Under the pieces are notes generated by a model that was not told where the DNA came from, did not search any database, and worked only from the letters and a program-made list of their open reading frames with translations. Of a stretch of DNA of 64,000 nt, positions 1-64,000 are shown one piece after another. A program made the translations under genes and the position numbers. Origin of the DNA: Pirellulimonas nuda (lineage in GTDB: Bacteria > Planctomycetota > Planctomycetia > Pirellulales > Lacipirellulaceae); NCBI RefSeq assembly GCF_007750855.1, contig NZ_CP036291.1:1116001-1180000 (forward strand), read 5' to 3'. Position 1 is the first letter of the stretch; every line of letters begins with the position of its first letter.

Positions 1-47
1 GCTACTCCACCAGCGAAGTAGGCGACCTAGTCATCGACGCCCTGTGA
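1..47 (+). CDS. 3' end of a truncated CDS
   Basis: An open frame enters from the left edge and stops at TGA 45-47. Only 14 residues are visible (YSTSEVGDLVIDAL). Codon use is GC-rich at third positions, and the next feature is a palindromic repeat typical of intergenic space, so this is probably the C-terminus of a real gene. The fragment is too short to name. Confidence 0.4.
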   Translation, partial: YSTSEVGDLVIDAL

Positions 48-51
48 ACAA

Positions 52-145
52 GGCGAGCCGTCGGCGTAAGCCGCCGGAGTTTTCTTCGCACCGGATATCG
101 ATCTCATCCGCACGAAACTCCGTCGGCTGACGCCGGCGGCTCGCC
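52..145. repeat. Palindromic intergenic element, family A copy 1
   Basis: The left arm (about 52-84) and right arm (114-145) are imperfect inverted copies, GGCGAGCCGTCGGCG against CGCCGGCGGCTCGCC, both with a GGAGTTTTC/GAAACTCC inner part. The transcript would fold into a long stem. A second copy of the same architecture lies at 24442-24547, which marks it as a dispersed REP/MITE-like element rather than a local terminator. Confidence 0.75.
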
Positions 146-147
146 CC

Positions 148-1452
148 TTAATTGCAGTTGCAGCGGCAGCAGCGGCCTTCGAGGCACGTGACCGCGGCGT
201 AGCCGCATTCGACGCCCAGCAGGTGCTGGGCGCGTTTGAAGCGCACGTGCGCGATGTTCAGCTCCACGACCCGGTCGATCAGGTCGGATTCTGCCTGGAA
301 CACCCGGGCCCGTGCGGCGCTCCGCTCGAACACGGTTGTATTGTCTAGGTCGCGTCGCTTCTCGAGACGGAGCAGGCCCCGGCGTTGATCTTCCGCGGCG
401 GCGGCCGCGAGCCGCACGCGTTGCTGCGCGGCGGCGATGTCGTACACGGCGCCCTTGATCTCCGCCGACGCCAGCACCCGCGCCTCGCCGATCAGCATCC
501 GTAGCTGCCGGCAGCGGATCGGAAGCTCTTCCTGGGCACAGCCGTAGCACAGCAGCTTGTGGACCGGCTCGACCCGACCCAGGCTGCTGTCTGCGAAGGC
601 CAGCACCGCCCGCGCCACCGGCAGCGTGTGCTGCTGCAGATTGCAGTAGACCACGCTCAGGCTGCGGACGTCGGTCCGGCTCGCGAGCCCCGTCTGCACG
701 GCTTCTTCTGCGGACACGGTTGCGAAGTCGGGCGCCCAATCGACCTCGGGGCGGAACATCCGCGTCTCGTCCAGCGGGCAGCCGAGCAGCTTCTTCAACC
801 GCCCGTTCAGTTGGATCCGGGTCTGCTCAAGCACCAGACGCGTGTCTTGCAAATCGGCGATCCGGACGCGGACCTCGTCTGCTTGGATGGCGTCGGGCGT
901 CGGCAGCCCACGCTCGGCGAGCCGCTCGATCCGCGAGAGCGTCGTGCGCGACTCGGCGACCGCCATGTCGAGGTAGAGGCTCCGCGCCTCCAGGCCGGCC
1001 AAGTTATAGAACGCCTCGAGCGCCTCGCCGGCGGCCTTGTTGCGTGCGTCGGCAGCGCGGAGGGCCAGCAAGTCGCGGTTCAGGCAGAAGGCGTCGTCCA
1101 CCTTGTCTGAATCGCAGGAGATCAGCAGCCGGGCGTAATGCCGCTCGAGCTCGATCGCCGCCGCTACGGTCGAGGCGGCCGCCGCTTGGCACTGTGCGGT
1201 CGGGGCGTCCAGCAGGTCAAACTCGTCTACCGGGGCGGGGAGCAGGCAGACCGGGCCGTCGCTGGGGGAAGCGGGGTCCATCGACAGCAGCGAGGCCAGG
1301 TCGGGAGGCTCAACCTCCGGGGCGCCCGGAGCGAACGAACACGACACCACCGGCCGACCGGGCATGCAGCCGCAATCGTGGCACCGGCATCCGGCGGCGA
1401 AAGCTAGCGCCGCTAGCACGATCGGTAGTATGCGAAAGTCCGCTGAAAACAT
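148..1452 (-). CDS. TolC-like outer-membrane efflux lipoprotein
   Basis: Predicted 434-residue protein. The start chosen is the ATG at 1452, which places a lipoprotein signal at once (LVLAALAFAAGC type lipobox, Cys about residue 22). The rest is long alpha-helical, with repeated stretches such as the segment around AESRTTLSRIERLAERGLPTPDAI, typical of the periplasmic coiled-coil hairpins of TolC/outer-membrane efflux proteins. It would act as the outer-membrane exit duct of a tripartite pump. No membrane-fusion protein or pump gene is adjacent. Oddities are unusually many cysteines near the mature N-terminus (CRCHDCGC) and a Cys-rich C-terminal tail (CLEGRCCRCNCN). The family call rests on pattern, so it is moderate; a periplasmic helical lipoprotein of another kind is the alternative. 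Confidence 0.7.
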   Translation of the reverse strand: MFSADFRILPIVLAALAFAAGCRCHDCGCMPGRPVVSCSFAPGAPEVEPPDLASLLSMDPASPSDGPVCLLPAPVDEFDLLDAPTAQCQAAAASTVAAAIELERHYARLLISCDSDKVDDAFCLNRDLLALRAADARNKAAGEALEAFYNLAGLEARSLYLDMAVAESRTTLSRIERLAERGLPTPDAIQADEVRVRIADLQDTRLVLEQTRIQLNGRLKKLLGCPLDETRMFRPEVDWAPDFATVSAEEAVQTGLASRTDVRSLSVVYCNLQQHTLPVARAVLAFADSSLGRVEPVHKLLCYGCAQEELPIRCRQLRMLIGEARVLASAEIKGAVYDIAAAQQRVRLAAAAAEDQRRGLLRLEKRRDLDNTTVFERSAARARVFQAESDLIDRVVELNIAHVRFKRAQHLLGVECGYAAVTCLEGRCCRCNCN

Positions 1453-1587
1453 GACGACCGTTGCGGCAGGAGTAATCCGGACCCAGCACTGGGTATCGAG
1501 TTTCGCTCGCGCCGCGCACAACGCCTGTCTGCGAAGTTCCGCAAGCGCCGGTGGAGCGGAGCTTGTCGGTTATGCACGTGGGAAGAG

Positions 1588-3171
1588 TTAGTCGCATTGT
1601 CCCGCCGCCAACGGGCTGTCGGACGTGGGGGCGAACACCGCGATAGGTTCCTCACGCCCCTTCACCCATTGGGGGGGGAGCGCCTCGATCGGGAAGTCGG
1701 CCGGAAGCCTGAGGCGGGTCGCCTCGGTGATCAACAAGCAGCGGGCCAGCGGCTTCGTGAGCGTCTCGACGCGGGAGGCGATGTTCACCGTGTCGCCGAT
1801 AGCAGTGAATTCCTGCCGCCGCGGCGACCCGATGCTGCCGACAATCGCCGGCCCCGTGTTCACGCCGATGCCGATCCGCAGCCCGGGCCAGCCCGCTTGT
1901 TCCAGCTCCCGGGTGGCGCTGCGCAGCCGCTCCTGCATGGCGGTGGCCGCGCGCACAGCCGCCAGGGCGTGGTTCTCCGACCCGCCGCTCACGCCAAAGA
2001 GCGCCATCAGCCCGTCGCCAAGAAACTTGTTCACCATCCCGCCGTGCGACTCGATGGTCTCTACCGCCTCGCGGAAGAAGATGTTCAGCACGCTCACCAC
2101 CTCGTCTGGGTCGTGCCGCGACGAGTGGGCGGTAAAGTCGCGTACGTCGACAAACATGACCGTGACGATCATCTCGGTCCCCCCCAACCCGGCGCCGCGG
2201 GCCAGGATCTGCCGGGCCGCCTCGTGGCCGACGTGGCGGCCGAAGGTCTCCTGCAGCCGTTCGCGTTCCCGGAGCCCCTCCACCATCCGGTTAAATCGGT
2301 CGATCAACGGGCCGAAGTCGTCTGCGCGGAGGTCGTCAACGCGGACGTCCAGGTCCCCTTCGGCCACGCGGACCGCCGCGTCCTTGAGCCGCCGCACCGG
2401 CAGCGCCACCAGCCGTCCCAGCATCCAGGCGGTGGTCAGACCGAAGGCGATGGCCACCGCGCCCACCGACAAGCCGAACTCGGGGGTCTGCCGGGAGGCT
2501 TCCGGCAGCACCAACAGCAGCACCAGGGCAATGATCGGGCTGGCGACGGCCGACACGCCGAACATCAATCCCCGCCCAGTGATCGAGAGCGGGTACGCCC
2601 CCGGCGTGTCGCAGGGGAGGTCGTGCTGGAAATAGACAGGGAACAGCAGCCGCTGGCTGGCGAGTTCCACCGCAAAGAAGCACTGCGTCACCGCGATCAT
2701 TCCCGCGATAACAAACGAGGTCGCGAGGTGCCACAGCACTTCGCGGTCGACCGGTTCATCGCCCAGCAGCAGCGCTGCCCCGAAGACCGGGATGCAGATC
2801 AGCCAGCACACGCTCACGATCCGCAGCACCCACCACGGTAGGTTCACCGCAAACCGCTGTGCGTACAGCAGCGATCGCGGTTCGACCGGCCGCCCGGCGA
2901 CCAGCGCGCGGTGGACGGGCTCGACCCACAACAGCGGGGTCGCCAGCACCAACACGCCGATCGGGTAGATCACCAAGTTGAACAGCCGCCAGCAAGCGCC
3001 GAACCGATCAAGCTGATGCGGCTTGAGCATCGGCTCGATCTGAATTTGATTGTAGGCGATATTGAAAGCGCTCCCCACCAGGTTGGGCGCCACGGCCGCA
3101 AGGGCCACGAGCAGCAGCCCGTATCGCTGAGCGGGAGAAAAACCAGGCGGTAGTTCGTGCGACGTGGTCAT
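1588..3171 (-). CDS. Class III adenylate/guanylate cyclase with membrane domain and HAMP
   Basis: Predicted 527-residue enzyme making cAMP (or cGMP) from a nucleoside triphosphate. The ATG at 3171 is preferred because longer frames run into the divergent photolyase gene. The N-terminal half has about six hydrophobic segments (from GLLLVALAAVAPNLVG onward). A HAMP linker follows (LPVRRLKDAAVRVAEGDLDV region), and the C-terminal third is the catalytic domain. Its metal-binding aspartates are visible in FVDVRDFTAHSS and KFLGDGLMALFG, and IGVNTGPAIVG follows. The architecture suggests a membrane sensor coupled to cyclic-nucleotide production. It is divergently transcribed from the photolyase gene with only 72 bases between the starts, so the two may share control. 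Confidence 0.9.
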   Translation of the reverse strand: MTTSHELPPGFSPAQRYGLLLVALAAVAPNLVGSAFNIAYNQIQIEPMLKPHQLDRFGACWRLFNLVIYPIGVLVLATPLLWVEPVHRALVAGRPVEPRSLLYAQRFAVNLPWWVLRIVSVCWLICIPVFGAALLLGDEPVDREVLWHLATSFVIAGMIAVTQCFFAVELASQRLLFPVYFQHDLPCDTPGAYPLSITGRGLMFGVSAVASPIIALVLLLVLPEASRQTPEFGLSVGAVAIAFGLTTAWMLGRLVALPVRRLKDAAVRVAEGDLDVRVDDLRADDFGPLIDRFNRMVEGLRERERLQETFGRHVGHEAARQILARGAGLGGTEMIVTVMFVDVRDFTAHSSRHDPDEVVSVLNIFFREAVETIESHGGMVNKFLGDGLMALFGVSGGSENHALAAVRAATAMQERLRSATRELEQAGWPGLRIGIGVNTGPAIVGSIGSPRRQEFTAIGDTVNIASRVETLTKPLARCLLITEATRLRLPADFPIEALPPQWVKGREEPIAVFAPTSDSPLAAGQCD

Positions 3172-3243
3172 GCGATGGTTGGTTTGGGCAACACCTCTAT
3201 CCTGGTCTAGTCTAATCCAACGAGCACCGAGGCCGTATCGCCG

Positions 3244-4830
3244 ATGCCTACCCGCAAAACAGAACCGCCGGTACGCCAACTCGTGCTGGTGCTGGGAGAC
3301 CAGCTCGACGTCGATTCTGCCGCATTTGACGGATTCGACGCCCAGCAAGACGCGGTCTGGATGGCAGAGGTCGATCTCGAAGCGACCCACGTTCGCTGCC
3401 ATAAACTTCGGATCGCTGCATTCTTCTCTGCCATGCGGCACTTCCGCGATGAACTGGTGGGCCGAGGGTGGCGTGTGGACTACCACCAACTCAACGCCGA
3501 CGGGCGCCGGGACTCCGGGCCCGACTTTCCGGCCGTGCTGGCAGCCGCGGCGCGCCGGCTCAATCCAAGAGCGCTTGTCGTCCTTGAGCCGGGCGATTGG
3601 CGGGTGCGGCAGTCGCTTCAGCAGAGCGCGGACGATCTCGGACTGCCGCTCGAGGTCCGGAGCGACCGACACTTCTTCGACACGATTGAACAGTTCGGCG
3701 CCTGGTCGGAAGGCCGGAGGACCTTGAAGCTAGAAGACTTTTACCGCAGCGCCCGCAAGCGGCACAACGTGCTGATGACCAGAGATGGCACGCCCATCGG
3801 AGGAGCTTGGAACTTTGACAAGCAGAACCGCAAGTCGTTTGGCAAGTCGGGTCCGATCGAGGCCAAAGCCCCACGCTCCTTCCGCCCCGACAGCGTCACC
3901 CAAGAAGTAATCGAACTAGTCGCTGCCCGCTACACGGATCACCCAGGATCGCTCGAGAACTTTGATCTGCCGGTAACGCACAAACAGTCCCTCGCCGCGC
4001 TCCGCGATTTTATCGATCATCGTCTCCCGCTGTTTGGCGAATACCAAGACGCGATGTGGACCGACCGGCCCTTCCTAAATCATTCGCGGCTATCGTTTGC
4101 GCTCAACTTGCACCTGATCGACCCGCGTAGGTGTGTTGATTCCGCGGTCGAGGCCTACGAGTCGGGCCATGCACCTCTTAATTCGGTCGAAGGCTTCGTG
4201 CGGCAGATTCTTGGCTGGCGAGAGTTTGTACGCGGCGTCTACTGGACCAAGATGCCCAACTACGTCGATCGCAATGCGCTCGACTGCGACGCGGACACGC
4301 AGGTTCCGGCTTCCTACTGGGATGGCGAGACCGAGATGGTCTGTGTACGGGACGCGATGCGTTCTGTCTTGAGCCACGGTTACGCCCACCATATTCATCG
4401 ACTGATGGTGCTGGGACTCTTCGCACAGCTTGTGGGGGTCCACCCGCGGCTCTTCCACGACTGGCATATGGCGATGTACGTGGACGCGATCGACTGGGTG
4501 AGCCTCCCTAACACGCTGGGGATGAGCCAATACGGCGACGGCGGCGTCGTCGGCACCAAACCGTACTGCGCCAGCGGCGCGTACATCAATCGGATGAGCA
4601 ACTACTGCAAGAGTTGTAAGTACGATCCTTCGGCCGCTACCGGCGGGAAGGCTTGCCCTGTGACGACGCTCTACTGGGACTTCCTTGATCGCCACCGCAA
4701 GCAGTTTGAGTCAAACCGACGGATGGTGTTTCAGGTGAAGAATCTAGAGAAAAAAGAAATCGAGCTGCCGGAGATCCGCGAGCGTGCGGAGGGGTTGCGG
4801 GCCCGGCTCGCTGCGGGGGATGCGCTCTAA
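3244..4830 (+). CDS. phrB: FeS-type bacterial cryptochrome/photolyase (PhrB-like, (6-4) photolyase family)
   Basis: Predicted 528-residue flavoprotein of the deoxyribodipyrimidine photolyase-related family, expected to use light to repair UV photoproducts. The N-terminal alpha/beta antenna-binding domain begins [12 protein letters not shown]. The helical FAD-binding half contains [16 protein letters not shown] and [18 protein letters not shown]. Four cysteines at residues 367, 455, 458 and 471 have exactly the spacing (88, 3, 13) of the [4Fe-4S] ligands of Agrobacterium PhrB, which places it in the FeS-BCP clade and not the classical CPD photolyases. Its length matches the family. It diverges from the adenylate cyclase gene. 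Repair of (6-4) lesions is inferred from the clade. Confidence 0.93.
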
Positions 4831-4877
4831 ATTAACGACGCGAGACGCCTGTCGGCTAAACGGGGTGGCGGGGACAG

Positions 4878-7808
4878 CTAGTCATTGCCGCGGCGGCGGT
4901 CTCCTCCGCGGTCGCCCCGGTCGCGATCACGCCGCGAATTGCCGTTGTCCCTCCCCCTGTCTTCACCCGATTCTGCCTGTTGGGGCTTGCCGCCGATCCA
5001 AGGGGTGCCCAGCGCGTCGGCCAGGGCCTTTTGCAACGATTCGGGCTGAACGGCGCCCGAGATCTGCCGTACCTGTACGGCGTTGTTGGGCTTTGCTTCG
5101 CTGTCGAGCAACTGGATCATGTCAACGATCCCGTCGAACAGCTCTTCCTGCGCCGAGACGATGATGACGTTGGAGATCTCGTCGACCCCCACGGACAGGG
5201 CGCCTTGGAAGCCTACCTTGACCGGCGCCGATTTCTTTTTTGAGTCGTCGGAATCGGCGCCCCCGCCGCCGTAGCGGATGACGGTGGTGGTCTCCTTGGC
5301 GCTGCCCGCCTTCTGGTCGGCGTCGTCGAACTCTTTGTCGCGCGAGCTCAGCAGGTCGCGGTACACTTCCTTAAGCGCCGCGGCGATCGTCCCCGCCTGC
5401 GAGTAGCGGATCTTGATCGTCGCCGTGCGTCGGCTCTTCACCGAGTCGTCTGGCGCGGGGATGTCGTAGGCCTTGATGAGCCGCTCGATCTCGGCGAGTT
5501 GCCCCGCCGACGCGTTTGCGGCCAAGATAGTGTTGGTGGCGGTGTCGTAGATAAGCCGCAGCTTGGGGCGTTTGGAAAGCCGCATCGCCGGCTGTTCGCC
5601 CCCTTCCCGGCGCCACGTGTCGCTCCAGTAGTCGTAGTACTGATTGCCTCCGTCGGACATGTCCTCCTCGAAAAACTCCGTCAGGTTCAACCAGACCGAA
5701 AAGGCAGAGACATGATCGACCTGGAAAATCTTGAACCGCTCTTCCTGCGGCGCCAGCGAACCGACCAGTTCTTCTAGCTTAGCGACCGAGTCGGGGTCGG
5801 ACCCCGTGAGCACGATCCGGCCGTCTGGGGTCACCGTGATGGTTACGGCAGGGGGCTCGGCGGCCGTGGCCACCTCGGACCTGGTCGCCTCGGAAACAAC
5901 CCGTGCCGGGACGCGGCGTTTGTCGGTCGATCGGTCGGCCGGCGGCGTCTCAACGGGGGGCGGCTCTTCTGCCGGCGCCGCCGCGGGCTTCGGTTCGGCC
6001 ACGGACTGGTCGTCGATCTTCAGCTCTACCCCTCCGCCGACCGACGGCCACAGGGCGCGGAGCTTCTCGAGCAGCTCGTCGGTCGCCTCGGCGCCGATCG
6101 GATCGAGCACCTGCATCGGTTTGGCTGCGTACCCTTCGCCGGGGATCTCGCCCAACTTCACCAGCAGGGTTCGGACCTGCTCGATCTGCTCGTCGGCGCC
6201 GCGCACGATCAAGCGGTTGTTCTCGATGTCCGCGTCGACGCGCAGAGTGGGTTTGGGCGTGTCTTCTTCCTCGGGTTGGTCGTACCACGAATAGAAGTAC
6301 CCGTTGCGGTTGTTGTCCTTCTTTTTTTCTTCTTCTTGGCCCCCGATGAGTGCCATCACCGTGCCGGCGACCGCGTCGACCGGGCGGCGTCGGATGTAGA
6401 ACACCTCGATCCGCTCACGGGCGCCGTCCAGTTGCGAGATCATCCGCTCGATCGTCGCGTGGTCGTGCAGCGACGCACGCGCGAAGAGGATCTTCGCCTT
6501 GTTATCGGCGCGCAGCTCGGTGAGCGGATCGAGGTCGCCGATCTCTTCGAGCGTCGTCTGCAAAGTCTTTGGTTCGATTGTCTTCAGTTGGTAGGTCTCT
6601 GCCGTGCGCGTGGTGGGCGACCCGCTACTGCCCTGGCTCGATCCCGGGGGGGGGACGTCCAGGTACTCGATGGCGCGCTCAACGATCTCCATCTGTTCCC
6701 GCGGGGCGTTCACCAGAACGCTGTTCTCGTTGCGGTTGAAGGCGATGAAGACGGGCGGGCCGTCTTTGTTGAGCAGCTTCGACACGTCCTTGCCGGCGCC
6801 TTGCATCTGCGTCATCAGTTGCATCTTCTGCTGCTGGATCTGCAGCTCCATCTGCGACGGCCGCGACGCGGGGTCGAGCCCCAGCACCACGTAGAGGGTG
6901 TCGATCACCTTCTCCGCACGCGCGTGCTTCAGCACGAACCGTCGCGGGATCTGTTGCGGGGTGTTGGCCAGTCGTTCGTCGTTCAGCACCGCGCTGACCA
7001 TCCGCAGGTTGGCGACCGCGTCGATCGCCAGCACGCGCCCGGTTGCCGTGAGCGGCAGCACCTTGGCGTTTGGGCTGAGCACCTGCTTGAGGTCCTCGAC
7101 CACCTGCTTTGCTTCTAGGTCTTTCGGGAGGGCGAACGACACCTTCACGATGTCGTGCGGCTGGCGGTCGTAGAGCTCGTCTTCTTCGACACGCGGGATA
7201 AAGCTGGGATCGATCTTGTCGAGCTTGAAGACGCTCAGCACTTCCCCCTGCAAGAAGAGCCCGTAGCCGCGGGCCTGCAGGTGGCGGTTGATCAGGTCGC
7301 GCGACTCCGCGATCGTGTAGGCCCGTTGGGTCGATAGGTTCAGGTAGTCGCTAGGAAGCTCCTGCCAATCGAGGCTGAGGTTGCTGACGCTCGCCAGCCA
7401 CTGCAGCACGTCCGGCCAAGGCTGCCCGGTAAACCCGAACTGCACGCGGCCGGTCTTGTCCGGTCTGACGTCGAACTCGCGGGGGTCGGGGGTGCGGGGC
7501 GGCTTGCTGGGGCGTTTGACCGGGCCGTCTTTGCCCTCTTCCTTCTTCTCATCCCCCTCCTTCTTGGCGTCTTCTCCTTCTTTGGTCTCCTGCTTGTTCG
7601 CCTCTCCTTCGGCCGGCTTGGCCTCGCCCCCCTTGGCGGGCTGTCCGGGCTCGACCTGCACCGGCTGACCCGGGCTCACCGGCGAGACGCGAACCGTGCT
7701 CGTCGCGCCGTCTGGCGTTTGGACGAACACTGCTTCTGCGGAGGCCCTCACCGGCAGAGAACAAACAACCGTCAAGAGGATCGCAAACAATGTTCTGTGA
7801 TCGTGCAT
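4878..7808 (-). CDS. Secretin N-domain (NolW) repeat protein lacking a clear channel domain
   Basis: Predicted 976-residue exported protein. The ATG at 7808 gives a signal peptide (TLFAILLTVVCSLPVRASA). Next comes a low-complexity Lys/Glu/Pro linker (about residues 45-100), then an N0-like segment (VQFGFTGQPWPDVLQWLA). At least three or four secretin-N/NolW-type repeats follow, marked by phrases such as VLVNAPREQMEIVERAIEYLD, RLIVRGADEQIEQVRTLL and TILAANASAGQLAEIERLI. The C-terminus is an Arg/Asp/Gly-rich tail. I see no typical C-terminal secretin beta-barrel module. Such repeats form stacked periplasmic rings in type II/III secretion and type IV pilus secretins. No other secretion gene is adjacent. 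The function could be a periplasmic ring, a scaffold or part of a divergent system. Confidence 0.75.
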   Translation of the reverse strand: MHDHRTLFAILLTVVCSLPVRASAEAVFVQTPDGATSTVRVSPVSPGQPVQVEPGQPAKGGEAKPAEGEANKQETKEGEDAKKEGDEKKEEGKDGPVKRPSKPPRTPDPREFDVRPDKTGRVQFGFTGQPWPDVLQWLASVSNLSLDWQELPSDYLNLSTQRAYTIAESRDLINRHLQARGYGLFLQGEVLSVFKLDKIDPSFIPRVEEDELYDRQPHDIVKVSFALPKDLEAKQVVEDLKQVLSPNAKVLPLTATGRVLAIDAVANLRMVSAVLNDERLANTPQQIPRRFVLKHARAEKVIDTLYVVLGLDPASRPSQMELQIQQQKMQLMTQMQGAGKDVSKLLNKDGPPVFIAFNRNENSVLVNAPREQMEIVERAIEYLDVPPPGSSQGSSGSPTTRTAETYQLKTIEPKTLQTTLEEIGDLDPLTELRADNKAKILFARASLHDHATIERMISQLDGARERIEVFYIRRRPVDAVAGTVMALIGGQEEEKKKDNNRNGYFYSWYDQPEEEDTPKPTLRVDADIENNRLIVRGADEQIEQVRTLLVKLGEIPGEGYAAKPMQVLDPIGAEATDELLEKLRALWPSVGGGVELKIDDQSVAEPKPAAAPAEEPPPVETPPADRSTDKRRVPARVVSEATRSEVATAAEPPAVTITVTPDGRIVLTGSDPDSVAKLEELVGSLAPQEERFKIFQVDHVSAFSVWLNLTEFFEEDMSDGGNQYYDYWSDTWRREGGEQPAMRLSKRPKLRLIYDTATNTILAANASAGQLAEIERLIKAYDIPAPDDSVKSRRTATIKIRYSQAGTIAAALKEVYRDLLSSRDKEFDDADQKAGSAKETTTVIRYGGGGADSDDSKKKSAPVKVGFQGALSVGVDEISNVIIVSAQEELFDGIVDMIQLLDSEAKPNNAVQVRQISGAVQPESLQKALADALGTPWIGGKPQQAESGEDRGRDNGNSRRDRDRGDRGGDRRRGND

Positions 7809-8002
7809 GACGGATCGGTCCGGAGGTAAGCCGGCGGGCTCAGTAGATAAGCAGACCGCGCCTTGGGGATCAGTATAGAACCCCGCGGACGCCAACACCA
7901 ACTACTCGCGGTCACACCTCAGACGCGACCGGGCCGGAGAGCCATGCTAGGGCCCGACAGCCGGCCCCCATGGACAAAGAGCGGCGCCGCCGCCTGTTTT
8001 GT

Positions 8003-9010
8003 TCAATTATTTGTCATCGCAGCGATTACCGCGTCGGTGTACTCGTCCGTGCCGGCCGACCCCCCCAGGTCGCCGGTTACGGTCTCCGCGGCGCCGATCA
8101 CGCCGCGGACCGCTTCCTCGATGCGGTCCGCCGCTTGTTTTTCGCCCAAGTAGCGGAGCATCAGAACGCCGCTGAGGATGATCGCGGTGGGGTTGGCCAG
8201 CCCCTTGCCGGCGATGTCGGGCGCCGTGCCGTGCACGGCCTCGAACACCGAGCCGTGGGCGCCGATGTTGGCGCTGGGGGTGACCCCCAGGCCCCCCACC
8301 AGGCCGCTCGCTAGGTCGGAGAGGATGTCGCCGAACAGGTTCTCCATCACCAGCACGTCGAAGTTTTTGGGGTCGAGCACCAGTTTCATCGCCGCGGCGT
8401 CGACGATGCAGTCGTCGAACGCGATGTCTTTGAACTCCTCGGACACCTGCCGGCAGGTGTCGAGGAACAGCCCGTCGCTGAGCTTGAGGATGTTGGCTTT
8501 GTGGACGCAGGTAACCCGCCCACGCCCCTGCCGGCGCGCCGTATCAAAGGCGAACCTTGCGATCCGTTCGCTCGCGACCTGGGTGATCACTCGCAGGCTC
8601 TCAACCACGCCCGGCACGACCGTGTGCTCGAGGCCGCTGTAGAGCCCCTCGGTGTTTTCGCGGACGACGATCAGGTCGACGTTGTCGTACCGGCTGACGA
8701 TGCCGGGCATCGATCGCGCCGGGCGGTAGTTGGCGTAGAGCTGGAGTTTTTGACGGAGCTCGACGTTGACGCTCCGGTACCCCCCGCCGCTAGCGGTGGC
8801 CGTTGGGCCCTTGAGCGTCGCGTCCGCGGCGCGGATCGCCTCGAGCGTCTCGGCCGGCAGCGGCGAGCCGAGCGTCTCGAAGGCGCCGGCGCCGATCTGA
8901 CGCTCCGACCACTCGATTTCAATTCCGGTAGCGGCAATCACGCGTTGAGCGGCGGCGGTGACTTCCGGGCCAATCCCGTCTCCGGGGGCCAGCACGATTC
9001 GGTAGGGCAT
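8003..9010 (-). CDS. NAD-dependent isocitrate dehydrogenase (isocitrate/isopropylmalate dehydrogenase family)
   Basis: Predicted 335-residue enzyme that oxidatively decarboxylates isocitrate to 2-oxoglutarate in the TCA cycle. The ATG at 9010 begins MPYRIVLAPGDGIGPEVT, the normal N-terminus of the beta-decarboxylating dehydrogenases. Substrate-binding residues lie in SVNVELRQKLQLYANYRP, the metal aspartates in FGDILSDLASGL, and the cofactor loop is HGTAPDIAGKGLANPTA. The short length and HGTAPDIAGK resemble mitochondrial-type NAD-IDH and not 3-isopropylmalate dehydrogenase, but homoisocitrate or isopropylmalate dehydrogenase activity cannot be excluded from sequence alone. No leu genes lie nearby, which favours the IDH reading. 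Confidence 0.8.
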   Translation of the reverse strand: MPYRIVLAPGDGIGPEVTAAAQRVIAATGIEIEWSERQIGAGAFETLGSPLPAETLEAIRAADATLKGPTATASGGGYRSVNVELRQKLQLYANYRPARSMPGIVSRYDNVDLIVVRENTEGLYSGLEHTVVPGVVESLRVITQVASERIARFAFDTARRQGRGRVTCVHKANILKLSDGLFLDTCRQVSEEFKDIAFDDCIVDAAAMKLVLDPKNFDVLVMENLFGDILSDLASGLVGGLGVTPSANIGAHGSVFEAVHGTAPDIAGKGLANPTAIILSGVLMLRYLGEKQAADRIEEAVRGVIGAAETVTGDLGGSAGTDEYTDAVIAAMTNN

Positions 9011-9123
9011 GGTGGGTCGCTCTGGGGGGTGGGGTCGCGGGGGCTGTATCGTATCGCGCATTGCTTGCAAGCAACACGGCGAGCCAGCGACGGTCCGGCG
9101 ACCAGACCGATCGGGGGCAACCG

Positions 9124-9510
9124 CTAAGGGCGGGCGTCCGGCGGCGCCACCAACGCCGAGGCGCCCCCCGCCGTAACGCCGATCACCAGAACCCCTTCCG
9201 TCGGGGGCTGGTCGAACACGGGGGCCAAGTACGGAAAGACCTCGGGCGCCTCTCGGCGGCAGTCGTCCCAGGCGATCGCCCGCGCAAACAACGTGGCGTC
9301 TTCTTCGTCGGCCTCGGCCAGGGCGTCGTCCACGGCCTCGTCCCCCAGCCAGCCCCGGGCGATGGCGCCCCCTACCTCGTCTTCGCAGTCCACCAACCAC
9401 ACCACGGGCTGGCTGACCCCTTCTGCGACCGCGTCGTCCAGCGTTTGGAACACGAGCCCCAGCGAAGACTCGACCATGGCTTGTTGCTGTTCAAGAGGGT
9501 CGTCGTTCAT
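9124..9510 (-). CDS. Hypothetical acidic protein
   Basis: Predicted 128-residue soluble protein, very acidic (for example DEAVDDALAEADEEDATLF), with no signal peptide or membrane segment. It starts at ATG 9510 and ends 113 bases upstream of the isocitrate dehydrogenase start on the same strand, so co-transcription is possible. GC-rich third positions support real coding. I do not recognise a family. The hydrophobic core strands QPVVWLVDCEDE and EGVLVIGVTAGG suggest a small alpha/beta fold. Confidence 0.65.
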   Translation of the reverse strand: MNDDPLEQQQAMVESSLGLVFQTLDDAVAEGVSQPVVWLVDCEDEVGGAIARGWLGDEAVDDALAEADEEDATLFARAIAWDDCRREAPEVFPYLAPVFDQPPTEGVLVIGVTAGGASALVAPPDARP

Positions 9511-9688
9511 GGAATGGACTTTGTGAGCCGAGGCGTCTCTGCCCCCGGAGTGGTAGACGGGATGGCTGCATCAAGCGAGCCGCGCCGGGGGCGGGGACGC
9601 CCCGGCTCGCACGGAGGCACGACGCCCCGAGTCGCGAGGCGCGTTCGCTGGGCACGCGAGAGGATAATGCGCCGCGGGCGAAATAAAA

Positions 9689-9722
9689 CAAGGCCCGACG
9701 CCCCCCGAAGGAGACGCCGGGC
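9689..9722 (-). terminator. Rho-independent terminator of the small minus-strand unit
   Basis: Read on the minus strand, a GC-rich stem GGCCCGGCGTC pairs with GGCGTCGGGCC across a CTCCTTCGGGG-type loop and is followed directly by TTGTTTTATTT. This is the best intrinsic terminator in the first 10 kb. It lies downstream of the short transcription unit whose promoter is at 9987-10014. Confidence 0.75.
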
Positions 9723-9786
9723 CCTGGTATCGTTTTGCTTTGAGATCAGGCGTTGCGGAGGCTGCTAGCGGCCCCCGCTCGGCGGG

Positions 9787-9888
9787 AACTCAGAAGCAGG
9801 TGGTGGTCGCCTGGGGCGACCCGTCGGCCATCTCAGGCGTGACCACCTCGCTGGCTACATGGACAATTAATCAAAGACCACCTCCTTT
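9787..9888 (-). other. Putative very short ORF with strong Shine-Dalgarno sequence
   Basis: On the minus strand AAAGGAGGTGG (9878-9888) is a near-perfect anti-16S match. One downstream frame reads VHVASEVVTPEMADGSPQA and continues TTTCF to a TGA at about 9790, with GC-rich third positions like a real coding sequence. Its start is unclear: only ATT (9867) or an internal GTG is available in that frame. In another frame TTG at 9874 is ideally spaced but encodes just 13 residues. The frame conflict leaves both a tiny peptide gene and a regulatory leader or small RNA possible. Confidence 0.4.
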
Positions 9889-9954
9889 TGAAACTAGGTT
9901 ACGGCGGACCGTGGAGTGAATGCCAGAGACGCTCCCAGGCCGGCCCTCTAGTCC

Positions 9955-9975
9955 GTCACGCGTCGTCCGCGTGAC
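9955..9975 (-). promoter_or_regulatory. Perfect hairpin in the 5' UTR of the small unit
   Basis: GTCACGCG and CGCGTGAC form a perfect 8-bp inverted repeat around a 5-base spacer. It lies just downstream of the -10 element and about 70 bases upstream of the Shine-Dalgarno sequence. It could be an operator for a dimeric regulator or an RNA hairpin at the 5' end of the transcript. Confidence 0.5.
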
Positions 9976-9986
9976 CTCTACTAGTA

Positions 9987-10014
9987 ATTATAGTCGGCCG
10001 TTGGGGGCCGTCTA
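9987..10014 (-). promoter_or_regulatory. Sigma-70-like promoter reading leftward
   Basis: On the minus strand TAGACG (10014-10009; four of six matches to TTGACA) is followed after 16 bases by a perfect TATAAT (9992-9987). Transcription would start near 9980 and run through the hairpin at 9955-9975 to the terminator at 9689-9722, giving a transcript of roughly 290 nt. Confidence 0.6.
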
Positions 10015-10359
10015 TGTGAATCTGCAAGGTTTTGCGCCTTGCAATTGGTAAGAGCCCCCCCGGCGTGGCGGGGTTCGCGAAAAAATGGCGGTTTTTTCTC
10101 GGCGTCTAGTTCCGCCGCATGGCCGAGGATCGCCCGACCGCTTCGGGCGTTCCCTCCTGCGATTTCCTAGCAGAGATGGCGCCCAGCCGGGGCGCGCCGG
10201 CCTCCGCTGCCGCTCGGCCCGCCGGGTTGGTTCGGGAATTCCTCTTTGACTTGGCCTCGACAGCCGATAGAAAACCGTTAATCTTCCCGCATTCGCGTAA
10301 CACGGTTTTCCGCCCGAAGTCCCCTAGACCTCCGCCGCCGCCCCCTAGCGGCGATACCC

Positions 10360-11556
10360 ATGATTGGCACCGCGGCGCTGCTCACCACCACCGGCCTACT
10401 CGTAGGCAGCGGGATTGTGGAGCTGGCGCGCCATCGCGCCCGCCTCGCGAAGATACCGGTCCGCGTTCACGTCGCCGGCACGCGGGGAAAGAGCAGTGTG
10501 GCCCGCCTGATCGCTGCTGGCATGCGCCACCACGGGACGCGGACCTGCTGCAAGACCACCGGCACGCTGCCTCAGATGATCCTGCCGGACGGCACGGAGT
10601 ACCCCGTGTTCCGCCCCGCCGGCGCCAACGTGATCGAGCAGATCCGCATTGTCGACACGGCGGTCGATTTCGGCTCTGAGGCGTTGGTGATGGAGTGCAT
10701 GGCGCTCATCCCCTACCTGCACTGGCTGTGCGAGGACAAGCTGGTCCGCGCCACCCACGGCGTGATTACCAACGCCCGTGAGGACCACCTCGACGTGATG
10801 GGCCCGGGCGAGCGCGACGTCGCCAGGTGCCTGGCCGGCATGACACCCGTTGGCGGCAAGCTGTACACCGCCGAACGCGACCACCTCGATATTTTTGACA
10901 TGGCGTGCCGCGACCGCGGCACCGAGTTGATCGCTGTGACCGAAGAAGACGTGGCCGCCATCACGCCGCTCGACCTATCGGGCTTCCCCTACGTCGAGCA
11001 CGCAGAGAACGTGGCGCTGGCGCTGCGGGTCTGTGGCGACCTGGGGGTCGCCCGCGGCACGGCGCTCGCGGGCATGTGGCAGGCCAAGCCCGACCCGGGG
11101 GCGATGACCGCCCACGAGATGAACTTCTTCGGCCGGGAGATCAACTTCGTCAATGGGTTCGCCGCGAACGACGCCGAGTCGACCGAGCGGATCTGGAAGA
11201 TGGCGCTCGAGCGGTACCCCGACGTCTACCGCCGGATCGCGGTCTTCAATTGCCGCGTAGACCGGCCGGACCGTTCCGAGCAGCTCGGCAAAGCCGTGAT
11301 GAGTTGGCCCGCGGCCGATTACTACGTGCTGATCGGCACCGGGACGTACATCTTCGGGCGGGCCGCGGCCAAGGCGGGCATGGATTCGCTGAAGCTCGTG
11401 TTCGCCGAGGACCGCAAGGCGGACGAGATCTTCGAACGGATCATCGAGCTCTCCGGCGGTTCTGCACTGGTGATGGGCATGGCCAACATCGGCGGCATCG
11501 GCCTCGACGTGGTCCGCTACTTCGCGAACCGCAGCACGACGAGAATGTTCAAGTGA
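10360..11556 (+). CDS. pgsB: Poly-gamma-glutamate synthase PgsB/CapB (Mur-ligase family)
   Basis: Predicted 398-residue ATP-dependent ligase that elongates poly-gamma-glutamate, acting with the membrane protein PgsC. It has an N-terminal hydrophobic anchor (AALLTTTGLLVGSGIVEL). The Mur-ligase P-loop follows as HVAGTRGKSSVARLI, then the Mur-type NAREDHLDVMGPG motif and a C-terminal domain with FNCRVDRPDRSEQLG. Length matches PgsB/CapB of about 390-400 residues. It is the first gene of a plus-strand cluster with pgsC (144 bases downstream) and pgsW. Polymer formation is well established for the family; whether the polymer is a capsule or is released cannot be seen. Confidence 0.93.
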   Translation: MIGTAALLTTTGLLVGSGIVELARHRARLAKIPVRVHVAGTRGKSSVARLIAAGMRHHGTRTCCKTTGTLPQMILPDGTEYPVFRPAGANVIEQIRIVDTAVDFGSEALVMECMALIPYLHWLCEDKLVRATHGVITNAREDHLDVMGPGERDVARCLAGMTPVGGKLYTAERDHLDIFDMACRDRGTELIAVTEEDVAAITPLDLSGFPYVEHAENVALALRVCGDLGVARGTALAGMWQAKPDPGAMTAHEMNFFGREINFVNGFAANDAESTERIWKMALERYPDVYRRIAVFNCRVDRPDRSEQLGKAVMSWPAADYYVLIGTGTYIFGRAAAKAGMDSLKLVFAEDRKADEIFERIIELSGGSALVMGMANIGGIGLDVVRYFANRSTTRMFK

Positions 11557-11700
11557 CGGGCTTTAGGCGTTCGGTATTAGCCGTTGGGACGAAAGCCGCG
11601 CAGGCGAACGCACACGCGGCAGATACCGCGACCAACCATTCGTTTCCTGACGACGCAAACCAAAAACCTAACACCTTAGAAAAACCCGAAGGGGATCAAC

Positions 11701-12246
11701 GTGGCTGAGTTAATCGCGGTCTCCATTGGAATCGGGCTGGCCGTAAGCCTGCTCTTCTCCGAGGTGTTCGGCCTGGCGGCCGGCGGCATGGTCGTGCCCG
11801 GCTACTTTGCCGTGTACCTCAACCGGCCGATCGACGTCACCCTGACGATCGTCTGCGCCCTGGCGACCTACTTCATCGTCCACCTGCTGTCGACCTTCAT
11901 CATCATCTACGGCCGCCGCCGCACGGTGCTGATGATCCTGGTGGGGTACCTGATGGGCTCGCTGATCCGCTGGTCTATGGTGAGCGTCTCGCCGATGTTC
12001 ACCACCGGCCCGGCCGGCGAGGAAGCCGCCAACAGCCGGGTCGACCTGCTGGGATCGCTCGCTTACACCTTTGGCCCGGGGCAAGACAGCTTCGAGCTAA
12101 TCGGCTACATCATCCCCGGATTGGTGGCCATCTGGATCGACCGCCAGGGGCTGGTCGAAACGCTTGGCGCGCTCGCCAGCGCCGCCGTGGTGGTCCGACT
12201 GATCCTCATCCTGATCTACGGCGCCCAGCTCAACGCAATCCTATGA
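11701..12246 (+). CDS. pgsC: Poly-gamma-glutamate biosynthesis membrane protein PgsC/CapC
   Basis: Predicted 181-residue polytopic membrane protein and partner of PgsB in the synthase complex. It starts with GTG at 11701 behind GAAGGGGATCAAC. Several membrane helices are visible, from VSIGIGLAVSLLFSEVFGLA to AAVVVRLILILIYG, with the family features GGMVVPGYFAVYLN and GYIIPGLVAIWIDRQG. Its last bases overlap the next start as ATGA, so pgsC and pgsW are translationally coupled. Confidence 0.9.
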   Translation: MAELIAVSIGIGLAVSLLFSEVFGLAAGGMVVPGYFAVYLNRPIDVTLTIVCALATYFIVHLLSTFIIIYGRRRTVLMILVGYLMGSLIRWSMVSVSPMFTTGPAGEEAANSRVDLLGSLAYTFGPGQDSFELIGYIIPGLVAIWIDRQGLVETLGALASAAVVVRLILILIYGAQLNAIL

Positions 12247-13394
12247 AAAAAATCTATTGGCGGCCGCGCTCCGTCTCACGCACCGCGCTCGTGCTGATCG
12301 GCGTCATCTCTGTGATCGGCCTCGTGATGGTCGAACGCCTCAAGGTGTTCGGCGACCGGCCGTTCTATCAAGAGAAGACCATCGCCGCTCAGATGGCTGA
12401 AGACGCGATGGAAAAGATCCGTGCACAGCGGGTGCTGGTTGGGCCCCCCATCGACTCGGCGACCGATATCGCCCAGTCGGGCCTGCTGGGCCTACCCAAC
12501 TCGGTGGTGACCAGCGTCCACGGCGAGATCAGCGCCAAGCAGACGTCGATCAACCCGAACTTCGCCGGCGCCGTGGTTGAGATGCTCAAGAACGCCGGTG
12601 TGCAGCGGGGCGACGTGGTGGCGCTGGGGGTCTCAGGCTCGTTCCCTGCCTTGAACGCCTGCACGTATGCCGCCATCGAAACGCTGGGGCTGGAGCCGGT
12701 GGTGATCGCCAGCGCCAGCGCCTCCGAGTGGGGCGCCAACGTGCCCGACCTGCTATGGATCGACATGGAGCGTGTGCTGTTCGACGCGGGCATCTTCAAG
12801 ACCAGGTCGATCGCTGCGTCGCTCGGCGGGTTCGACGACAACGGCGGGGGGCTCTCCGAAGAAGGGAAGAAGGTGGTCCGAGAGGCCATCAAAGAGAACG
12901 GCCTCAGACTGCTGGAGACCCCCAGCTTCACCGAAAGCGTTACCGACCGGATCGACATCTACCGCGAGGCGGCCCGCGGACGACCCATCACCTGCTACAT
13001 CAATGTCGGCGGCGGCACCGTCTCGGTCGGCACCAGCGTCGGCAAGAAGCTGTTTAGCCCCGGCCTCAACCGACGCCCCCCGGGCCTGCTAGGCGACATC
13101 GACGGCGTCATGCCGCGGATGATCAACCAAGGCGTCCCCTGCATCCACCTGATCAACATCATCACACTCGCAGAACTCTACGGCCTGCCGATCGCGCCGG
13201 CCAGCATGCCGGAAGTAGGCGTGGGAGACGTGTTCCGTGGCTACGACTACGACAAGAAGAAAGTGATCGCGCTACTGGCGTTGATCTTAGCGTCGCTGTA
13301 CGGCTTCATCCGCTCCGACATCGGTTTCCGCCTGCTCCGCGCCCCGGCGGCAGGGAAGAAGCGTGGTTCGGGACACCCCGAGCCGATGGTGTAA
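12243..13394 (+). CDS. pgsW: Poly-gamma-glutamate system protein PgsW
   Basis: Predicted 383-residue membrane-anchored protein of the poly-gamma-glutamate system (PgsW) type, found in Gram-negative clusters beside pgsB and pgsC. It has an N-terminal helix (TALVLIGVISVIGLVMV) and a large extracytoplasmic domain (MLKNAGVQRGDVVALGVSGSF onward). A second hydrophobic helix near the C-terminus (VIALLALILASLYGFI) is followed by a basic tail. It overlaps pgsC by four bases. The biochemical role is unproven; context suggests export, anchoring or chain control in place of the PgsA/PgsE components of Gram-positives, which I do not see here. Confidence 0.85.
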   Translation: MKKIYWRPRSVSRTALVLIGVISVIGLVMVERLKVFGDRPFYQEKTIAAQMAEDAMEKIRAQRVLVGPPIDSATDIAQSGLLGLPNSVVTSVHGEISAKQTSINPNFAGAVVEMLKNAGVQRGDVVALGVSGSFPALNACTYAAIETLGLEPVVIASASASEWGANVPDLLWIDMERVLFDAGIFKTRSIAASLGGFDDNGGGLSEEGKKVVREAIKENGLRLLETPSFTESVTDRIDIYREAARGRPITCYINVGGGTVSVGTSVGKKLFSPGLNRRPPGLLGDIDGVMPRMINQGVPCIHLINIITLAELYGLPIAPASMPEVGVGDVFRGYDYDKKKVIALLALILASLYGFIRSDIGFRLLRAPAAGKKRGSGHPEPMV

Positions 13395-13397
13395 GGC

Positions 13398-13580
13398 GTG
13401 CAGGACGAAGCCGCCTACGTCTGCGACTCCTGCGGCGAGGAGATTGTCGTCCCGGTCGATCTTTCGGCGGGCGACGATCAACAGTACGTGGAAGACTGCC
13501 CCGTCTGCTGCTGCCCCAACGTGGTGCATGTCCGCGTCGATGACGACGGCCGGGTCGAGGTTTGGGCCGAAGCGGAATAG
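13398..13580 (+). CDS. CPXCG-motif cysteine-rich small protein
   Basis: Predicted 60-residue protein starting with GTG three bases after the pgsW stop. It has CDSCGEEIVVPVDLS near the N-terminus and a second Cys group CPVCCCP. Two CxxC-type knuckles probably bind zinc. This is the small CPXCG family, whose function is unknown. Tight spacing suggests co-transcription with pgsBCW, though members often sit in unrelated contexts. Confidence 0.85.
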   Translation: MQDEAAYVCDSCGEEIVVPVDLSAGDDQQYVEDCPVCCCPNVVHVRVDDDGRVEVWAEAE

Positions 13581-13889
13581 GAAACCGCCAAGACGCCAAG
13601 AGCGCCACGATGCGCCAAGACGGGACGGGGTGAACCGCCAAGGACGCCAAGAGCAAAAAAAAAGTTGAAGGGAAACCGGATTATGGGGCCGGCTAGATCG
13701 ACAGGGCTACCACGAAGTGTCGTCCAATGCCCAAACGGGTTCTTGCGACGAATTTTTCTCGCATCAATGCTTGGTTGATCCCGTAGATCCAGCCGATCCG
13801 TCACGCGGTTAGTCGTTTGTTTCCTTGGCGTCCTGGGCGGTTCCCTATCCGTTGTGGCGTGCTTGGCGCTCGTGGCTTCTTGGCGGTTC
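13580..13889. repeat. Inverted CCAAGA-rich intergenic element
   Basis: This covers the 327-base gap between the CPXCG protein and PPK2. The left arm (about 13580-13653) has repeated ACCGCCAAGACGCCAAGAGC units. The right arm (about 13808-13889) carries their reverse complements (CTTGGCGTCCTGGGCGGTT, TTCTTGGCGGTT). A closely related element lies at 53027-53174. The centre holds no convincing gene. Confidence 0.7.
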
Positions 13890-13907
13890 TTCTGTCAGAC
13901 TGTCTGC

Positions 13908-14711
13908 ATGACACACCCCACCACGTTCAAGCCCGGCAGCGACGCCGACATCCACAAGATTGACCCCCGCCACGTGGAGGGGGACTGGGACAAGGAATCG
14001 GCCGCCGCGCAAATCGAAGAAAACACCGCCAAGAGCCGCGAGCTGGCGTACAAGCTGTACGCCGAGGACCGCAGGGCCCTGCTGGTGGTGCTGCAGGGGA
14101 TGGACACGGCGGGCAAGGACGGAACCATCCGTGTGGTGATGACCGGCATCAACCCGCAGACGTTCCAGATCAAGTCGTTCAAGCAGCCGAGCGAAACGGA
14201 ACTAGACCACGACTTCTTGTGGCGTATCCACAACGCGGTTCCGCGGCGGGGCAACATCGGCGTATTTAACCGCTCGCACTACGAGGACGTGCTGGTGGTG
14301 CGCGTCCACAATCTGGTGCCCGAGGACGAGTGGAGGAAGCGCTACGACAAGATCAACGCCTTCGAAGAGCTGCTGGTCGAAGGGGGCGTGACGCTGATGA
14401 AGTGCTTCCTGCACGTCAGCAAAGAAGAACAACGCGAACGCCTGCAATCTCGCCTCGACGAGCCTCACAAACGCTGGAAATTCAGCCGCGCCGACCTGGC
14501 CGAGCGGCTGCTGTGGGACGACTACCAGAAGGCGTACGAGGACGCGCTGACCAAGTGCAACACGAAAGACGCCCCGTGGCACATCGTACCAAGCGACCGC
14601 AAATGGTACCGCAACCTGGTGGTGAGCCAGTTGTTGCTCGAGACGCTGGAGGGGATGGACCCGCAGTTCCCGGCGCCCGAAGCGGGGCTGGATGGGATCG
14701 TAGTGGAGTAG
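13908..14711 (+). CDS. ppk2: Polyphosphate kinase 2 family protein
   Basis: Predicted 267-residue PPK2-type kinase that transfers phosphate between polyphosphate and nucleotides (AMP/ADP or GDP). The ATG at 13908 follows a 5' repeat arm; the frame runs further upstream but only through the repeat. The Walker A motif is GMDTAGKDG and the Walker B/lid region is FNRSHYEDVLVVRVH. RWKFSRADLAERLLWDDYQ and APWHIVPSDRKWYRNL are family hallmarks. Single-domain length fits class I/III PPK2. Direction (ATP or polyphosphate synthesis) cannot be read from the sequence. Confidence 0.92.
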   Translation: MTHPTTFKPGSDADIHKIDPRHVEGDWDKESAAAQIEENTAKSRELAYKLYAEDRRALLVVLQGMDTAGKDGTIRVVMTGINPQTFQIKSFKQPSETELDHDFLWRIHNAVPRRGNIGVFNRSHYEDVLVVRVHNLVPEDEWRKRYDKINAFEELLVEGGVTLMKCFLHVSKEEQRERLQSRLDEPHKRWKFSRADLAERLLWDDYQKAYEDALTKCNTKDAPWHIVPSDRKWYRNLVVSQLLLETLEGMDPQFPAPEAGLDGIVVE

Positions 14712-14773
14712 ATCACCAATGCGTGTGAGCCGCGTCGTCCTCGACCCCGGCGTGGTGAAGCAAACTCCGCTCG

Positions 14774-15112
14774 CTAATCGGACGTGACCTCGATTTCACT
14801 TACCGCAAGCCGAGCTCGAGTCGCTCCGATCTCGCTGGCAAGCCCGGTCCGCAATTGCGTCAACTGCTGTTCGCTGACCCTGCCCCGGAGGATGATATTC
14901 CCGTCGCCATGCCGATCAATCTGCAGCGCCGGAAGAGTAGGGTCGTTGTGAAAGATCGAAAGAGCAAGCGATTCTTGGAAAGTAAAACGACCGTTGAACT
15001 CGCTCATCTTTCCATCAAACATGCCCTGCATGTAGCCAGCTAGCCACCCGACAGTCCAAATGAGCGCCGCGGCAATCAATAGTCCGATCGCCTTAGCAAT
15101 CTTGATGCGCAT
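14774..15112 (-). CDS. Hypothetical single-pass membrane protein
   Basis: Predicted 112-residue protein with an N-terminal membrane helix (GLLIAAALIWTVGWLAGYMQG) and a short extracytoplasmic domain (residues 45-112) rich in beta strands, including DRHGDGNIILRGRVSEQQL. That segment weakly resembles a BON-like fold, but I do not assign it. It lies 18 bases downstream of mcsB on the same strand, so it may be the last gene of the mcsA-mcsB transcript. Confidence 0.6.
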   Translation of the reverse strand: MRIKIAKAIGLLIAAALIWTVGWLAGYMQGMFDGKMSEFNGRFTFQESLALSIFHNDPTLPALQIDRHGDGNIILRGRVSEQQLTQLRTGLASEIGATRARLAVSEIEVTSD

Positions 15113-15130
15113 CTTGCGATCGTCCGCTGC

Positions 15131-16228
15131 TCAGTTGTGCCCCGCCGACGCCCCGCCGTTGCCGTCCAGATGCCGGCGTAGGTAACTCGCCCGTTCGATG
15201 TTGCGGTCGGAGGTGTCCAGCTCCATCCCGGCGATCTTCTGTAGGTGGGCCGGTTGGGTGTGGATGAACAGCTTGTTGATCGTGGGGATTTCGACGTCGC
15301 GGATTAGTCCCAGGTTGATCCCCATCCGCACGCTCGAGAGCAGGTGAAGCGTCTCCTCGCTGCTGATGGTCTGGGCGGTGCGGAGGATGCCGTAGGCGCG
15401 GCTCACGCGGTCGTGCAGCGTCTGCTGGCTCTCCTGCATCAGAAAGTCGCGGGCCTTGCGTTCGTACCCCAGCAGCACCGGCACGATGTCGGCCACCTTT
15501 TTGGTCAGCTCTTGCTCGCTCTGGCCCAGGGTCACCTGGTTGGAGATCTGGTAGAAGTCTCCCATCGCCTGCGAGCCTTCGCCGTACAGGCCGCGCACCG
15601 CGAGGTTGATCTTCTGCAGGCTGCGGAACACCTTGTCCACCTGCCTGGTGATCACCAGCGCCGGCAGGTGGAGCATCACGCTGACGCGGACCCCGGTGCC
15701 GACGTTCGTCGGACAGGCGGTCAGGTAGCCCAGCTTGTCGCTCCAGGCGTAGGTGATTTGTTCTTCCAGCAGGTCGTCGAGCGTGTTGATCTGTTCCCAG
15801 GCGGTTTCGAGGTCGAGCCCGCTGTGCATCACCTGGATGCGGAGGTGGTCTTCCTCATTGATCATCACGCTGAACTGCTCGCCGCGGTCGATCACCACGG
15901 CCCGGGCGCCGTCCCCTTCGGCCAGCTCGCGGCTGATGAGTTGCCGCTCGACCAGGAACTGCCGGTCGATCTCCTCGAGCCGGCCGACGTCGACGTACGC
16001 CAAACTGGAGGGGAACTTCTCGTTCTCCTTCTGCAGCGTCTCGATGCGTGTGCGGAGCTGCCGCTCGATTTCTTCGCGGTCCGACTCGGTCGCCCGCGCG
16101 ATGAACGGAAAGTCCGCAAGATTACGCGCCAGGCGCACGCGACTGCTGATGACGATGTCCGACTCAGGACCGGCGCCGCGGAGCCATTCGCCGCTGCTGG
16201 GCGCCAGTTCTTCGAGGTTGAATGCCAT
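15131..16228 (-). CDS. mcsB: Protein-arginine kinase McsB (ATP:guanido phosphotransferase)
   Basis: Predicted 365-residue kinase that phosphorylates arginine residues in proteins, in Firmicutes marking them for ClpCP. The phosphagen-kinase fold is shown by SSRVRLARNLADFPF near residue 28 and by the catalytic-Cys region LTACPTNVGTGVRVSVM. The C-terminal part contains SVRMGINLGLIRDVEIPT. Length fits McsB (about 355-365). It lies 60 bases downstream of mcsA, the usual activator pairing. Confidence 0.92.
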   Translation of the reverse strand: MAFNLEELAPSSGEWLRGAGPESDIVISSRVRLARNLADFPFIARATESDREEIERQLRTRIETLQKENEKFPSSLAYVDVGRLEEIDRQFLVERQLISRELAEGDGARAVVIDRGEQFSVMINEEDHLRIQVMHSGLDLETAWEQINTLDDLLEEQITYAWSDKLGYLTACPTNVGTGVRVSVMLHLPALVITRQVDKVFRSLQKINLAVRGLYGEGSQAMGDFYQISNQVTLGQSEQELTKKVADIVPVLLGYERKARDFLMQESQQTLHDRVSRAYGILRTAQTISSEETLHLLSSVRMGINLGLIRDVEIPTINKLFIHTQPAHLQKIAGMELDTSDRNIERASYLRRHLDGNGGASAGHN

Positions 16229-16288
16229 AGGGGCGGCGTCGCCGGTCCGCTACCGCCAAGCTCTTGGCGGTTGGGGCGGGCGTCGGGT

Positions 16289-16822
16289 TCATTCCTGGCT
16301 GAGGGAGGGCTTGGCGGGGGTCTCACGCGTCTTTTCGACGACGCGGATCTTGTCTCGTAGTTCCGAAGCTCGTTCGTAGTGCTCTTGGGCGATCGCTTCC
16401 TTCATCTCGCGACGCAGGCGTATGAGCTGCGTCCGCTGTTCGGCGTTCTCCGAGCAACGACGCGGCGCCTTGCCCACGTGCTGCGTCTCGCCGTGGATGC
16501 TCACCAGCAGCGGCTCGAGCTCGCGGGCGAAGCATACGTAGTCGTGCGGGCAGCCGAGCCGCCCCTGCTTGCGGAACTCGAGGAAGCTGATCCCGCACAT
16601 CGGGCAGACCCGCTCGTCGAGGCGCGCCAGCTCTTCGGCCGTCTCGCCGACCGCCTGTGCAAGCAGGCCGGCCATCTCGGGCATCATGTGGGGGGCTTCT
16701 TGCTCCGGCGGGGCCAGAAACGCCTGGGCGCACCCCTCGCAGAGGTGGACCTCGCTGGGGGCGCCATCCACCATGTCGGTGATGTGAAACGTGGCCGGTT
16801 TATCGCACTTCTGGCATTTCAT
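16289..16822 (-). CDS. mcsA: McsA-like zinc-binding activator with UVR domain
   Basis: Predicted 177-residue protein and the expected activator of McsB. It starts at ATG 16822 (MKCQKCDKPATFHIT). Zinc-knuckle pairs are visible: CQKC with CEGC near the N-terminus, and CPMCG in the middle followed by a CPHDY segment. The C-terminus is a UvrB/UvrC-type helical hairpin (LRREMKEAIAQEHYERASEL). Family members couple McsB to the Clp protease. No clpC or ctsR is adjacent, unlike in Bacillus. Confidence 0.88.
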   Translation of the reverse strand: MKCQKCDKPATFHITDMVDGAPSEVHLCEGCAQAFLAPPEQEAPHMMPEMAGLLAQAVGETAEELARLDERVCPMCGISFLEFRKQGRLGCPHDYVCFARELEPLLVSIHGETQHVGKAPRRCSENAEQRTQLIRLRREMKEAIAQEHYERASELRDKIRVVEKTRETPAKPSLSQE

Positions 16823-17204
16823 GACGGATAACCCCGCGGGCGTCGGCCCGCTCGCTCCGACACAGCGTCGGCAGTCTCTTAAGTGTACGCGGCAGAAAGA
16901 CGATCGGGCCAGCGTTGAGGCGGTCGCTGCACAGAGAACCGGCAATCGGCCAGCCTGGCCCCTTCGTCGGGCGGCCACGGCGGTGTCGATGGGATTCTAT
17001 CGGGGCCCCCCCGCGTGTCAAGTTCGTTTGATGCGCGTAAAGCGTTCCGCAGCAAATTGTTACGAGTTCCGAGCCGGAGCGTTGTTGGCGGCCTGCGGGG
17101 TTGCTATCGTGCGGCAAGTTTACTCACGCTACGGCCACCGCTAGCGCGCCCCAAATGCAGGGGGCTGGCGGTCCGTCCCGACCGATTCCGCCCCGATTGC
17201 GCGC
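16823..17204. other. Divergent mcsA/trpE intergenic region
   Basis: About 380 bases between divergent starts must hold promoters for both sides. I saw no convincing consensus pair, no leader peptide with tandem Trp codons and no tRNA-like or T-box structure, so trpE attenuation is not supported. A small inverted repeat (CGGGCGTCGGCCCG near 16851) lies beside the mcsA start. Confidence 0.4.
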
Positions 17205-18740
17205 ATGCCACACCTGCCTGACTACGAATCCTTCGAGAAGCTTGCGGCAGGGGTCGATGCGGCGCCCGTCTATCGCCGGCTGCTGAGCGATAGCCTGACC
17301 CCGGTCACCGCGTTCCACCGGCTCGATACGGGGGGGACGGCTTGCCTGTTTGAGAGCGTGATCGGCGGAGAGAAGGTCGGCCGATACAGCTTTCTGGCCA
17401 GTGAACCCTATCTCACGCTCGAGGCCCACGGCGAAGAGGTGGTGCTGCGGCACTTCGGCAACGTCGCCGGCGGGGCCCCTTCCAGCAAACCGGTACGCAC
17501 CGAGACCCAGCGATTCGAGAACCCGCTCGACGCGCTCCGCAAGCTGGTTGCATCGGTCAAGGTGGCCCACGTGCCGGGCCTGCCGCCGTTTGTTGGGGGC
17601 GCGGTCGGTTACGCCGGCTACGACACCGTGCGCTATGTAGAAGACCTTCCCAACGCGCCGCAGGACGACCGGTTGCTCCCCGATCTGGCGTTCGCGTTCT
17701 ACGACCACATGGTGGTTTTCGACAACGTGCAGAAGACGGCCGTGGTAGTGGCCCTGGCGCGCGTGGGGGAGGGCGCCGACCTGAGGGCCGCGTACGACGA
17801 CGCCGCTGCGCGTGTCGACCGGCTGGTCGACCGGCTCTCGGCGCCTCCGGAGAAGGAGCCGCTGCCGATGGCCGACGTCAATTTAGTTGGCGCCCCGACC
17901 GCCCAGTATCAGTCCAACTTTACCCAGGCCGAGTATGAGGCCGCGGTGCGGAAGTGCGTTGAGTACATCCGCGCCGGCGATATCTTCCAGGTTGTGCTAA
18001 GTCAACGTCTGCAAACGCCGTTGGCCGCGTCGCCGCTGGAAGTCTACCGCACGCTCCGGGTGGTGAACCCCAGCCCGTTTATGTTCTTCCTGCGGACCCC
18101 AAGCTGTACACTAGTCGGGAGCTCGCCAGAGATCATGGTCCGCGTGGCGGACCGCAAGGTCACCGTCCGCCCCCTGGCCGGCACCAGGCCCCGCGGACAC
18201 GACGAGGCCGAAGACGACCGCCTCGCCGCCGAGTTATTGGCCGACCCCAAGGAACGCGCCGAGCACGTGATGCTGGTCGACCTTGGCCGCAACGACGTTG
18301 GACGGGTCGCCAAGTACGGGACCGTGGAGCTGAGCGACGTGATGTCGATCGAACGCTACAGCCACGTGATGCACATCACCTCGAACGTCACCGGCGAGCT
18401 GCGCGACGAGGCAGACGCGTTCGACGCCTTGGCCGCCTGCCTGCCGGCGGGGACCGTCTCTGGCGCCCCCAAGGTGCGTGCGATGGAGATCATCGACGAA
18501 TTGGAGCCCCACCGCCGCGGCCCGTACGCCGGCGCGGTAGGCTATATCGACTTCACCGGCGCCATGGACACCTGCATTGCGCTCAGGACGATGGTTATCA
18601 AGGATGGCGTCGCCTACATCCAAGCCGGCGCCGGCCTTGTGGCGGACAGCAACCCGACCGCCGAGTACGAAGAAACCCTGAACAAGGCCCGCGGCTTGCT
18701 CAAGGCGATCGAGATCACCAAAGAGCGAACGGAGCGATAG
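17205..18740 (+). CDS. trpE: Anthranilate synthase component I
   Basis: Predicted 511-residue enzyme that converts chorismate to anthranilate with the glutaminase partner TrpG, the first committed step of tryptophan synthesis. The N-terminal regulatory half carries the feedback-site type segment [19 protein letters not shown]. The C-terminal chorismate-binding half has [41 protein letters not shown] and [18 protein letters not shown]. Length is normal. TrpG is not in the window. PabB is the alternative, but the N-terminal regulatory segment favours TrpE. Confidence 0.93.
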
Positions 18741-18836
18741 ACGTTCGACGGCAGGCGACGCGTAGCCTAACGTTCATCAGACATCGCTCTGGCCAACGAA
18801 CCGTTGCAAACGGCCCCTAACCTCTGACGCAGCGCG

Positions 18837-19391
18837 ATGACCTCCTTCCTCGCCGGAAAGCTGCTGGTTGCTTCACGTCACTTGCGGGACCCAAACTTCC
18901 TGCGGACGGTGGTGCTGATACTGGAGCACACGGCCGACGGGGCGTTGGGCGTGGTGCTGAACCGGCCGAGCGGACGCACCGTTCAGGAGGTGTGGCGGGC
19001 GATCGAGGCCCCCCCCTGCGACTCGCAGGCGCCCATCTACGTCGGGGGGCCGGTGCCGGGGCCGCTGATCGCCCTGCACACGGACGCCCAGGTCGCCGAA
19101 AAGCGGGTGCTCCCGGGCCTGTTTATGGCGATCGAGCGGGAGAAGATCGACGCCCTGGTGCGGCAAGACGACAAGCCGTTCCGGCTCTACTCGAGCAACT
19201 CCGGCTGGGGCGCCGGCCAGCTCGAAAGCGAGCTGGCCGCAGGGGGATGGCTCACGACCGACGCGTTGGCGGGCGATGTCTTCGCGTCCGCGGAGTCGCT
19301 GTGGACCGACGTCACCAAGCGCATCGGACTCAAGATCATGCTCCCCAAGACCCCCCCCGATCGGCTGCCCAGCGACCCCTCCATGAACTAG
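18837..19391 (+). CDS. YqgE/AlgH family protein (UPF0301)
   Basis: Predicted 184-residue cytoplasmic protein. The family signature is clear: FLAGKLLVASRHLRDPNFLRT at the N-terminus, ADGALGVVLNRPSG, and YSSNSGWGAGQLESELAAGGW. Family function is poorly defined; AlgH was named for effects on alginate expression. It lies 96 bases downstream of trpE and may be read with it. Confidence 0.92.
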   Translation: MTSFLAGKLLVASRHLRDPNFLRTVVLILEHTADGALGVVLNRPSGRTVQEVWRAIEAPPCDSQAPIYVGGPVPGPLIALHTDAQVAEKRVLPGLFMAIEREKIDALVRQDDKPFRLYSSNSGWGAGQLESELAAGGWLTTDALAGDVFASAESLWTDVTKRIGLKIMLPKTPPDRLPSDPSMN

Positions 19392-19489
19392 GTCAAATTG
19401 CCCGGTCTGCCCGCAGCGCCTAAGATCAAGCTGGCGCCGCTGGCGCGAGCCGAGGGAACCGCTAAGCACGCACCAACCGCAAAGACGAT

Positions 19490-19586
19490 AACCACCAAGG
19501 ACGCTAAGAAGCACAAAGGAGTAGGATGTAAGATCGATGGTTCCTCCATCGTCCTTTCTTGGTACTTCTTCGTGTCCTTGGTGGTT
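19490..19586. repeat. Inverted ACCACCAAGGAC element
   Basis: ACCACCAAGGACGCTAAGAAGCACAAAG (19491-19518) faces CTTGGTACTTCTTCGTGTCC then TTGGTGGTT (about 19558-19586) across a central ATGGTTCCTCCAT palindrome. It can fold into a long stem in either strand. A fragment of the same right arm lies at about 53191-53215. Confidence 0.75.
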
Positions 19587-19622
19587 GAGTTTTTTGAACG
19601 TTTCCTTTCGTTAGGCGAAAGC

Positions 19623-20552
19623 ATGGCCACCGACTTCCGGCTCAAAGATCAGCTCCCCGAGCTCACCGAGCGGCTCGTGCAGACCTACGACCAGGTCGGC
19701 AAGATCGACCACCTCGATCACTGCCCGCTGCCGAAGCACGCCGAAGTAGTGGCCGCCATCGGCGACCTGCAGGAGGTGCTCTTCCCGGGCTACCGCCAAC
19801 GCGAGGGGCTGCACCGCGGGAACGTCACCTACTACATCGGTGAGGTGGTCGACCGGCTGCACGACCGGCTCACCCAGCAGATCGGCCGCGCCCTGCGGCA
19901 CGAGCAGCACGCCGACTGTGACGACGAGCGTGACTACGAGAAGCTGGGCCAGGCCGCCACGATCGAGTTTCTCAAGAAGCTGCCCGACCTACGCGCGGTG
20001 CTGGCCACCGACGTCGAGGCCGCCTATGTGGGCGACCCCGCGTGCCGCGGCGCCGACGAGGTGATCTTCTGCTACCCGGGGCTCGAAGCGGTCACGGTCT
20101 ACCGCCTCGCCAACCTGCTCTACCGCATGGGGGTGCCGTTCATCCCGCGGATGATGACCGAGTGGGCCCACGGCCGCACCGGCATCGATATCCACCCCGG
20201 CGCCACGATCGGCGACCACTTCTTCATCGACCACGGCACCGGCGTGGTGATCGGCGAGACCTGCCAGATCGGCCGGCACGTGAAGCTGTACCAGGGCGTG
20301 ACGCTCGGGGCGTTGAGCTTCGCGACCGACGAGAACGGCGACCTGGTGCGCGACACCAAGCGCCACCCGACGATCGAAGACAACGTGGTGATCTACGCCA
20401 ACGCCACGATCCTCGGCGGCAACACGGTGGTCGGCGAGGGCGCCGTGATCGGCTCGAGCGTCTGGATCACTCGCAGCGTGCCGCCGCGCACCACCGTCGT
20501 GCTGGAGAAGCCGGGCCTGCGGATGCGCAGCGAAGACGCCGGCGTGGCGTAG
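19623..20552 (+). CDS. cysE: Serine O-acetyltransferase
   Basis: Predicted 309-residue enzyme that acetylates serine for cysteine synthesis. The ATG at 19623 follows the repeat element; the longer frame only reads through that repeat. The N-terminal helical domain (about 1-170) precedes a left-handed beta-helix of hexapeptide repeats, with [40 protein letters not shown] and [19 protein letters not shown]. It is the longer CysE/SrpH type (about 300 residues). No cysK is adjacent. Confidence 0.92.
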
Positions 20553-20678
20553 ACGTGGGTCAGGCCTCGGCTGCCAAGCCCCGGGGCAACCGCTTACCCA
20601 ACGAAAGGCAGGCGAGGCCTGCCCTACGAAACTGGCTAAGTGCTTCCGTCCCACCGGGGCTTTGGTACAATCCGCACG

Positions 20679-20954
20679 ATGGCCCCCGAAACGCCGACCG
20701 CCGAAGCCGTCCCGCCTCGCACGAACACACTCGGCGTGATCGAGGTGGTTGAGCCGCGCGTCGCGGAGATCTGGCGCCGCATGACGCCGTTAGAGAAGAT
20801 GGCGCTCATCGACGGCGGCTATCGTTTGGCGCGGCAATGTGTTCGAGGTGGGGTGATGTATGATCACCCCGAATGGACCGAGCAGCAGGTCGAAGGCGAA
20901 GTCTCGCGGAGGATAAGCCGTGGAGCCGACTGGCCTGCTACGCATCGCGGTTGA
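20679..20954 (+). CDS. Small hypothetical protein paired with a nucleotidyltransferase
   Basis: Predicted 91-residue soluble protein. The phrase RMTPLEKMALIDGGYRLARQCVRGGVMYDHPEWTEQQV, read as two pieces around VRGG, resembles the small helical proteins ('...LELSDLAHELFLEGLRRRHP...' type) commonly found just upstream of minimal nucleotidyltransferases. It overlaps the next gene by 35 bases, so the two are translationally coupled. The role is unknown. Confidence 0.6.
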   Translation: MAPETPTAEAVPPRTNTLGVIEVVEPRVAEIWRRMTPLEKMALIDGGYRLARQCVRGGVMYDHPEWTEQQVEGEVSRRISRGADWPATHRG

Positions 20955-21501
20955 AGTTCTCGATCGCATCCGCGTCCCCTACGCCGTGGTTGGGTCGCTC
21001 GCCAGCGGGGCGTGGGGAGAGCCACGCGTGACGCTCGACGTGGATATTGTCATCCAGCTAACACAGATCGACGTCGCGGTGCTGTGCGCCGCATTCCCCG
21101 AAGAAGAGTTCTACGTCAGCCGTTCTGCCATCGACGAAGCAGTACGCACGCAGGGGCAGTTCAATGTGCTGCAGCTCACCACCGGCATGAAAATAGACTT
21201 CATGGTAATCGGCTTCGAGGGCTGGCCGGCCGAGCAGATGCGGCGTCGCCGCCCGACTCGGCTGCTAGAGGAGCGAGAGGTGCTCGCGGCGTCGCCAGAA
21301 GACGTCATCCTTGGCAAGCTCATCTACTTCAAGGAGGGCAGGTCGCCCAAGCACCTGCGTGATATGGCCAGTATACTAAACGAGCGCAAGGATCGGCTCG
21401 ACAGTGACTACATCGTGCGCTGGGCGACGACGCTCGGCGTGTTAGCGGAGTGGGAAGAGCTTCATCAGCGGATGGCGACCGGCGATTTTACGGTTGTCTA
21501 A
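20920..21501 (+). CDS. Minimal nucleotidyltransferase (AbiEii-like)
   Basis: Predicted 193-residue protein with a nucleotidyltransferase core: VVGSLASGAWGEPRVTLDVD supplies the GS motif and the metal-binding D-x-D (DVDIV), and KIDFMVIG supplies the third acidic strand. It starts with GTG at 20920 behind a GGAGG sequence. Similar proteins occur as the enzyme of AbiEii-type toxin systems and as uncharacterised pairs. The adjacent 91-residue protein could be its partner. Toxin activity is inference only. Confidence 0.75.
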   Translation: MEPTGLLRIAVEVLDRIRVPYAVVGSLASGAWGEPRVTLDVDIVIQLTQIDVAVLCAAFPEEEFYVSRSAIDEAVRTQGQFNVLQLTTGMKIDFMVIGFEGWPAEQMRRRRPTRLLEEREVLAASPEDVILGKLIYFKEGRSPKHLRDMASILNERKDRLDSDYIVRWATTLGVLAEWEELHQRMATGDFTVV

Positions 21502-21515
21502 CCCCGAGCAGCTCC

Positions 21516-22130
21516 ATGCCCCGCCCCCGCTTCTCCCTGCTGAACCTGCTGTTGCTCACCACGATCGTGGCGCTCGGACTGACGACGGGGATGCTGTGGC
21601 GGGAGGTGGGGCCGTTACGGCAAGAAGTACAGCAGCTTCGCAACGAAACGGGCAAGCTGATCGTCGAAGACCCGACACGACTCGCGGCAGTGCAGTGTCC
21701 GCAGACGGACGAGCTCAGTTGGAAGTGGCGTGTGTGGTTGCCAGCAGGGCACAACTATCTGGTACGGACGGCTGGTGACGATGGCGGGCAAGTGGTGCCC
21801 GCTACCGGATTCATCCCGAGTCTCTCGGGGCAAGTCCTTGAGTCGGGGACGGAGAACGTGATTGAGTACCGCATCCGTCGTGACTTGCAGACAGACGTTT
21901 GGCGTGGATCGGTTCGAATCGCCGGCCAGTTAAGGGTGACAAGCGGTAATCACGACTGGGTAGATTGGCCGATGCGTTGCTCAAAGACAGGTGGCGTTAA
22001 TGGTACTACGGAATCGCAGGACGCCAAAAATCCAATGGTGCTCATGCGGTTTCAGATAGCCGAGGTGAATAGGTCAGATGAAATACCGGACCCGGCACGT
22101 GGGTTCTTGATTTGGATCGAACCGCAATAG
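21516..22130 (+). CDS. Planctomycete-type single-pass membrane protein
   Basis: Predicted 204-residue protein starting MPRPRFSLLNLLLLTTIVAL. This short basic leader plus 'FSLxxLLLLTTIVAL' helix begins many uncharacterised planctomycete proteins. A brief coiled coil (LRQEVQQLRNETGKL) follows, then a beta-rich extracytoplasmic domain. The function is unknown. The ATG at 21516 was chosen over the longer frame, which overlaps the preceding gene. Confidence 0.75.
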   Translation: MPRPRFSLLNLLLLTTIVALGLTTGMLWREVGPLRQEVQQLRNETGKLIVEDPTRLAAVQCPQTDELSWKWRVWLPAGHNYLVRTAGDDGGQVVPATGFIPSLSGQVLESGTENVIEYRIRRDLQTDVWRGSVRIAGQLRVTSGNHDWVDWPMRCSKTGGVNGTTESQDAKNPMVLMRFQIAEVNRSDEIPDPARGFLIWIEPQ

Positions 22131-22205
22131 CCGGATCCGTCAGCAGCACTGTCCCAAAAGCCCGACCGCGCTTCGCAGGCTCGGCAGGCGGGGCCTGCCC
22201 TACGA

Positions 22206-23267
22206 CTACGCGTCCGTCGGCTCCCCATACGGCGCCGTCGGCCGCGGCATCCACTTGCACAGCCCGATCCCCCCGAAGTACAGCACGCACAGAGGCACGG
22301 CCATCAGGATCATGCTGTAGATGTCGGCCGGGGTCAGGAAGACCGAGATGATGCAAATCACGATCACCGCGATCCGCCAGTTCTTGACGTAGTCGGCGGT
22401 CTTGAAAACCCCGATCCGCTCCATAAACAGCATCACCAGTGGGAGCTGGAAGCTGATGCCGAACCCCAGCGGAAGCAGCAGCACGAAGCTCAGCCACTCG
22501 CTGATCCGCGGCGTGGCGTCGATCTTCATCCAGTCGTAGAACAAGAACAAAAAGTCGACCACCAACGGCAGCGCCATAAAGAACGCGATGGCCGCCCCGG
22601 CCAGGAACAGCGTGATGCTCATCGGCATGTAGGTGTACACCATCTTCCGCTCGTTCTTGTACAGCCCGGCCGCCACGAACTCCCAGATGAAGTAGAAGAT
22701 AAAGGGCCCCGCCAGCACGGCGCCCACCAGCAGCGACGCCTTGATGTACACGCCGAACGCGTCCGGCACCCCGGTGCCGATGGTGTTGGTGCGGGGGTCG
22801 TCTTCGATCCGTTCGTACAGGGTGAGCGGCACGAGGTCGGCCGGAAGCAGCTCACGGGGCACACCCTCGGGAGCCGGGTCTCCTTCCACGGCGGCCTGCG
22901 CCGCGCCGCCGCCCAGCAGCCGCCTAAGCTCTTCGCGGCTGAAGAAACGGAGCTTTGGGATCAGTCGGCTGTCTTCCGGGAGCTGGCTGAGCTCTGTGAG
23001 CGTCGCTTCGTCGATCCCCTGCCGGCGTAGCTGCTCGATCCGCTCGACGTGAGCCTGCTTAACCTGCTTGGCGCGGAGCTTCTCGAGGCTGGCCCGCAGC
23101 GGGGTCTGCACGTAGTCCACCACCCAGCCGCCGCACCACAGCCCGACGCTGAACCCCAAGGCGAGCGCGATCAGGCACTTCCACAGCGTCCCCCGCAGTT
23201 CTTCGAGGTGCTCCCCGAAGGACATCTTGCTCTGCTCGAACAGGTCTTCGTCGCGTTCGCGTTTCAT
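22206..23267 (-). CDS. tatC: Twin-arginine translocase TatC with large first-loop insertion
   Basis: Predicted 353-residue inner-membrane core subunit of the Tat system for folded proteins. It begins in the classical way with MSFGEHLEELRGTLWKCLIA. Six helices are visible, ending with VIVICIISVFLTPADIYSMI and the usual TPxD motif. Typical TatC is about 250 residues. Here roughly 100 extra residues (about 60-165, charged and coiled: LEKLRAKQVKQAHVERIEQL) sit between helices 1 and 2, predicted outside the membrane. tatA/tatB are not adjacent. A Tat substrate candidate lies at 44120-45475. Confidence 0.92.
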   Translation of the reverse strand: MKRERDEDLFEQSKMSFGEHLEELRGTLWKCLIALALGFSVGLWCGGWVVDYVQTPLRASLEKLRAKQVKQAHVERIEQLRRQGIDEATLTELSQLPEDSRLIPKLRFFSREELRRLLGGGAAQAAVEGDPAPEGVPRELLPADLVPLTLYERIEDDPRTNTIGTGVPDAFGVYIKASLLVGAVLAGPFIFYFIWEFVAAGLYKNERKMVYTYMPMSITLFLAGAAIAFFMALPLVVDFLFLFYDWMKIDATPRISEWLSFVLLLPLGFGISFQLPLVMLFMERIGVFKTADYVKNWRIAVIVICIISVFLTPADIYSMILMAVPLCVLYFGGIGLCKWMPRPTAPYGEPTDA

Positions 23268-23290
23268 CTCGGTCGGGTACTTCTACAAAT

Positions 23291-23380
23291 AGGACGCGGA
23301 TCAGCGCGGATTGGGCGGATCGAGACGGAGGATGGATGCGTATCCGCCTAGATCCTGATCACCCGCGATGATCCGCGTCC
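23291..23380. repeat. Inverted GGACGCGGATCA element
   Basis: The left arm GGACGCGGATCAGCGCGG (about 23292-23309) faces CCGCGATGATCCGCGTCC (about 23363-23380), with further inner pairing of GGCGGAT and ATCCGCC. It lies between the divergent tatC and phosphomannose isomerase starts and forms an approximately 90-base hairpin element. Confidence 0.7.
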
Positions 23381-23470
23381 GATTCGTCGCCTCTTGGCGG
23401 TTGGGGCCGGTTGGATAGACTGAGCCAAAGTAGCTTCCACCAACAGTTTAGGTCAAAGGTCCGCGCCGCT

Positions 23471-24433
23471 ATGCAGACGCTCCCGCTGCTGACGTTCGAG
23501 CCGCTTTTTCAACGGTATTTGTGGGGAGGCCGGCGGCTCGGGGGGGTGCTCGGCAAGGCGATCGGGCCCGGGGACAACTACGCCGAGAGCTGGGAAATAG
23601 TCGACCACTCCGACGGCCAGAGCGTCGTCGCCGACGGCCCGCTGGTCGGGAGGACGCTGGGCGAGGTCGTTGAGGAGCACAACGCCCTCTTGTTTGGGCG
23701 CCACGCCCCGCAGCAGAAGTTTCCGCTACTGCTGAAGTTTCTTGACGCTAACCGCACGCTCAGCGTCCAGGTCCACCCAAACGACGCGCAGGGCGCGAAA
23801 CTCGATCCTCCCGACCTGGGCAAGACCGAGGCCTGGGTCGTGCTGGCCGCAGAGCCGGGGGCCAAGATCTACGCGGGGCTGCGGGCGGGCGTCGATCGGG
23901 AGGGGCTGGCCGCGGCGATGGAAGCCGGGACGTGCGACGCGTGCCTTCACGTTATCGAGCCAGCGGTTGGCGACTGTGTGTTCATCCCCGCCGGCACGGT
24001 CCACGCCCTGGGGGAGGGGATCGTGATCGCCGAGATCCAGCAGGCCAGCAACACCACCTTCCGGCTGTTCGACTGGAACCGTGTCGACAAGGATGGCCAG
24101 CCCCGGCCGCTGCACATCCGCCAGTCGCTGGAAGTAACCGATTTCGACCGCGGACCGGTCGAGCCGCAAACGCCGGAGCCAACCGGCGATGGGGCCCAGC
24201 GGCTGGTCACCTGTGACAAGTTTGTGCTCGAACGCCGCGAGCTGGCCGAGGGCTGGACACTGCCCCAAGACGACCGATTCCATATCCTGGCGGTGGTGGC
24301 CGGAGAGGCCGTCGCAAACGCCGGCGAGCAAAGCATCGCGCTGACGTTGGGAAGCGCCGTGCTGGCGCCAGCACGCCGGCCGTCGACCGTGGTGTCGGGC
24401 GAGGCCGTGCTGCTAGATATGTACCTCCCCTAA
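23471..24433 (+). CDS. manA: Class I mannose-6-phosphate isomerase
   Basis: Predicted 320-residue zinc enzyme that interconverts mannose-6-phosphate and fructose-6-phosphate, feeding GDP-mannose and polysaccharide synthesis. The ATG at 23471 starts MQTLPLLTFEPLFQRYLWGG. Metal ligands are in SVQVHPND and later in VHALGEGI, with catalytic-loop features KTEAWVVL and FIPAGTVHALGEG. The short form (about 320) is common in Bacillus-type type I enzymes. Confidence 0.9.
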   Translation: MQTLPLLTFEPLFQRYLWGGRRLGGVLGKAIGPGDNYAESWEIVDHSDGQSVVADGPLVGRTLGEVVEEHNALLFGRHAPQQKFPLLLKFLDANRTLSVQVHPNDAQGAKLDPPDLGKTEAWVVLAAEPGAKIYAGLRAGVDREGLAAAMEAGTCDACLHVIEPAVGDCVFIPAGTVHALGEGIVIAEIQQASNTTFRLFDWNRVDKDGQPRPLHIRQSLEVTDFDRGPVEPQTPEPTGDGAQRLVTCDKFVLERRELAEGWTLPQDDRFHILAVVAGEAVANAGEQSIALTLGSAVLAPARRPSTVVSGEAVLLDMYLP

Positions 24434-24441
24434 ACCCCCGG

Positions 24442-24547
24442 GGCGAGCTGTCGGAGTAACCCGGCGGAGTCGTCACGGGATAGCGCTGACTGCTCGCACA
24501 GCGGGCCCAATAAGAAGAACTCCGGCGGCTGACGCCGACGGCTCGCC
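24442..24547. repeat. Palindromic intergenic element, family A copy 2
   Basis: GGCGAGCTGTCGGAGTAACC (from 24442) pairs with the arm ending CTGACGCCGACGGCTCGCC (to 24547). The layout and arm sequences match the element at 52-145, so the two are members of one dispersed family. Confidence 0.7.
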
Positions 24548-24598
24548 TGTGGAGAGAGTGGTCTCGGGCGCGGCGGGCAGACTTGCTACGCTTCCGCG

Positions 24599-24853
24599 AT
24601 GCGCCTCCTGCTCTCCATCGCGATCGTCTGCTCCGCCGTTGGTTGCAGCCCGTTTACGCGCCGCCCGAACTTCCTCCATCCCGGTCCGGCCGGGCCGCAG
24701 CAGGTCGAAGCGATCTACCACGACCCCTATCCGCTGCCAGACATCGGTCCGGCGGTCGTGGGGGGCAGGCCGCGCGAGTACCAGCAACCGGTTCCGGAGG
24801 TCGTCCGCGGTCGGCTATCCGGGGACGCGCCGCAGCTCGTGCCTAGCTTCTAA
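24599..24853 (+). CDS. Small planctomycete lipoprotein
   Basis: Predicted 84-residue exported lipoprotein. A short signal (LLLSIAIVCSAVGC) gives a lipobox with Cys at about residue 16. The mature part is Pro-rich and has the recurrent planctomycete phrase NFLHPGPAGPQQVEAIYHDP followed by DIGPAVVGGRPREY. The function is unknown. Confidence 0.75.
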   Translation: MRLLLSIAIVCSAVGCSPFTRRPNFLHPGPAGPQQVEAIYHDPYPLPDIGPAVVGGRPREYQQPVPEVVRGRLSGDAPQLVPSF

Positions 24854-24895
24854 TCGCGGCTGGGCGACTAGGTCGCTGGCGCCGGTCCAGCTACG

Positions 24896-25987
24896 ATGGA
24901 CGGGATGAAACGCCGCCCCGCAAAGAAACGCCCCACCGCCGGCGCCCGGCCACCGGGCAAACCGAGGAAACCGTCCGCCGGCCGTAGGCCGGCTGCTGCT
25001 GGGGGGGCGTCTGAGCAGACGGGGGAGAGGTTGCAGAAGGTGCTGGCCGCGGCCGGCATCGCCAGCCGGCGGGAGTGCGAGGCGCTGATCCTCGAGGGGC
25101 GGATCGAGGTCGACGACCAGGTCGTCACCGAACTGGGCATGCGGGTCGACCCCACGCAGCAGAAGATCGAGATGGACGGCGAAGCGATCGCTCGGCCCAA
25201 GCGGATCTACTACGCGGTCAACAAGCCCGAAGGGGTGGTCTGCACGGCCCGCGACCCGTCGGGTCGCCCGCGCGTGATTGACCTGTTGCCCCCCGACCTG
25301 GGGCGGGTGTTCAACGTCGGCCGGCTCGACATGTCAAGCGACGGCCTGATCTTGCTCACCAACGACGGCGAGCTGGCCAACCAGCTTACCCATCCCAAGC
25401 ACGGGGTTGAGAAGATCTACCACGTGCAAGTGGCCGGGATGCCGACCCCCGAGGTGATCGCTCAGCTCAAGAAAGGGGTCTACCTGGCCGAGGGAAAGGC
25501 GCACTTCGAGCACGTGAAGATCAAGTCGCGTCGCAAGAAGTCGACGGTCCTGGAGGTCGTCCTCGACGAAGGCCGCAACCGCGAGATCCGCCGCCTGCTG
25601 GCGCGGGTGGGGCACAAGGTGCAGAAGCTCACGCGGGTCGCGGTGGGTCCGGTCAAGCTGGGCGAACTGCCGAGCGCCGCGTACCGACAATTGACCGACG
25701 CCGAAGTCAAGTCGCTCCGCAAAGCGGCCGAGGGGGTCGAGCTAACCCCTCGCCCACGCCGACGCAAACCGACCGGGAGCCGGACCTCGCCGGAACGATC
25801 AAAGCGGGACGGGGCCTCTCGCGAGAGGCCCGTAGGGCAGGGGGGGGGACCCCGGAAGGCCGGTCGGCCTGCCGCGGGAAAGCCCGTCAAGAAGACAGCC
25901 AAGACGGCCGCTAAGAACGCCAGGCCGGCCGCCGCCAAGAAGGGGCCCGCTCCGCGTCCTCCCATGAAACGTAAGACCATCGAATGA
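24896..25987 (+). CDS. rluB: Pseudouridine synthase of the RsuA/RluB family
   Basis: Predicted 363-residue rRNA pseudouridine synthase. It has a basic N-terminal extension, an S4 RNA-binding domain (ERLQKVLAAAGIASRRECEA), then the catalytic core with NVGRLDMSSDGLILLTNDGE containing the catalytic Asp. LDEGRNREIRRLLARVGHKV is the family C-terminal motif. A Lys/Arg/Pro/Ala-rich tail of about 90 residues follows, longer than in E. coli RluB. The start could also be the in-frame ATG at 24905. The stop overlaps pyrK as ATGA. Confidence 0.9.
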   Translation: MDGMKRRPAKKRPTAGARPPGKPRKPSAGRRPAAAGGASEQTGERLQKVLAAAGIASRRECEALILEGRIEVDDQVVTELGMRVDPTQQKIEMDGEAIARPKRIYYAVNKPEGVVCTARDPSGRPRVIDLLPPDLGRVFNVGRLDMSSDGLILLTNDGELANQLTHPKHGVEKIYHVQVAGMPTPEVIAQLKKGVYLAEGKAHFEHVKIKSRRKKSTVLEVVLDEGRNREIRRLLARVGHKVQKLTRVAVGPVKLGELPSAAYRQLTDAEVKSLRKAAEGVELTPRPRRRKPTGSRTSPERSKRDGASRERPVGQGGGPRKAGRPAAGKPVKKTAKTAAKNARPAAAKKGPAPRPPMKRKTIE

Positions 25988-26856
25988 ACGCCGCGTCCCC
26001 GATCCACGCAACGCACTGCGCCGACAACGCCCGCTTCATCCAGGCCGAGATCCTTGAAAACGAGCCGGTCGCCCAAGACACGTTCCGACTGAGGGTCGAA
26101 GCCGCCGAAATCGCGGCACGGATCGTCCCGGGACAGTTTGTGATGATCCGGCTCGCGGGGGTGAACGACCCGCTGCTGGGCCGGGCGCTTGCCCTGTACG
26201 ACGTATCGGCCAGCCGGGCCGCGATCGACGTCGTGTACCTGCGGATGGGCAAGCTCACCCGCGAGCTCGCTCGGCGGCAGCCCGGCGACGCGGTTGAGCT
26301 GTGGGGGCCCCTGGGCAACGGCTTTGTGCTTCCCGCTGCGGATCGGCTGGTCATGGTCGCCGGGGGCATCGGCCAGACGCCCATGCTGGCCCTCGGCAAG
26401 GAGGCGCTCGGCGTCTGTTCGTACGGCAGACCCAGCCGCACTGCGCCAAGGTTTGGCTCTACCGTGCTCTGCTACGGCGTCCGCAACGCGTCGCTGCTGG
26501 CCGGCGCCGACGACTTCCGCGCCGCGGGGATCGACCTGCGCATCGCCAGCGACGACGGCTCGATCGGACGACACGGGCTGGTGACAGAACTACTGGTGGA
26601 AGCACTGCAGGAGTGTGGCGACCAGAGCGTTGTGGTCGCTACCTGCGGCCCCGAACCGATGATGGCCCGTGTGGCGGAGATTTGCGCCGACCGCGGAGTG
26701 CTCTGCTTTGCGTCGCTGGAAACGCCGATGGCCTGCGGCATCGGCATTTGCTTCAGTTGCGTCGCTCCGGTCCGCCAGCAAGACGGCGGATGGGACTACA
26801 AACGCACCTGTGTCGAAGGCCCCGTATTCGACGCAGCGAGCCTCGTCTGGGAGTAG
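25984..26856 (+). CDS. pyrK: Dihydroorotate dehydrogenase electron-transfer subunit
   Basis: Predicted 290-residue FAD/[2Fe-2S] protein that passes electrons from dihydroorotate dehydrogenase (PyrD type 1B) to NAD in pyrimidine synthesis. Flavin-binding ferredoxin-reductase fold: GQFVMIRLAG, GRALALYDVS, VMVAGGIGQTPMLAL. The C-terminal cluster motif is CGIGICFSC with a further distal Cys (KRTCVEGPVF). It is coupled to rluB by a four-base overlap. pyrD is not adjacent. Confidence 0.88.
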   Translation: MNAASPIHATHCADNARFIQAEILENEPVAQDTFRLRVEAAEIAARIVPGQFVMIRLAGVNDPLLGRALALYDVSASRAAIDVVYLRMGKLTRELARRQPGDAVELWGPLGNGFVLPAADRLVMVAGGIGQTPMLALGKEALGVCSYGRPSRTAPRFGSTVLCYGVRNASLLAGADDFRAAGIDLRIASDDGSIGRHGLVTELLVEALQECGDQSVVVATCGPEPMMARVAEICADRGVLCFASLETPMACGIGICFSCVAPVRQQDGGWDYKRTCVEGPVFDAASLVWE

Positions 26857-26937
26857 GGTGCACGAAGCGCGCCAAACGGAGTGAAACACTCCTTCCCTCT
26901 CTATTGCGACGCGGCGAGTTCCCTCGCTTGACTCACC

Positions 26938-27216
26938 CTAGGCTGAGGCGGGCTGCTTGAGCGCCTTGACCGCCTTCGACAGCCGGCTCTTCGTGCGGGC
27001 GGCGGCGTTGGCATGGATCAGGTTCTTGGCGGCTGCTTGGTCAAGCTTCTTCTGAGTCGCGATCAGCTCCTTGCTGCTCAATTCCACATCCCCGGCAGCA
27101 ATCGCTGCGCGCGTCTTCTTGATCTGGGTCCGAAGAGCGGAACGGCCGGCCCGGTTGCGGGCATTGCGGTCGATGCTTTGACGAAGACGTTTCTTGGCGC
27201 CGGCTGAGTTAGGCAT
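26938..27216 (-). CDS. rpsT: 30S ribosomal protein bS20
   Basis: Predicted 92-residue 16S rRNA-binding protein. The ATG at 27216 begins [14 protein letters not shown], the usual start of bS20. It is highly basic and helical, with [13 protein letters not shown] near the C-terminus. Length is normal (about 87-92). The longer open frame upstream is chance. Confidence 0.93.
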
Positions 27217-27295
27217 AACGGGGCAGATCGAGGATTTGACGTGGAGACGGGGTGGTGCGGCGGCCCAAGCCCGGAAGGGGGCGGCGCCGGCGAAG

Positions 27296-28744
27296 CTACG
27301 GATTTTGCCGCATTCGGGCGAGTTTGTCCAGCCGGTCGCCCACATCGCGGTACCCGAAGTCGATGGCCGCAAGGTCGGTTAGGCACTTTTCAGCCCGCTC
27401 GAACTCTCGCATCCCGCTGGCGAGCACCCCCGCTCGGTAGAGCAGCAGCTTGTAGAGGTCCTCGCTCGCTGGGTCACAGGCCTCCAAACCGGCCGTATAA
27501 CTGGCCAGGGCGAGCTTGTACTGCTCGATATGCTGGAAGCACTCCCCTAGGTGGAGCTGGACCTCTGCCGCCCGCTTGCGGTCTCCCCGGGCCTTCTGGA
27601 AGTAGGGGATCGCCTCGCGGTGCTTGCCCAGCTTCTTGAAGCGGACGGCCAGCTCGATCTGGGGGCGGGGGTCTGCGGGGTGACGATCTGCCCGGGCCGC
27701 GAAGATTTCTAGCTCGGCTTGGGTCGCCTGGGCGAGCATCTGGCGGGCGAGATGCTTGGCCTCGGGGGTAGCTTCCTCGGCCGCTCGCCGGTCCGCCACC
27801 TTGACCTGGGCGTGGACCCGGCACAGCTCAACGTCTTCCCATTTCTCGCGTACCCGTAGGTCGCCCCCGCCCGTCGCAGACAGGGCTTCGGTCAGCAGTT
27901 TGGACGCCTTCTCCAGCCGGCCGGCGCTTGCGTAAACGTCTGCGAGTTGCAGGTAGGCCTCTGGGTCGGCCGGATCGGCATCGATGGCTGCTTGCAGCCT
28001 AACCGCCTCGTCGCCGGCGGACACGGAGTCGCCCTTGCCGTCGCTTTGGGCGAGGTCGGACACACGGACCGCCGGCCGGGCTTCGACGTCGGCGGCGCCC
28101 TGCAGCAAGTCTGCGTTGTACCCGCCGCGTTTGATGGCGTGCTCAACGCTCAGTCGCGACATCGCCTTGGCGGACTCTTCGTCGCCCGGCTTCTGGTGCT
28201 GGACACGCTGCCAGCAGCTTATCGCCTGTTCGAACTGGCCTACCTGCTCCAACGCGATGCCGGCTTGGCGGTTGACCTCGACGTCCTTCGCATCGATATC
28301 CAGGGCCCAGCGCAGGTAGAACAGCTGGCATTCGCGGCGGTCGAGCTGGCCGCACGCGTCCGCCATCGCCAGCAGCGTCGCAAGGTCGCCGGGGTTCTTG
28401 CTCAGAGCCGCGCAGCCCAGCGTGAACGCCTCTCGCCAAGCGCCTCGCGTGATCGCCTTGAGCATGGCCGAGGGCGCCGATCGACTCCGAAGCCCTCCTA
28501 GCATTCCTCGACGCCCCGCGCCGGTGTAGGCGCCCAGGTTCGACCGCATCTGCTGTGCATACACCAAGTTCCCCGGGTCTTCGACGACGCATTCGGAGTA
28601 AAGCTGGTGCGCGTACTCGCTGTCGCCGCGTTGCTGGCTCGCCCGCCCGCGCTCAAACACCTGCTGCAGCCGCTGGCGGACAGCCAGCGTTAGCGGTGCG
28701 GGGCCGCGGGGCGTCGCTTCGTTTGGGGTCGCATCGACGGTCAT
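27296..28744 (-). CDS. Tetratricopeptide-repeat protein
   Basis: Predicted 482-residue protein made largely of TPR-like helical pairs, for example [20 protein letters not shown] near the N-terminus, [20 protein letters not shown] in the middle and [19 protein letters not shown] near the C-terminus. No signal peptide or enzymatic domain is seen. TPR arrays are protein-protein scaffolds; the partner is unknown. It lies 79 bases upstream of rpsT on the same strand. Confidence 0.85.
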
Positions 28745-28883
28745 CGGCGTGTCTTAAACGGGTAAGAACGCGGGAAACTACCCTGTTAGTCTAACACCCG
28801 AACGCTGTTCCGGCATGCGAGTCCGGGGCCTGCTGGCGCCCCGGACTCGCTCACGGCCCCGACGAGGGGCATAATCTACCGAG

Positions 28884-30413
28884 ATGCCTCTACCCCAGCC
28901 CCAACCAGCCGCCTTGGCGAGAGTCTTCCTGATCGGCGCCGGACCCGGCGATCCCGGGCTGATCACGCTGCGTGGGCGCGACCGGCTGCGGCTGGCCGAC
29001 GTGGTGCTGTACGACTACTTGTGCGGCGAGGGGGCGCTGGCAGAAACCCGCCCGGGGGCGGAGCTAATCTGCCTCGGCCGCCACGGCGCCGGAAAACTGT
29101 GGAGCCAGCCCGAGATCATTGCACGCATGCTGGCCGAAGCCCGCGCCGGGCGTGTCGTCGCCCGCCTGAAGGGGGGCGACCCGAGCGTCTTTGGCCGGGT
29201 GGCGGAGGAGATCGACGCCCTGGTGGCGGCCGGCGTGCCCTTCGAGGTCGTCCCGGGCGTAACAACCGCCTCGGCGGCCGCGGCCTACGCCGCGATCCCA
29301 CTCACCGATCGAGACCACGCCTCGTGCGTCGCCCTGGTCACCGGTCAGGTGCAGGCGGGAAGCGAGTTGACCGAAGCGATCGACTTCGCCCCGCTCGCTC
29401 GTTTTCCCGGGACGTTGGTGCTTTACATGGGGGTTACCTCGGCGGGCGCCTGGTCGCGAGAACTCATGGCGCACGGGAAGCCCCCCGAGACGCCGGTCGC
29501 GCTGGTGCGGCGTTGTACGCACCCCGATCAAGAAACCTTGGAGACAACGCTCGGCGGCGTCGCCGAGGTGATCCTCGATCGTCGGCTTCGCCCGCCGATC
29601 GTTGCGATCGTGGGCGCCGTCGCGTTGCGTGGCGCCGCCGGCTGGTTCGAGTCGCGGCCGCTGTTCGGCCAAACCGTTCTGGTCACGCGGCCCGAACGCC
29701 AGGCCGACGCCCTCGCGGAGCGCCTTGCCGACCTCGGCGCCCGCGTGATTCGACAACCCGCGATCGAGATCGAGCCCCCCGACGATTGGGCCGAGGTAGA
29801 CAGGGCGATCAACCGTCTGGCCACGTACGACTGGGTGGTCTTCTCCAGCGCCAACGGGGTCGAATCGCTGATGAGCCGGTTGGAATCCCGCGGCCTCGAC
29901 GCACGGCGTTTCGGCGCCGCGAAACTGGCGTCAATCGGGCCGGCCACCACACGGGCGCTGCGCGACCGGGGCCTGATTGCCGACGCGCAGCCGGATACCT
30001 ACCGGGCAGAGTCGCTTGCGGGCGAGATCGCTGGCGGTGCGGAGGGAAAACGCATCTTGCTCATCCGCGCCAGCCGGGGCAGAGAAACGCTGGCCGAGAT
30101 GCTCTGCGGGGCGGGGGGGCAAGTCGATCAAGTGGTAGCCTACCAGAGCAACGACGTCGTCGAGGCGAACCCCGAAGTGCTCGGCGCGCTTTTAGACGGG
30201 CAGGTCGACTGGATAACGGTCACCAGCAGCGCCATTGCCCGTTCGCTCGCCGCAATGCTTGGCGAGCGCCTCCGCCAGGCGAAGCTGGTCGCCATCAGCC
30301 CGCTGACCGCAGAGGCGCTGACACAGCTCGGCTACCCTCCCAAAGCGGTCGCCAGCGAATACACGGCCGACGGCGTGGTCGCGGCGGTGCTCGCCGCCAC
30401 GACGCAGGCCTGA
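28884..30413 (+). CDS. cobA-hemD: Fused uroporphyrinogen-III methyltransferase / uroporphyrinogen-III synthase
   Basis: Predicted 509-residue bifunctional tetrapyrrole enzyme. The N-terminal half (about 10-255) is an SAM-dependent uroporphyrinogen-III C-methyltransferase: VFLIGAGPGDPGLITLRG, ARLKGGDPSVFGRVAEE and VVPGVTTASAAAAYAAIPLT. The C-terminal half (about 260-505) is HemD, closing the uroporphyrinogen ring: QTVLVTRPERQADALAERL, WVVFSSANGVESLM, ITVTSSAIARSLA. The fusion channels the macrocycle to sirohaem and cobalamin as well as haem. Confidence 0.93.
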   Translation: MPLPQPQPAALARVFLIGAGPGDPGLITLRGRDRLRLADVVLYDYLCGEGALAETRPGAELICLGRHGAGKLWSQPEIIARMLAEARAGRVVARLKGGDPSVFGRVAEEIDALVAAGVPFEVVPGVTTASAAAAYAAIPLTDRDHASCVALVTGQVQAGSELTEAIDFAPLARFPGTLVLYMGVTSAGAWSRELMAHGKPPETPVALVRRCTHPDQETLETTLGGVAEVILDRRLRPPIVAIVGAVALRGAAGWFESRPLFGQTVLVTRPERQADALAERLADLGARVIRQPAIEIEPPDDWAEVDRAINRLATYDWVVFSSANGVESLMSRLESRGLDARRFGAAKLASIGPATTRALRDRGLIADAQPDTYRAESLAGEIAGGAEGKRILLIRASRGRETLAEMLCGAGGQVDQVVAYQSNDVVEANPEVLGALLDGQVDWITVTSSAIARSLAAMLGERLRQAKLVAISPLTAEALTQLGYPPKAVASEYTADGVVAAVLAATTQA

Positions 30414-30496
30414 GCGACCGCCGCGCAGCGGCTCCGGCTATCGCGCGCGCCACGCGACGCGTGAGAGCCGCAGCCGTTCTGCCCGCTTCGTGATGG

Positions 30497-31129
30497 CTAC
30501 GAGCACAATCGATAGGTCTCGCTGACTTCGCATCCAGCCGCGTAGCACGCTCCCAGTTCGTGCAGTCGACCGTCGTTCAGCCGATAGATCAGACCGTGCA
30601 CTTCGATCTCCTGACCGGCGGCCCAGGCGCTCTGCAGGATCGACGTGCTGGCGACGTTCTTCACTTGCTCCACCACATTGAGCTCGCACAAGCGATCGAC
30701 GCGTTTCGCGAGCTGGTCAATCTGCGACAACGCTTGGCTGTGCGCGGTGCGGACGTCGCGGATATGCCTCAGCCAGTTGTCGATCAAGCCCACGGGTTGA
30801 TCGCCCATCGCCGTCGCGACCCCACCACAGCCGTAGTGCCCGCACACAATCACGTGCTTAACCTTGAGCACCTTGACCGCGTACTCCAGCACCGACAGGC
30901 AGTTGATGTCGGTGTGGATGCACAGGTTCGCGATGTTGCGGTGCACGAAGACTTCGCCCGGCAGCAGGCCCAGGATCTGGTTCGCCGGCACGCGGCTATC
31001 AGAACACCCGATCCACAGGTACTTGGGCTCCTGCAGCTTCGCCAGTTCCTCAAAAAAACCTGGCTGGACCTTGGAGACTTCGTTGGCCCAGTGCTCGTTG
31101 TTGAGCAGCAATTTATCGATTCCAGACAT
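30497..31129 (-). CDS. can: Beta-class carbonic anhydrase
   Basis: Predicted 210-residue zinc enzyme interconverting CO2 and bicarbonate. Zinc ligands and the Asp-Arg dyad are visible: IGCSDSRVPANQILGL (Cys, Asp, Arg) and VCGHYGCGGV (His, Cys). The N-terminus MSGIDKLLLNNEHWAN resembles E. coli Can. It starts five bases after the stop of the SulP transporter gene, indicating one operon and a bicarbonate-supply role. Confidence 0.95.
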   Translation of the reverse strand: MSGIDKLLLNNEHWANEVSKVQPGFFEELAKLQEPKYLWIGCSDSRVPANQILGLLPGEVFVHRNIANLCIHTDINCLSVLEYAVKVLKVKHVIVCGHYGCGGVATAMGDQPVGLIDNWLRHIRDVRTAHSQALSQIDQLAKRVDRLCELNVVEQVKNVASTSILQSAWAAGQEIEVHGLIYRLNDGRLHELGACYAAGCEVSETYRLCS

Positions 31130-31134
31130 AGTGG

Positions 31135-32850
31135 TTAATCCTTGCGGGCAGGTTGAAAGACGGCGCGGGCTAGCCGCTTCTTGCCGTTGCGTTTCTCGGA
31201 GTCTGTGAACGTGGCGGTGAGGTCGTCCCAGTCGATCACCAAGCGGCCCCCGTTGGCCTCGTGCTGCTTCTCCCAGTTAACAAACTGCTCGAGCACGGCG
31301 TGATCGACGTAGGTCACGTCCTCAAGATGCACGTGCAGCTCCGTGTCGGGGGACACCCGATCGAGCAGCGCCGTGAGCCGCGGCAGTGCGAGGAAAGTCG
31401 CCGCGCCTGAGAGACGCATGATCACCCGCCCCCGCACGCTGTCGTTATCGACCTCGATCTTCAGACGGGTAAATCTCCACAACAGCCGCGCGGCGGCCAC
31501 GGCGATCCCCGTCAGCACCCCGGTCAACAGATCGACACCCACCACCAACGACAGGGTGAGCACGCAGATGGCGCCCTCGATCCAGCGGACCTGGAAGAGC
31601 TTCGCGATCGCCCAAGGGTTGATCAGCTTCCAGCCGGTGAACACCAGCACCGCGGCCAGCGCAGCCATGGGGATGTAGTTAAGCACCCACGGCACGGCCG
31701 CCACGAGCACCAGCAGCCACACGCCGTGCAGGATGGCCGAGAGTCGCGTCCTGCCGCCGGCGTCGACGTTTGCGGCGCTACGCACGATCACCCCCGTCAT
31801 CGGCAGCACGCCGAGGGCGCCGCAAATCATGTTGCCGACCCCCTGCGCCCAAAGCTCGCGGTCGTAGTCGGTGCGAACGTGAGACTGCATCTGATCGACC
31901 GCGGTGCAGCAAAGCATCGTCTCGGCGCTGGCCACCAGCGCGATCGTGAGCGCCGCGATCAGCATCGCTGGTGTCAGCAGCAGCGACAGTGATTCACGCG
32001 TGGGCAGCAGGATCCCGTCGGTGAGGTTGTCGGGCACGTCGACCTGCGTGATCTTCACCCGGCCGCCGTCGCCCGCAGTGGAGGCGGGGTCGGCCTTCCT
32101 TTCCGCCAGCACATTGTGCGAGTGCGTGAGGCCCAACGCCGCGGCGACGATTGTAGCGGCCGTAACCGCCACGACCGGCGCCGGGATGATCTTGAGCTGC
32201 TTGATCGGAATAAACTTCCACAGCGCCAGGATCAGGATCGTGCCGACCCCGATCGCCGCCGCCAAGTGGTGGGGCGAGCCATCGAGCGGCACAACCCCCT
32301 TCATAAACGACGCGGGGATGGTGATCAGGTTCGCTAGGCCCTTGCCCCATGTCTCGACGTAGGGCTTGGCGGCGTTCTTGTCGTCCACCATCACGTGGAA
32401 CTGGCTGGCGAGGATCAGCACGCCGATGCCGCTGAGCATCCCTTGGATCACGGCCGGCGAGACCGCTCGGAACAGCCCGCCGAACTTCAAGACCCCGGCC
32501 ACAAACTGGATCAGGCCGGCGGCAAGCACCGCGATGCCCATCGCGGCCATGCCGCGCGTGAGGTTGAACTCACCGTCCACGGTCCCGAAGTTGCGGATGA
32601 TCTCCGCCACGATGACAAACAATCCGGCGGCCGGACCGCTGACTTGCAGCGGAGAACCGGCGAGGAACCCCACGACCAAACCGCCGACGATACCGGTGAT
32701 GAGCCCCGCGGCCGGCGGGGCGCCCGAGGCGATCGCGATGCCCATGCAGAGCGGCAGCGCAACCAGAAAGACAATGATGGACGCAGGGACGTCGCTCCGT
32801 AGGGTCTCGCTCCAGGATAGACGCCCGTTGCTGCTTGGTTCAGAAGACAT
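31135..32850 (-). CDS. SulP family anion transporter with STAS domain
   Basis: Predicted 571-residue inner-membrane transporter. About 10-14 helices run from SIIVFLVALPLCMGIAIASG. GLITGIVGGLVVGFLAGSPL is the classic SulP stretch. A C-terminal cytoplasmic STAS domain follows from about residue 460 (RGRVIMRLSGAATFLALPRL, DHAVLEQFVNWEKQ). Because carbonic anhydrase follows five bases downstream, bicarbonate is the favoured substrate over sulfate, as in the BicA clade, but this is inference. Confidence 0.9.
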   Translation of the reverse strand: MSSEPSSNGRLSWSETLRSDVPASIIVFLVALPLCMGIAIASGAPPAAGLITGIVGGLVVGFLAGSPLQVSGPAAGLFVIVAEIIRNFGTVDGEFNLTRGMAAMGIAVLAAGLIQFVAGVLKFGGLFRAVSPAVIQGMLSGIGVLILASQFHVMVDDKNAAKPYVETWGKGLANLITIPASFMKGVVPLDGSPHHLAAAIGVGTILILALWKFIPIKQLKIIPAPVVAVTAATIVAAALGLTHSHNVLAERKADPASTAGDGGRVKITQVDVPDNLTDGILLPTRESLSLLLTPAMLIAALTIALVASAETMLCCTAVDQMQSHVRTDYDRELWAQGVGNMICGALGVLPMTGVIVRSAANVDAGGRTRLSAILHGVWLLVLVAAVPWVLNYIPMAALAAVLVFTGWKLINPWAIAKLFQVRWIEGAICVLTLSLVVGVDLLTGVLTGIAVAAARLLWRFTRLKIEVDNDSVRGRVIMRLSGAATFLALPRLTALLDRVSPDTELHVHLEDVTYVDHAVLEQFVNWEKQHEANGGRLVIDWDDLTATFTDSEKRNGKKRLARAVFQPARKD

Positions 32851-32945
32851 GGATGTGGTTCACAAAGTATGAGAAGGGCTTCCGGCGACCGCGCGCAGCC
32901 AGCGGCGCAGGGGCGTGAAAAACGGGTGAGTTGGCAAGGGCGCCG

Positions 32946-32965
32946 GTCGGCCCGAATGGGCCGAC
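32946..32965. promoter_or_regulatory. Perfect palindrome upstream of the SulP operon
   Basis: GTCGGCCC and GGGCCGAC form a perfect 8-bp inverted repeat with a GAAT spacer, about 95 bases upstream of the transporter start. It is a candidate operator or 5'-UTR hairpin. Confidence 0.35.
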
Positions 32966-33013
32966 GATACTCTCTGGCGGGCGCTCGGCGCTGGGCGCTC
33001 GCGCAGGACGCCG

Positions 33014-33373
33014 CTAGAGCCGCAGAGGGCCGCCAGAGCCGTTGCGGAGCGCGTGTTGGCCGCCGTCGAGCGCCGGCGTGAGGGGCGCCGGTCGTCCGGC
33101 GCCCCGAGGGTCGCGGTAGATGCACACCGTGTAGCAGCCGGCAGAATGACCCCCGCCGCCGGAGCACAAGTGCCGCGCCGACTCGCGACGCGGTACGCCG
33201 ACGAGCACCACCTCGGCCGGCGTCTCTGTCTCGCTCTCGACCTCAGAAGGCCGGAGGAGGTACGTTGGCGCGAGCATCGCCGGGGCCACCAACAACGCCG
33301 CCGCGAGCACGCACATCGCTGATCTCCAACGCAGCAGCAGGCGGGCTAGCGGGTTTTGCGTGGTCGAACTCAT
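33014..33373 (-). CDS. Hypothetical small membrane-anchored protein
   Basis: Predicted 119-residue protein. The ATG at 33373 (MSSTTQNPLARLLLRWRSA) gives a basic N-terminus followed by one hydrophobic helix (MCVLAAALLVAPAMLAPTYL). The outer part has Cys and Gly motifs (HLCSGGGGHSAGCYTVCIY) and ends in a Gly/Leu-rich tail. Much longer frames exist upstream but are antisense to the FAD reductase. No family is recognised. Confidence 0.5.
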   Translation of the reverse strand: MSSTTQNPLARLLLRWRSAMCVLAAALLVAPAMLAPTYLLRPSEVESETETPAEVVLVGVPRRESARHLCSGGGGHSAGCYTVCIYRDPRGAGRPAPLTPALDGGQHALRNGSGGPLRL

Positions 33374-33631
33374 TGGTACCGACGAAGAGCGGATGGCGTC
33401 CCAGTCGGACGCTCGTTGGGCGCGTCCCGCATTGTACCCGAGGAGCCGACGCCAGCAAACAGCGAAGAAAAACCGGCGAGAACCGGTCGTTCGGCCCCGA
33501 CTGGGCGCCTCGACTGGCGCCTCGACTGCGGCCCTGCGTCGGGGCCTGCGCCCCGCGGGCAAGGCCCCGGCGCACGCGGTATGCTGGCGGCGGAACCCCT
33601 CGCCCCCAGCACCCACGGCCGCCCCCCGCCC

Positions 33632-34789
33632 ATGCCGAGCACGCCCCCCGCCCCCGCCGCGCCGCTGGACTGCGTGGTCGTTGGGGCCAGCTTTGCCGGG
33701 CTGGCGTGCGCCACGGTGCTGGCGCGGGCCGGGTTGCGCGTGCGGGTGGTCGAGCGGAAGGCCGACCCCGGCGACGGGCTGCACACCACCGGGATCATTG
33801 TCAAAGACGCGGTCGAACAGGTCGCCCTGCTCGACGCGCTGCCCCCGCAACTGACGCGCAGGGTGCCCGGCGTGCGGCTCTACGCGCCCAACATGCGGCA
33901 CGTCGACCTCGACGCCCCCGGCTACTACTTCCTCACCACCGATACGCCGGGCGTGATCCGCTGGCTCGCCGAGCAGGCCCGCACAGCGGGCGCCGAGGTC
34001 GTGTGCCAAACCCCCTTCACCGGCGCCCAGCGGGTACAAAGCGGGTTCGAGCTCGCCGGCATCGGCCAGACACGGTTCCTCGTCGGCGCCGATGGGCCCA
34101 ACTCCAACGTCGCCCGTGCGCTGGGTCTGGGTCAAAACCGGAGGTTCCTCTTCGGCATGGAGTACGAAGTAGCAGGCGCCACGATCGACGCCCCCGACAG
34201 GCTCCACTGCCTGCTCGACCGCCGACTCGCGCCGGGCTACATCGGTTGGATGGTCCCCGGCGTCGACGTGCTTCAGGTGGGGCTCGCCCGGCGGATGCGG
34301 CCCGACCAGCAAGCCATCCGGCCCGTGATGGACGCCTTCCTGCAGAAGCTGGCCCCCGTGTGCGACCTGCGTCCGCTGATCGACGACGCGAGCAATCCTC
34401 CCGGCATCCGCGCCGGGTTGATCCCTTGCGGCGGCGTCGTGCGGCCGGTCGCTACCGAACGCGCCCTGCTGGTCGGCGACGCCGCTGGCATGGTCTCGCC
34501 CGTCACCGCCGGGGGGATCCACACCGCGCTCAAGCACGGCCTGGCCGCCGGCCACGCGATCGCCGACTTCCTCACCGGCAAACGCGAAGACCCCAGCCGG
34601 TGGTTTGTCGATTCGTACCCCAAGTTCCGCAGCAAACGGCTCCTCCGCTGGTTGTTTGATCATTTCCAGAGCGATACTGCATTCAACCTGCTGTTGGCGA
34701 CCGCCCCGATGCGGGCCGCGGCCAGCCGGGTTTATTTTCATCGCAAGGGGGTCTTCAACCCGCCGGCACGCGGTACAAAGCCGACATAA
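33632..34789 (+). CDS. FAD-dependent geranylgeranyl-reductase-like oxidoreductase
   Basis: Predicted 385-residue flavoprotein. The Rossmann FAD motif is at the N-terminus (CVVVGASFAGLACATVLARAG), then the GG-reductase/PHBH-type DG motif FLVGADGPNSNVARALG and the C-terminal RALLVGDAAGMVSPVTAGG. These mark the geranylgeranyl reductase family, which saturates isoprenoid chains or hydroxylates aromatics. The ATG at 33632 is used because upstream sequence is low-complexity. The substrate is unknown. Confidence 0.85.
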   Translation: MPSTPPAPAAPLDCVVVGASFAGLACATVLARAGLRVRVVERKADPGDGLHTTGIIVKDAVEQVALLDALPPQLTRRVPGVRLYAPNMRHVDLDAPGYYFLTTDTPGVIRWLAEQARTAGAEVVCQTPFTGAQRVQSGFELAGIGQTRFLVGADGPNSNVARALGLGQNRRFLFGMEYEVAGATIDAPDRLHCLLDRRLAPGYIGWMVPGVDVLQVGLARRMRPDQQAIRPVMDAFLQKLAPVCDLRPLIDDASNPPGIRAGLIPCGGVVRPVATERALLVGDAAGMVSPVTAGGIHTALKHGLAAGHAIADFLTGKREDPSRWFVDSYPKFRSKRLLRWLFDHFQSDTAFNLLLATAPMRAAASRVYFHRKGVFNPPARGTKPT

Positions 34790-34794
34790 ACAAA

Positions 34795-34823
34795 CCCCGG
34801 CAGGGGAGGGAAGCCTGCCGGGG
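34795..34823. terminator. Bidirectional intrinsic terminator
   Basis: CCCCGGCAGG pairs perfectly with CCTGCCGGGG across a 9-base loop. It sits between the convergent ends of the FAD reductase and the surface-protein gene. The T-tract is weak, so termination efficiency is uncertain. Confidence 0.6.
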
Positions 34824-34851
34824 CGCGCCCGTGTCGACACGGGCCATCGGG

Positions 34852-35856
34852 CTAGCGGAGCATCGCGCTCTTGGACGATGTCAGGGTCGAGCCGTACGCG
34901 CTCCAAAAACTCATCGAGGGCTCAAAGTTCACCTCGGTCTTCGAGTTCACAGGCCCGTCCTGCGAACGGGTCAGCTTGTCGGTCCCGGCGCCGCCGTCCA
35001 GTTGCATGTGGTCCGCCCGGCAGTACACCAGGTCTAGGTTGTCGTCGCCGTTGCCCAGCGACACGTAGAAGTCGTCGATCGTCTGCACTTCGCGCAGGCG
35101 GACCGTGTCGGCGCCGTCCCCGGTGTTCAGGAAGAGGTTGCCCCCCATCGTCACGCCGGTCATGTTCAACACGTCGTTCCCGGCGCCGGTGTTCATCGCG
35201 AGCGTGCCGTAAACCACGGCGCCCACCATATCAACGTAGTCGGTCTCGTTCTCGTTGACGTTGTTGTACGTCGACACACCCATGCCGCCGCGGAAGCTGC
35301 TCCAGCCTTCGACGCGCAGCGAGTCCACCCCGGCCCCGGTGCTAATCGACGTAAAGTCGCTCGCGTCGTTGCCGATGCTCGAGTTGTAGAACGACACGTA
35401 GTCGTTCCCGGCGCCGGTGCGCACGGTCATCCCGCCCGTCGTCCTGATTGACCCGACGAACACCTGGTCGGCGTCTGCCGGCCCCCCCAGCTGGTCCATG
35501 TTCAGCGTCACGTTGCGAAAGTTCGCGCCGCCCGCCAGCACCACCTTGTCGTTGCCGGCGCCCAGGTTCACTTGCAGGTCGCCGGTGACGGTGAAGTCTT
35601 TGTACGCGGCGCCGTTCACCTTGGTGACGGTGCCGTCGAGGTTCGTGATCCCTTGCACCCGGATCTGACCGTTGGAGAGCTGCGACACCTGCACGGCGTT
35701 GGCCGTTTGGTAGTTGCCGACCGCCTCGCCGATGTAGAGGTGCCCCCCCGACTGGATGCTGGCGGTGACGTCGCCCGCCATCATCTCGCGCTTCTCCATC
35801 GTTTCCATGCCAAACCGCGCCGGCTTCTTCGTGATGCTCTTCGACTTCTTGGACAT
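34852..35856 (-). CDS. Surface protein with REMMAGD N-terminal motif and beta-helix-like repeats
   Basis: Predicted 334-residue protein. The start ATG 35856 has GGAAAAGG upstream. A basic N-terminus leads to FGMETMEKREMMAGD (about residues 15-29), a planctomycete N-terminal motif related to the 'LEPRxLLA' signature of surface and secreted proteins. The rest is Gly/Asn/Asp-rich repeats of about 20-40 residues (NLGAGNDKVVLAGGANF, NTGAGNDVLNMTGVTMGG, NTGDGADTVRLREVQ, GGAGTDKLT). These resemble RTX-like or beta-helical calcium-binding turns. It is probably cell-surface; function unknown. Confidence 0.75.
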   Translation of the reverse strand: MSKKSKSITKKPARFGMETMEKREMMAGDVTASIQSGGHLYIGEAVGNYQTANAVQVSQLSNGQIRVQGITNLDGTVTKVNGAAYKDFTVTGDLQVNLGAGNDKVVLAGGANFRNVTLNMDQLGGPADADQVFVGSIRTTGGMTVRTGAGNDYVSFYNSSIGNDASDFTSISTGAGVDSLRVEGWSSFRGGMGVSTYNNVNENETDYVDMVGAVVYGTLAMNTGAGNDVLNMTGVTMGGNLFLNTGDGADTVRLREVQTIDDFYVSLGNGDDNLDLVYCRADHMQLDGGAGTDKLTRSQDGPVNSKTEVNFEPSMSFWSAYGSTLTSSKSAMLR

Positions 35857-36528
35857 TCTCGTAACCTTTTCCGTCAGGGACCCGCAGCGGGCGTCCCGAG
35901 TTGCAAGGCCCCACTGGGCCCGATGCAATACGTACGCGCTTTGAACCCCGCCGTTACCGGTCGGCCGACGCTCGATGTCTGGCGTTCGCACAACCTCTCC
36001 GCTGCGGCCGGCCCGATTCTTTTTGTCCGAATGTCCACCGCCGGCGGGATTCAAAAATCGGACAAAACCCCCCCTCGCTCACCCACCAACCGCGTAAATC
36101 CCTGCGTTTTCGCCCCGGCCGACCGGCCGGCGCCCCCCGCCAACCCCTTCCGGACGCGCCGAAGCCCCCCGCCAGCGGACAAAACTCCCCCCGATCGGAC
36201 ACCTCCGGGACAAAACCCCGCGCGGGTTTCTCGAGACGCAATCGGTAGGTCAGGCTGGGCCTGACGCCGCGGGGCGCACGACGCCGCTACGTCAGGCACA
36301 GCCTGACCTACCGATTGCCCCCCGGCGCGCATACTCTTGCGGCGTCATTGTCGCGGCGCCGGTGGCTATTTGCGACCCAAAACTCCCGTACGCCCGGCCG
36401 CCGCAGATTTTTCCTGTGCCGGGCGTCGATTTGGCCCCCGACCGTTCGACTACTAGTAGCTGCAAACCAATCCGCCCCGTCGTTCGCCCGTCGCTCGTCG
36501 GCAGCGGCCACAACCCAAGGAGCCCCCG
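35857..36528. other. Intergenic region with a palindromic element
   Basis: About 670 bases between divergent genes. I see no convincing CDS; the long open frames are compositional. It contains the palindromic element at 36241-36315 and, just before 36529, CCAAGGAGCCCCCG as Shine-Dalgarno sequence for the VOC gene. A pyrimidine/purine-skewed, Pro-codon-like stretch (36060-36230) is odd but has no clear meaning. Confidence 0.45.
36241..36315. repeat. Palindromic element ATCGGTAGGTCAGGC
   Basis: ATCGGTAGGTCAGGCTG at 36241-36257 pairs with CAGCCTGACCTACCGAT at 36299-36315, with inner GGCCTGACG/CGTCAGG pairing. A nearly perfect long hairpin, probably a dispersed REP-like element. Confidence 0.75.
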
Positions 36529-36933
36529 ATGAACAAGAGCATCTTTATCAACCTTCCGGTTGCGGACCTCGACAAATCGATCGCGTTTTACGCGGCGCTC
36601 GGGTTCGAGCAGAACCCGCAGTTCTCCGACGAGACGGCCGCGTGCATGGTCTGGAGCGACGCCATCTATGTGATGCTGCTGACGCACGCGAAGTGGAAGA
36701 CGTTCACCAGCCGCCCGATCCCCCCCAGCACCGCTAGCGAGGTCATGCTGGCCCTGGCGTGCGCGGACCGCGAGGCGGTCGATCGCCTGAACGACGCCGC
36801 CGAGCAGAACGGCGGAACGGCCGACATCAACCCGAAGCAAGAGCTGGGGTTCATGTACAACCGGAACCTGGCCGACCCGGACGGCCACGTCTGGGAGATG
36901 TTCTGGATGGACCCCGCGGCCATGCAAGGCTAG
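36529..36933 (+). CDS. VOC family (glyoxalase-like) protein
   Basis: Predicted 134-residue metal-dependent or binding protein with the vicinal-oxygen-chelate fold. The N-terminus FINLPVADLDKSIAFYAALGFE is typical, and the end NLADPDGHVWEMFWMD carries the usual metal-binding acidic residue. Shine-Dalgarno AAGGAG is eight bases upstream. It heads a run with SRPBCC and DoxX genes; this trio is often co-transcribed in planctomycetes. The substrate is unknown. Confidence 0.9.
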   Translation: MNKSIFINLPVADLDKSIAFYAALGFEQNPQFSDETAACMVWSDAIYVMLLTHAKWKTFTSRPIPPSTASEVMLALACADREAVDRLNDAAEQNGGTADINPKQELGFMYNRNLADPDGHVWEMFWMDPAAMQG

Positions 36934-36990
36934 CCGCCCGCGGTCCGACCGACCCGACCGACCATCCCCTTTTTGCAAGGAGCGCCCCTC

Positions 36991-37467
36991 ATGTCCGATC
37001 CATCCAACACCGTCCGGCTCCACCGCGTGCTCCGCGCCCCGGCAGAACGCGTGTACCGCGCGTTCGTCGACCCGGGGGCGTGGCAGCGGTGGCTCCCCCC
37101 CTACGGCTACGTCGGCGAGGTGCACGAGCACCACGCTAAGGTCGGCGGCGCCTACCGGATGACGTTCACCAACTTCGCCGCCGGCGCGGGCCACACGTTC
37201 GGCGGCACGTACCTCGAACTAACCCCCCACAAGCGTATCCGCTACACCAGCCGGTTCGACTCCCCCGACCTGCCGGGCGAGATGACCACCACGATCGACC
37301 TCGACGAGTTCTCGTGCGGCACAGAGATTAGCATCGTGCAGCAAGGGATCCCCGAGCCCATCCCCGCCAAGAGTTGCTACCTGGGCTGGCAAGAATCGTT
37401 GCTGCAGTTGGCCCGGCTGGTCGAGGCGGGGCCGCCGCACGAGTCGCCGGACGGTGAGCAGGCGTAG
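36991..37467 (+). CDS. SRPBCC (AHSA1-like) domain protein
   Basis: Predicted 158-residue START/Bet v1-fold protein. The ATG at 36991 follows AAGGAGCGCCCCTC. The N-terminus LHRVLRAPAERVYRAFVDPGAWQRWL and the end SCYLGWQESLLQLARLVEAG are family signatures. The cavity fold binds small hydrophobic ligands. Its position between the VOC and DoxX genes suggests one transcript. Confidence 0.88.
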   Translation: MSDPSNTVRLHRVLRAPAERVYRAFVDPGAWQRWLPPYGYVGEVHEHHAKVGGAYRMTFTNFAAGAGHTFGGTYLELTPHKRIRYTSRFDSPDLPGEMTTTIDLDEFSCGTEISIVQQGIPEPIPAKSCYLGWQESLLQLARLVEAGPPHESPDGEQA

Positions 37468-37509
37468 CAAGGCTCGGTACAACTCAATTTCAAACCACGG
37501 GGTTTCTTT

Positions 37510-37908
37510 ATGTCTGCCAGAACCAAACAGATCACCGGCTGGGTGCTTACCGGGCTCGTCGGGCTGTTCCTGATCGGCGTCAGCGGCGTCCCAAAGTTCT
37601 TCGACTCTCAGCAGCTTCGCGAGATGATGGCCCACCTGGGGCTGTCCATGGAGTTGCTCCCCGCCCTCGGCGTGCTCGAGATCACGATCACGCTGCTCTA
37701 CCTCATCCCGCGCACGTCGTTTCTGGGAGCGATCCTATTGACGGGCTACCTCGGCGGCGCGGTGCTGACGCACCTGCGCGTGGGCGACCCGTGGTTCTTC
37801 CCGGTCGTGATCGGAATGCTGGCGTGGCTGGGCCTCGCGCTGCGGCAGCCGGCGATTCTTCGATTGGCGATGGACGGCCGGGCGCCGTTGCCGGCTCGGG
37901 AGGTGTAG
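37510..37908 (+). CDS. DoxX-like membrane protein
   Basis: Predicted 132-residue four-helix membrane protein with helices VLTGLVGLFLIGVSGVPKFF, LPALGVLEITITLLYLIP, SFLGAILLTGYLGGAVLTHL and FFPVVIGMLAWLGLAL. The GVLEI...LYLIP and TGYLGGAVLTHLR phrases mark DoxX-like family members. It is the last gene of the VOC-SRPBCC-DoxX run. The function is unproven. Confidence 0.85.
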   Translation: MSARTKQITGWVLTGLVGLFLIGVSGVPKFFDSQQLREMMAHLGLSMELLPALGVLEITITLLYLIPRTSFLGAILLTGYLGGAVLTHLRVGDPWFFPVVIGMLAWLGLALRQPAILRLAMDGRAPLPAREV

Positions 37909-38021
37909 TCAATCGTAGGGCAGGTGGTTCTGCCGGCCTAAAAGAGCCGGCAATCGAAATCAGCCGACTCGCCGCCGGCCATCACCTACCTCTTACCAAT
38001 GCAGCAAGTTGAGACGCTAAG

Positions 38022-38133
38022 CGTCGCCATGAGAACTGCCCCGGAGGGGCAGCGGCGTATAGCCAGGGACGCCAGTCCCTGGAGCGCCACGCGACCGGGC
38101 CACGAAGCCCCGGAGGGGCGACAGCGCGTTGCG
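38022..38133. repeat. 112-bp dispersed repeat, copy 1, with imperfect inverted partner
   Basis: CGTCGCCATGAGAACTGCCC to GCGCGTTGCG recurs at 39301-39412 in the same orientation with about three mismatches. It contains internal stems (CCCCGGAGGGG, CCAGGGACGCCAGTCCCTGG). Copy 1 is followed to about 38240 by an imperfect inverted version (CCGTCGCCCCTCCGGGGC, CCAGGGACTTGCGTCCCTGG), so the whole 38022-38240 region can fold as one long hairpin. Confidence 0.85.
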
Positions 38134-38323
38134 TCGACCGACGCGCCGTCGCCCCTCCGGGGCTCTTGGGATTGCCGGCCCGGCTACCAGGGACTTGCGT
38201 CCCTGGCTATACGCCGTCGGCCCTCCGGGCCTGAGCCACGCCGGTAGAGCGGCAGCGGACTAGTGGCGTTCGCCGCCTCATCGCGTCCTGCGTCACTGCC
38301 GACCCAGCCGTGCTGCCCGGGCG

Positions 38324-39127
38324 TCACGCGCGGCGTCGCAAGCCTGCGCACGCGAAGGCGCCCAGCCCTAGCAGCAGCAGGCTGGTCGGCTCGGGGACGG
38401 CTTGGGAGGAGAAGAAGATGCCGGTGGCGTTGGCGGTTCCGGAGAACTCCTCTCCTTCGGCAAACCCTTCGCGCAGGCCTTGCACCACATCGAAGAACTC
38501 CAGCACCGCCAGGTACTCGCCGCCGGCCGCCAGCGTGCCCGCCGGCAGCACCGCGCTCGACAGCCCGGTGGCGTCCACGGCCCAAACCTCCAGGTCGGTC
38601 GTCTGGTCGATGATCAGCAGGGACTGCTGCTGGATCCCACCCGTCGCCGGGGGCGCCTCCCACGTGAACATAAAGTCCTGGCCCGGGGCGACGCCCCCCA
38701 GGCGGCTCACGGCGTTGCCAGTGAAGAACGGGATCGCCCCGGGGAACTCGGCGCCCACCAACACGTCTTCTCGCACCGTGCCGGCCGACGACGTGGCGAC
38801 GATCGTTAGAATCCCGTCGCCCGGGAACTCGGACAGGAACGCGGCCTCGCCGATGAACTGCCGGCGGCCTTCCCAGTCGTTTGCGTTGAAGTTGACCAGC
38901 GGCGCTGGTCCGCCGCTGAGCCCCTCGAGCGAGACGGTATCGAAACCGTCGCCGTTGAACTGACCGTCTACGTCAAACAGGAAGGGGACGGTGGGGGCTA
39001 CGACGTCGCTGGTCTGCTCGAAGGCGCGGACCTTGGCGACGCTCCAATCGACGACCGCCGCGCAGGCGAGTTGCGCGAAGCAGCAGAGCGCAAGAAAAAA
39101 CACAAACGCACGATCGCGACACTTCAT
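38324..39127 (-). CDS. PEP-CTERM sorting-domain protein
   Basis: Predicted 267-residue exported protein. The ATG at 39127 gives a signal peptide (FVFFLALCCFAQLACA). The body is beta-rich and Gly/Phe-rich with no enzymatic motif. The C-terminus is a textbook PEP-CTERM signal: VPEPTSLLLLGLGA, a hydrophobic helix and a terminal Arg cluster (LRRRA). Such proteins are processed by exosortase and sent to the envelope or exopolysaccharide. No exosortase gene is in the window. The 112-bp repeats bracket it. Confidence 0.88.
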   Translation of the reverse strand: MKCRDRAFVFFLALCCFAQLACAAVVDWSVAKVRAFEQTSDVVAPTVPFLFDVDGQFNGDGFDTVSLEGLSGGPAPLVNFNANDWEGRRQFIGEAAFLSEFPGDGILTIVATSSAGTVREDVLVGAEFPGAIPFFTGNAVSRLGGVAPGQDFMFTWEAPPATGGIQQQSLLIIDQTTDLEVWAVDATGLSSAVLPAGTLAAGGEYLAVLEFFDVVQGLREGFAEGEEFSGTANATGIFFSSQAVPEPTSLLLLGLGAFACAGLRRRA

Positions 39128-39300
39128 TAGAACGGTCCGGTTGCAAGAGCTGGGGGGTCCATCAAGCCGGCCCCCAACTTGGGGGATGGGTCCGCTGCGG
39201 TCAACCACAAATCGGAGCCCAGACGAAAGAAAGAAAGGATTGGCGGCACGCCAAGAACCAGCCCGCCGGCCGGGCCGCAGGGCCGCCGGGCGCCGCAAAC

Positions 39301-39412
39301 CGTCGCCATGAGAACTGCCCCGGAGGGGCAGCGGCGTCTAGCCAGGGACGCCAGTCCCTGGAGCGCCACGCGACCGGGCCACGAAGCCCCGGAAGGGCGA
39401 CGGCGCGTTGCG
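39301..39412. repeat. 112-bp dispersed repeat, copy 2, abutting an IS110-like fragment
   Basis: Nearly identical to 38022-38133 and in the same orientation. Its right edge meets the IS110-like transposase remnant about 18 codons into that ORF, so the repeat replaced or inserted into the transposase. Confidence 0.85.
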
Positions 39413-39462
39413 ATCGTGTGTTTGTGGACATCGAAACCGAAGTAGCGTAGCTTGGCAGTCAT
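39409..39462 (-). pseudogene. IS110-like transposase N-terminal remnant
   Basis: Starting at ATG 39462, the minus-strand frame reads MTAKLRYFGFDVHKHTIA. This matches the start of IS110/IS1111-family (DEDD) transposases, where the Asp in '(G/F)xDVHK' is catalytic. After about 18 codons the frame runs into the 112-bp repeat, and no further transposase sequence follows. It is therefore a dead fragment. Confidence 0.65.
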
Positions 39463-39567
39463 TGGACCAGTCCTGTCGTTGTGGCTCTGACGGGCGGGGA
39501 ACAATACACCCCCACGTTAACCCACGTCAGACGCCGGGGCTGGTCCAACCATTTTGTCTACGTCACT
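39463..39567 (-). mobile_element. Left end of an IS110-like element
   Basis: About 100 non-coding bases upstream of the transposase start, running out to AGTGACGTAGACAAAATGG. The same sequence recurs in inverted orientation at 40969-41087. In IS110 elements the non-coding end upstream of the transposase can encode the bridge RNA, so this segment could include such an RNA sequence; its fold was not computed. Confidence 0.6.
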
Positions 39568-39709
39568 CGGCAATGTCAGGTAAGATGGCGCTAACGACGT
39601 GCTTGAACTTGAGTTGTTCTAGGCTGCCTACAATGCGGGCAATGGCCCCAACGGATTTACTACCATGACCGCACGATTCTCTGAGTAGAAACGCGGCAGT
39701 GCTTGTCAT
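39563..39709 (-). pseudogene. Possible gene fragment cut by the IS end
   Basis: A 48-codon frame from ATG 39709 reads MTSTAAFLLRESCGHGSKSV then GAIARIVGSLEQ and ends VVSAILPDIAE. Its TGA stop lies inside the element border sequence AGTGACGTAGAC, so the stop may have been created by insertion into a longer gene. No family is recognised. Third-position GC bias is weak. Confidence 0.3.
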
Positions 39710-39780
39710 GTTCGCGATTGCGACTTTCGGTATTCGGAGCCGCGAAATCTCAACTTGGAAATACGACAGCTGAGGTAAAC

Positions 39781-40878
39781 GTGATCAATAGCCAGCATCT
39801 AGCCGTGACGAATTACCTGGTTGGCGCTCTCTTTTGTTTGTCTCTTAGTTTGACAGCAGCAAGCGCTACGGAGCTTCCAGACCCCGGGCAGCGCGTCTGG
39901 TCGGATCGTCTTGAGTTTGTTGGCGTTGCTGTAGAAGAGCCCGGCTATCATGTTTGGGGGTCTTCTGCCGTCATCGGGTTAGAAGGAAAGACTCACTTAT
40001 TTGTCTCCCGTTGGCCAATCACGGCGGGCTTTGGAGCTTGGCTAACTGACTGCGAGGTCGCTCGCTACATCGGCGACAGACCGGAAGGACCGTTCACGTT
40101 CTGCGAAGTCGTGCTCAAAGGGAGTGGTCGGGAAACTTGGGACCGTGGGTCTCCGCACAATCCGACCGTGCACAAGGTGGGCGATCAATACGTGCTTCTC
40201 TATATCGCTAATCAAGGAGGAAACAAGAAGCAAAGGGTCGCCTCGCAACGCATCGGCATGGTGGTCGCTGATCGCCCCGAAGGCCCTTGGAAGAAGGTCG
40301 GCGCCGACGGGCTGATCCTGTCAATCCCTGAAGAACCGACGGTATGGAGCTACGGCTCGACGGTGGGTGTAAACAATCCAGCCTTGCTGCTCCACCCTGA
40401 CGGTCGTTTCTTTCTTTATTACAAGGCGATGAAGCTTGGCGACGTGCGGCGGATGGGAGTTGCAGTCGCTGACAATCTGGAAGGTCCTTACGTCTTTCAC
40501 AAAGACCCACTTACCAGCAATCGTTCAGAAATAGAGGATGGATACGCCTTTGTCGAAAATGGAACAATCTGTCTACTCACGACCAATAATCACGCTGGGA
40601 CGGGATACTTGTGGACATCCGAAGATGGCATCCATTTCGACGAGCCGCTGGTTGGTTTCGAAAAAATTGAAAAGTATGTTTCCCCCGACCTGTTAAAAGA
40701 CGCCACGACGCATCGTGGCAAAAAATTTGAGCGCCCGCAGGTCTTGCTGCAGAACGGCAAGCCCACGCATCTTTACGTTGCATCAGGAGTTAATCTCCGA
40801 GGTGGCCGAGGCACTTGTTCCTGTGTGCTAAGAGTGCATGAGGGCTCATCCAGAAGTAATGTGAGGTCGGGTGAATAG
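39781..40878 (+). CDS. Exported GH43-like beta-propeller glycosidase
   Basis: Predicted 365-residue secreted protein. The GTG start at 39781 gives a signal peptide (LVGALFCLSLSLTAASA). The body has five-bladed-propeller repeats typical of GH43/GH32-like enzymes: HVWGSSAVIGLEGKTHLFVS, DRPEGPFTFCEVVLKG, RGSPHNPTVHKVGDQYVLLY, NNPALLLHPDGRFFLYYKAM and GYLWTSEDGIHFDEPLVGFE. It probably acts on plant or algal polysaccharide. Base composition is visibly lower in G+C than the neighbours, and inverted IS110-like ends lie on both sides, suggesting acquisition. The last 15 residues look unlike a normal family end. Confidence 0.75.
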   Translation: MINSQHLAVTNYLVGALFCLSLSLTAASATELPDPGQRVWSDRLEFVGVAVEEPGYHVWGSSAVIGLEGKTHLFVSRWPITAGFGAWLTDCEVARYIGDRPEGPFTFCEVVLKGSGRETWDRGSPHNPTVHKVGDQYVLLYIANQGGNKKQRVASQRIGMVVADRPEGPWKKVGADGLILSIPEEPTVWSYGSTVGVNNPALLLHPDGRFFLYYKAMKLGDVRRMGVAVADNLEGPYVFHKDPLTSNRSEIEDGYAFVENGTICLLTTNNHAGTGYLWTSEDGIHFDEPLVGFEKIEKYVSPDLLKDATTHRGKKFERPQVLLQNGKPTHLYVASGVNLRGGRGTCSCVLRVHEGSSRSNVRSGE

Positions 40879-40968
40879 CTTCCCGGCGGCTCGGCTAGCT
40901 AGTGCTAGCCTTAGGCCCATCCTGGACCCTAGCGCTGGGTTCACGGTCGCCTGCACAAACCGCAGCCC

Positions 40969-41087
40969 GTAGACAGAATGGTTGGACCAGCCCCGGCGTC
41001 TGACGTGGGTCAACGTGGGGGTGTATCGTTCCCCGCGCGTCAGAGCCACAACGACAGGACTGGTCCAACCATTTTGTCTACGTCACT
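40969..41087. mobile_element. MITE-like derivative of the IS110-like element
   Basis: It has terminal inverted repeats GTAGACAGAATGGTTGGACC and GGTCCAACCATTTTGTCTAC (one mismatch) around a non-coding core matching the element end at 39463-39567 in reverse. It looks like a full IS in which the transposase was lost by deletion between the two copies of CTGGTCCA, one just before the transposase start and one in the other terminus. Confidence 0.65.
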
Positions 41088-41108
41088 TGCTGGGCATCCG
41101 AGGTACGC

Positions 41109-41145
41109 AAAAAAAGCGGCCGCCGGCTTCGCCGGCGACCGCTTT
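41109..41145 (-). terminator. groEL intrinsic terminator
   Basis: On the minus strand, AGCGGTCGCCGGC pairs with GCCGGCGGCCGCT over a GAA loop and is followed by TTTTTTT. It lies 31 bases after the groEL stop. Confidence 0.85.
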
Positions 41146-41175
41146 GGTCATTCAACTTTTAGCCGCTCCGCCGGC

Positions 41176-43369
<2,194 letters not shown>

Positions 43370-43814
43370 ACGCGGGTTCCTCCTGAAGGATGCTTGGTTG
43401 AAGGGTTCTTGAACGCCTGGCCGCCCGGGGTGGGCGGCGTGGTTTGCGGTAATGCTCAGCGGCCTCGCCTGGAGGCCCCGTCCGAAGGGCCCGACCGGAC
43501 GGCCCGTCCGGAAGGCCTGTTGGCAGGGCCCGGGGGCGCACCCCTGCCTCAGTCGTTGTCTTCGAGACGCTCGTTCGGTAAGCAACTGCTGCGCCAAACT
43601 TGTGACGGGGCGCAACGTGTTGGGACTACCTAACTTACAGAGAACGGCCCAATTCTCAAGCCTGCCAGAACCGGCGCGGGGGGGCGGAAGGGCTGCTTTT
43701 TGCCGGCCACCGGCTGTCAGATTGACAGCCCGGGCCCTTCCTTCCCGCGGATTCTGAGCTATGGTTTTCCAGACGTTACCGGCCCGGCTTCGCACCACGC
43801 ACCTGCTACTTCCC
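43370..43814. other. groES upstream region
   Basis: About 445 bases between divergent groES and the small secreted protein gene. It must contain the groESL promoter. No CIRCE inverted repeat (TTAGCACTC...GAGTGCTAA) is visible. One minus-strand candidate, TTGAGA followed by TAAGTT at about 16 bases (near 43635-43665), is weak. GC-rich short repeats (GGGCCCGACCGGACGGCCCG) lie at 43485-43515. Confidence 0.35.
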
Positions 43815-44063
43815 ATGAGCACACGACTTCTGGCCCTTGCGGCCTTGGCGCTGCTGATCCCCACCCCCTCGGCCGCCCGCTGCAACTGGCTCGATCGCGT
43901 ACGCGACGACTGGCAGAGCGTGCAGGGGACTCCGCTGGAGAACCGCAGCAACCGGCTGGGGCACTTTTACGGCAACAACGTCCGCCGGGTGCAGCAGCGG
44001 AAGGTGATGGTGAACGCGGGGGTCGAGAGCGACCCGCTGCGGACGTACTTCTACGCCAACTGA
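43815..44063 (+). CDS. Small secreted hypothetical protein
   Basis: Predicted 82-residue protein. The ATG at 43815 gives a signal peptide (LLALAALALLIPTPSAA). The mature part, about 60 residues, is basic and Arg/Asn-rich (ENRSNRLGHFYGNNVRRVQQ) and ends in a Tyr/Phe tail. No family is recognised. Confidence 0.6.
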   Translation: MSTRLLALAALALLIPTPSAARCNWLDRVRDDWQSVQGTPLENRSNRLGHFYGNNVRRVQQRKVMVNAGVESDPLRTYFYAN

Positions 44064-44119
44064 ACCAGCGCGCGTCGGCCGGACCAAGTCCGCCGTGCGT
44101 CGCTTGTTCCGGCCTACGG

Positions 44120-45475
44120 TTAGACGCTTAGGCCCGGGAGCGGGCCGGTGCTGTCGCCGATGCGGTCGACGGGGGCGCCTACCCGTTCGAGCATCGACAG
44201 GTAGAGGTTGGTCATGGGCGTTTCTTGCGGGTAGGCGATGTGCCGGCCCGGGGTGAGCAGTCCGCCGCCGCGTCCGGCGACCACCACCGGCAGGTCGTGG
44301 TGGTCGTGGCGGTTGCCGTCGCTGATGGCGCCGCCGTACACGACCGCCATGTTGTCTAGCAGGACGCCGTCGCCGTCGGGGGTTTCTTTCAGCTTCTGCA
44401 CGAAGTAGGCGAACTGCTCGACCAGGTAGCGGTCGATGCGGCCGATGGCGGCGATCTTCTTGGGGTCGTTTTGGTGGTGCGAGAGCTGGTGGTGGCCGTC
44501 GCGGACATCGACCATCGGGTAGGTCTTATTGGCGCCCTCGTTGCTGGTCATGAAGGTGGCGATGCGCGTGCTGTCTGTGCGGAACGCCAGGGTCATCAGG
44601 TCGTACATCATGCGGATGTGCTGGCCGATGTCGGCGGGCTCTTCCAGCGGCTGGGCGGCCGCGGCCTCGGCGGGCAGCGAGGCGCCGAAGTCGCGTTCGA
44701 TGCGGCGTTCGATGTCTCGGACGCTCTGGAAGTACTCGTCTACCTTGTTGCGGTCGGCGCCGCCGAGCCGGCCGCGGAGCTGGCGGGCGTCTTCGGCCAC
44801 CATGTCCAGCACGCTCTTGCGGGAGAAGAGTCGCTGGTCGCGGGCCTCCATGTCGCCCCGCAGGCCGCCGAACAGCCGCTCGAAGGCGAGCCGGGGGTTG
44901 GTCTCCTTGGGCATCGGCTGCGAGGGGCTGCGCCACGAGATGTTGTTGGAGTAGGCGCAGGAATAGCCGCTGTCGCAGGCGCCCGCTGCGCGGCCCGCTT
45001 CGGTGCCGAGCTCGAGCGAGGGGAGCCGGGTGACGCTGCCGTAGGTTTCGGCGGCGAACTGGTCGGCGCTCTTGCCGGTTTGCATCCCCTCGCCGGAGGT
45101 CTTGCGGGGGTGGGCTCCGGTGAGGAAGGCGCCGGCGCTGCGGGCGTGGTCGCCCGGGCCGTCGCCCAGCGAGCGGGCGTTTACGTGGGCCAGCCCGCTG
45201 ACGATGGTGACGTCCTGCCTGAGGTCGCCGGCCAGCGGCTCCAGCGTGGGGCCGGGCTTCCAGTCGACCCCCAGGCCCTCGGGCTTCCAGCGTTGGTAGT
45301 TGGTGCCGTTGGGGAAGAAGACCCAGGCGAGCCGCACCGGCGGGGCGGCGGCCTCGGGTCCGGCCACGGCCGCGGCGGCCGCCAGGGCGGGCCGCATGGC
45401 GTCGAGCATCGGCAGCGCGAGCGCCGCGCCGGCGCCGCGGAGGAAGGTCCGTCGTTCTAGCGAGAAGCGGTTCAT
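44120..45475 (-). CDS. DUF1552 protein with twin-arginine signal
   Basis: Predicted 451-residue exported protein. The start ATG 45475 gives a Tat-like signal (RRTFLRGAGAALALPMLDAM). The rest matches the planctomycete DUF1552 pattern, including WVFFPNGTNYQRWKPEG, DHARSAGAFLTGAHPRKTS, VDEYFQSVRDIERRIERD and the late GDGNRHDHHDLP-like segment (ISDGNRHDHHDLPVVVAG). The family is related to sulfatase-like DUF1501 proteins; its activity is unknown. It overlaps the cytochrome-type gene by ATGA. Confidence 0.9.
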   Translation of the reverse strand: MNRFSLERRTFLRGAGAALALPMLDAMRPALAAAAAVAGPEAAAPPVRLAWVFFPNGTNYQRWKPEGLGVDWKPGPTLEPLAGDLRQDVTIVSGLAHVNARSLGDGPGDHARSAGAFLTGAHPRKTSGEGMQTGKSADQFAAETYGSVTRLPSLELGTEAGRAAGACDSGYSCAYSNNISWRSPSQPMPKETNPRLAFERLFGGLRGDMEARDQRLFSRKSVLDMVAEDARQLRGRLGGADRNKVDEYFQSVRDIERRIERDFGASLPAEAAAAQPLEEPADIGQHIRMMYDLMTLAFRTDSTRIATFMTSNEGANKTYPMVDVRDGHHQLSHHQNDPKKIAAIGRIDRYLVEQFAYFVQKLKETPDGDGVLLDNMAVVYGGAISDGNRHDHHDLPVVVAGRGGGLLTPGRHIAYPQETPMTNLYLSMLERVGAPVDRIGDSTGPLPGLSV

Positions 45476-47937
45476 CGTTCGTGCCTTAAGGAAAGCAGGC
45501 CGAGTGCGGCGCCGAGGTCGGCGGCCGGCGTTGGCGGAGGGAGCATCGCGGTGCGTTGGGGACGCACGGCGGGGGCGCTGCCCGCGGGCTTGGGCTTGGT
45601 GTGGCCGCTCATGCGGAACGGCTCGCTGACCACGATCGCGGCGACCAGCGACGAGAAGCGGTAGTTGTCCTTGGCCGCGGCGGCCACGATCTCTTCGACG
45701 TAGCACTGGTCTTCGAGCCGCAGCCCCCGGCCCAACGCGTAGGTCAGCATCCGCTCTACCGCGTTGCGGACGATCTCCTGCTCGCGGCCGCGCAGCACGG
45801 CCGCCATCTCCAGCGGCCCGGAGAAGCGCTCGCCGTCCAGCGCGCCGGCGGGGTCGATCGGGTGGCCGTGGAAGTCGTCGCGCCACCGGCCCACCGCGTC
45901 GTAATTCTCCATCGCTAGGCCGATGGGGTCCATCCGCACGTGGCAGCTTGCGCAGCTCGGGTTGCTGCGGTGGATCGCTAGTTGGTCGCGCAGCGGCAGG
46001 TCGTGCGAGCCGGCGGCCGACTCTTCGAGGCTGGGGACGCTGGGGGGCGCCGGCGGGGGGGGATCGCCCAGCAGCGCCTCAAGCACCCACTTGCCGCGCT
46101 TCACGGGGCTGGTCTCGATCGGGTTGGCGGTGAGCGCCAGGACGCTGGCGTGGGTCAACACGCCGCGGCGGTGCGGGGGGGAGGGGACACGCACCCAGCG
46201 GTCTTCGTCTACGTAGTCTCCTTCGCGTCGGCCGCCGCGCTTGCGGCGGTTGGCCGGGAAGCCGGGGCCGTCGTAGTACATCTGCTCGGGGTCGCGGCCC
46301 TCGAACTCGATGCCGTAGTGCTCCGCCAGCCGTGGGTTCACGTAGGTGTAGTCGGCGTCCAGCAGCTCTAGCAGGCTGCGGTCTTCGCGGATGATCTCTC
46401 GGCACAGCTCCTGCGTCTCGCGCAGCATCGCGGTGCGTAGGCGGCCGCTCCAGGCGGGGAAGTGGTCCGCGTCGCGGTCGATCGTCGCCAGGTTCCGCAG
46501 CCCGAGCCACTGCTTGAAGAAGCTCTCCACCAGGGCGTCTGACCGCGGGTCGGCCAGCATCCGGCGGACCTCGCCCCGCAGCCGGCTGGGGAGGTGCAGC
46601 GTGCTCTGCCTGGCCAGGTCGTACAGCGGCGCGTCGGGCGTGCTCGCCCATAGGAAGTACGACAGCCGGCTGGCGAGCTGGTAGTCGGTGATCAGCCGGG
46701 GGTTGTTGCCGCTGCCGTCGGGCCGGTCTTCAACGCGGAACAAGAAGTACGGAGAGACCAACGCCGCTTGCAGCCCCACGCGCAGCGCTTCTTCGTACGA
46801 GGCGCCTTGCAGTGTCGACCGCACCACGATGTCGGCCAGCCGAGATACCTCCGTCGGCGTCGCCGGCCGGCGGTACGCCAGCGGCGCGAACGCCGCGAAC
46901 ACCGCCTCGGCGGCGTTCCGGGTGTCTTCTTCTTTTTCGCCCTTGGGGGTGGCGATCACAAAGCGGTGGTGCGGCCCGGGCAGGGGCGCCGCGCCCTCGG
47001 CGGGCCCGACCACTTCTAGCCAATCGACCTCCAGCCGGCGCTTGTAGTCGTGGCGTCGGGCGCCGGCGGGGTCGTCTACAAACTTGATCTCGATCTGGCC
47101 GTCCGCGGGCCCGTCGACCGCGGTCGACTCGAAGTCGAGCTCCAGGGTCTGCCGCTTGCCGCCCGCGTTGAGCGTGCCGATGGGTCTGCCGTCGAGCGTC
47201 ACCTCGGCCGGCACTTCATGCTGCTGGTCGGCGCCGTAGCGCATCGACGCGCGGAAGCGGTACTTGCCGGGCGCCAGCCGAACCCGGGCGCCGAACGACT
47301 CGCCGACAAACAGCGTCTGCCCGTCGACGCGCTGCTCACGCAGCCCCTCGGGGTCGAGCGACACCACGCGGCGGGAGACCACCTCGGCGGCCTTGAGGTA
47401 CTTCTCTAGCAGCAGGGGGGAGAGGGAGAGGACGTCCCCCTGGTTGTCGAAGCCGTTGCCGACGTCGTCCATCGGGAAGCCCACCACCTCCGACGGCGAG
47501 AAGTCGATGCCCAGCAGGTCGCGGACCGTGTTGTTGTACTCGTAGGCGTTGAGCCGCCGGATCGTCACCCAGCCGGGGCTGTCCATCGCGTCGCAATCAA
47601 CCCGCTCCATCAGCCACTCGATGGCGCCCACCATGGCCTTGCGCTCGTCGTCGGTCGGCAGGTCGTAGTGGTCGGACGGCGGCATCGCGCCCAGCTCGAT
47701 CAACCCCTTCACCTGGCGCCAACGCGAGGGGTCGCTCTGGGCTTGGGCCAGCGTCTCCACCGACGCCAGGTCCACCCCGGCCTCCGACTCGGCGCCGGTG
47801 TGGCAGTCTGCGCAGAACCGTGTGAGGAACGGGGTCACGTCGCCGGAGAACGTCGGCTCGGGCCGCGGCGCCTCGTCGGCCGCTGCGCAGGCGCTGCCTA
47901 AGAGCATTGCCGCCAGGAGTACTCGGCATGCGGGCAT
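45472..47937 (-). CDS. Planctomycete cytochrome c / DUF1592-DUF1588 multidomain protein
   Basis: Predicted 821-residue exported protein (signal ACRVLLAAMLLGSACAAA; ATG 47937). Domain order follows the well-known planctomycete layout. A degenerate cytochrome motif with FLTRFCADCHTGAE and GAMPPSDHYDLP comes first, then DUF1587 (RRLNAYEYNNTVRDLLGID), a carbohydrate-binding-like beta domain, DUF1592 (YQLASRLSYFLWASTPDAPL), DUF1588 (RRGVLTHASVLALTANP) and DUF1585 near the end. It is translationally coupled to the DUF1552 gene. A redox-linked periplasmic role is assumed; substrate unknown. Confidence 0.92.
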   Translation of the reverse strand: MPACRVLLAAMLLGSACAAADEAPRPEPTFSGDVTPFLTRFCADCHTGAESEAGVDLASVETLAQAQSDPSRWRQVKGLIELGAMPPSDHYDLPTDDERKAMVGAIEWLMERVDCDAMDSPGWVTIRRLNAYEYNNTVRDLLGIDFSPSEVVGFPMDDVGNGFDNQGDVLSLSPLLLEKYLKAAEVVSRRVVSLDPEGLREQRVDGQTLFVGESFGARVRLAPGKYRFRASMRYGADQQHEVPAEVTLDGRPIGTLNAGGKRQTLELDFESTAVDGPADGQIEIKFVDDPAGARRHDYKRRLEVDWLEVVGPAEGAAPLPGPHHRFVIATPKGEKEEDTRNAAEAVFAAFAPLAYRRPATPTEVSRLADIVVRSTLQGASYEEALRVGLQAALVSPYFLFRVEDRPDGSGNNPRLITDYQLASRLSYFLWASTPDAPLYDLARQSTLHLPSRLRGEVRRMLADPRSDALVESFFKQWLGLRNLATIDRDADHFPAWSGRLRTAMLRETQELCREIIREDRSLLELLDADYTYVNPRLAEHYGIEFEGRDPEQMYYDGPGFPANRRKRGGRREGDYVDEDRWVRVPSPPHRRGVLTHASVLALTANPIETSPVKRGKWVLEALLGDPPPPAPPSVPSLEESAAGSHDLPLRDQLAIHRSNPSCASCHVRMDPIGLAMENYDAVGRWRDDFHGHPIDPAGALDGERFSGPLEMAAVLRGREQEIVRNAVERMLTYALGRGLRLEDQCYVEEIVAAAAKDNYRFSSLVAAIVVSEPFRMSGHTKPKPAGSAPAVRPQRTAMLPPPTPAADLGAALGLLSLRHER

Positions 47938-48119
47938 AGGACTGCGGGCGAGGAGGCAGCGGGAAGGGTAGCGGTGGGGCTGTTGGAAACTATACCGCGG
48001 CCGGCCGAGAGAACCAAACACACAAGGCGCAGAAAAAACGTACAATCCCGCAGAATCACCTTCCCGACGGGGCGCCTGGGGGGGCCAGCAAACCTTCGCC
48101 GGCCGGGAAAAGGAGCGAA

Positions 48120-48989
48120 TCACACCCCCGACTGACGCAGGAAATCTACGAGCGCTCGGTAGTAGTCGGGGGGCTGTGGGTCGTTGTGGCCGGTGTCGGT
48201 CATCTCAAAAAACTGCTTCTTGTCGGTCGGGGCCGCCTCGAACAAGCGCCGCGAGTGTTCGAAGGGCACCACGCCGTCGGCCGTGCCGTGGCTGATCATC
48301 ACGGGCCCCCGGTAGCGGGCGATCCTGCCGAGCGAGTCGTAGCGGTTCTTCATCAGCAGCCGGACGGGGAGCCACGGGTAGTGGATGGCGGCGGCGTCGG
48401 TCAGGCGCGTGAACGTGCTCTGCAGCACCAGCGCGGCGGCGCCCTGCTCGGCCGCCGCCGCGACGGCCACGCCGCCGCCAATCGATCTGCCGATGAGGAT
48501 CACCTCGTCGGTCCGCCTGCCGGTCTGCTCGGCCAGCCAGCGGTGCGCGGCCAGGCCGTCGGCGATCACGCCGGCTTCGTTGGGCTTGCCCCCCGAGAGC
48601 CCGTAGCCGCGGTAATCGAACACCAGCACCGCTGCGTCCAGCTCGTCGCGCAGCAGCTCCATCAGCTCGCGGTTGTCGGCCACCTGCTCGCCGTTGCCGT
48701 GGAAGTAGAGCGCCACGCGCTTGGGGTTCTGGTGGGAGAAGTACCAGCCGTGCAGCCGGGTGCCGTCGGCGCTGTCGAACCACGCGTCGGAGATCGCCTC
48801 CTCGGGGGCGAGCTGCCAGTCCCCCTCGGCAGCGGCGGGGGCGGGGTAGACGAGCCAGCGTTCGATGAAAGTCATGCCCAGCACTACCAACAGGTAAACG
48901 ATCAGCACGCGCCGCAGCACGCCCGCCGGCCAGCGCACCCACCACGCCCACCGGGGCCGATCAGGATTGTTGTTGCTCGTAGACGGCAT
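48120..48989 (-). CDS. Membrane-anchored alpha/beta hydrolase
   Basis: Predicted 289-residue hydrolase with an N-terminal helix (RVLIVYLLVVLGMTFIERWL) anchoring an outer catalytic domain. The nucleophile elbow is GRSIGGGVAV, with oxyanion segment YFHGNGEQVADN, acid region HGTADGVVPFEHS and His in DTGHNDPQ. It resembles the YjdM/ABHD-type 'alpha/beta hydrolase of unknown function' family. It overlaps ruvA by 29 bases. Substrate unknown. Confidence 0.85.
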   Translation of the reverse strand: MPSTSNNNPDRPRWAWWVRWPAGVLRRVLIVYLLVVLGMTFIERWLVYPAPAAAEGDWQLAPEEAISDAWFDSADGTRLHGWYFSHQNPKRVALYFHGNGEQVADNRELMELLRDELDAAVLVFDYRGYGLSGGKPNEAGVIADGLAAHRWLAEQTGRRTDEVILIGRSIGGGVAVAAAAEQGAAALVLQSTFTRLTDAAAIHYPWLPVRLLMKNRYDSLGRIARYRGPVMISHGTADGVVPFEHSRRLFEAAPTDKKQFFEMTDTGHNDPQPPDYYRALVDFLRQSGV

Positions 48990-49596
48990 GCAACAGCGCC
49001 TCGATGTCTTTGTAGGACTTCTTCTTGGCCAGTGCCGACTCCACCAGCCGACGCGCCTCGGGCTCGCTGTGGCCCAACGAACGCAGCACGTCGAACGCCT
49101 CGCCGGCAAGGTCGCGTGCGCTGTCGCTGCCGGGCGCGCCCCCCGAATCCAGCCCGCGTCCCACCAGCAGGGCGAACTTGGGCGCCCGCCGGCGGAGCTT
49201 GGCGATGATCCGCTCGGCCGTGGCGGGGCCGATGCCGGGCAGCGCCGACAGGCCCTTCACGTCCTGCTGTTCGATCAGCGTCGCCAGCTCGGCCACGGGG
49301 CGCACCATCGCCCGCAGGGCCTTCTTGACGCCGACGCCGTCGACCTCGCAGAACATCTCGAAGAACTCGCGTTCGACCCCGTGTAGGAAGCCGACCATCC
49401 GGGGGGTGATCCGGCCGCCGGCCGCGTTGCCCTCGAAGTACTCGATGGTGAACAGGCTGGCGTCGTCGCCGACGCGGCTTTGCAACTGCCGGCGGGCGAA
49501 CTCGGGGATCATTACCGCGCGTTCGTAGGGCCCGACGCCCAGCGTGAGCACGTCTCCCGTTACCCCGATGACGGTTCCGGTGATCTTCGTGATCAT
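48961..49596 (-). CDS. ruvA: Holliday junction branch-migration protein RuvA
   Basis: Predicted 211-residue junction-binding subunit that guides the RuvB motor. The N-terminal OB domain starts MITKITGTVIGVTGDVLTLG. Helix-hairpin-helix motifs are in DGVGVKKALRAM and LPGIGPATAERIIAKLR. The C-terminal RuvB-binding domain has FDVLRSLGHSEPEARRLV. Length fits RuvA (about 200). ruvB and ruvC are not in the window. Confidence 0.93.
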   Translation of the reverse strand: MITKITGTVIGVTGDVLTLGVGPYERAVMIPEFARRQLQSRVGDDASLFTIEYFEGNAAGGRITPRMVGFLHGVEREFFEMFCEVDGVGVKKALRAMVRPVAELATLIEQQDVKGLSALPGIGPATAERIIAKLRRRAPKFALLVGRGLDSGGAPGSDSARDLAGEAFDVLRSLGHSEPEARRLVESALAKKKSYKDIEALLHAVYEQQQS

Positions 49597-49629
49597 AAAA
49601 GCAAGGTCCTTCGCGCAGTCGCGGGTCGT

Positions 49630-49745
49630 CTAGCAGCCAATCGCTGCCGACCTACGGTCGGCGCTTTCCAAAAACGCATCTAGTCCGATACGCGCCGAGG
49701 GGCTTTTCGCTACGCGCCGACCGTAGGTCGGCGGCTGCTGGCCCA
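49630..49745. repeat. Inverted CCGACCTACGGTCGG element
   Basis: GCAGCCAATCGCTGCCGACC TACGGTCGG (about 49632-49660) faces CCGACCGTAGGTCGG CGGCTGC (about 49715-49738), each arm with its own short palindrome CCGACC-TACG-GTCGG. It lies between ruvA and mtnD and forms a hairpin. Confidence 0.7.
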
Positions 49746-49750
49746 GGTTG

Positions 49751-50335
49751 CTACAGCTTGATCGCGGGGGTGTCGACGCGGTCGGAGGCCACGTACTCGG
49801 GGCCCCAGCAGACCGGTGCGTAGGCGCCGTCGACCCCGTCCTGGGCGTACTCGGGGGTCCAGCCGCTGGCGTCTTCGAACAACCGGATGCAGCGGATCGA
49901 CCGGTTGGTGCACAGATGAAACCAGTGCCGCGTGCCGGCCGGCACGTTGATCAGGTCCCCCGCCTCGACCTCGATCGAGAACACGGGGCCCTCGACCGGG
50001 TTGATCCAGAACACGCCGCGGCCGGCGACCGTGAACCGCACCTCGTCTTCGCTGTGCGTGTGCTCCTTGTCGAACTTGGCCAGCATCGCGTCCAGGTTCG
50101 GCGTGTCGGGAGAGACGTTGATCACGTCTGCCGTAACAAAGGCGCCCCGCTCTTTGAGGCGCTCGATCTCCGGCGCGTAGGCGGCCAAGATGTCGTCGTT
50201 AGTGGCCTCGGCCCCGATGCGCCCCTCGACCGGCCAGCACTCGTGCCAGATGCCCACCGGCGCCAGATGCCGGGCAATCTCGTCGCGATCGGTAATGCGG
50301 CGGTCTTCGGCGGGGATGGTAATCGTGGCCATCAT
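49751..50335 (-). CDS. mtnD: Acireductone dioxygenase
   Basis: Predicted 194-residue cupin metalloenzyme of methionine salvage that opens the acireductone (with Fe it gives the ketoacid precursor of methionine). Metal ligands are in [14 protein letters not shown] (His, His, Glu) and [12 protein letters not shown] (His). Start is MMATIT; the second Met (50332) is equally possible. mtnB lies upstream on the same strand with a repeat element between them. Confidence 0.92.
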
Positions 50336-50362
50336 AAACTCGTTCGGATGAAGGACGGACGG

Positions 50363-50537
50363 TTAACCACAGAGTCACTGAGAACACTGAGAACGACTGA
50401 GAAAGAAACCCGCAGTATTCTCTCGCAGAGTCGCCCACAGACGCAGAGAAACAAAATACGCCATCCGTCCTCTGCGTCTCCGCGAGAGCATCTACTTTCT
50501 CCGTCCGTCTCCGTGTTCTCTGTGACTCAGTGGTTAA
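50363..50537. repeat. Inverted ACCACAGAG element
   Basis: TTAACCACAGAGTCACTGAG (50363-50382) faces CTCTGTGACTCAGTGGTTAA (50518-50537), with inner GAACACTGAG against CTCCGTGTTCTC-type pairing. It resembles the common environmental 'ACCACAGAG...CTCTGTGGT' intergenic hairpin family and separates mtnB from mtnD. Confidence 0.75.
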
Positions 50538-51196
50538 AGTCTAACTGATTCACCGCCCCAGGCGAGGCGCCGGCCCTCGCATTCGAACAGGAACTCCAGC
50601 ACCTCGATGTGCCGGCGGGCGGCGTCGATGTCTTCTCCCCAGGCGTACAGGCCGTGCTTGCGGATCAGGAAACCGTGGCGGAGCGGGTCGGCGTCGTCTT
50701 CTAGCCGGCCGCGGACCTGCTGAGCGAGGGTGGGAATGTCCTGGGTGTTTGGGAATACCTCGATGTACTTGGCCGACTGGTGGGTCGTGATCCCGTCGAG
50801 CCCCTTGAGCATCTCGTACCCCTCGATCGCCCAGCCGCCGGCGTCGCCGTAGCGGTCCGATAGCAGCGTCCCCCACACGGAGTGGGTGTGCAACACGGCG
50901 CCGGCGCCCGCCGCTTCTGCCAGCACGACGTGCAGCATGGTCTCGGCAGACGACTTCTTGTTGTCGCCGGCAGCGGGCTTGCCGTCGGCGCCGACGTGCA
51001 CAAAGTCGTCCGCACTCAGCCGCCCCTTGTGCTTGCCGCTCACCGTCACCAGCAGGTCCAGCGGGTCGCGCCCCAGCACCGCGCTGTAGTTGCTGCTGGT
51101 GCCCAGCGACCAGCCGCGGTGGTGGAAGTCCGCGCCGGCGGCCCGGAGGGCGTCGGTTGCTTCGGTTGCGCTGGGTCGCGTCGGGGGCTGATTCAT
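50534..51196 (-). CDS. mtnB: Methylthioribulose-1-phosphate dehydratase
   Basis: Predicted 220-residue class II aldolase/adducin-family zinc enzyme that dehydrates methylthioribulose-1-phosphate in methionine salvage. ATG at 51196. Zinc site histidines are in VLHTHSVWGTLLS, plus a later His in FLIRKHGLYAWG. GTSSNYSAVLGRD is the usual N-terminal phrase of this group. mtnA, mtnC and mtnK are not in the window. Confidence 0.9.
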   Translation of the reverse strand: MNQPPTRPSATEATDALRAAGADFHHRGWSLGTSSNYSAVLGRDPLDLLVTVSGKHKGRLSADDFVHVGADGKPAAGDNKKSSAETMLHVVLAEAAGAGAVLHTHSVWGTLLSDRYGDAGGWAIEGYEMLKGLDGITTHQSAKYIEVFPNTQDIPTLAQQVRGRLEDDADPLRHGFLIRKHGLYAWGEDIDAARRHIEVLEFLFECEGRRLAWGGESVRL

Positions 51197-51295
51197 CGCG
51201 TGCGTCGGCTCGATGGGGCCGTCTCGATTTCGACGGGGGGTTCCGCGACACTGTACCGGGTCGCAACGGCCCGGGCCAAGGGCGGGAGAATCAAG

Positions 51296-52243
51296 GTGTC
51301 GAGTCGATTGTCGCTGGCTACCCCCGAGGGGTTCGCGTTCAACCGGGCGGTTTGCTCGTACGGCTACTTCCTGCTGGCCCCCAACCGCTGGCGGCCGGCC
51401 GAGCAGGCGCTGGAGCACACCGCCGCGCCCGAGGGCGCCGGCCCGACCCTGCTACGGGTCACGCAGCCCAAGGGGGCGGGCGCTCCGCTGCGGATCGAAT
51501 GCGCGACGAGGCTCGACCGCGCCCAAGCAGGCCACGTCAAGCAGGCGCTGCGGCGGATGCTCCGGCTAGACGACGACCTGTCGGCCTGGCGCCGCCTGCA
51601 CCCGAAGGCCCGGCGCCGTGGCTTCGGGCGGCTGTTCCGCTCGGCCTCGTTGTTTGAGGACATGGTAAAGACCATCACCGGCTGCAACGTGACGTGGCGG
51701 AACACGATCGTCATGAACCGCCTGCTGGCGGAGCGCTTCGGCGCCGGCGCCTTCCCGTCGCCGGCGCAGCTTGCGCGTGTCGCCCCCGAGCGGTTGAAGG
51801 CCGAGGCCAAGGTCGGCTACCGGGCCGAGCGGATCATCCAGCTCGCCCAGCGGTTCGAAGAGGGGTCGATCGAACCGGGCTGGTTCGAGTCGCCCCAACA
51901 CTCGACCGGCCAGCTCCGAGAGGCGCTGCTGGCGATCCACGGCTTTGGCCCCTACGCCGCGGCGAACATGCTGCAGCTTTTGGGCCGCTTCGACCACGTG
52001 CCGATCGACACCGAGACCTACCGCCACTACTGCCTGCAGCAGGGGGTAGAGCGTCCGGCCGATGCGGCGGCGCTCGACGCCCAGATCCGGGCCCACTACG
52101 ACCGCTACCACCCCTACCAGTTCCTCGCCTACTGGTTCGACCTGTGGCGAGACTACCAACGCCGGTTCGGAAACGCCTGGACCTGGGACCCCGACACGGC
52201 CGCCGGCAACTTCACCGCCTCGGTGCTCAATCGCACCCCCTAG
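51296..52243 (+). CDS. HhH-GPD DNA glycosylase (AlkA/OGG-like)
   Basis: Predicted 315-residue base-excision repair glycosylase. GTG at 51296 is chosen because it follows GGCGGGAGAATCAAG and precedes the conserved start LSLATPEGFAFNRAVCSYGY; upstream sequence overlaps mtnB. The helix-hairpin-helix is AIHGFGPYAAANMLQLLG, followed by the catalytic Asp in HVPIDTETYRHY. ITGCNVTWRNTIVMNRLLAE is the family helix. No FeS cluster cysteines are present. Lesion specificity is unknown. Confidence 0.85.
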   Translation: MSSRLSLATPEGFAFNRAVCSYGYFLLAPNRWRPAEQALEHTAAPEGAGPTLLRVTQPKGAGAPLRIECATRLDRAQAGHVKQALRRMLRLDDDLSAWRRLHPKARRRGFGRLFRSASLFEDMVKTITGCNVTWRNTIVMNRLLAERFGAGAFPSPAQLARVAPERLKAEAKVGYRAERIIQLAQRFEEGSIEPGWFESPQHSTGQLREALLAIHGFGPYAAANMLQLLGRFDHVPIDTETYRHYCLQQGVERPADAAALDAQIRAHYDRYHPYQFLAYWFDLWRDYQRRFGNAWTWDPDTAAGNFTASVLNRTP

Positions 52244-52269
52244 CAGCGGGCTACACTAGAGCTACGGCA

Positions 52270-52410
52270 TTGCCACCAAGAGGCACAAAAAAGCACAAAA
52301 AACTAGAATGACCAGCAGCGATGCGGCGATCAACCTACGCCCGCTGGTCATAGGGGCTTGGGCATCTGCTGTCCGTTTCTTAGTGCTTCTTTGTGCCTTC
52401 TCGTGGGCAA
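52270..52410. repeat. Inverted TGCCACCAAGAGGCACAAA element
   Basis: TTGCCACCAAGAGGCACAAA (52270-52289) faces TTTGTGCCTTCTCGTGGGCAA (about 52390-52410). Inside lies a second inverted repeat, ATGACCAGC against GCTGGTCAT. It resembles the other CCAAG-type hairpin elements here. Confidence 0.7.
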
Positions 52411-52449
52411 CCGTCGTTAGGTCAGTGTTCACCCAAGGCGAGTGACCCA

Positions 52450-53019
52450 TTGAGCCTCACTATCGTTACCATCCCGCTGGCCTCGATCACCCAGGCCCAG
52501 GCTGCGCAAATCGGCGCGCTGCTGGCGCGTGTGTGGGTGAAGCCCGAGAAGGACGCGCAGTTCCGCGCCAGGCAACTGCTTGACGCCGGCAGGGGAGGGG
52601 ACCCGCGGGCGCTCCTGCCGCCGCAGTCGTGCGTGGTGTACGACGGCGACCAAGTGGTGGGGCACGCGATGACCGAGCAGCGGACCATCGCCACGGCCGC
52701 GGGGAAACTCGACGTGCTGGCCCTCAGCAAGGTCTGCACCGACCCCGATCGACGCGGCATGGGGATCGGCCCGATGGTGGTGCACGCCGCGTTCGCGCCG
52801 GTCGACTCGGGCGTGCTGGCCTTCTCGCTGTTCCAGACCACGTGCGCGGTGCGGCCCTTCTACGAGCGGCTGGGCGCGCGGCTCGTCGAGCAGCCGATAA
52901 CCAACTCGCTGGCGACCGACCCGGGCGCGTGCCCCTTCTGGGACGAAGTGGTGATGCGGTACCCCTGGGGCGGCGACTGGCCCGCCGGGCCGATCGACCT
53001 GCTGGGACCGGGGTACTGA
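52450..53019 (+). CDS. GNAT-family N-acetyltransferase
   Basis: Predicted 189-residue acetyltransferase. The TTG at 52450 is taken as start because the longer frame reads through the repeat element. Acetyl-CoA-binding region: LDVLALSKVCTDPDRRGMGI (the RxGxG motif), followed by FSLFQTTCAVRPFYERLGARL. The rest includes VVYDGDQVVGHAMTEQ. Substrate unknown; resembles acetyltransferases with a C-terminal Trp/Pro-rich end (YPWGGDWPAGPIDLLGPGY). Confidence 0.8.
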   Translation: MSLTIVTIPLASITQAQAAQIGALLARVWVKPEKDAQFRARQLLDAGRGGDPRALLPPQSCVVYDGDQVVGHAMTEQRTIATAAGKLDVLALSKVCTDPDRRGMGIGPMVVHAAFAPVDSGVLAFSLFQTTCAVRPFYERLGARLVEQPITNSLATDPGACPFWDEVVMRYPWGGDWPAGPIDLLGPGY

Positions 53020-53026
53020 TGGGGGG

Positions 53027-53174
53027 AACCGCCAAGACGCCAAGAGCGCCAAGACGCGCCAAGGAGAGAAAAATAAACAGGCACAGAAAGAGTTGGTCTT
53101 CCATCCTGTCGATCCTGTCCGATTCCTTCTGACCTTTTCTTTCCGTCTTGGCGCTCTTGGCGTCTTGGCGGTTT
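53027..53174. repeat. Inverted ACCGCCAAGACGCCAAGAG element
   Basis: AACCGCCAAGACGCCAAGAG (53027-53046) faces CTTGGCGCTCTTGGCGTCTTGGCGGTT (about 53148-53174). Closely related to the element at 13580-13889. A further half-arm CTTCGTGGCCTTGGTGGTTA follows at about 53194-53213, like the right arm of 19490-19586. Confidence 0.8.
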
Positions 53175-53252
53175 TCTAATCTTCCGTCGTGCTTCTTCGT
53201 GGCCTTGGTGGTTAAGATCGTGGAACCACCCCGCCCCCCCCCCCAAGATGCC

Positions 53253-55355
<2,103 letters not shown>

Positions 55356-55419
55356 CGATTCGGATCAGAGCGGAGCCCAAGGGCTACGCCCCTTCGCGGC
55401 GTCGGCCTATAACCACTGC

Positions 55420-56358
55420 GTGAGCAAACCAACCGGCGCCCGCGTCATCCTCCGCAACCTCGCGACCGCCTGCTTCCGCTGGGCGTTGCTGATTGTTGTC
55501 TGCGTCCTGATCGCTATCGGCCTGGCCGTCCTCGGATGTGCCCCCCACGTGCTGCTGGGTTACGGCCTCGGCGGCGTAGGCGCGTTCGGCGCCGCGGCCG
55601 TGGTTGTGATGCTGATGGGGGTAGCGCTCGCATTGCTCTCTTGGAGCTTCGGGCCGAAGCGGCTGCTGCTTTCTCTGCTGCTGTTGTTCGTTGGGGCGTC
55701 GCTGTTGCTGACCTTCCCGCCAAAGTGGGCCATCCGCTGCTTCGAAGAACCCGGCGGGCCCGTGTTCTTCTTGCCGACCGCGGAGCCGCTCGCGGCGCTC
55801 ACGATCGACGACGGCGTTGACCCCGCCACCACACCCTTGATCTTGGAGGTGCTCCGCACCACCGGCGCCCGTGCGACGTTCTTCGTGCTGGCCGAGTCGG
55901 CCGAGGCGCACCCCGAGCTGGTCGAGCAGATCGTCCGCGAAGGGCACGAGCTCGGCAACCATCAGATAAGGGATGTGCCGGCCGTCACGCTGACGCCCGA
56001 CGAGCTCGCGCGGCAGCTTAACGATGCAGACGCCATCCTGCGAAGGTTCGGCCCCGTGCGCTGGCTCCGCCCAGGCGGCGGGTTTGTGAACGACGACGTG
56101 AAACGCGTCGCCAAGCGGCTTGACTGCCAAATCGCCTTGGGTTCGGCGTTCCCGATGGACCCCTACATCCACTCGCCACGCTTTGTGGCGGCGTACCTGT
56201 TGGGGCGCGTCCAACCCGGCGCCATTGTGGTGCTGCACGACTGCGGCGCGCGGGGCGAGCGTACGGCGACGGCGCTCGCGGCGGCGATACCGCAGATCGA
56301 AGCGCAGGGGATCAAGCTCGTCACCCTCTCCGAGCTAGCAGAAGCGTCAAGAAACTAG
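55420..56358 (+). CDS. Polysaccharide-deacetylase-like (NodB homology) membrane protein
   Basis: Predicted 312-residue protein, GTG start 55420. The first third is membrane helices (WALLIVVCVLIAIGLAVLGC; AAAVVVMLMGVALALLSW; LLLSLLLLFVGASLLL). A NodB-type domain follows: ALTIDDGVDPATT (metal Asp), HELGNHQIRD, WLRPGGGF and VVLHDCGARG. Notable: the usual NH-x3-H metal motif is NHQIRD, with Asp in place of the second His, so catalysis may be altered. Target polysaccharide unknown. Confidence 0.85.
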   Translation: MSKPTGARVILRNLATACFRWALLIVVCVLIAIGLAVLGCAPHVLLGYGLGGVGAFGAAAVVVMLMGVALALLSWSFGPKRLLLSLLLLFVGASLLLTFPPKWAIRCFEEPGGPVFFLPTAEPLAALTIDDGVDPATTPLILEVLRTTGARATFFVLAESAEAHPELVEQIVREGHELGNHQIRDVPAVTLTPDELARQLNDADAILRRFGPVRWLRPGGGFVNDDVKRVAKRLDCQIALGSAFPMDPYIHSPRFVAAYLLGRVQPGAIVVLHDCGARGERTATALAAAIPQIEAQGIKLVTLSELAEASRN

Positions 56359-56362
56359 GCGG

Positions 56363-57457
56363 CTATCGGGCGCTGCTTGCAGGGGAGGTTTGTTTGAGCA
56401 TCGCCTCGATCGCCGCGGCTGCTTCGTCGGTTCCGTCGAACCGCACGCTGCTGGCCGCGAGTTGACCGCGGTACTTTTCGCGATCGTCCAGAAACTGTTG
56501 GAACACCGCGGCGGTGACCCCCTCCAGCGTGCTGGCTACGCCCCCGCCCAACTGCTGGACAAAGTACGCGTTGATCATCTGCTCGTGGTGCTTCTGCTCC
56601 GGCAGCGCCAAGATCGGCTTGCCGAAGTAGAGCGACTCCCCCATCAACTGGTTGCCCGCGGCCGCGACGATGCAGTTGGCGGTCGCTAGGTCGTCCAGAA
56701 ACGTTTGCTCGTTGATCGCGTGGAACGTGATCGCCCCCCGCGGCGGGCGTTCGCCGAGCCCGTACACGCGGACCGGTAGCGGCGACCCCTCCAGCACCTC
56801 CAGCACGCGCGGCGGGGTGCTCTTCCGCAGGTAGCTGAGCACGTGATCGCCCACGCTCGGCTGCCGCGCCCGCACCGCCGGCCTCAGCAGCGGGCCGACC
56901 TGCGTCACGTGCTTGTAGTCACGCCGCAGGGGAGGGCGGTAGAACGCGCTGACGACGGTCTTCTGCTGCCCGATGCCGAACAGCCACACGCTCCACCCCA
57001 TCGCCCACGCCCACCACTGCAAGCCGCGCGGTAGGCCCGATAGGTCGTAGGTGGTCATGAAGTGCTGGTGGTCGAGGCTCATCACCGGCACGCCGCAGCG
57101 GTGGGCCGCGCGGGCCACGGTCGGCTCGAAGTCGCACACCACCAGGTCGGGCCGGTCACGCCGCACTTCGACCTCGCGCTCGCTCACCACCCCCCGCAGG
57201 TTCCACCACATCGCCAGCCCGTGGCGGATGGTCTTGATCAGGTCGAGCCGGTCGGCGGTGTAGTGGAACTTCAGGCCGCTGGTCTCGCGGACCTCGACCT
57301 CGGGATCATCCGCGTAGGCGTCCCGCAGAAAATCGAGCGCGTCGAACGAGGTGTACAGCACAATCCGGTGCCGGTCTCGCAGCCGCTCCACCATGGACCG
57401 CGCCCGCGACGCGTGCCCACGCCCCTCGCCCATCACGCTGTAGAAGAGGGTGGCCAT
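56363..57457 (-). CDS. Glycosyltransferase of the GT28/MurG-like fold
   Basis: Predicted 364-residue glycosyltransferase. ATG 57457 begins MATLFYSVMGEGRGHASRA, the glycine-rich N-terminal loop of GT-B enzymes. The donor half includes EQTFLDDLATANCIVAAAGN, MGESLYFGKPILALPEQKHH and EQMINAYFVQQLGGGV, similar to MurG/MGDG-synthase-type enzymes. It is encoded just downstream of btaB on the same strand (168-base gap), so glycosylation of a lipid is a reasonable guess, but no substrate can be read. Confidence 0.85.
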   Translation of the reverse strand: MATLFYSVMGEGRGHASRARSMVERLRDRHRIVLYTSFDALDFLRDAYADDPEVEVRETSGLKFHYTADRLDLIKTIRHGLAMWWNLRGVVSEREVEVRRDRPDLVVCDFEPTVARAAHRCGVPVMSLDHQHFMTTYDLSGLPRGLQWWAWAMGWSVWLFGIGQQKTVVSAFYRPPLRRDYKHVTQVGPLLRPAVRARQPSVGDHVLSYLRKSTPPRVLEVLEGSPLPVRVYGLGERPPRGAITFHAINEQTFLDDLATANCIVAAAGNQLMGESLYFGKPILALPEQKHHEQMINAYFVQQLGGGVASTLEGVTAAVFQQFLDDREKYRGQLAASSVRFDGTDEAAAAIEAMLKQTSPASSAR

Positions 57458-57625
57458 GGGAGTGCAGACGCATTGAAGCAGGGTGCCTGGGGTCGTAGCG
57501 TAGCGTAGCCCCCAGGCGGTCGCCATTGAGTTGGCAGAAGCGGTTCGAGCTGCCGCTGGGGGCTGCGGCTGACGCCTCCGACCCCAGCCACCCTTAGCTG
57601 AACGCTGATCGCTGACAGCTGATCG

Positions 57626-58357
57626 CTATCCTGCCTTCGTCCCCACGTACGTGTAGTACGGCGCCCGCACCACGGGGATCCACGGCAGCTTGCCGTAGTG
57701 TTGCTCGACGTCTTTCGGCTGGAACTTGTTCGCCAGGTACGGCAGGTGGTCGGCGCTCGGGTAGACGTTGTCCATCGAGAACCACACCGGCCAGAAGCTG
57801 CGCGTGAAGAACGAGTGCTCCTTGTGCCCCTCGTGCGGGTACTTGCGGGCGATGAAGAAGTCGGCCACGCCGATCGTCCCGCCAGGCTTCAGCACGCGGT
57901 ACGCCTCGTTCACGGCGCCGAACCAGTCGGGGATCATCGTCAGCGAGTAGGTGAACGTCACCAGGTCGACCGAGTTGTCGGGCTGGTCGAGGTTGGTGAC
58001 GTCCGAGCACACGGCCTCCACATTGGTCCAGCCGTGCCCCTCGATCCGCTTGTTCGCCACGGCCAGCAGCTTGGTGGACAGGTCGACCAGTTTGGCGCCC
58101 CCCAGCTTCGGCAGGCGGTCCGCCATCAGCTCTGCGTTGCTGCCGGTCCCCGAGCCCAGGTCCAGCCACACGCCCCCCTCGGGCGGGTCGACCTTGGCGA
58201 ACAACGCTTCGCGGCCGTGCAGCATCCGCTTGCGGAACGCGTCGTAGTCGTCCGCCTGGCCGCCGTAGAAGCTGTCGAGCCGCTCTTGGTGCGTCTCACC
58301 CCGAATGGGCGAGAGCGTCAGATGATACAGCGTCTTGAGTTGCGCCAGTGCGCTCAT
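57626..58357 (-). CDS. btaB: BtaB-like SAM N-methyltransferase (betaine-lipid synthesis)
   Basis: Predicted 243-residue class I methyltransferase. SAM-binding motif I is VWLDLGSGTGSNAEL, then AKLVDLSTKLL and VTFTYSLTMIPDWF, a phrase typical of BtaB and related enzymes, and later VLKPGGTIGVADFF. In DGTS synthesis BtaB trimethylates the homoserine head group made by BtaA. Its start lies inside the end of btaA (62-base overlap), strongly implying the pair works together. Confidence 0.88.
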   Translation of the reverse strand: MSALAQLKTLYHLTLSPIRGETHQERLDSFYGGQADDYDAFRKRMLHGREALFAKVDPPEGGVWLDLGSGTGSNAELMADRLPKLGGAKLVDLSTKLLAVANKRIEGHGWTNVEAVCSDVTNLDQPDNSVDLVTFTYSLTMIPDWFGAVNEAYRVLKPGGTIGVADFFIARKYPHEGHKEHSFFTRSFWPVWFSMDNVYPSADHLPYLANKFQPKDVEQHYGKLPWIPVVRAPYYTYVGTKAG

Positions 58358-59582
58358 CGCGGTGGGTGGTTGAGTTAACGGCGTACGGGGGCGAAAGCCG
58401 CAGGTTGGCGATGGAGAAGCTGCCGTAGGTGTTCACACGGTCCTTGGCGTGCAGCTCGTCCGCCAGCCCGCGGTCGTATTCCAAGAAGTCAGAAAGCGGC
58501 CGTTGCTTGCCGTCCACCTTCACCAGCACCGGGTCGACAAACTCGCACTTCACCGCGGCGCTGCGCCACAGCACGCGGGCGCCGTCGTCTGCGCGGTCGA
58601 TAATCGCCTGCCACTGCTTGGCCAGCACCTCCTTGCGGTGCTCGGCCAGCCAGTCCATGTGGTCCAGCAGCACGTAGTGGGAGTACTTGCGCTCGGTTTC
58701 CAGCAGGAAGCTGAGGATCGACGCGTGGTGCGGCTTGACCCGGTCCACCAGACCACCCTTGAGCCGGTCGAAGTTGTCCTGCCGCAGGTAGCTGGGGCAG
58801 CATTCCTCGCTGTACTCGCCGGTCAGGTAGACACGCCAGAAGTAGTTGTCCTGCAGCGGCAGCGACCCGAACACCGTGTCGAGGCGGTCTTCGACAAACT
58901 GGGCGATCCCGCCCGGGTAGTAACGCTCGAGCTGCCGACGCTGGGCGCGTGGCACCCCCAGCAGGCTCAGCGTGCTGTCACGCCGCATGGTCCACTTGAC
59001 CAGCGGGCCCCAGAACTTGGGCTTTACCTGGGCGTAGGCGTCTTGCTGCTCTTCGACGCTGGTCGCCTGCAGCATCTTCTCCACCTGTGGGCGGATCCGC
59101 GCGATGCGGTTGATGTAGGCGTTCATGCTCCAAGCGAACGCGCCGCTCGAGCCGCGGAAGTAGAAGCTGGGGCGCCGACCCACGCCGGTGAAGAACTTGC
59201 CGTGCTTGTCCCAGTACTTGCGGGCGCTGGGCGATAGCTGCTCGCGCAGCGAGCCGTGGTAGTAGTCTTGCCAGTGGTCGGTGCGGCCGCGGCCGAACAG
59301 CTCGAAGAACTGGTCGAACTCCAGCCCGCGGATGCCGGCCAGCTTCAGCTCCAAGAGCGCGTTCTGGCGCGGGTTGATGTCGACCGTGTCGACCCGCTCC
59401 GGCTCGTCCAGCGCGTAATCCAGCGCGTTGCAACCCGCGGAGGTGATCACCAGCAGCCGGTCGCCCGGCCCCAGGTCCAGCGCCACGCGGTCTAACCGCG
59501 GGTCTTCCCAGCAGGTGTTGTAGACGAGGTGATTCGAATGGCAGAGCTTAAAAACAGCCTTGCTCAAATAGCTTGCCAGCAT
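58296..59582 (-). CDS. btaA: BtaA-like SAM:diacylglycerol 3-amino-3-carboxypropyltransferase
   Basis: Predicted 428-residue enzyme of the DUF3419/BtaA family, attaching the aminocarboxypropyl group of SAM to diacylglycerol, the first step to the betaine lipid DGTS. ATG 59582 begins MLASYLSKAVFKLCHSNHLV. YNTCWEDPRLDRVALDLGPG and VITSAGCNALDYALDEPERV are the SAM-site region, VDTVDINPRQNALLELKLAG follows, and SFYFRGSSGAFAWSMNAYIN lies in the middle. Length fits bacterial BtaA (about 410-430). It overlaps btaB and is divergent from phoD. Confidence 0.92.
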   Translation of the reverse strand: MLASYLSKAVFKLCHSNHLVYNTCWEDPRLDRVALDLGPGDRLLVITSAGCNALDYALDEPERVDTVDINPRQNALLELKLAGIRGLEFDQFFELFGRGRTDHWQDYYHGSLREQLSPSARKYWDKHGKFFTGVGRRPSFYFRGSSGAFAWSMNAYINRIARIRPQVEKMLQATSVEEQQDAYAQVKPKFWGPLVKWTMRRDSTLSLLGVPRAQRRQLERYYPGGIAQFVEDRLDTVFGSLPLQDNYFWRVYLTGEYSEECCPSYLRQDNFDRLKGGLVDRVKPHHASILSFLLETERKYSHYVLLDHMDWLAEHRKEVLAKQWQAIIDRADDGARVLWRSAAVKCEFVDPVLVKVDGKQRPLSDFLEYDRGLADELHAKDRVNTYGSFSIANLRLSPPYAVNSTTHRDERTGATQDAVSSDALAHSG

Positions 59583-59888
59583 CGGCGGAGGACCCTCGGG
59601 GCGGGCGCGGTAGCCAGAGTGGGGGGAAACTTGACCCAGTAGTCTATGCCGAAGCCCGCCGGGTTGGGAAGTGTGTCCGCCGCGGCTTTTCCGCTGTGGG
59701 AGAAAGGGCCTGGGGAACTGTAGCGATCGGCGAAACGTCAGTTTTCCGACGGGGGAGCGTTTTTCCGGTGCGCAGCCGTGGTCCACTTCATTCGGCCTTC
59801 ACGTTTGCCAGGTAAACTCCGGGTACCGGCACGATCGCCGTCGAATGAGCGGACTTCGTTCCTCGAACCTGCCAGATACCAGACCACC
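59583..59888. other. Divergent btaA/phoD intergenic region
   Basis: About 300 bases between divergent btaA and phoD starts, rich in GGGG/GAAA runs. It must hold promoters for both. The only motif I can point to is the direct repeat at 59786-59803, described separately. No open frame here looks coding. Confidence 0.5.
59786..59803 (+). promoter_or_regulatory. Pho-box-like direct repeat upstream of phoD
   Basis: CTTCATT and CTTCACG are spaced 11 bases start to start, the helical period used by PhoB-type direct repeats (E. coli consensus CTGTCAT-4-CTGTCAC). They lie about 85 bases upstream of the phoD start. Only two repeat units are visible, so this is a weak candidate. Confidence 0.35.
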
Positions 59889-61496
59889 ATGCTCGACTAC
59901 GAATCGCTCCGAACGGCCGTTCAATCCGAAGGGGGCGTCAGCCGCCGCGCCATGCTGGCGTACAGTGCGGCGCTTGGCTCGCTGCCGCTGTTAGGCCGCA
60001 CGAGTTGGGCAGAAACGCGGCCGGCCTTCGCCAGTGATCCGTTTACGCTGGGGGTCGCGTCGGGCGACCCTACGAGCGACGGGATGGTGTTGTGGACCCG
60101 CCTGGCGCCGGCGCCCCTCGACCCAAACGGGGGCATGCCCACCACGCCGGTCGAGGTGCCGTGGGAAGTAGCCGAGGACGACGCGCTCAATCACGTCGTC
60201 CGCAAAGGGACCGCGACCGCGACGCCGCAGTTGGGCCACGCCGTGCATGTGGAAGTCGATGGTCTCAAGCCCGACCGCTGGTATTGGTACCGCTTCCGCG
60301 CGGGGGACGCCCAAAGCCCTGTGGGGCGGACCCGCACGTTCCCGGCGCCAGACGTGATGCCCGCCAAGCTGGCGTTTGCGTTCGCCTCGTGCCAGCACTA
60401 CGAGCACGGCTACTACACCGCCTACGAAGGGATGGCGGGCGACGACCTCGACCTGGTGGTTCACTTGGGGGACTACATCTACGAGAAGGGCCCCTACAAG
60501 CTGCGGAAGGGGGAGAAGGACCCCAACGTGCGCAAGCACGTAGGGGGAGAGATCGAGTCGCTGGGGGACTATCGGGTGCGTCACTCCCTCTACCGCAGCG
60601 ACCCGTTGCTGCACGGCATGCACGCCCAGTGCCCGTGGATCGTGACCTGGGACGACCACGAAGTCGACAACAACTACGCCGACGGCACCTCGGAAGAGAA
60701 GCGCGTCGACCCGGTCGACTTCCTCCTCCGCCGCGCCAACGCCTACCAGGCCTACTACGAGATGATGCCGCTGCGGAAGCGTTCAATGCCCAGCGGCCCC
60801 AACATGCGGCTCTACCGCGGCGCCGATTTTGGTCGGCTGGCGAGGTTCCTGACGCTCGACACTCGGCAGCACCGCAGCGACCAGCCGAACGACGACGGCA
60901 AGACGCCGCTGAACGCCGACGCCCTGAACCCCAGCAACACCATGCTGGGGGCCGACCAACGGCGTTGGCTGGAGCGGCGGTTGATCGATTCGTCCGCAAA
61001 CTGGAACGTGCTGGCCCAGCAGGTAATGATGGGCACGGTCGCCCGCTTCGAGAAGGACGGCGTGCCGATGTACTCGATGGACCAATGGCCCGGCTACGCC
61101 GCGGAGCGCGCCGCTCTGATGCGGTTCCTGCAAGACCGCCGCGTCCCCAACCCCGTGGTGCTGACCGGCGACATCCACTGCAACTGGGCCAACGAGCTCC
61201 GCGTCGACGACCTCAAGCCCGAAACGCCCATCGTGGCCAGTGAGTTCGTCGGCACCTCGATCACTTCCGGCGGCAACGGCGTCGACCGAGCGGACGACCA
61301 CGACGCGACGCTCTCCGCCAACCCCTGCGTCCGCTACTACAACCGCGAACGGGGCTACGTCCGCTGCACGGTCACCCCCGACGCTTGGGTGAGCGACTAC
61401 ATGGTGGTAGACGACGTGCAGCGCCCCGGCGGCAATGTGACGAAGCGGGCTTCGTACGCCGTCGAGTCGGGCAAGCCGGGCGTATCGCCGGCGTAG
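59889..61496 (+). CDS. phoD: PhoD-type alkaline phosphatase
   Basis: Predicted 535-residue exported phosphodiesterase/monoesterase. ATG 59889; an Arg-pair signal (SRRAMLAYSAALGSLPLLG) suggests Tat export as for Bacillus PhoD. The N-terminal PhoD domain (FTLGVASGDPTSDGMVLWTR) precedes the metallophosphatase: FASCQHYEHGYYTAYEG, VVHLGDYIYE, VTWDDHEVDNNYADG and VVLTGDIHCNWANEL. The usual Fe/Ca-binding residues are visible. Releases phosphate from organic P; divergent from btaA. Confidence 0.94.
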   Translation: MLDYESLRTAVQSEGGVSRRAMLAYSAALGSLPLLGRTSWAETRPAFASDPFTLGVASGDPTSDGMVLWTRLAPAPLDPNGGMPTTPVEVPWEVAEDDALNHVVRKGTATATPQLGHAVHVEVDGLKPDRWYWYRFRAGDAQSPVGRTRTFPAPDVMPAKLAFAFASCQHYEHGYYTAYEGMAGDDLDLVVHLGDYIYEKGPYKLRKGEKDPNVRKHVGGEIESLGDYRVRHSLYRSDPLLHGMHAQCPWIVTWDDHEVDNNYADGTSEEKRVDPVDFLLRRANAYQAYYEMMPLRKRSMPSGPNMRLYRGADFGRLARFLTLDTRQHRSDQPNDDGKTPLNADALNPSNTMLGADQRRWLERRLIDSSANWNVLAQQVMMGTVARFEKDGVPMYSMDQWPGYAAERAALMRFLQDRRVPNPVVLTGDIHCNWANELRVDDLKPETPIVASEFVGTSITSGGNGVDRADDHDATLSANPCVRYYNRERGYVRCTVTPDAWVSDYMVVDDVQRPGGNVTKRASYAVESGKPGVSPA

Positions 61497-61721
61497 GGCG
61501 GGGGAGGGGTGGCCGAGACATCGCCTTTGCTCGGCGAGAGAGCCGCGAGGTTTCTGCGGAAAACCGCTGGCTGCGGGGGCTTGCTCCGGCTAGCCTGTAA
61601 CAGGTCTGGCAGTGGCGCGTTTGTGCTACAGCGACTTGGGGAGCTGGCCGAACGCTCCGTGTGACCGAGTCCGACGTCCACGGCGCTCGCCGCCTAGCAC
61701 TTCTACCCCCAAGGTCCTGTG

Positions 61722-63008
61722 ATGGCTTCTAGCACCCCCCTTGCGCGCTTGCTCGAGGAACGCTCCAGCGGCCGCGTCGTCAAGCACCTCGCGGCGATCC
61801 TCGATCAGCTCCCCAACTCCTACTGCCAGCTCGAATCGCTCGGGCGGCACGAGTGCGTGATCCGCGGCCGGCGGATGCTCAACTTTAACGCCATCAACTA
61901 CCTGGGGCTCGAGCAGCACCCAGAGATGATCGCCTCGGCCCAACAGGCGCTGGCGACCTGGGGCACGCTGGCCGGCAGCTCGCGGGCCGCGGCGGAGGTG
62001 GGGCTGTACGAGAAACTCGAGAGCAAGATCGCCGAGAAGATCGGCGTCGAGAGCGTGATCGTCTACCCGACCGTCACGCTGGCCAACCACGGGGTGATCC
62101 CGCTGCTGATGCGGAAGCGGTCGCTGCTGCTGACCGACCAAGAGGTGCATAACAGCGTGCAGCGGGCCGCCATCGAGGCCAAGGGCGCCGGCGCCACGCT
62201 GGGGTCGTTCATCCACGACGACTTCACGCAGCTCGAGCAAATCCTCGAAGCCCAGCGCGGCCAGCACAGCCACGCCATGATCGCGCTGGACGGCGTCTAC
62301 AGCATGGCGGGCACCTACCTGAACCTGCCGCGCTACGAGGCGATCGCCAAGAAGTACGACGCGATGCTGTACATCGACGACGCCCACGGCTTCGGCGTGG
62401 TCGGCCCCGAGGGACGCGGCATCGTCAGCCACTACGGCAGCAACTACGACAACACGATCTACGTCGCCTCGTTGGAGAAAGGCCTGGCGAGCCTCGGCGG
62501 CTTCGTCGCCGTGCCGCAGGCCGCCCGCGACTACTTCCGCTACAACTCGTACACCTACACGTTCAGCGGGCAGTTGCCCCCGCCGTACCTGGCCAGCGCG
62601 CTGACCGCGATGGAGATCCTCGAGCGCGAGAAGGGCGCCCGGCTCACACGGCTGCACGAGCTGATCGGCCGCGTGAAGACCGAGGTGCAAGAGATCGGCT
62701 TCGAGGTGATCGGCGAAGACCACCCGTTCCCGCTGGTGATGGTCAAGGTGGGCGAGTTTGAGAACATCCCCGAGGTGTCGCAGTTCTTCTACGACGAGGG
62801 GGTGCACATCCTTACGGTCGGATTCCCGGTCATCCCGCAGTCACGCGGCGCCATGGTGCGGATCAGCCTGTCGGCCACCCACGCCGACAGCCAGATCGAC
62901 CGGCTGATGGCCGCGTTCCGCAAGCTGCACGCCAAGCTCAACCCGTCGCGAACCCAACAGGACAGCCGTGAATGCCTTGCAGATACTGCCAGCTCGGTCG
63001 CGGCGTGA
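61722..63008 (+). CDS. Alpha-oxoamine synthase family enzyme (serine-palmitoyltransferase-like)
   Basis: Predicted 428-residue PLP enzyme. ATG 61722 behind AAGGTCCTGTG. The fold-type I AOS pattern is NFNAINYLGLEQHPEMIASA, GTLAGSSRAAAEVGLYEKLE, then MLYIDDAHGFGVVG (PLP Asp/His). The PLP lysine is expected in YVASLEKGLASLGG. Members condense an amino acid with acyl-CoA: serine palmitoyltransferase, KBL, BioF or ALA synthase. The non-canonical 'SLEKG' lysine context and the adjacent GNAT gene favour a sphingolipid-type enzyme, but BioF-like activity is possible. Confidence 0.8.
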   Translation: MASSTPLARLLEERSSGRVVKHLAAILDQLPNSYCQLESLGRHECVIRGRRMLNFNAINYLGLEQHPEMIASAQQALATWGTLAGSSRAAAEVGLYEKLESKIAEKIGVESVIVYPTVTLANHGVIPLLMRKRSLLLTDQEVHNSVQRAAIEAKGAGATLGSFIHDDFTQLEQILEAQRGQHSHAMIALDGVYSMAGTYLNLPRYEAIAKKYDAMLYIDDAHGFGVVGPEGRGIVSHYGSNYDNTIYVASLEKGLASLGGFVAVPQAARDYFRYNSYTYTFSGQLPPPYLASALTAMEILEREKGARLTRLHELIGRVKTEVQEIGFEVIGEDHPFPLVMVKVGEFENIPEVSQFFYDEGVHILTVGFPVIPQSRGAMVRISLSATHADSQIDRLMAAFRKLHAKLNPSRTQQDSRECLADTASSVAA

Positions 63009-64000
63009 TCGGAAGCGGTTCCTCGGCCTGCCGGCGCGTATCTATCAAGGCGACCCGTTGTGGGCCCCCGCGCTGGCGGCCGAGGAAAAGGCGCTGGTGG
63101 GCTTCAAGAAGCACCCCTTCCACGCAGTGAACGACGCGCAGTGCTTCCTCGCGGTGCGGGGCGACGAGGCGGTCGGCCGGATCGCCGCGATCCACAACCG
63201 CGAGCACAACGCCCAGCACCAAGACCGCACGGGCTTCTTCGGCTTCTTCGAGTGCCAAGACGACGCCGAGGCTGCCGCGGCGTTGTTTGCTGCCGCGAGC
63301 GGATGGCTGGCCGAGCGCGGCCTCGACCGAATCCGCGGCCCGGCGAACCCCAGCATCAACTACACGCTCGGGACGCTGGTTGAAGGGCACGACGTGCCGC
63401 CGACGTTCATGACCCCCTACAACCCGCCGTATTACGCGGGGCTGATCGAGGGCGCCGGCTTCCAGAAGGAGCACGACCTGTGGGCGCTGCGGATGACGAT
63501 GCCGCAGATGGAAACTATGGCGAGCAGGGTCGAGCGAATCACGCAGCGGCTCACGAAGCAGTACGGCCTGAAGCTGCGGACGTGGTCCGCCACCCCGCGT
63601 CCAGAAGAATTGCGCGAGTTCCTCGGCGTGATCAACAGCTCGCTTCAAGACCACTGGGGCTTTGTGCCGCTCACCCAGAAAGAACTGCAGCGCGCCGCCG
63701 CGGGGCTGCGGCTGCTGCTAGTGCCGGAGCTGGTGATCGGCATCGAGATCGAGGGCCGGTTGGTAGGGGTCACGCTGGCTCTGCCCGACTACAACCCACG
63801 CATCAAGAAGATCGGCGGCCGATTGTTCCCGTTCGGCTTCCTTCAACTGCTCGCCCGCAAGCGGAGCATCAAGAAGCACCGCGTGATGGCCGCCAATGTG
63901 CTGCCGGAGTACAACCGCGCGGGGCTGGGGGTAGTGCTGATCCACGCCTTGATCCTGCGGGCCCGCGAGCTGGGCTGCCAGGAGGTGGAGTACTCGTGGA
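62968..64000 (+). CDS. GNAT-fold protein overlapping the AOS gene (partial at right edge)
   Basis: GTG at 62968 overlaps the preceding gene by 41 bases, so the two are coupled. The product (344 residues visible, cut at the window edge) begins LQILPARSRRDRKRFLGLPA and shows IYQGDPLWAPALAAEEKALV, VGRIAAIHNREHNAQH, TPYNPPYYAGLIEGAGFQKE and the GNAT core NVLPEYNRAGLGVVLIHALI. Proteins of this type are annotated YghO-like; related GNAT-fold enzymes have been reported as bacterial ceramide synthases beside serine palmitoyltransferase. The ceramide role here is inference. Confidence 0.75.
   Translation, partial: MNALQILPARSRRDRKRFLGLPARIYQGDPLWAPALAAEEKALVGFKKHPFHAVNDAQCFLAVRGDEAVGRIAAIHNREHNAQHQDRTGFFGFFECQDDAEAAAALFAAASGWLAERGLDRIRGPANPSINYTLGTLVEGHDVPPTFMTPYNPPYYAGLIEGAGFQKEHDLWALRMTMPQMETMASRVERITQRLTKQYGLKLRTWSATPRPEELREFLGVINSSLQDHWGFVPLTQKELQRAAAGLRLLLVPELVIGIEIEGRLVGVTLALPDYNPRIKKIGGRLFPFGFLQLLARKRSIKKHRVMAANVLPEYNRAGLGVVLIHALILRARELGCQEVEYSW

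Follow-up and report, generated by a model that had tools for sequence, protein, structure and literature searches.

A candidate lineage-specific α-oxoamine synthase/N-acyltransferase gene pair in Pirellulimonas nuda

Ceramide-type gene sets and the Pirellulimonas nuda locus

Among the closest described systems is the five-gene set of E. coli B and Caulobacter, which comprises aasR-cerR-acpR-spt together with cerS/yghO (PMC9386255, PMC11324152). The ceramide N-acyltransferase of Caulobacter is CC_1154 (PMC11324152), whose E. coli counterpart is YghO (PMC9386255). In Pseudomonas, sphinganine synthesis of a polyketide type depends on SgaAB; SgaB, an α-oxoamine synthase (AOS) that partners a PKS, has serine palmitoyltransferase (SPT) activity and so represents a non-canonical, PKS-linked AOS with this function (PMC12134224). 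A further relative, SulA, is a cysteate acyl-ACP transferase that shares the AOS fold and PLP residues (PMC9304779). Earlier work named Planctomycetota among the likely producers of sphingolipids and reported Spt-like genes of this phylum from the Black Sea (PMC11334938).

With Spt, CerR and bCerS (bacterial ceramide synthase) as defined in Caulobacter, corresponding loci can be recognized across Planctomycetota. Of 42 planctomycete GNAT loci from outside the order of P. nuda, 31 have an AOS gene immediately upstream of the YghO-family GNAT gene, on the same strand, and 20 have a CerR-like gene as well. Those AOS from these loci that were included in a tree fall in the Spt clade together with the Spts of E. 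coli B, Sphingomonas, Sphingobacterium and Bacteroides; the exception is one AOS from genome G033 (L062). The adjacency of AOS and GNAT genes is thus more than chance, and given the affiliation of these AOS proteins, their coupling is the usual planctomycete ceramide architecture, which supports in part an earlier note's reading of the pair described here as a candidate sphingolipid module.

The window analysed here is a stretch of 64,000 nucleotides, C1:1116001-1180000 of the single 6.62 Mb contig of P. nuda. A PLP-dependent AOS of 428 aa, which starts with ATG and matches PF00155 at 1.6e-30, is encoded at 61722-63008 on the plus strand. It is followed on the same strand by a YghO/bCerS-family GNAT N-acyltransferase gene at 62968-64000; 344 of its 376 aa lie inside the window, while its last 98 bases extend to the right of it (L003:2968-4098). 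The two genes overlap by exactly 41 bases (62968-63008), which confirms the overlap first noted. The GTG start of the GNAT gene at 62968 is credible because a Shine-Dalgarno-like AGGA, read directly at 62959-62962 on the plus strand within the AOS gene, stands 5 nt ahead of it and because the resulting N-terminus aligns with E. coli YghO and the paralogues. (The GC content of the AOS gene, 0.663 compared with 0.66 for the window, gives no hint of foreign origin.)

The pair resembles the planctomycete cerR/spt-bCerS loci in that its AOS gene comes immediately before a YghO-family GNAT gene of the same orientation, but it differs from them in that its AOS belongs to another clade, there is no divergent cerR, and the GNAT is a diverged paralogue. 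With the E. coli B/Caulobacter set it shares full-length YghO homology and AOS chemistry; however, AasR, AcpR and CerR do not adjoin the pair, and its AOS is only 30% identical to E. coli B Spt. No CerR gene is found within about 16 kb to the right of the pair or among the left neighbour genes, and extension past the right edge, where a CerR-like reductase or further lipid genes had been looked for, revealed none that is clear within 16 kb. The genes found there encode a dockerin-type protein, an arginine dihydrolase-like protein and others; an ArgZ-like arginine dihydrolase gene is followed by a DDAH-like gene (L003:6514-8925).

To the left, Pfam matches confirm the reported placement beside betaine-lipid and phoD genes. 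A phoD alkaline phosphatase gene (59778-61496, plus strand; PF09423) ends 225 bases upstream of the AOS gene, on the same strand, and is preceded on the minus strand by btaA (DUF3419; 58296-59786), for betaine-lipid synthesis, and a btaB-type methyltransferase gene (57626-58357). The btaA and btaB genes form a minus-strand unit with a gene for an MJ1255-family glycosyltransferase (window 56363-59786), which may make a glycolipid; btaAB is conserved in 12 family relatives, and the glycosyltransferase gene follows in most of them. In none of these 12 relatives does either phoD or the AOS-GNAT pair lie beside btaAB, so that the adjacency of btaAB-phoD to the pair is particular to the P. nuda genome. 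A phosphorus-free-lipid theme shared by the pair and btaAB-phoD is possible, but the suggestion that two kinds of phosphorus-free lipid are made from this one region finds no comparative support in an arrangement that the relatives do not keep.

Affiliations of the two proteins

The GNAT protein scores 31.3 bits with PF00583, for which the cut-off is 20.7, and its homology to YghO of E. coli B spans the whole protein, with 31% identity over 377 aa. It retains 45 of the 52 columns that are conserved across Spt-linked GNATs, and in a tree of 47 sequences it falls among GNATs that are linked to spt, cerR or both, as sister to the bCerS-2 (GNAT-2) clade of the host order, with support of 100/100. 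In the P. nuda genome and most family genomes, the bCerS-2 gene is divergent from a CerR-like epimerase gene. These comparisons place the predicted protein in the YghO/CC_1154 (bCerS) family as a diverged paralogue of the CerR-paired bCerS-2, and its proposed kinship with bacterial ceramide synthases is upheld. A PDB sequence search gave no solved relative (best E 0.17), and a single-sequence structure prediction of the GNAT part, with a pLDDT of 37, was set aside. P. nuda encodes three YghO-family GNATs in all; the third (L018:8393-9565, genome C1:3922393-3923565, plus strand) shares 37% with the E. coli B protein and is the closest of the three to proteobacterial YghO, and neither an AOS nor a CerR gene adjoins it.

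When the window AOS is aligned to known AOS sites, the catalytic residues N57, H143, D219, H222, K253 and R380 are all kept. E252, which precedes the catalytic lysine, is unique to this protein among the compared set. At the position of SulA Lys281, beside the PLP phosphate, Ala is found in each of the 16 planctomycete Spts and in every tabulated reference Spt, whereas the window AOS and its entire clade have Gly. (A suspected loss of a conserved substrate Asn in the clade was dropped, since both the window AOS and Sphingomonas Spt carry Asn in the adjacent column.) The window AOS scores 227 bits with the Bacteroidota Spt model, compared with 504-514 for true planctomycete Spts; the curated cut-off of this model, 640, is not decisive by itself because the true planctomycete Spts also fall below it. 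The highest NCBIfam score, 259 bits, is to BioF and is far under the cut-off of 426. In three trees, one of them computed without the longest branches and all built without Bacteroidota SulA and ALAS sequences, the window AOS lies in a separate clade with support of 100/100, outside the KBL group. AU tests reject its joining with Spt (p 0.0013), with the SgaB type (p 0.0057) and with BioF (p 8e-23). The predicted AOS is thereby assigned to a rare clade distinct from Spt, the SgaB type, BioF and KBL. The earlier note had read this protein as serine-palmitoyltransferase-like, a reading that the trees do not support; the BioF/KBL affiliation that it had named, together with a GNAT protein away from bCerS, as the outcome fatal to its proposal is not what the trees give either. 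Of the comparisons it had called for, that with bCerS places the GNAT protein in the YghO/bCerS family, while that with Spt speaks against an Spt.

By a clade profile, members of this AOS clade occur in 4 of 392 planctomycete genomes, at 539-619 bits compared with at most 310 for the rest. In the trees its members, besides the window AOS, are the AOS of G504 and G505 (both from the family search), G226 and G076, together with a PKS-borne AOS of G071. The best relatives found are only about 34-36% identical to the window AOS. Other phyla were sampled through plasmids and a contig scan, and the scan, which used six exact 8-residue patterns and so does not prove absence, yielded only distant AOS enzymes (26-33%). 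No GNAT gene lies beside the other members of the clade, and pairing of a GNAT with an AOS of this clade is thus known from one genome. The G071 protein forms the end of a giant PKS, and the G504 gene lies near genes for a ketoacyl synthase and an acyltransferase. In G505 (L122) and G226 (L192) the AOS gene adjoins genes for an MMPL transporter and a sulfotransferase, which suggests an exported sulfated amino lipid.

A putative core ceramide route elsewhere in the genome

The P. nuda genome encodes only four AOS: BioF, which scores above its cut-off, KBL, the window protein, and a 1170-aa FAAL-ACP-AOS fusion (L017:7942-11454, genome C1:1757942-1761454, minus strand) that is widespread in the family. 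The fusion combines the same three activities that AasR, AcpR and Spt provide as separate proteins in Proteobacteria (PMC9386255). Its AOS domain is close to PKS-partner AOS: in the tree the fusion domains join an AOS from a Pseudomonas plasmid (57% identity with one fusion domain), whose gene adjoins a type I PKS and which was taken as SgaB type on gene order alone. The fusion is a candidate SPT outside the Spt clade.

A CerR-like epimerase gene and bCerS-2 are divergently oriented, close to a ketoacyl synthase gene (L004:7664-11474, genome C1:6537664-6541474), and this CerR-bCerS-2 gene pair is kept in most family genomes. The two CerR-like genes of P. nuda are at C1:6540464 and C1:5903619; the second, 41% identical to the first, is divergent from a large FAAL-first PKS (L120 and L194, genome C1:5880001-5912000). 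Across 44 family genomes, the fusion and bCerS-2 are both present in 33, only one of them in 3 and 2, and neither in 6 (p 2.9e-4), and the corresponding counts for the fusion and CerR are 32/4/2/6 (p 6.9e-4); these p-values come from Fisher tests that ignore shared ancestry and are weakened also by incomplete genomes. Given this co-occurrence, it is more likely that the fusion, bCerS-2 and CerR constitute the core ceramide route of the family, supplemented in the P. nuda genome alone by the window pair.

Proposed function of the pair

We consider it more probable than any competing reading, at a little better than even, that the pair is an extra, lineage-specific and translationally coupled module for an N-acyl-α-oxoamine lipid, with the core route encoded elsewhere. 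The AOS, through a decarboxylating, PLP-dependent reaction, would condense an amino acid with a fatty acyl thioester to give a long-chain α-amino ketone. The bCerS-family GNAT encoded by the overlapping gene would then N-acylate the amine, yielding an N-acyl-α-oxoamine that would be a ceramide-like or oxidised-ceramide-like lipid, and reduction of the ketone may fall to a CerR-like reductase encoded at another site (C1:6540464 or C1:5903619). In this scheme, whose activities, acyl donor and step order we infer, a diverged bCerS paralogue would have come to work with a rare-clade AOS. Since the nearest AOS relatives are so distant, the substrate cannot be read from kin, and serine, alanine, glycine or another amino acid are all candidates. 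A serine-derived ceramide is a possible product, although it is not the better-supported specific claim. A more elaborate version, which we advance tentatively and hold less probable than the general one, is that a ceramide synthase was duplicated and acquired a new partner, an AOS whose clade is uncharacterised, giving a parallel pathway to a ceramide-like lipid whose amino-acid headgroup differs, next to a core route in which the fused FAAL-ACP-AOS replaces the classical Spt.

The pair could instead be the ceramide module of the organism, its AOS being a diverged serine palmitoyltransferase whose 3-ketosphinganine is then N-acylated. Such a role would fit the gene order and strand, which match planctomycete spt-bCerS, the membership of the GNAT in the bCerS family, the retained catalytic residues, the absence of any Spt-clade AOS elsewhere in the genome, and the precedent of SgaB (PMC12134224) for SPT activity beyond classical Spts. 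It is nonetheless doubtful, given the AU rejection, the low score on the Spt model, the Gly where Spts carry Ala, and the existence of family relatives that have the fusion, bCerS-2 and CerR but lack the window pair. Of the original proposal that the pair could make sphinganine and acylate it, the acylating partner stands, while the Spt step is not supported. That the pair makes no membrane lipid but a secondary metabolite or an amine of polyketide type is suggested by the surroundings of the clade mates, namely the giant PKS of G071, the ketoacyl synthase and acyltransferase of G504, and the MMPL transporter and sulfotransferase of G226 and G505; we regard it as unlikely, because no PKS, MMPL or sulfotransferase gene adjoins the window pair and the partner of its AOS is a bCerS paralogue from a family met with spt and cerR.

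Still less probable is a sulfonolipid branch, in which a SulA-like cysteate acyltransferase would supply 3-ketocapnine for N-acylation by the GNAT. SulA is itself an AOS, and sulfotransferase genes adjoin some clade mates, but the Lys281 that marks SulA (PMC9304779) is Gly throughout the clade, at a position where Spt has Ala, which argues against this role. Least probable of all, and barely credible, is that the AOS is a redundant enzyme of the BioF or KBL type, its overlap with the GNAT gene being incidental: its top NCBIfam score is to BioF, but the genome already has its own BioF and KBL, the trees and AU test exclude BioF, and coupling to a bCerS-type GNAT is a phylum-wide pattern.

If the favoured reading of a lineage-specific N-acyl-α-oxoamine module is correct, the pair would offer a testable two-gene case of a ceramide synthase with a non-Spt partner, which would inform AOS headgroup specificity. 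Searches for sphingolipid producers that are based on the Spt clade would miss this module; more importantly, the same searches would miss the whole planctomycete family, in which the first step is probably carried out by the FAAL-ACP-AOS fusion.
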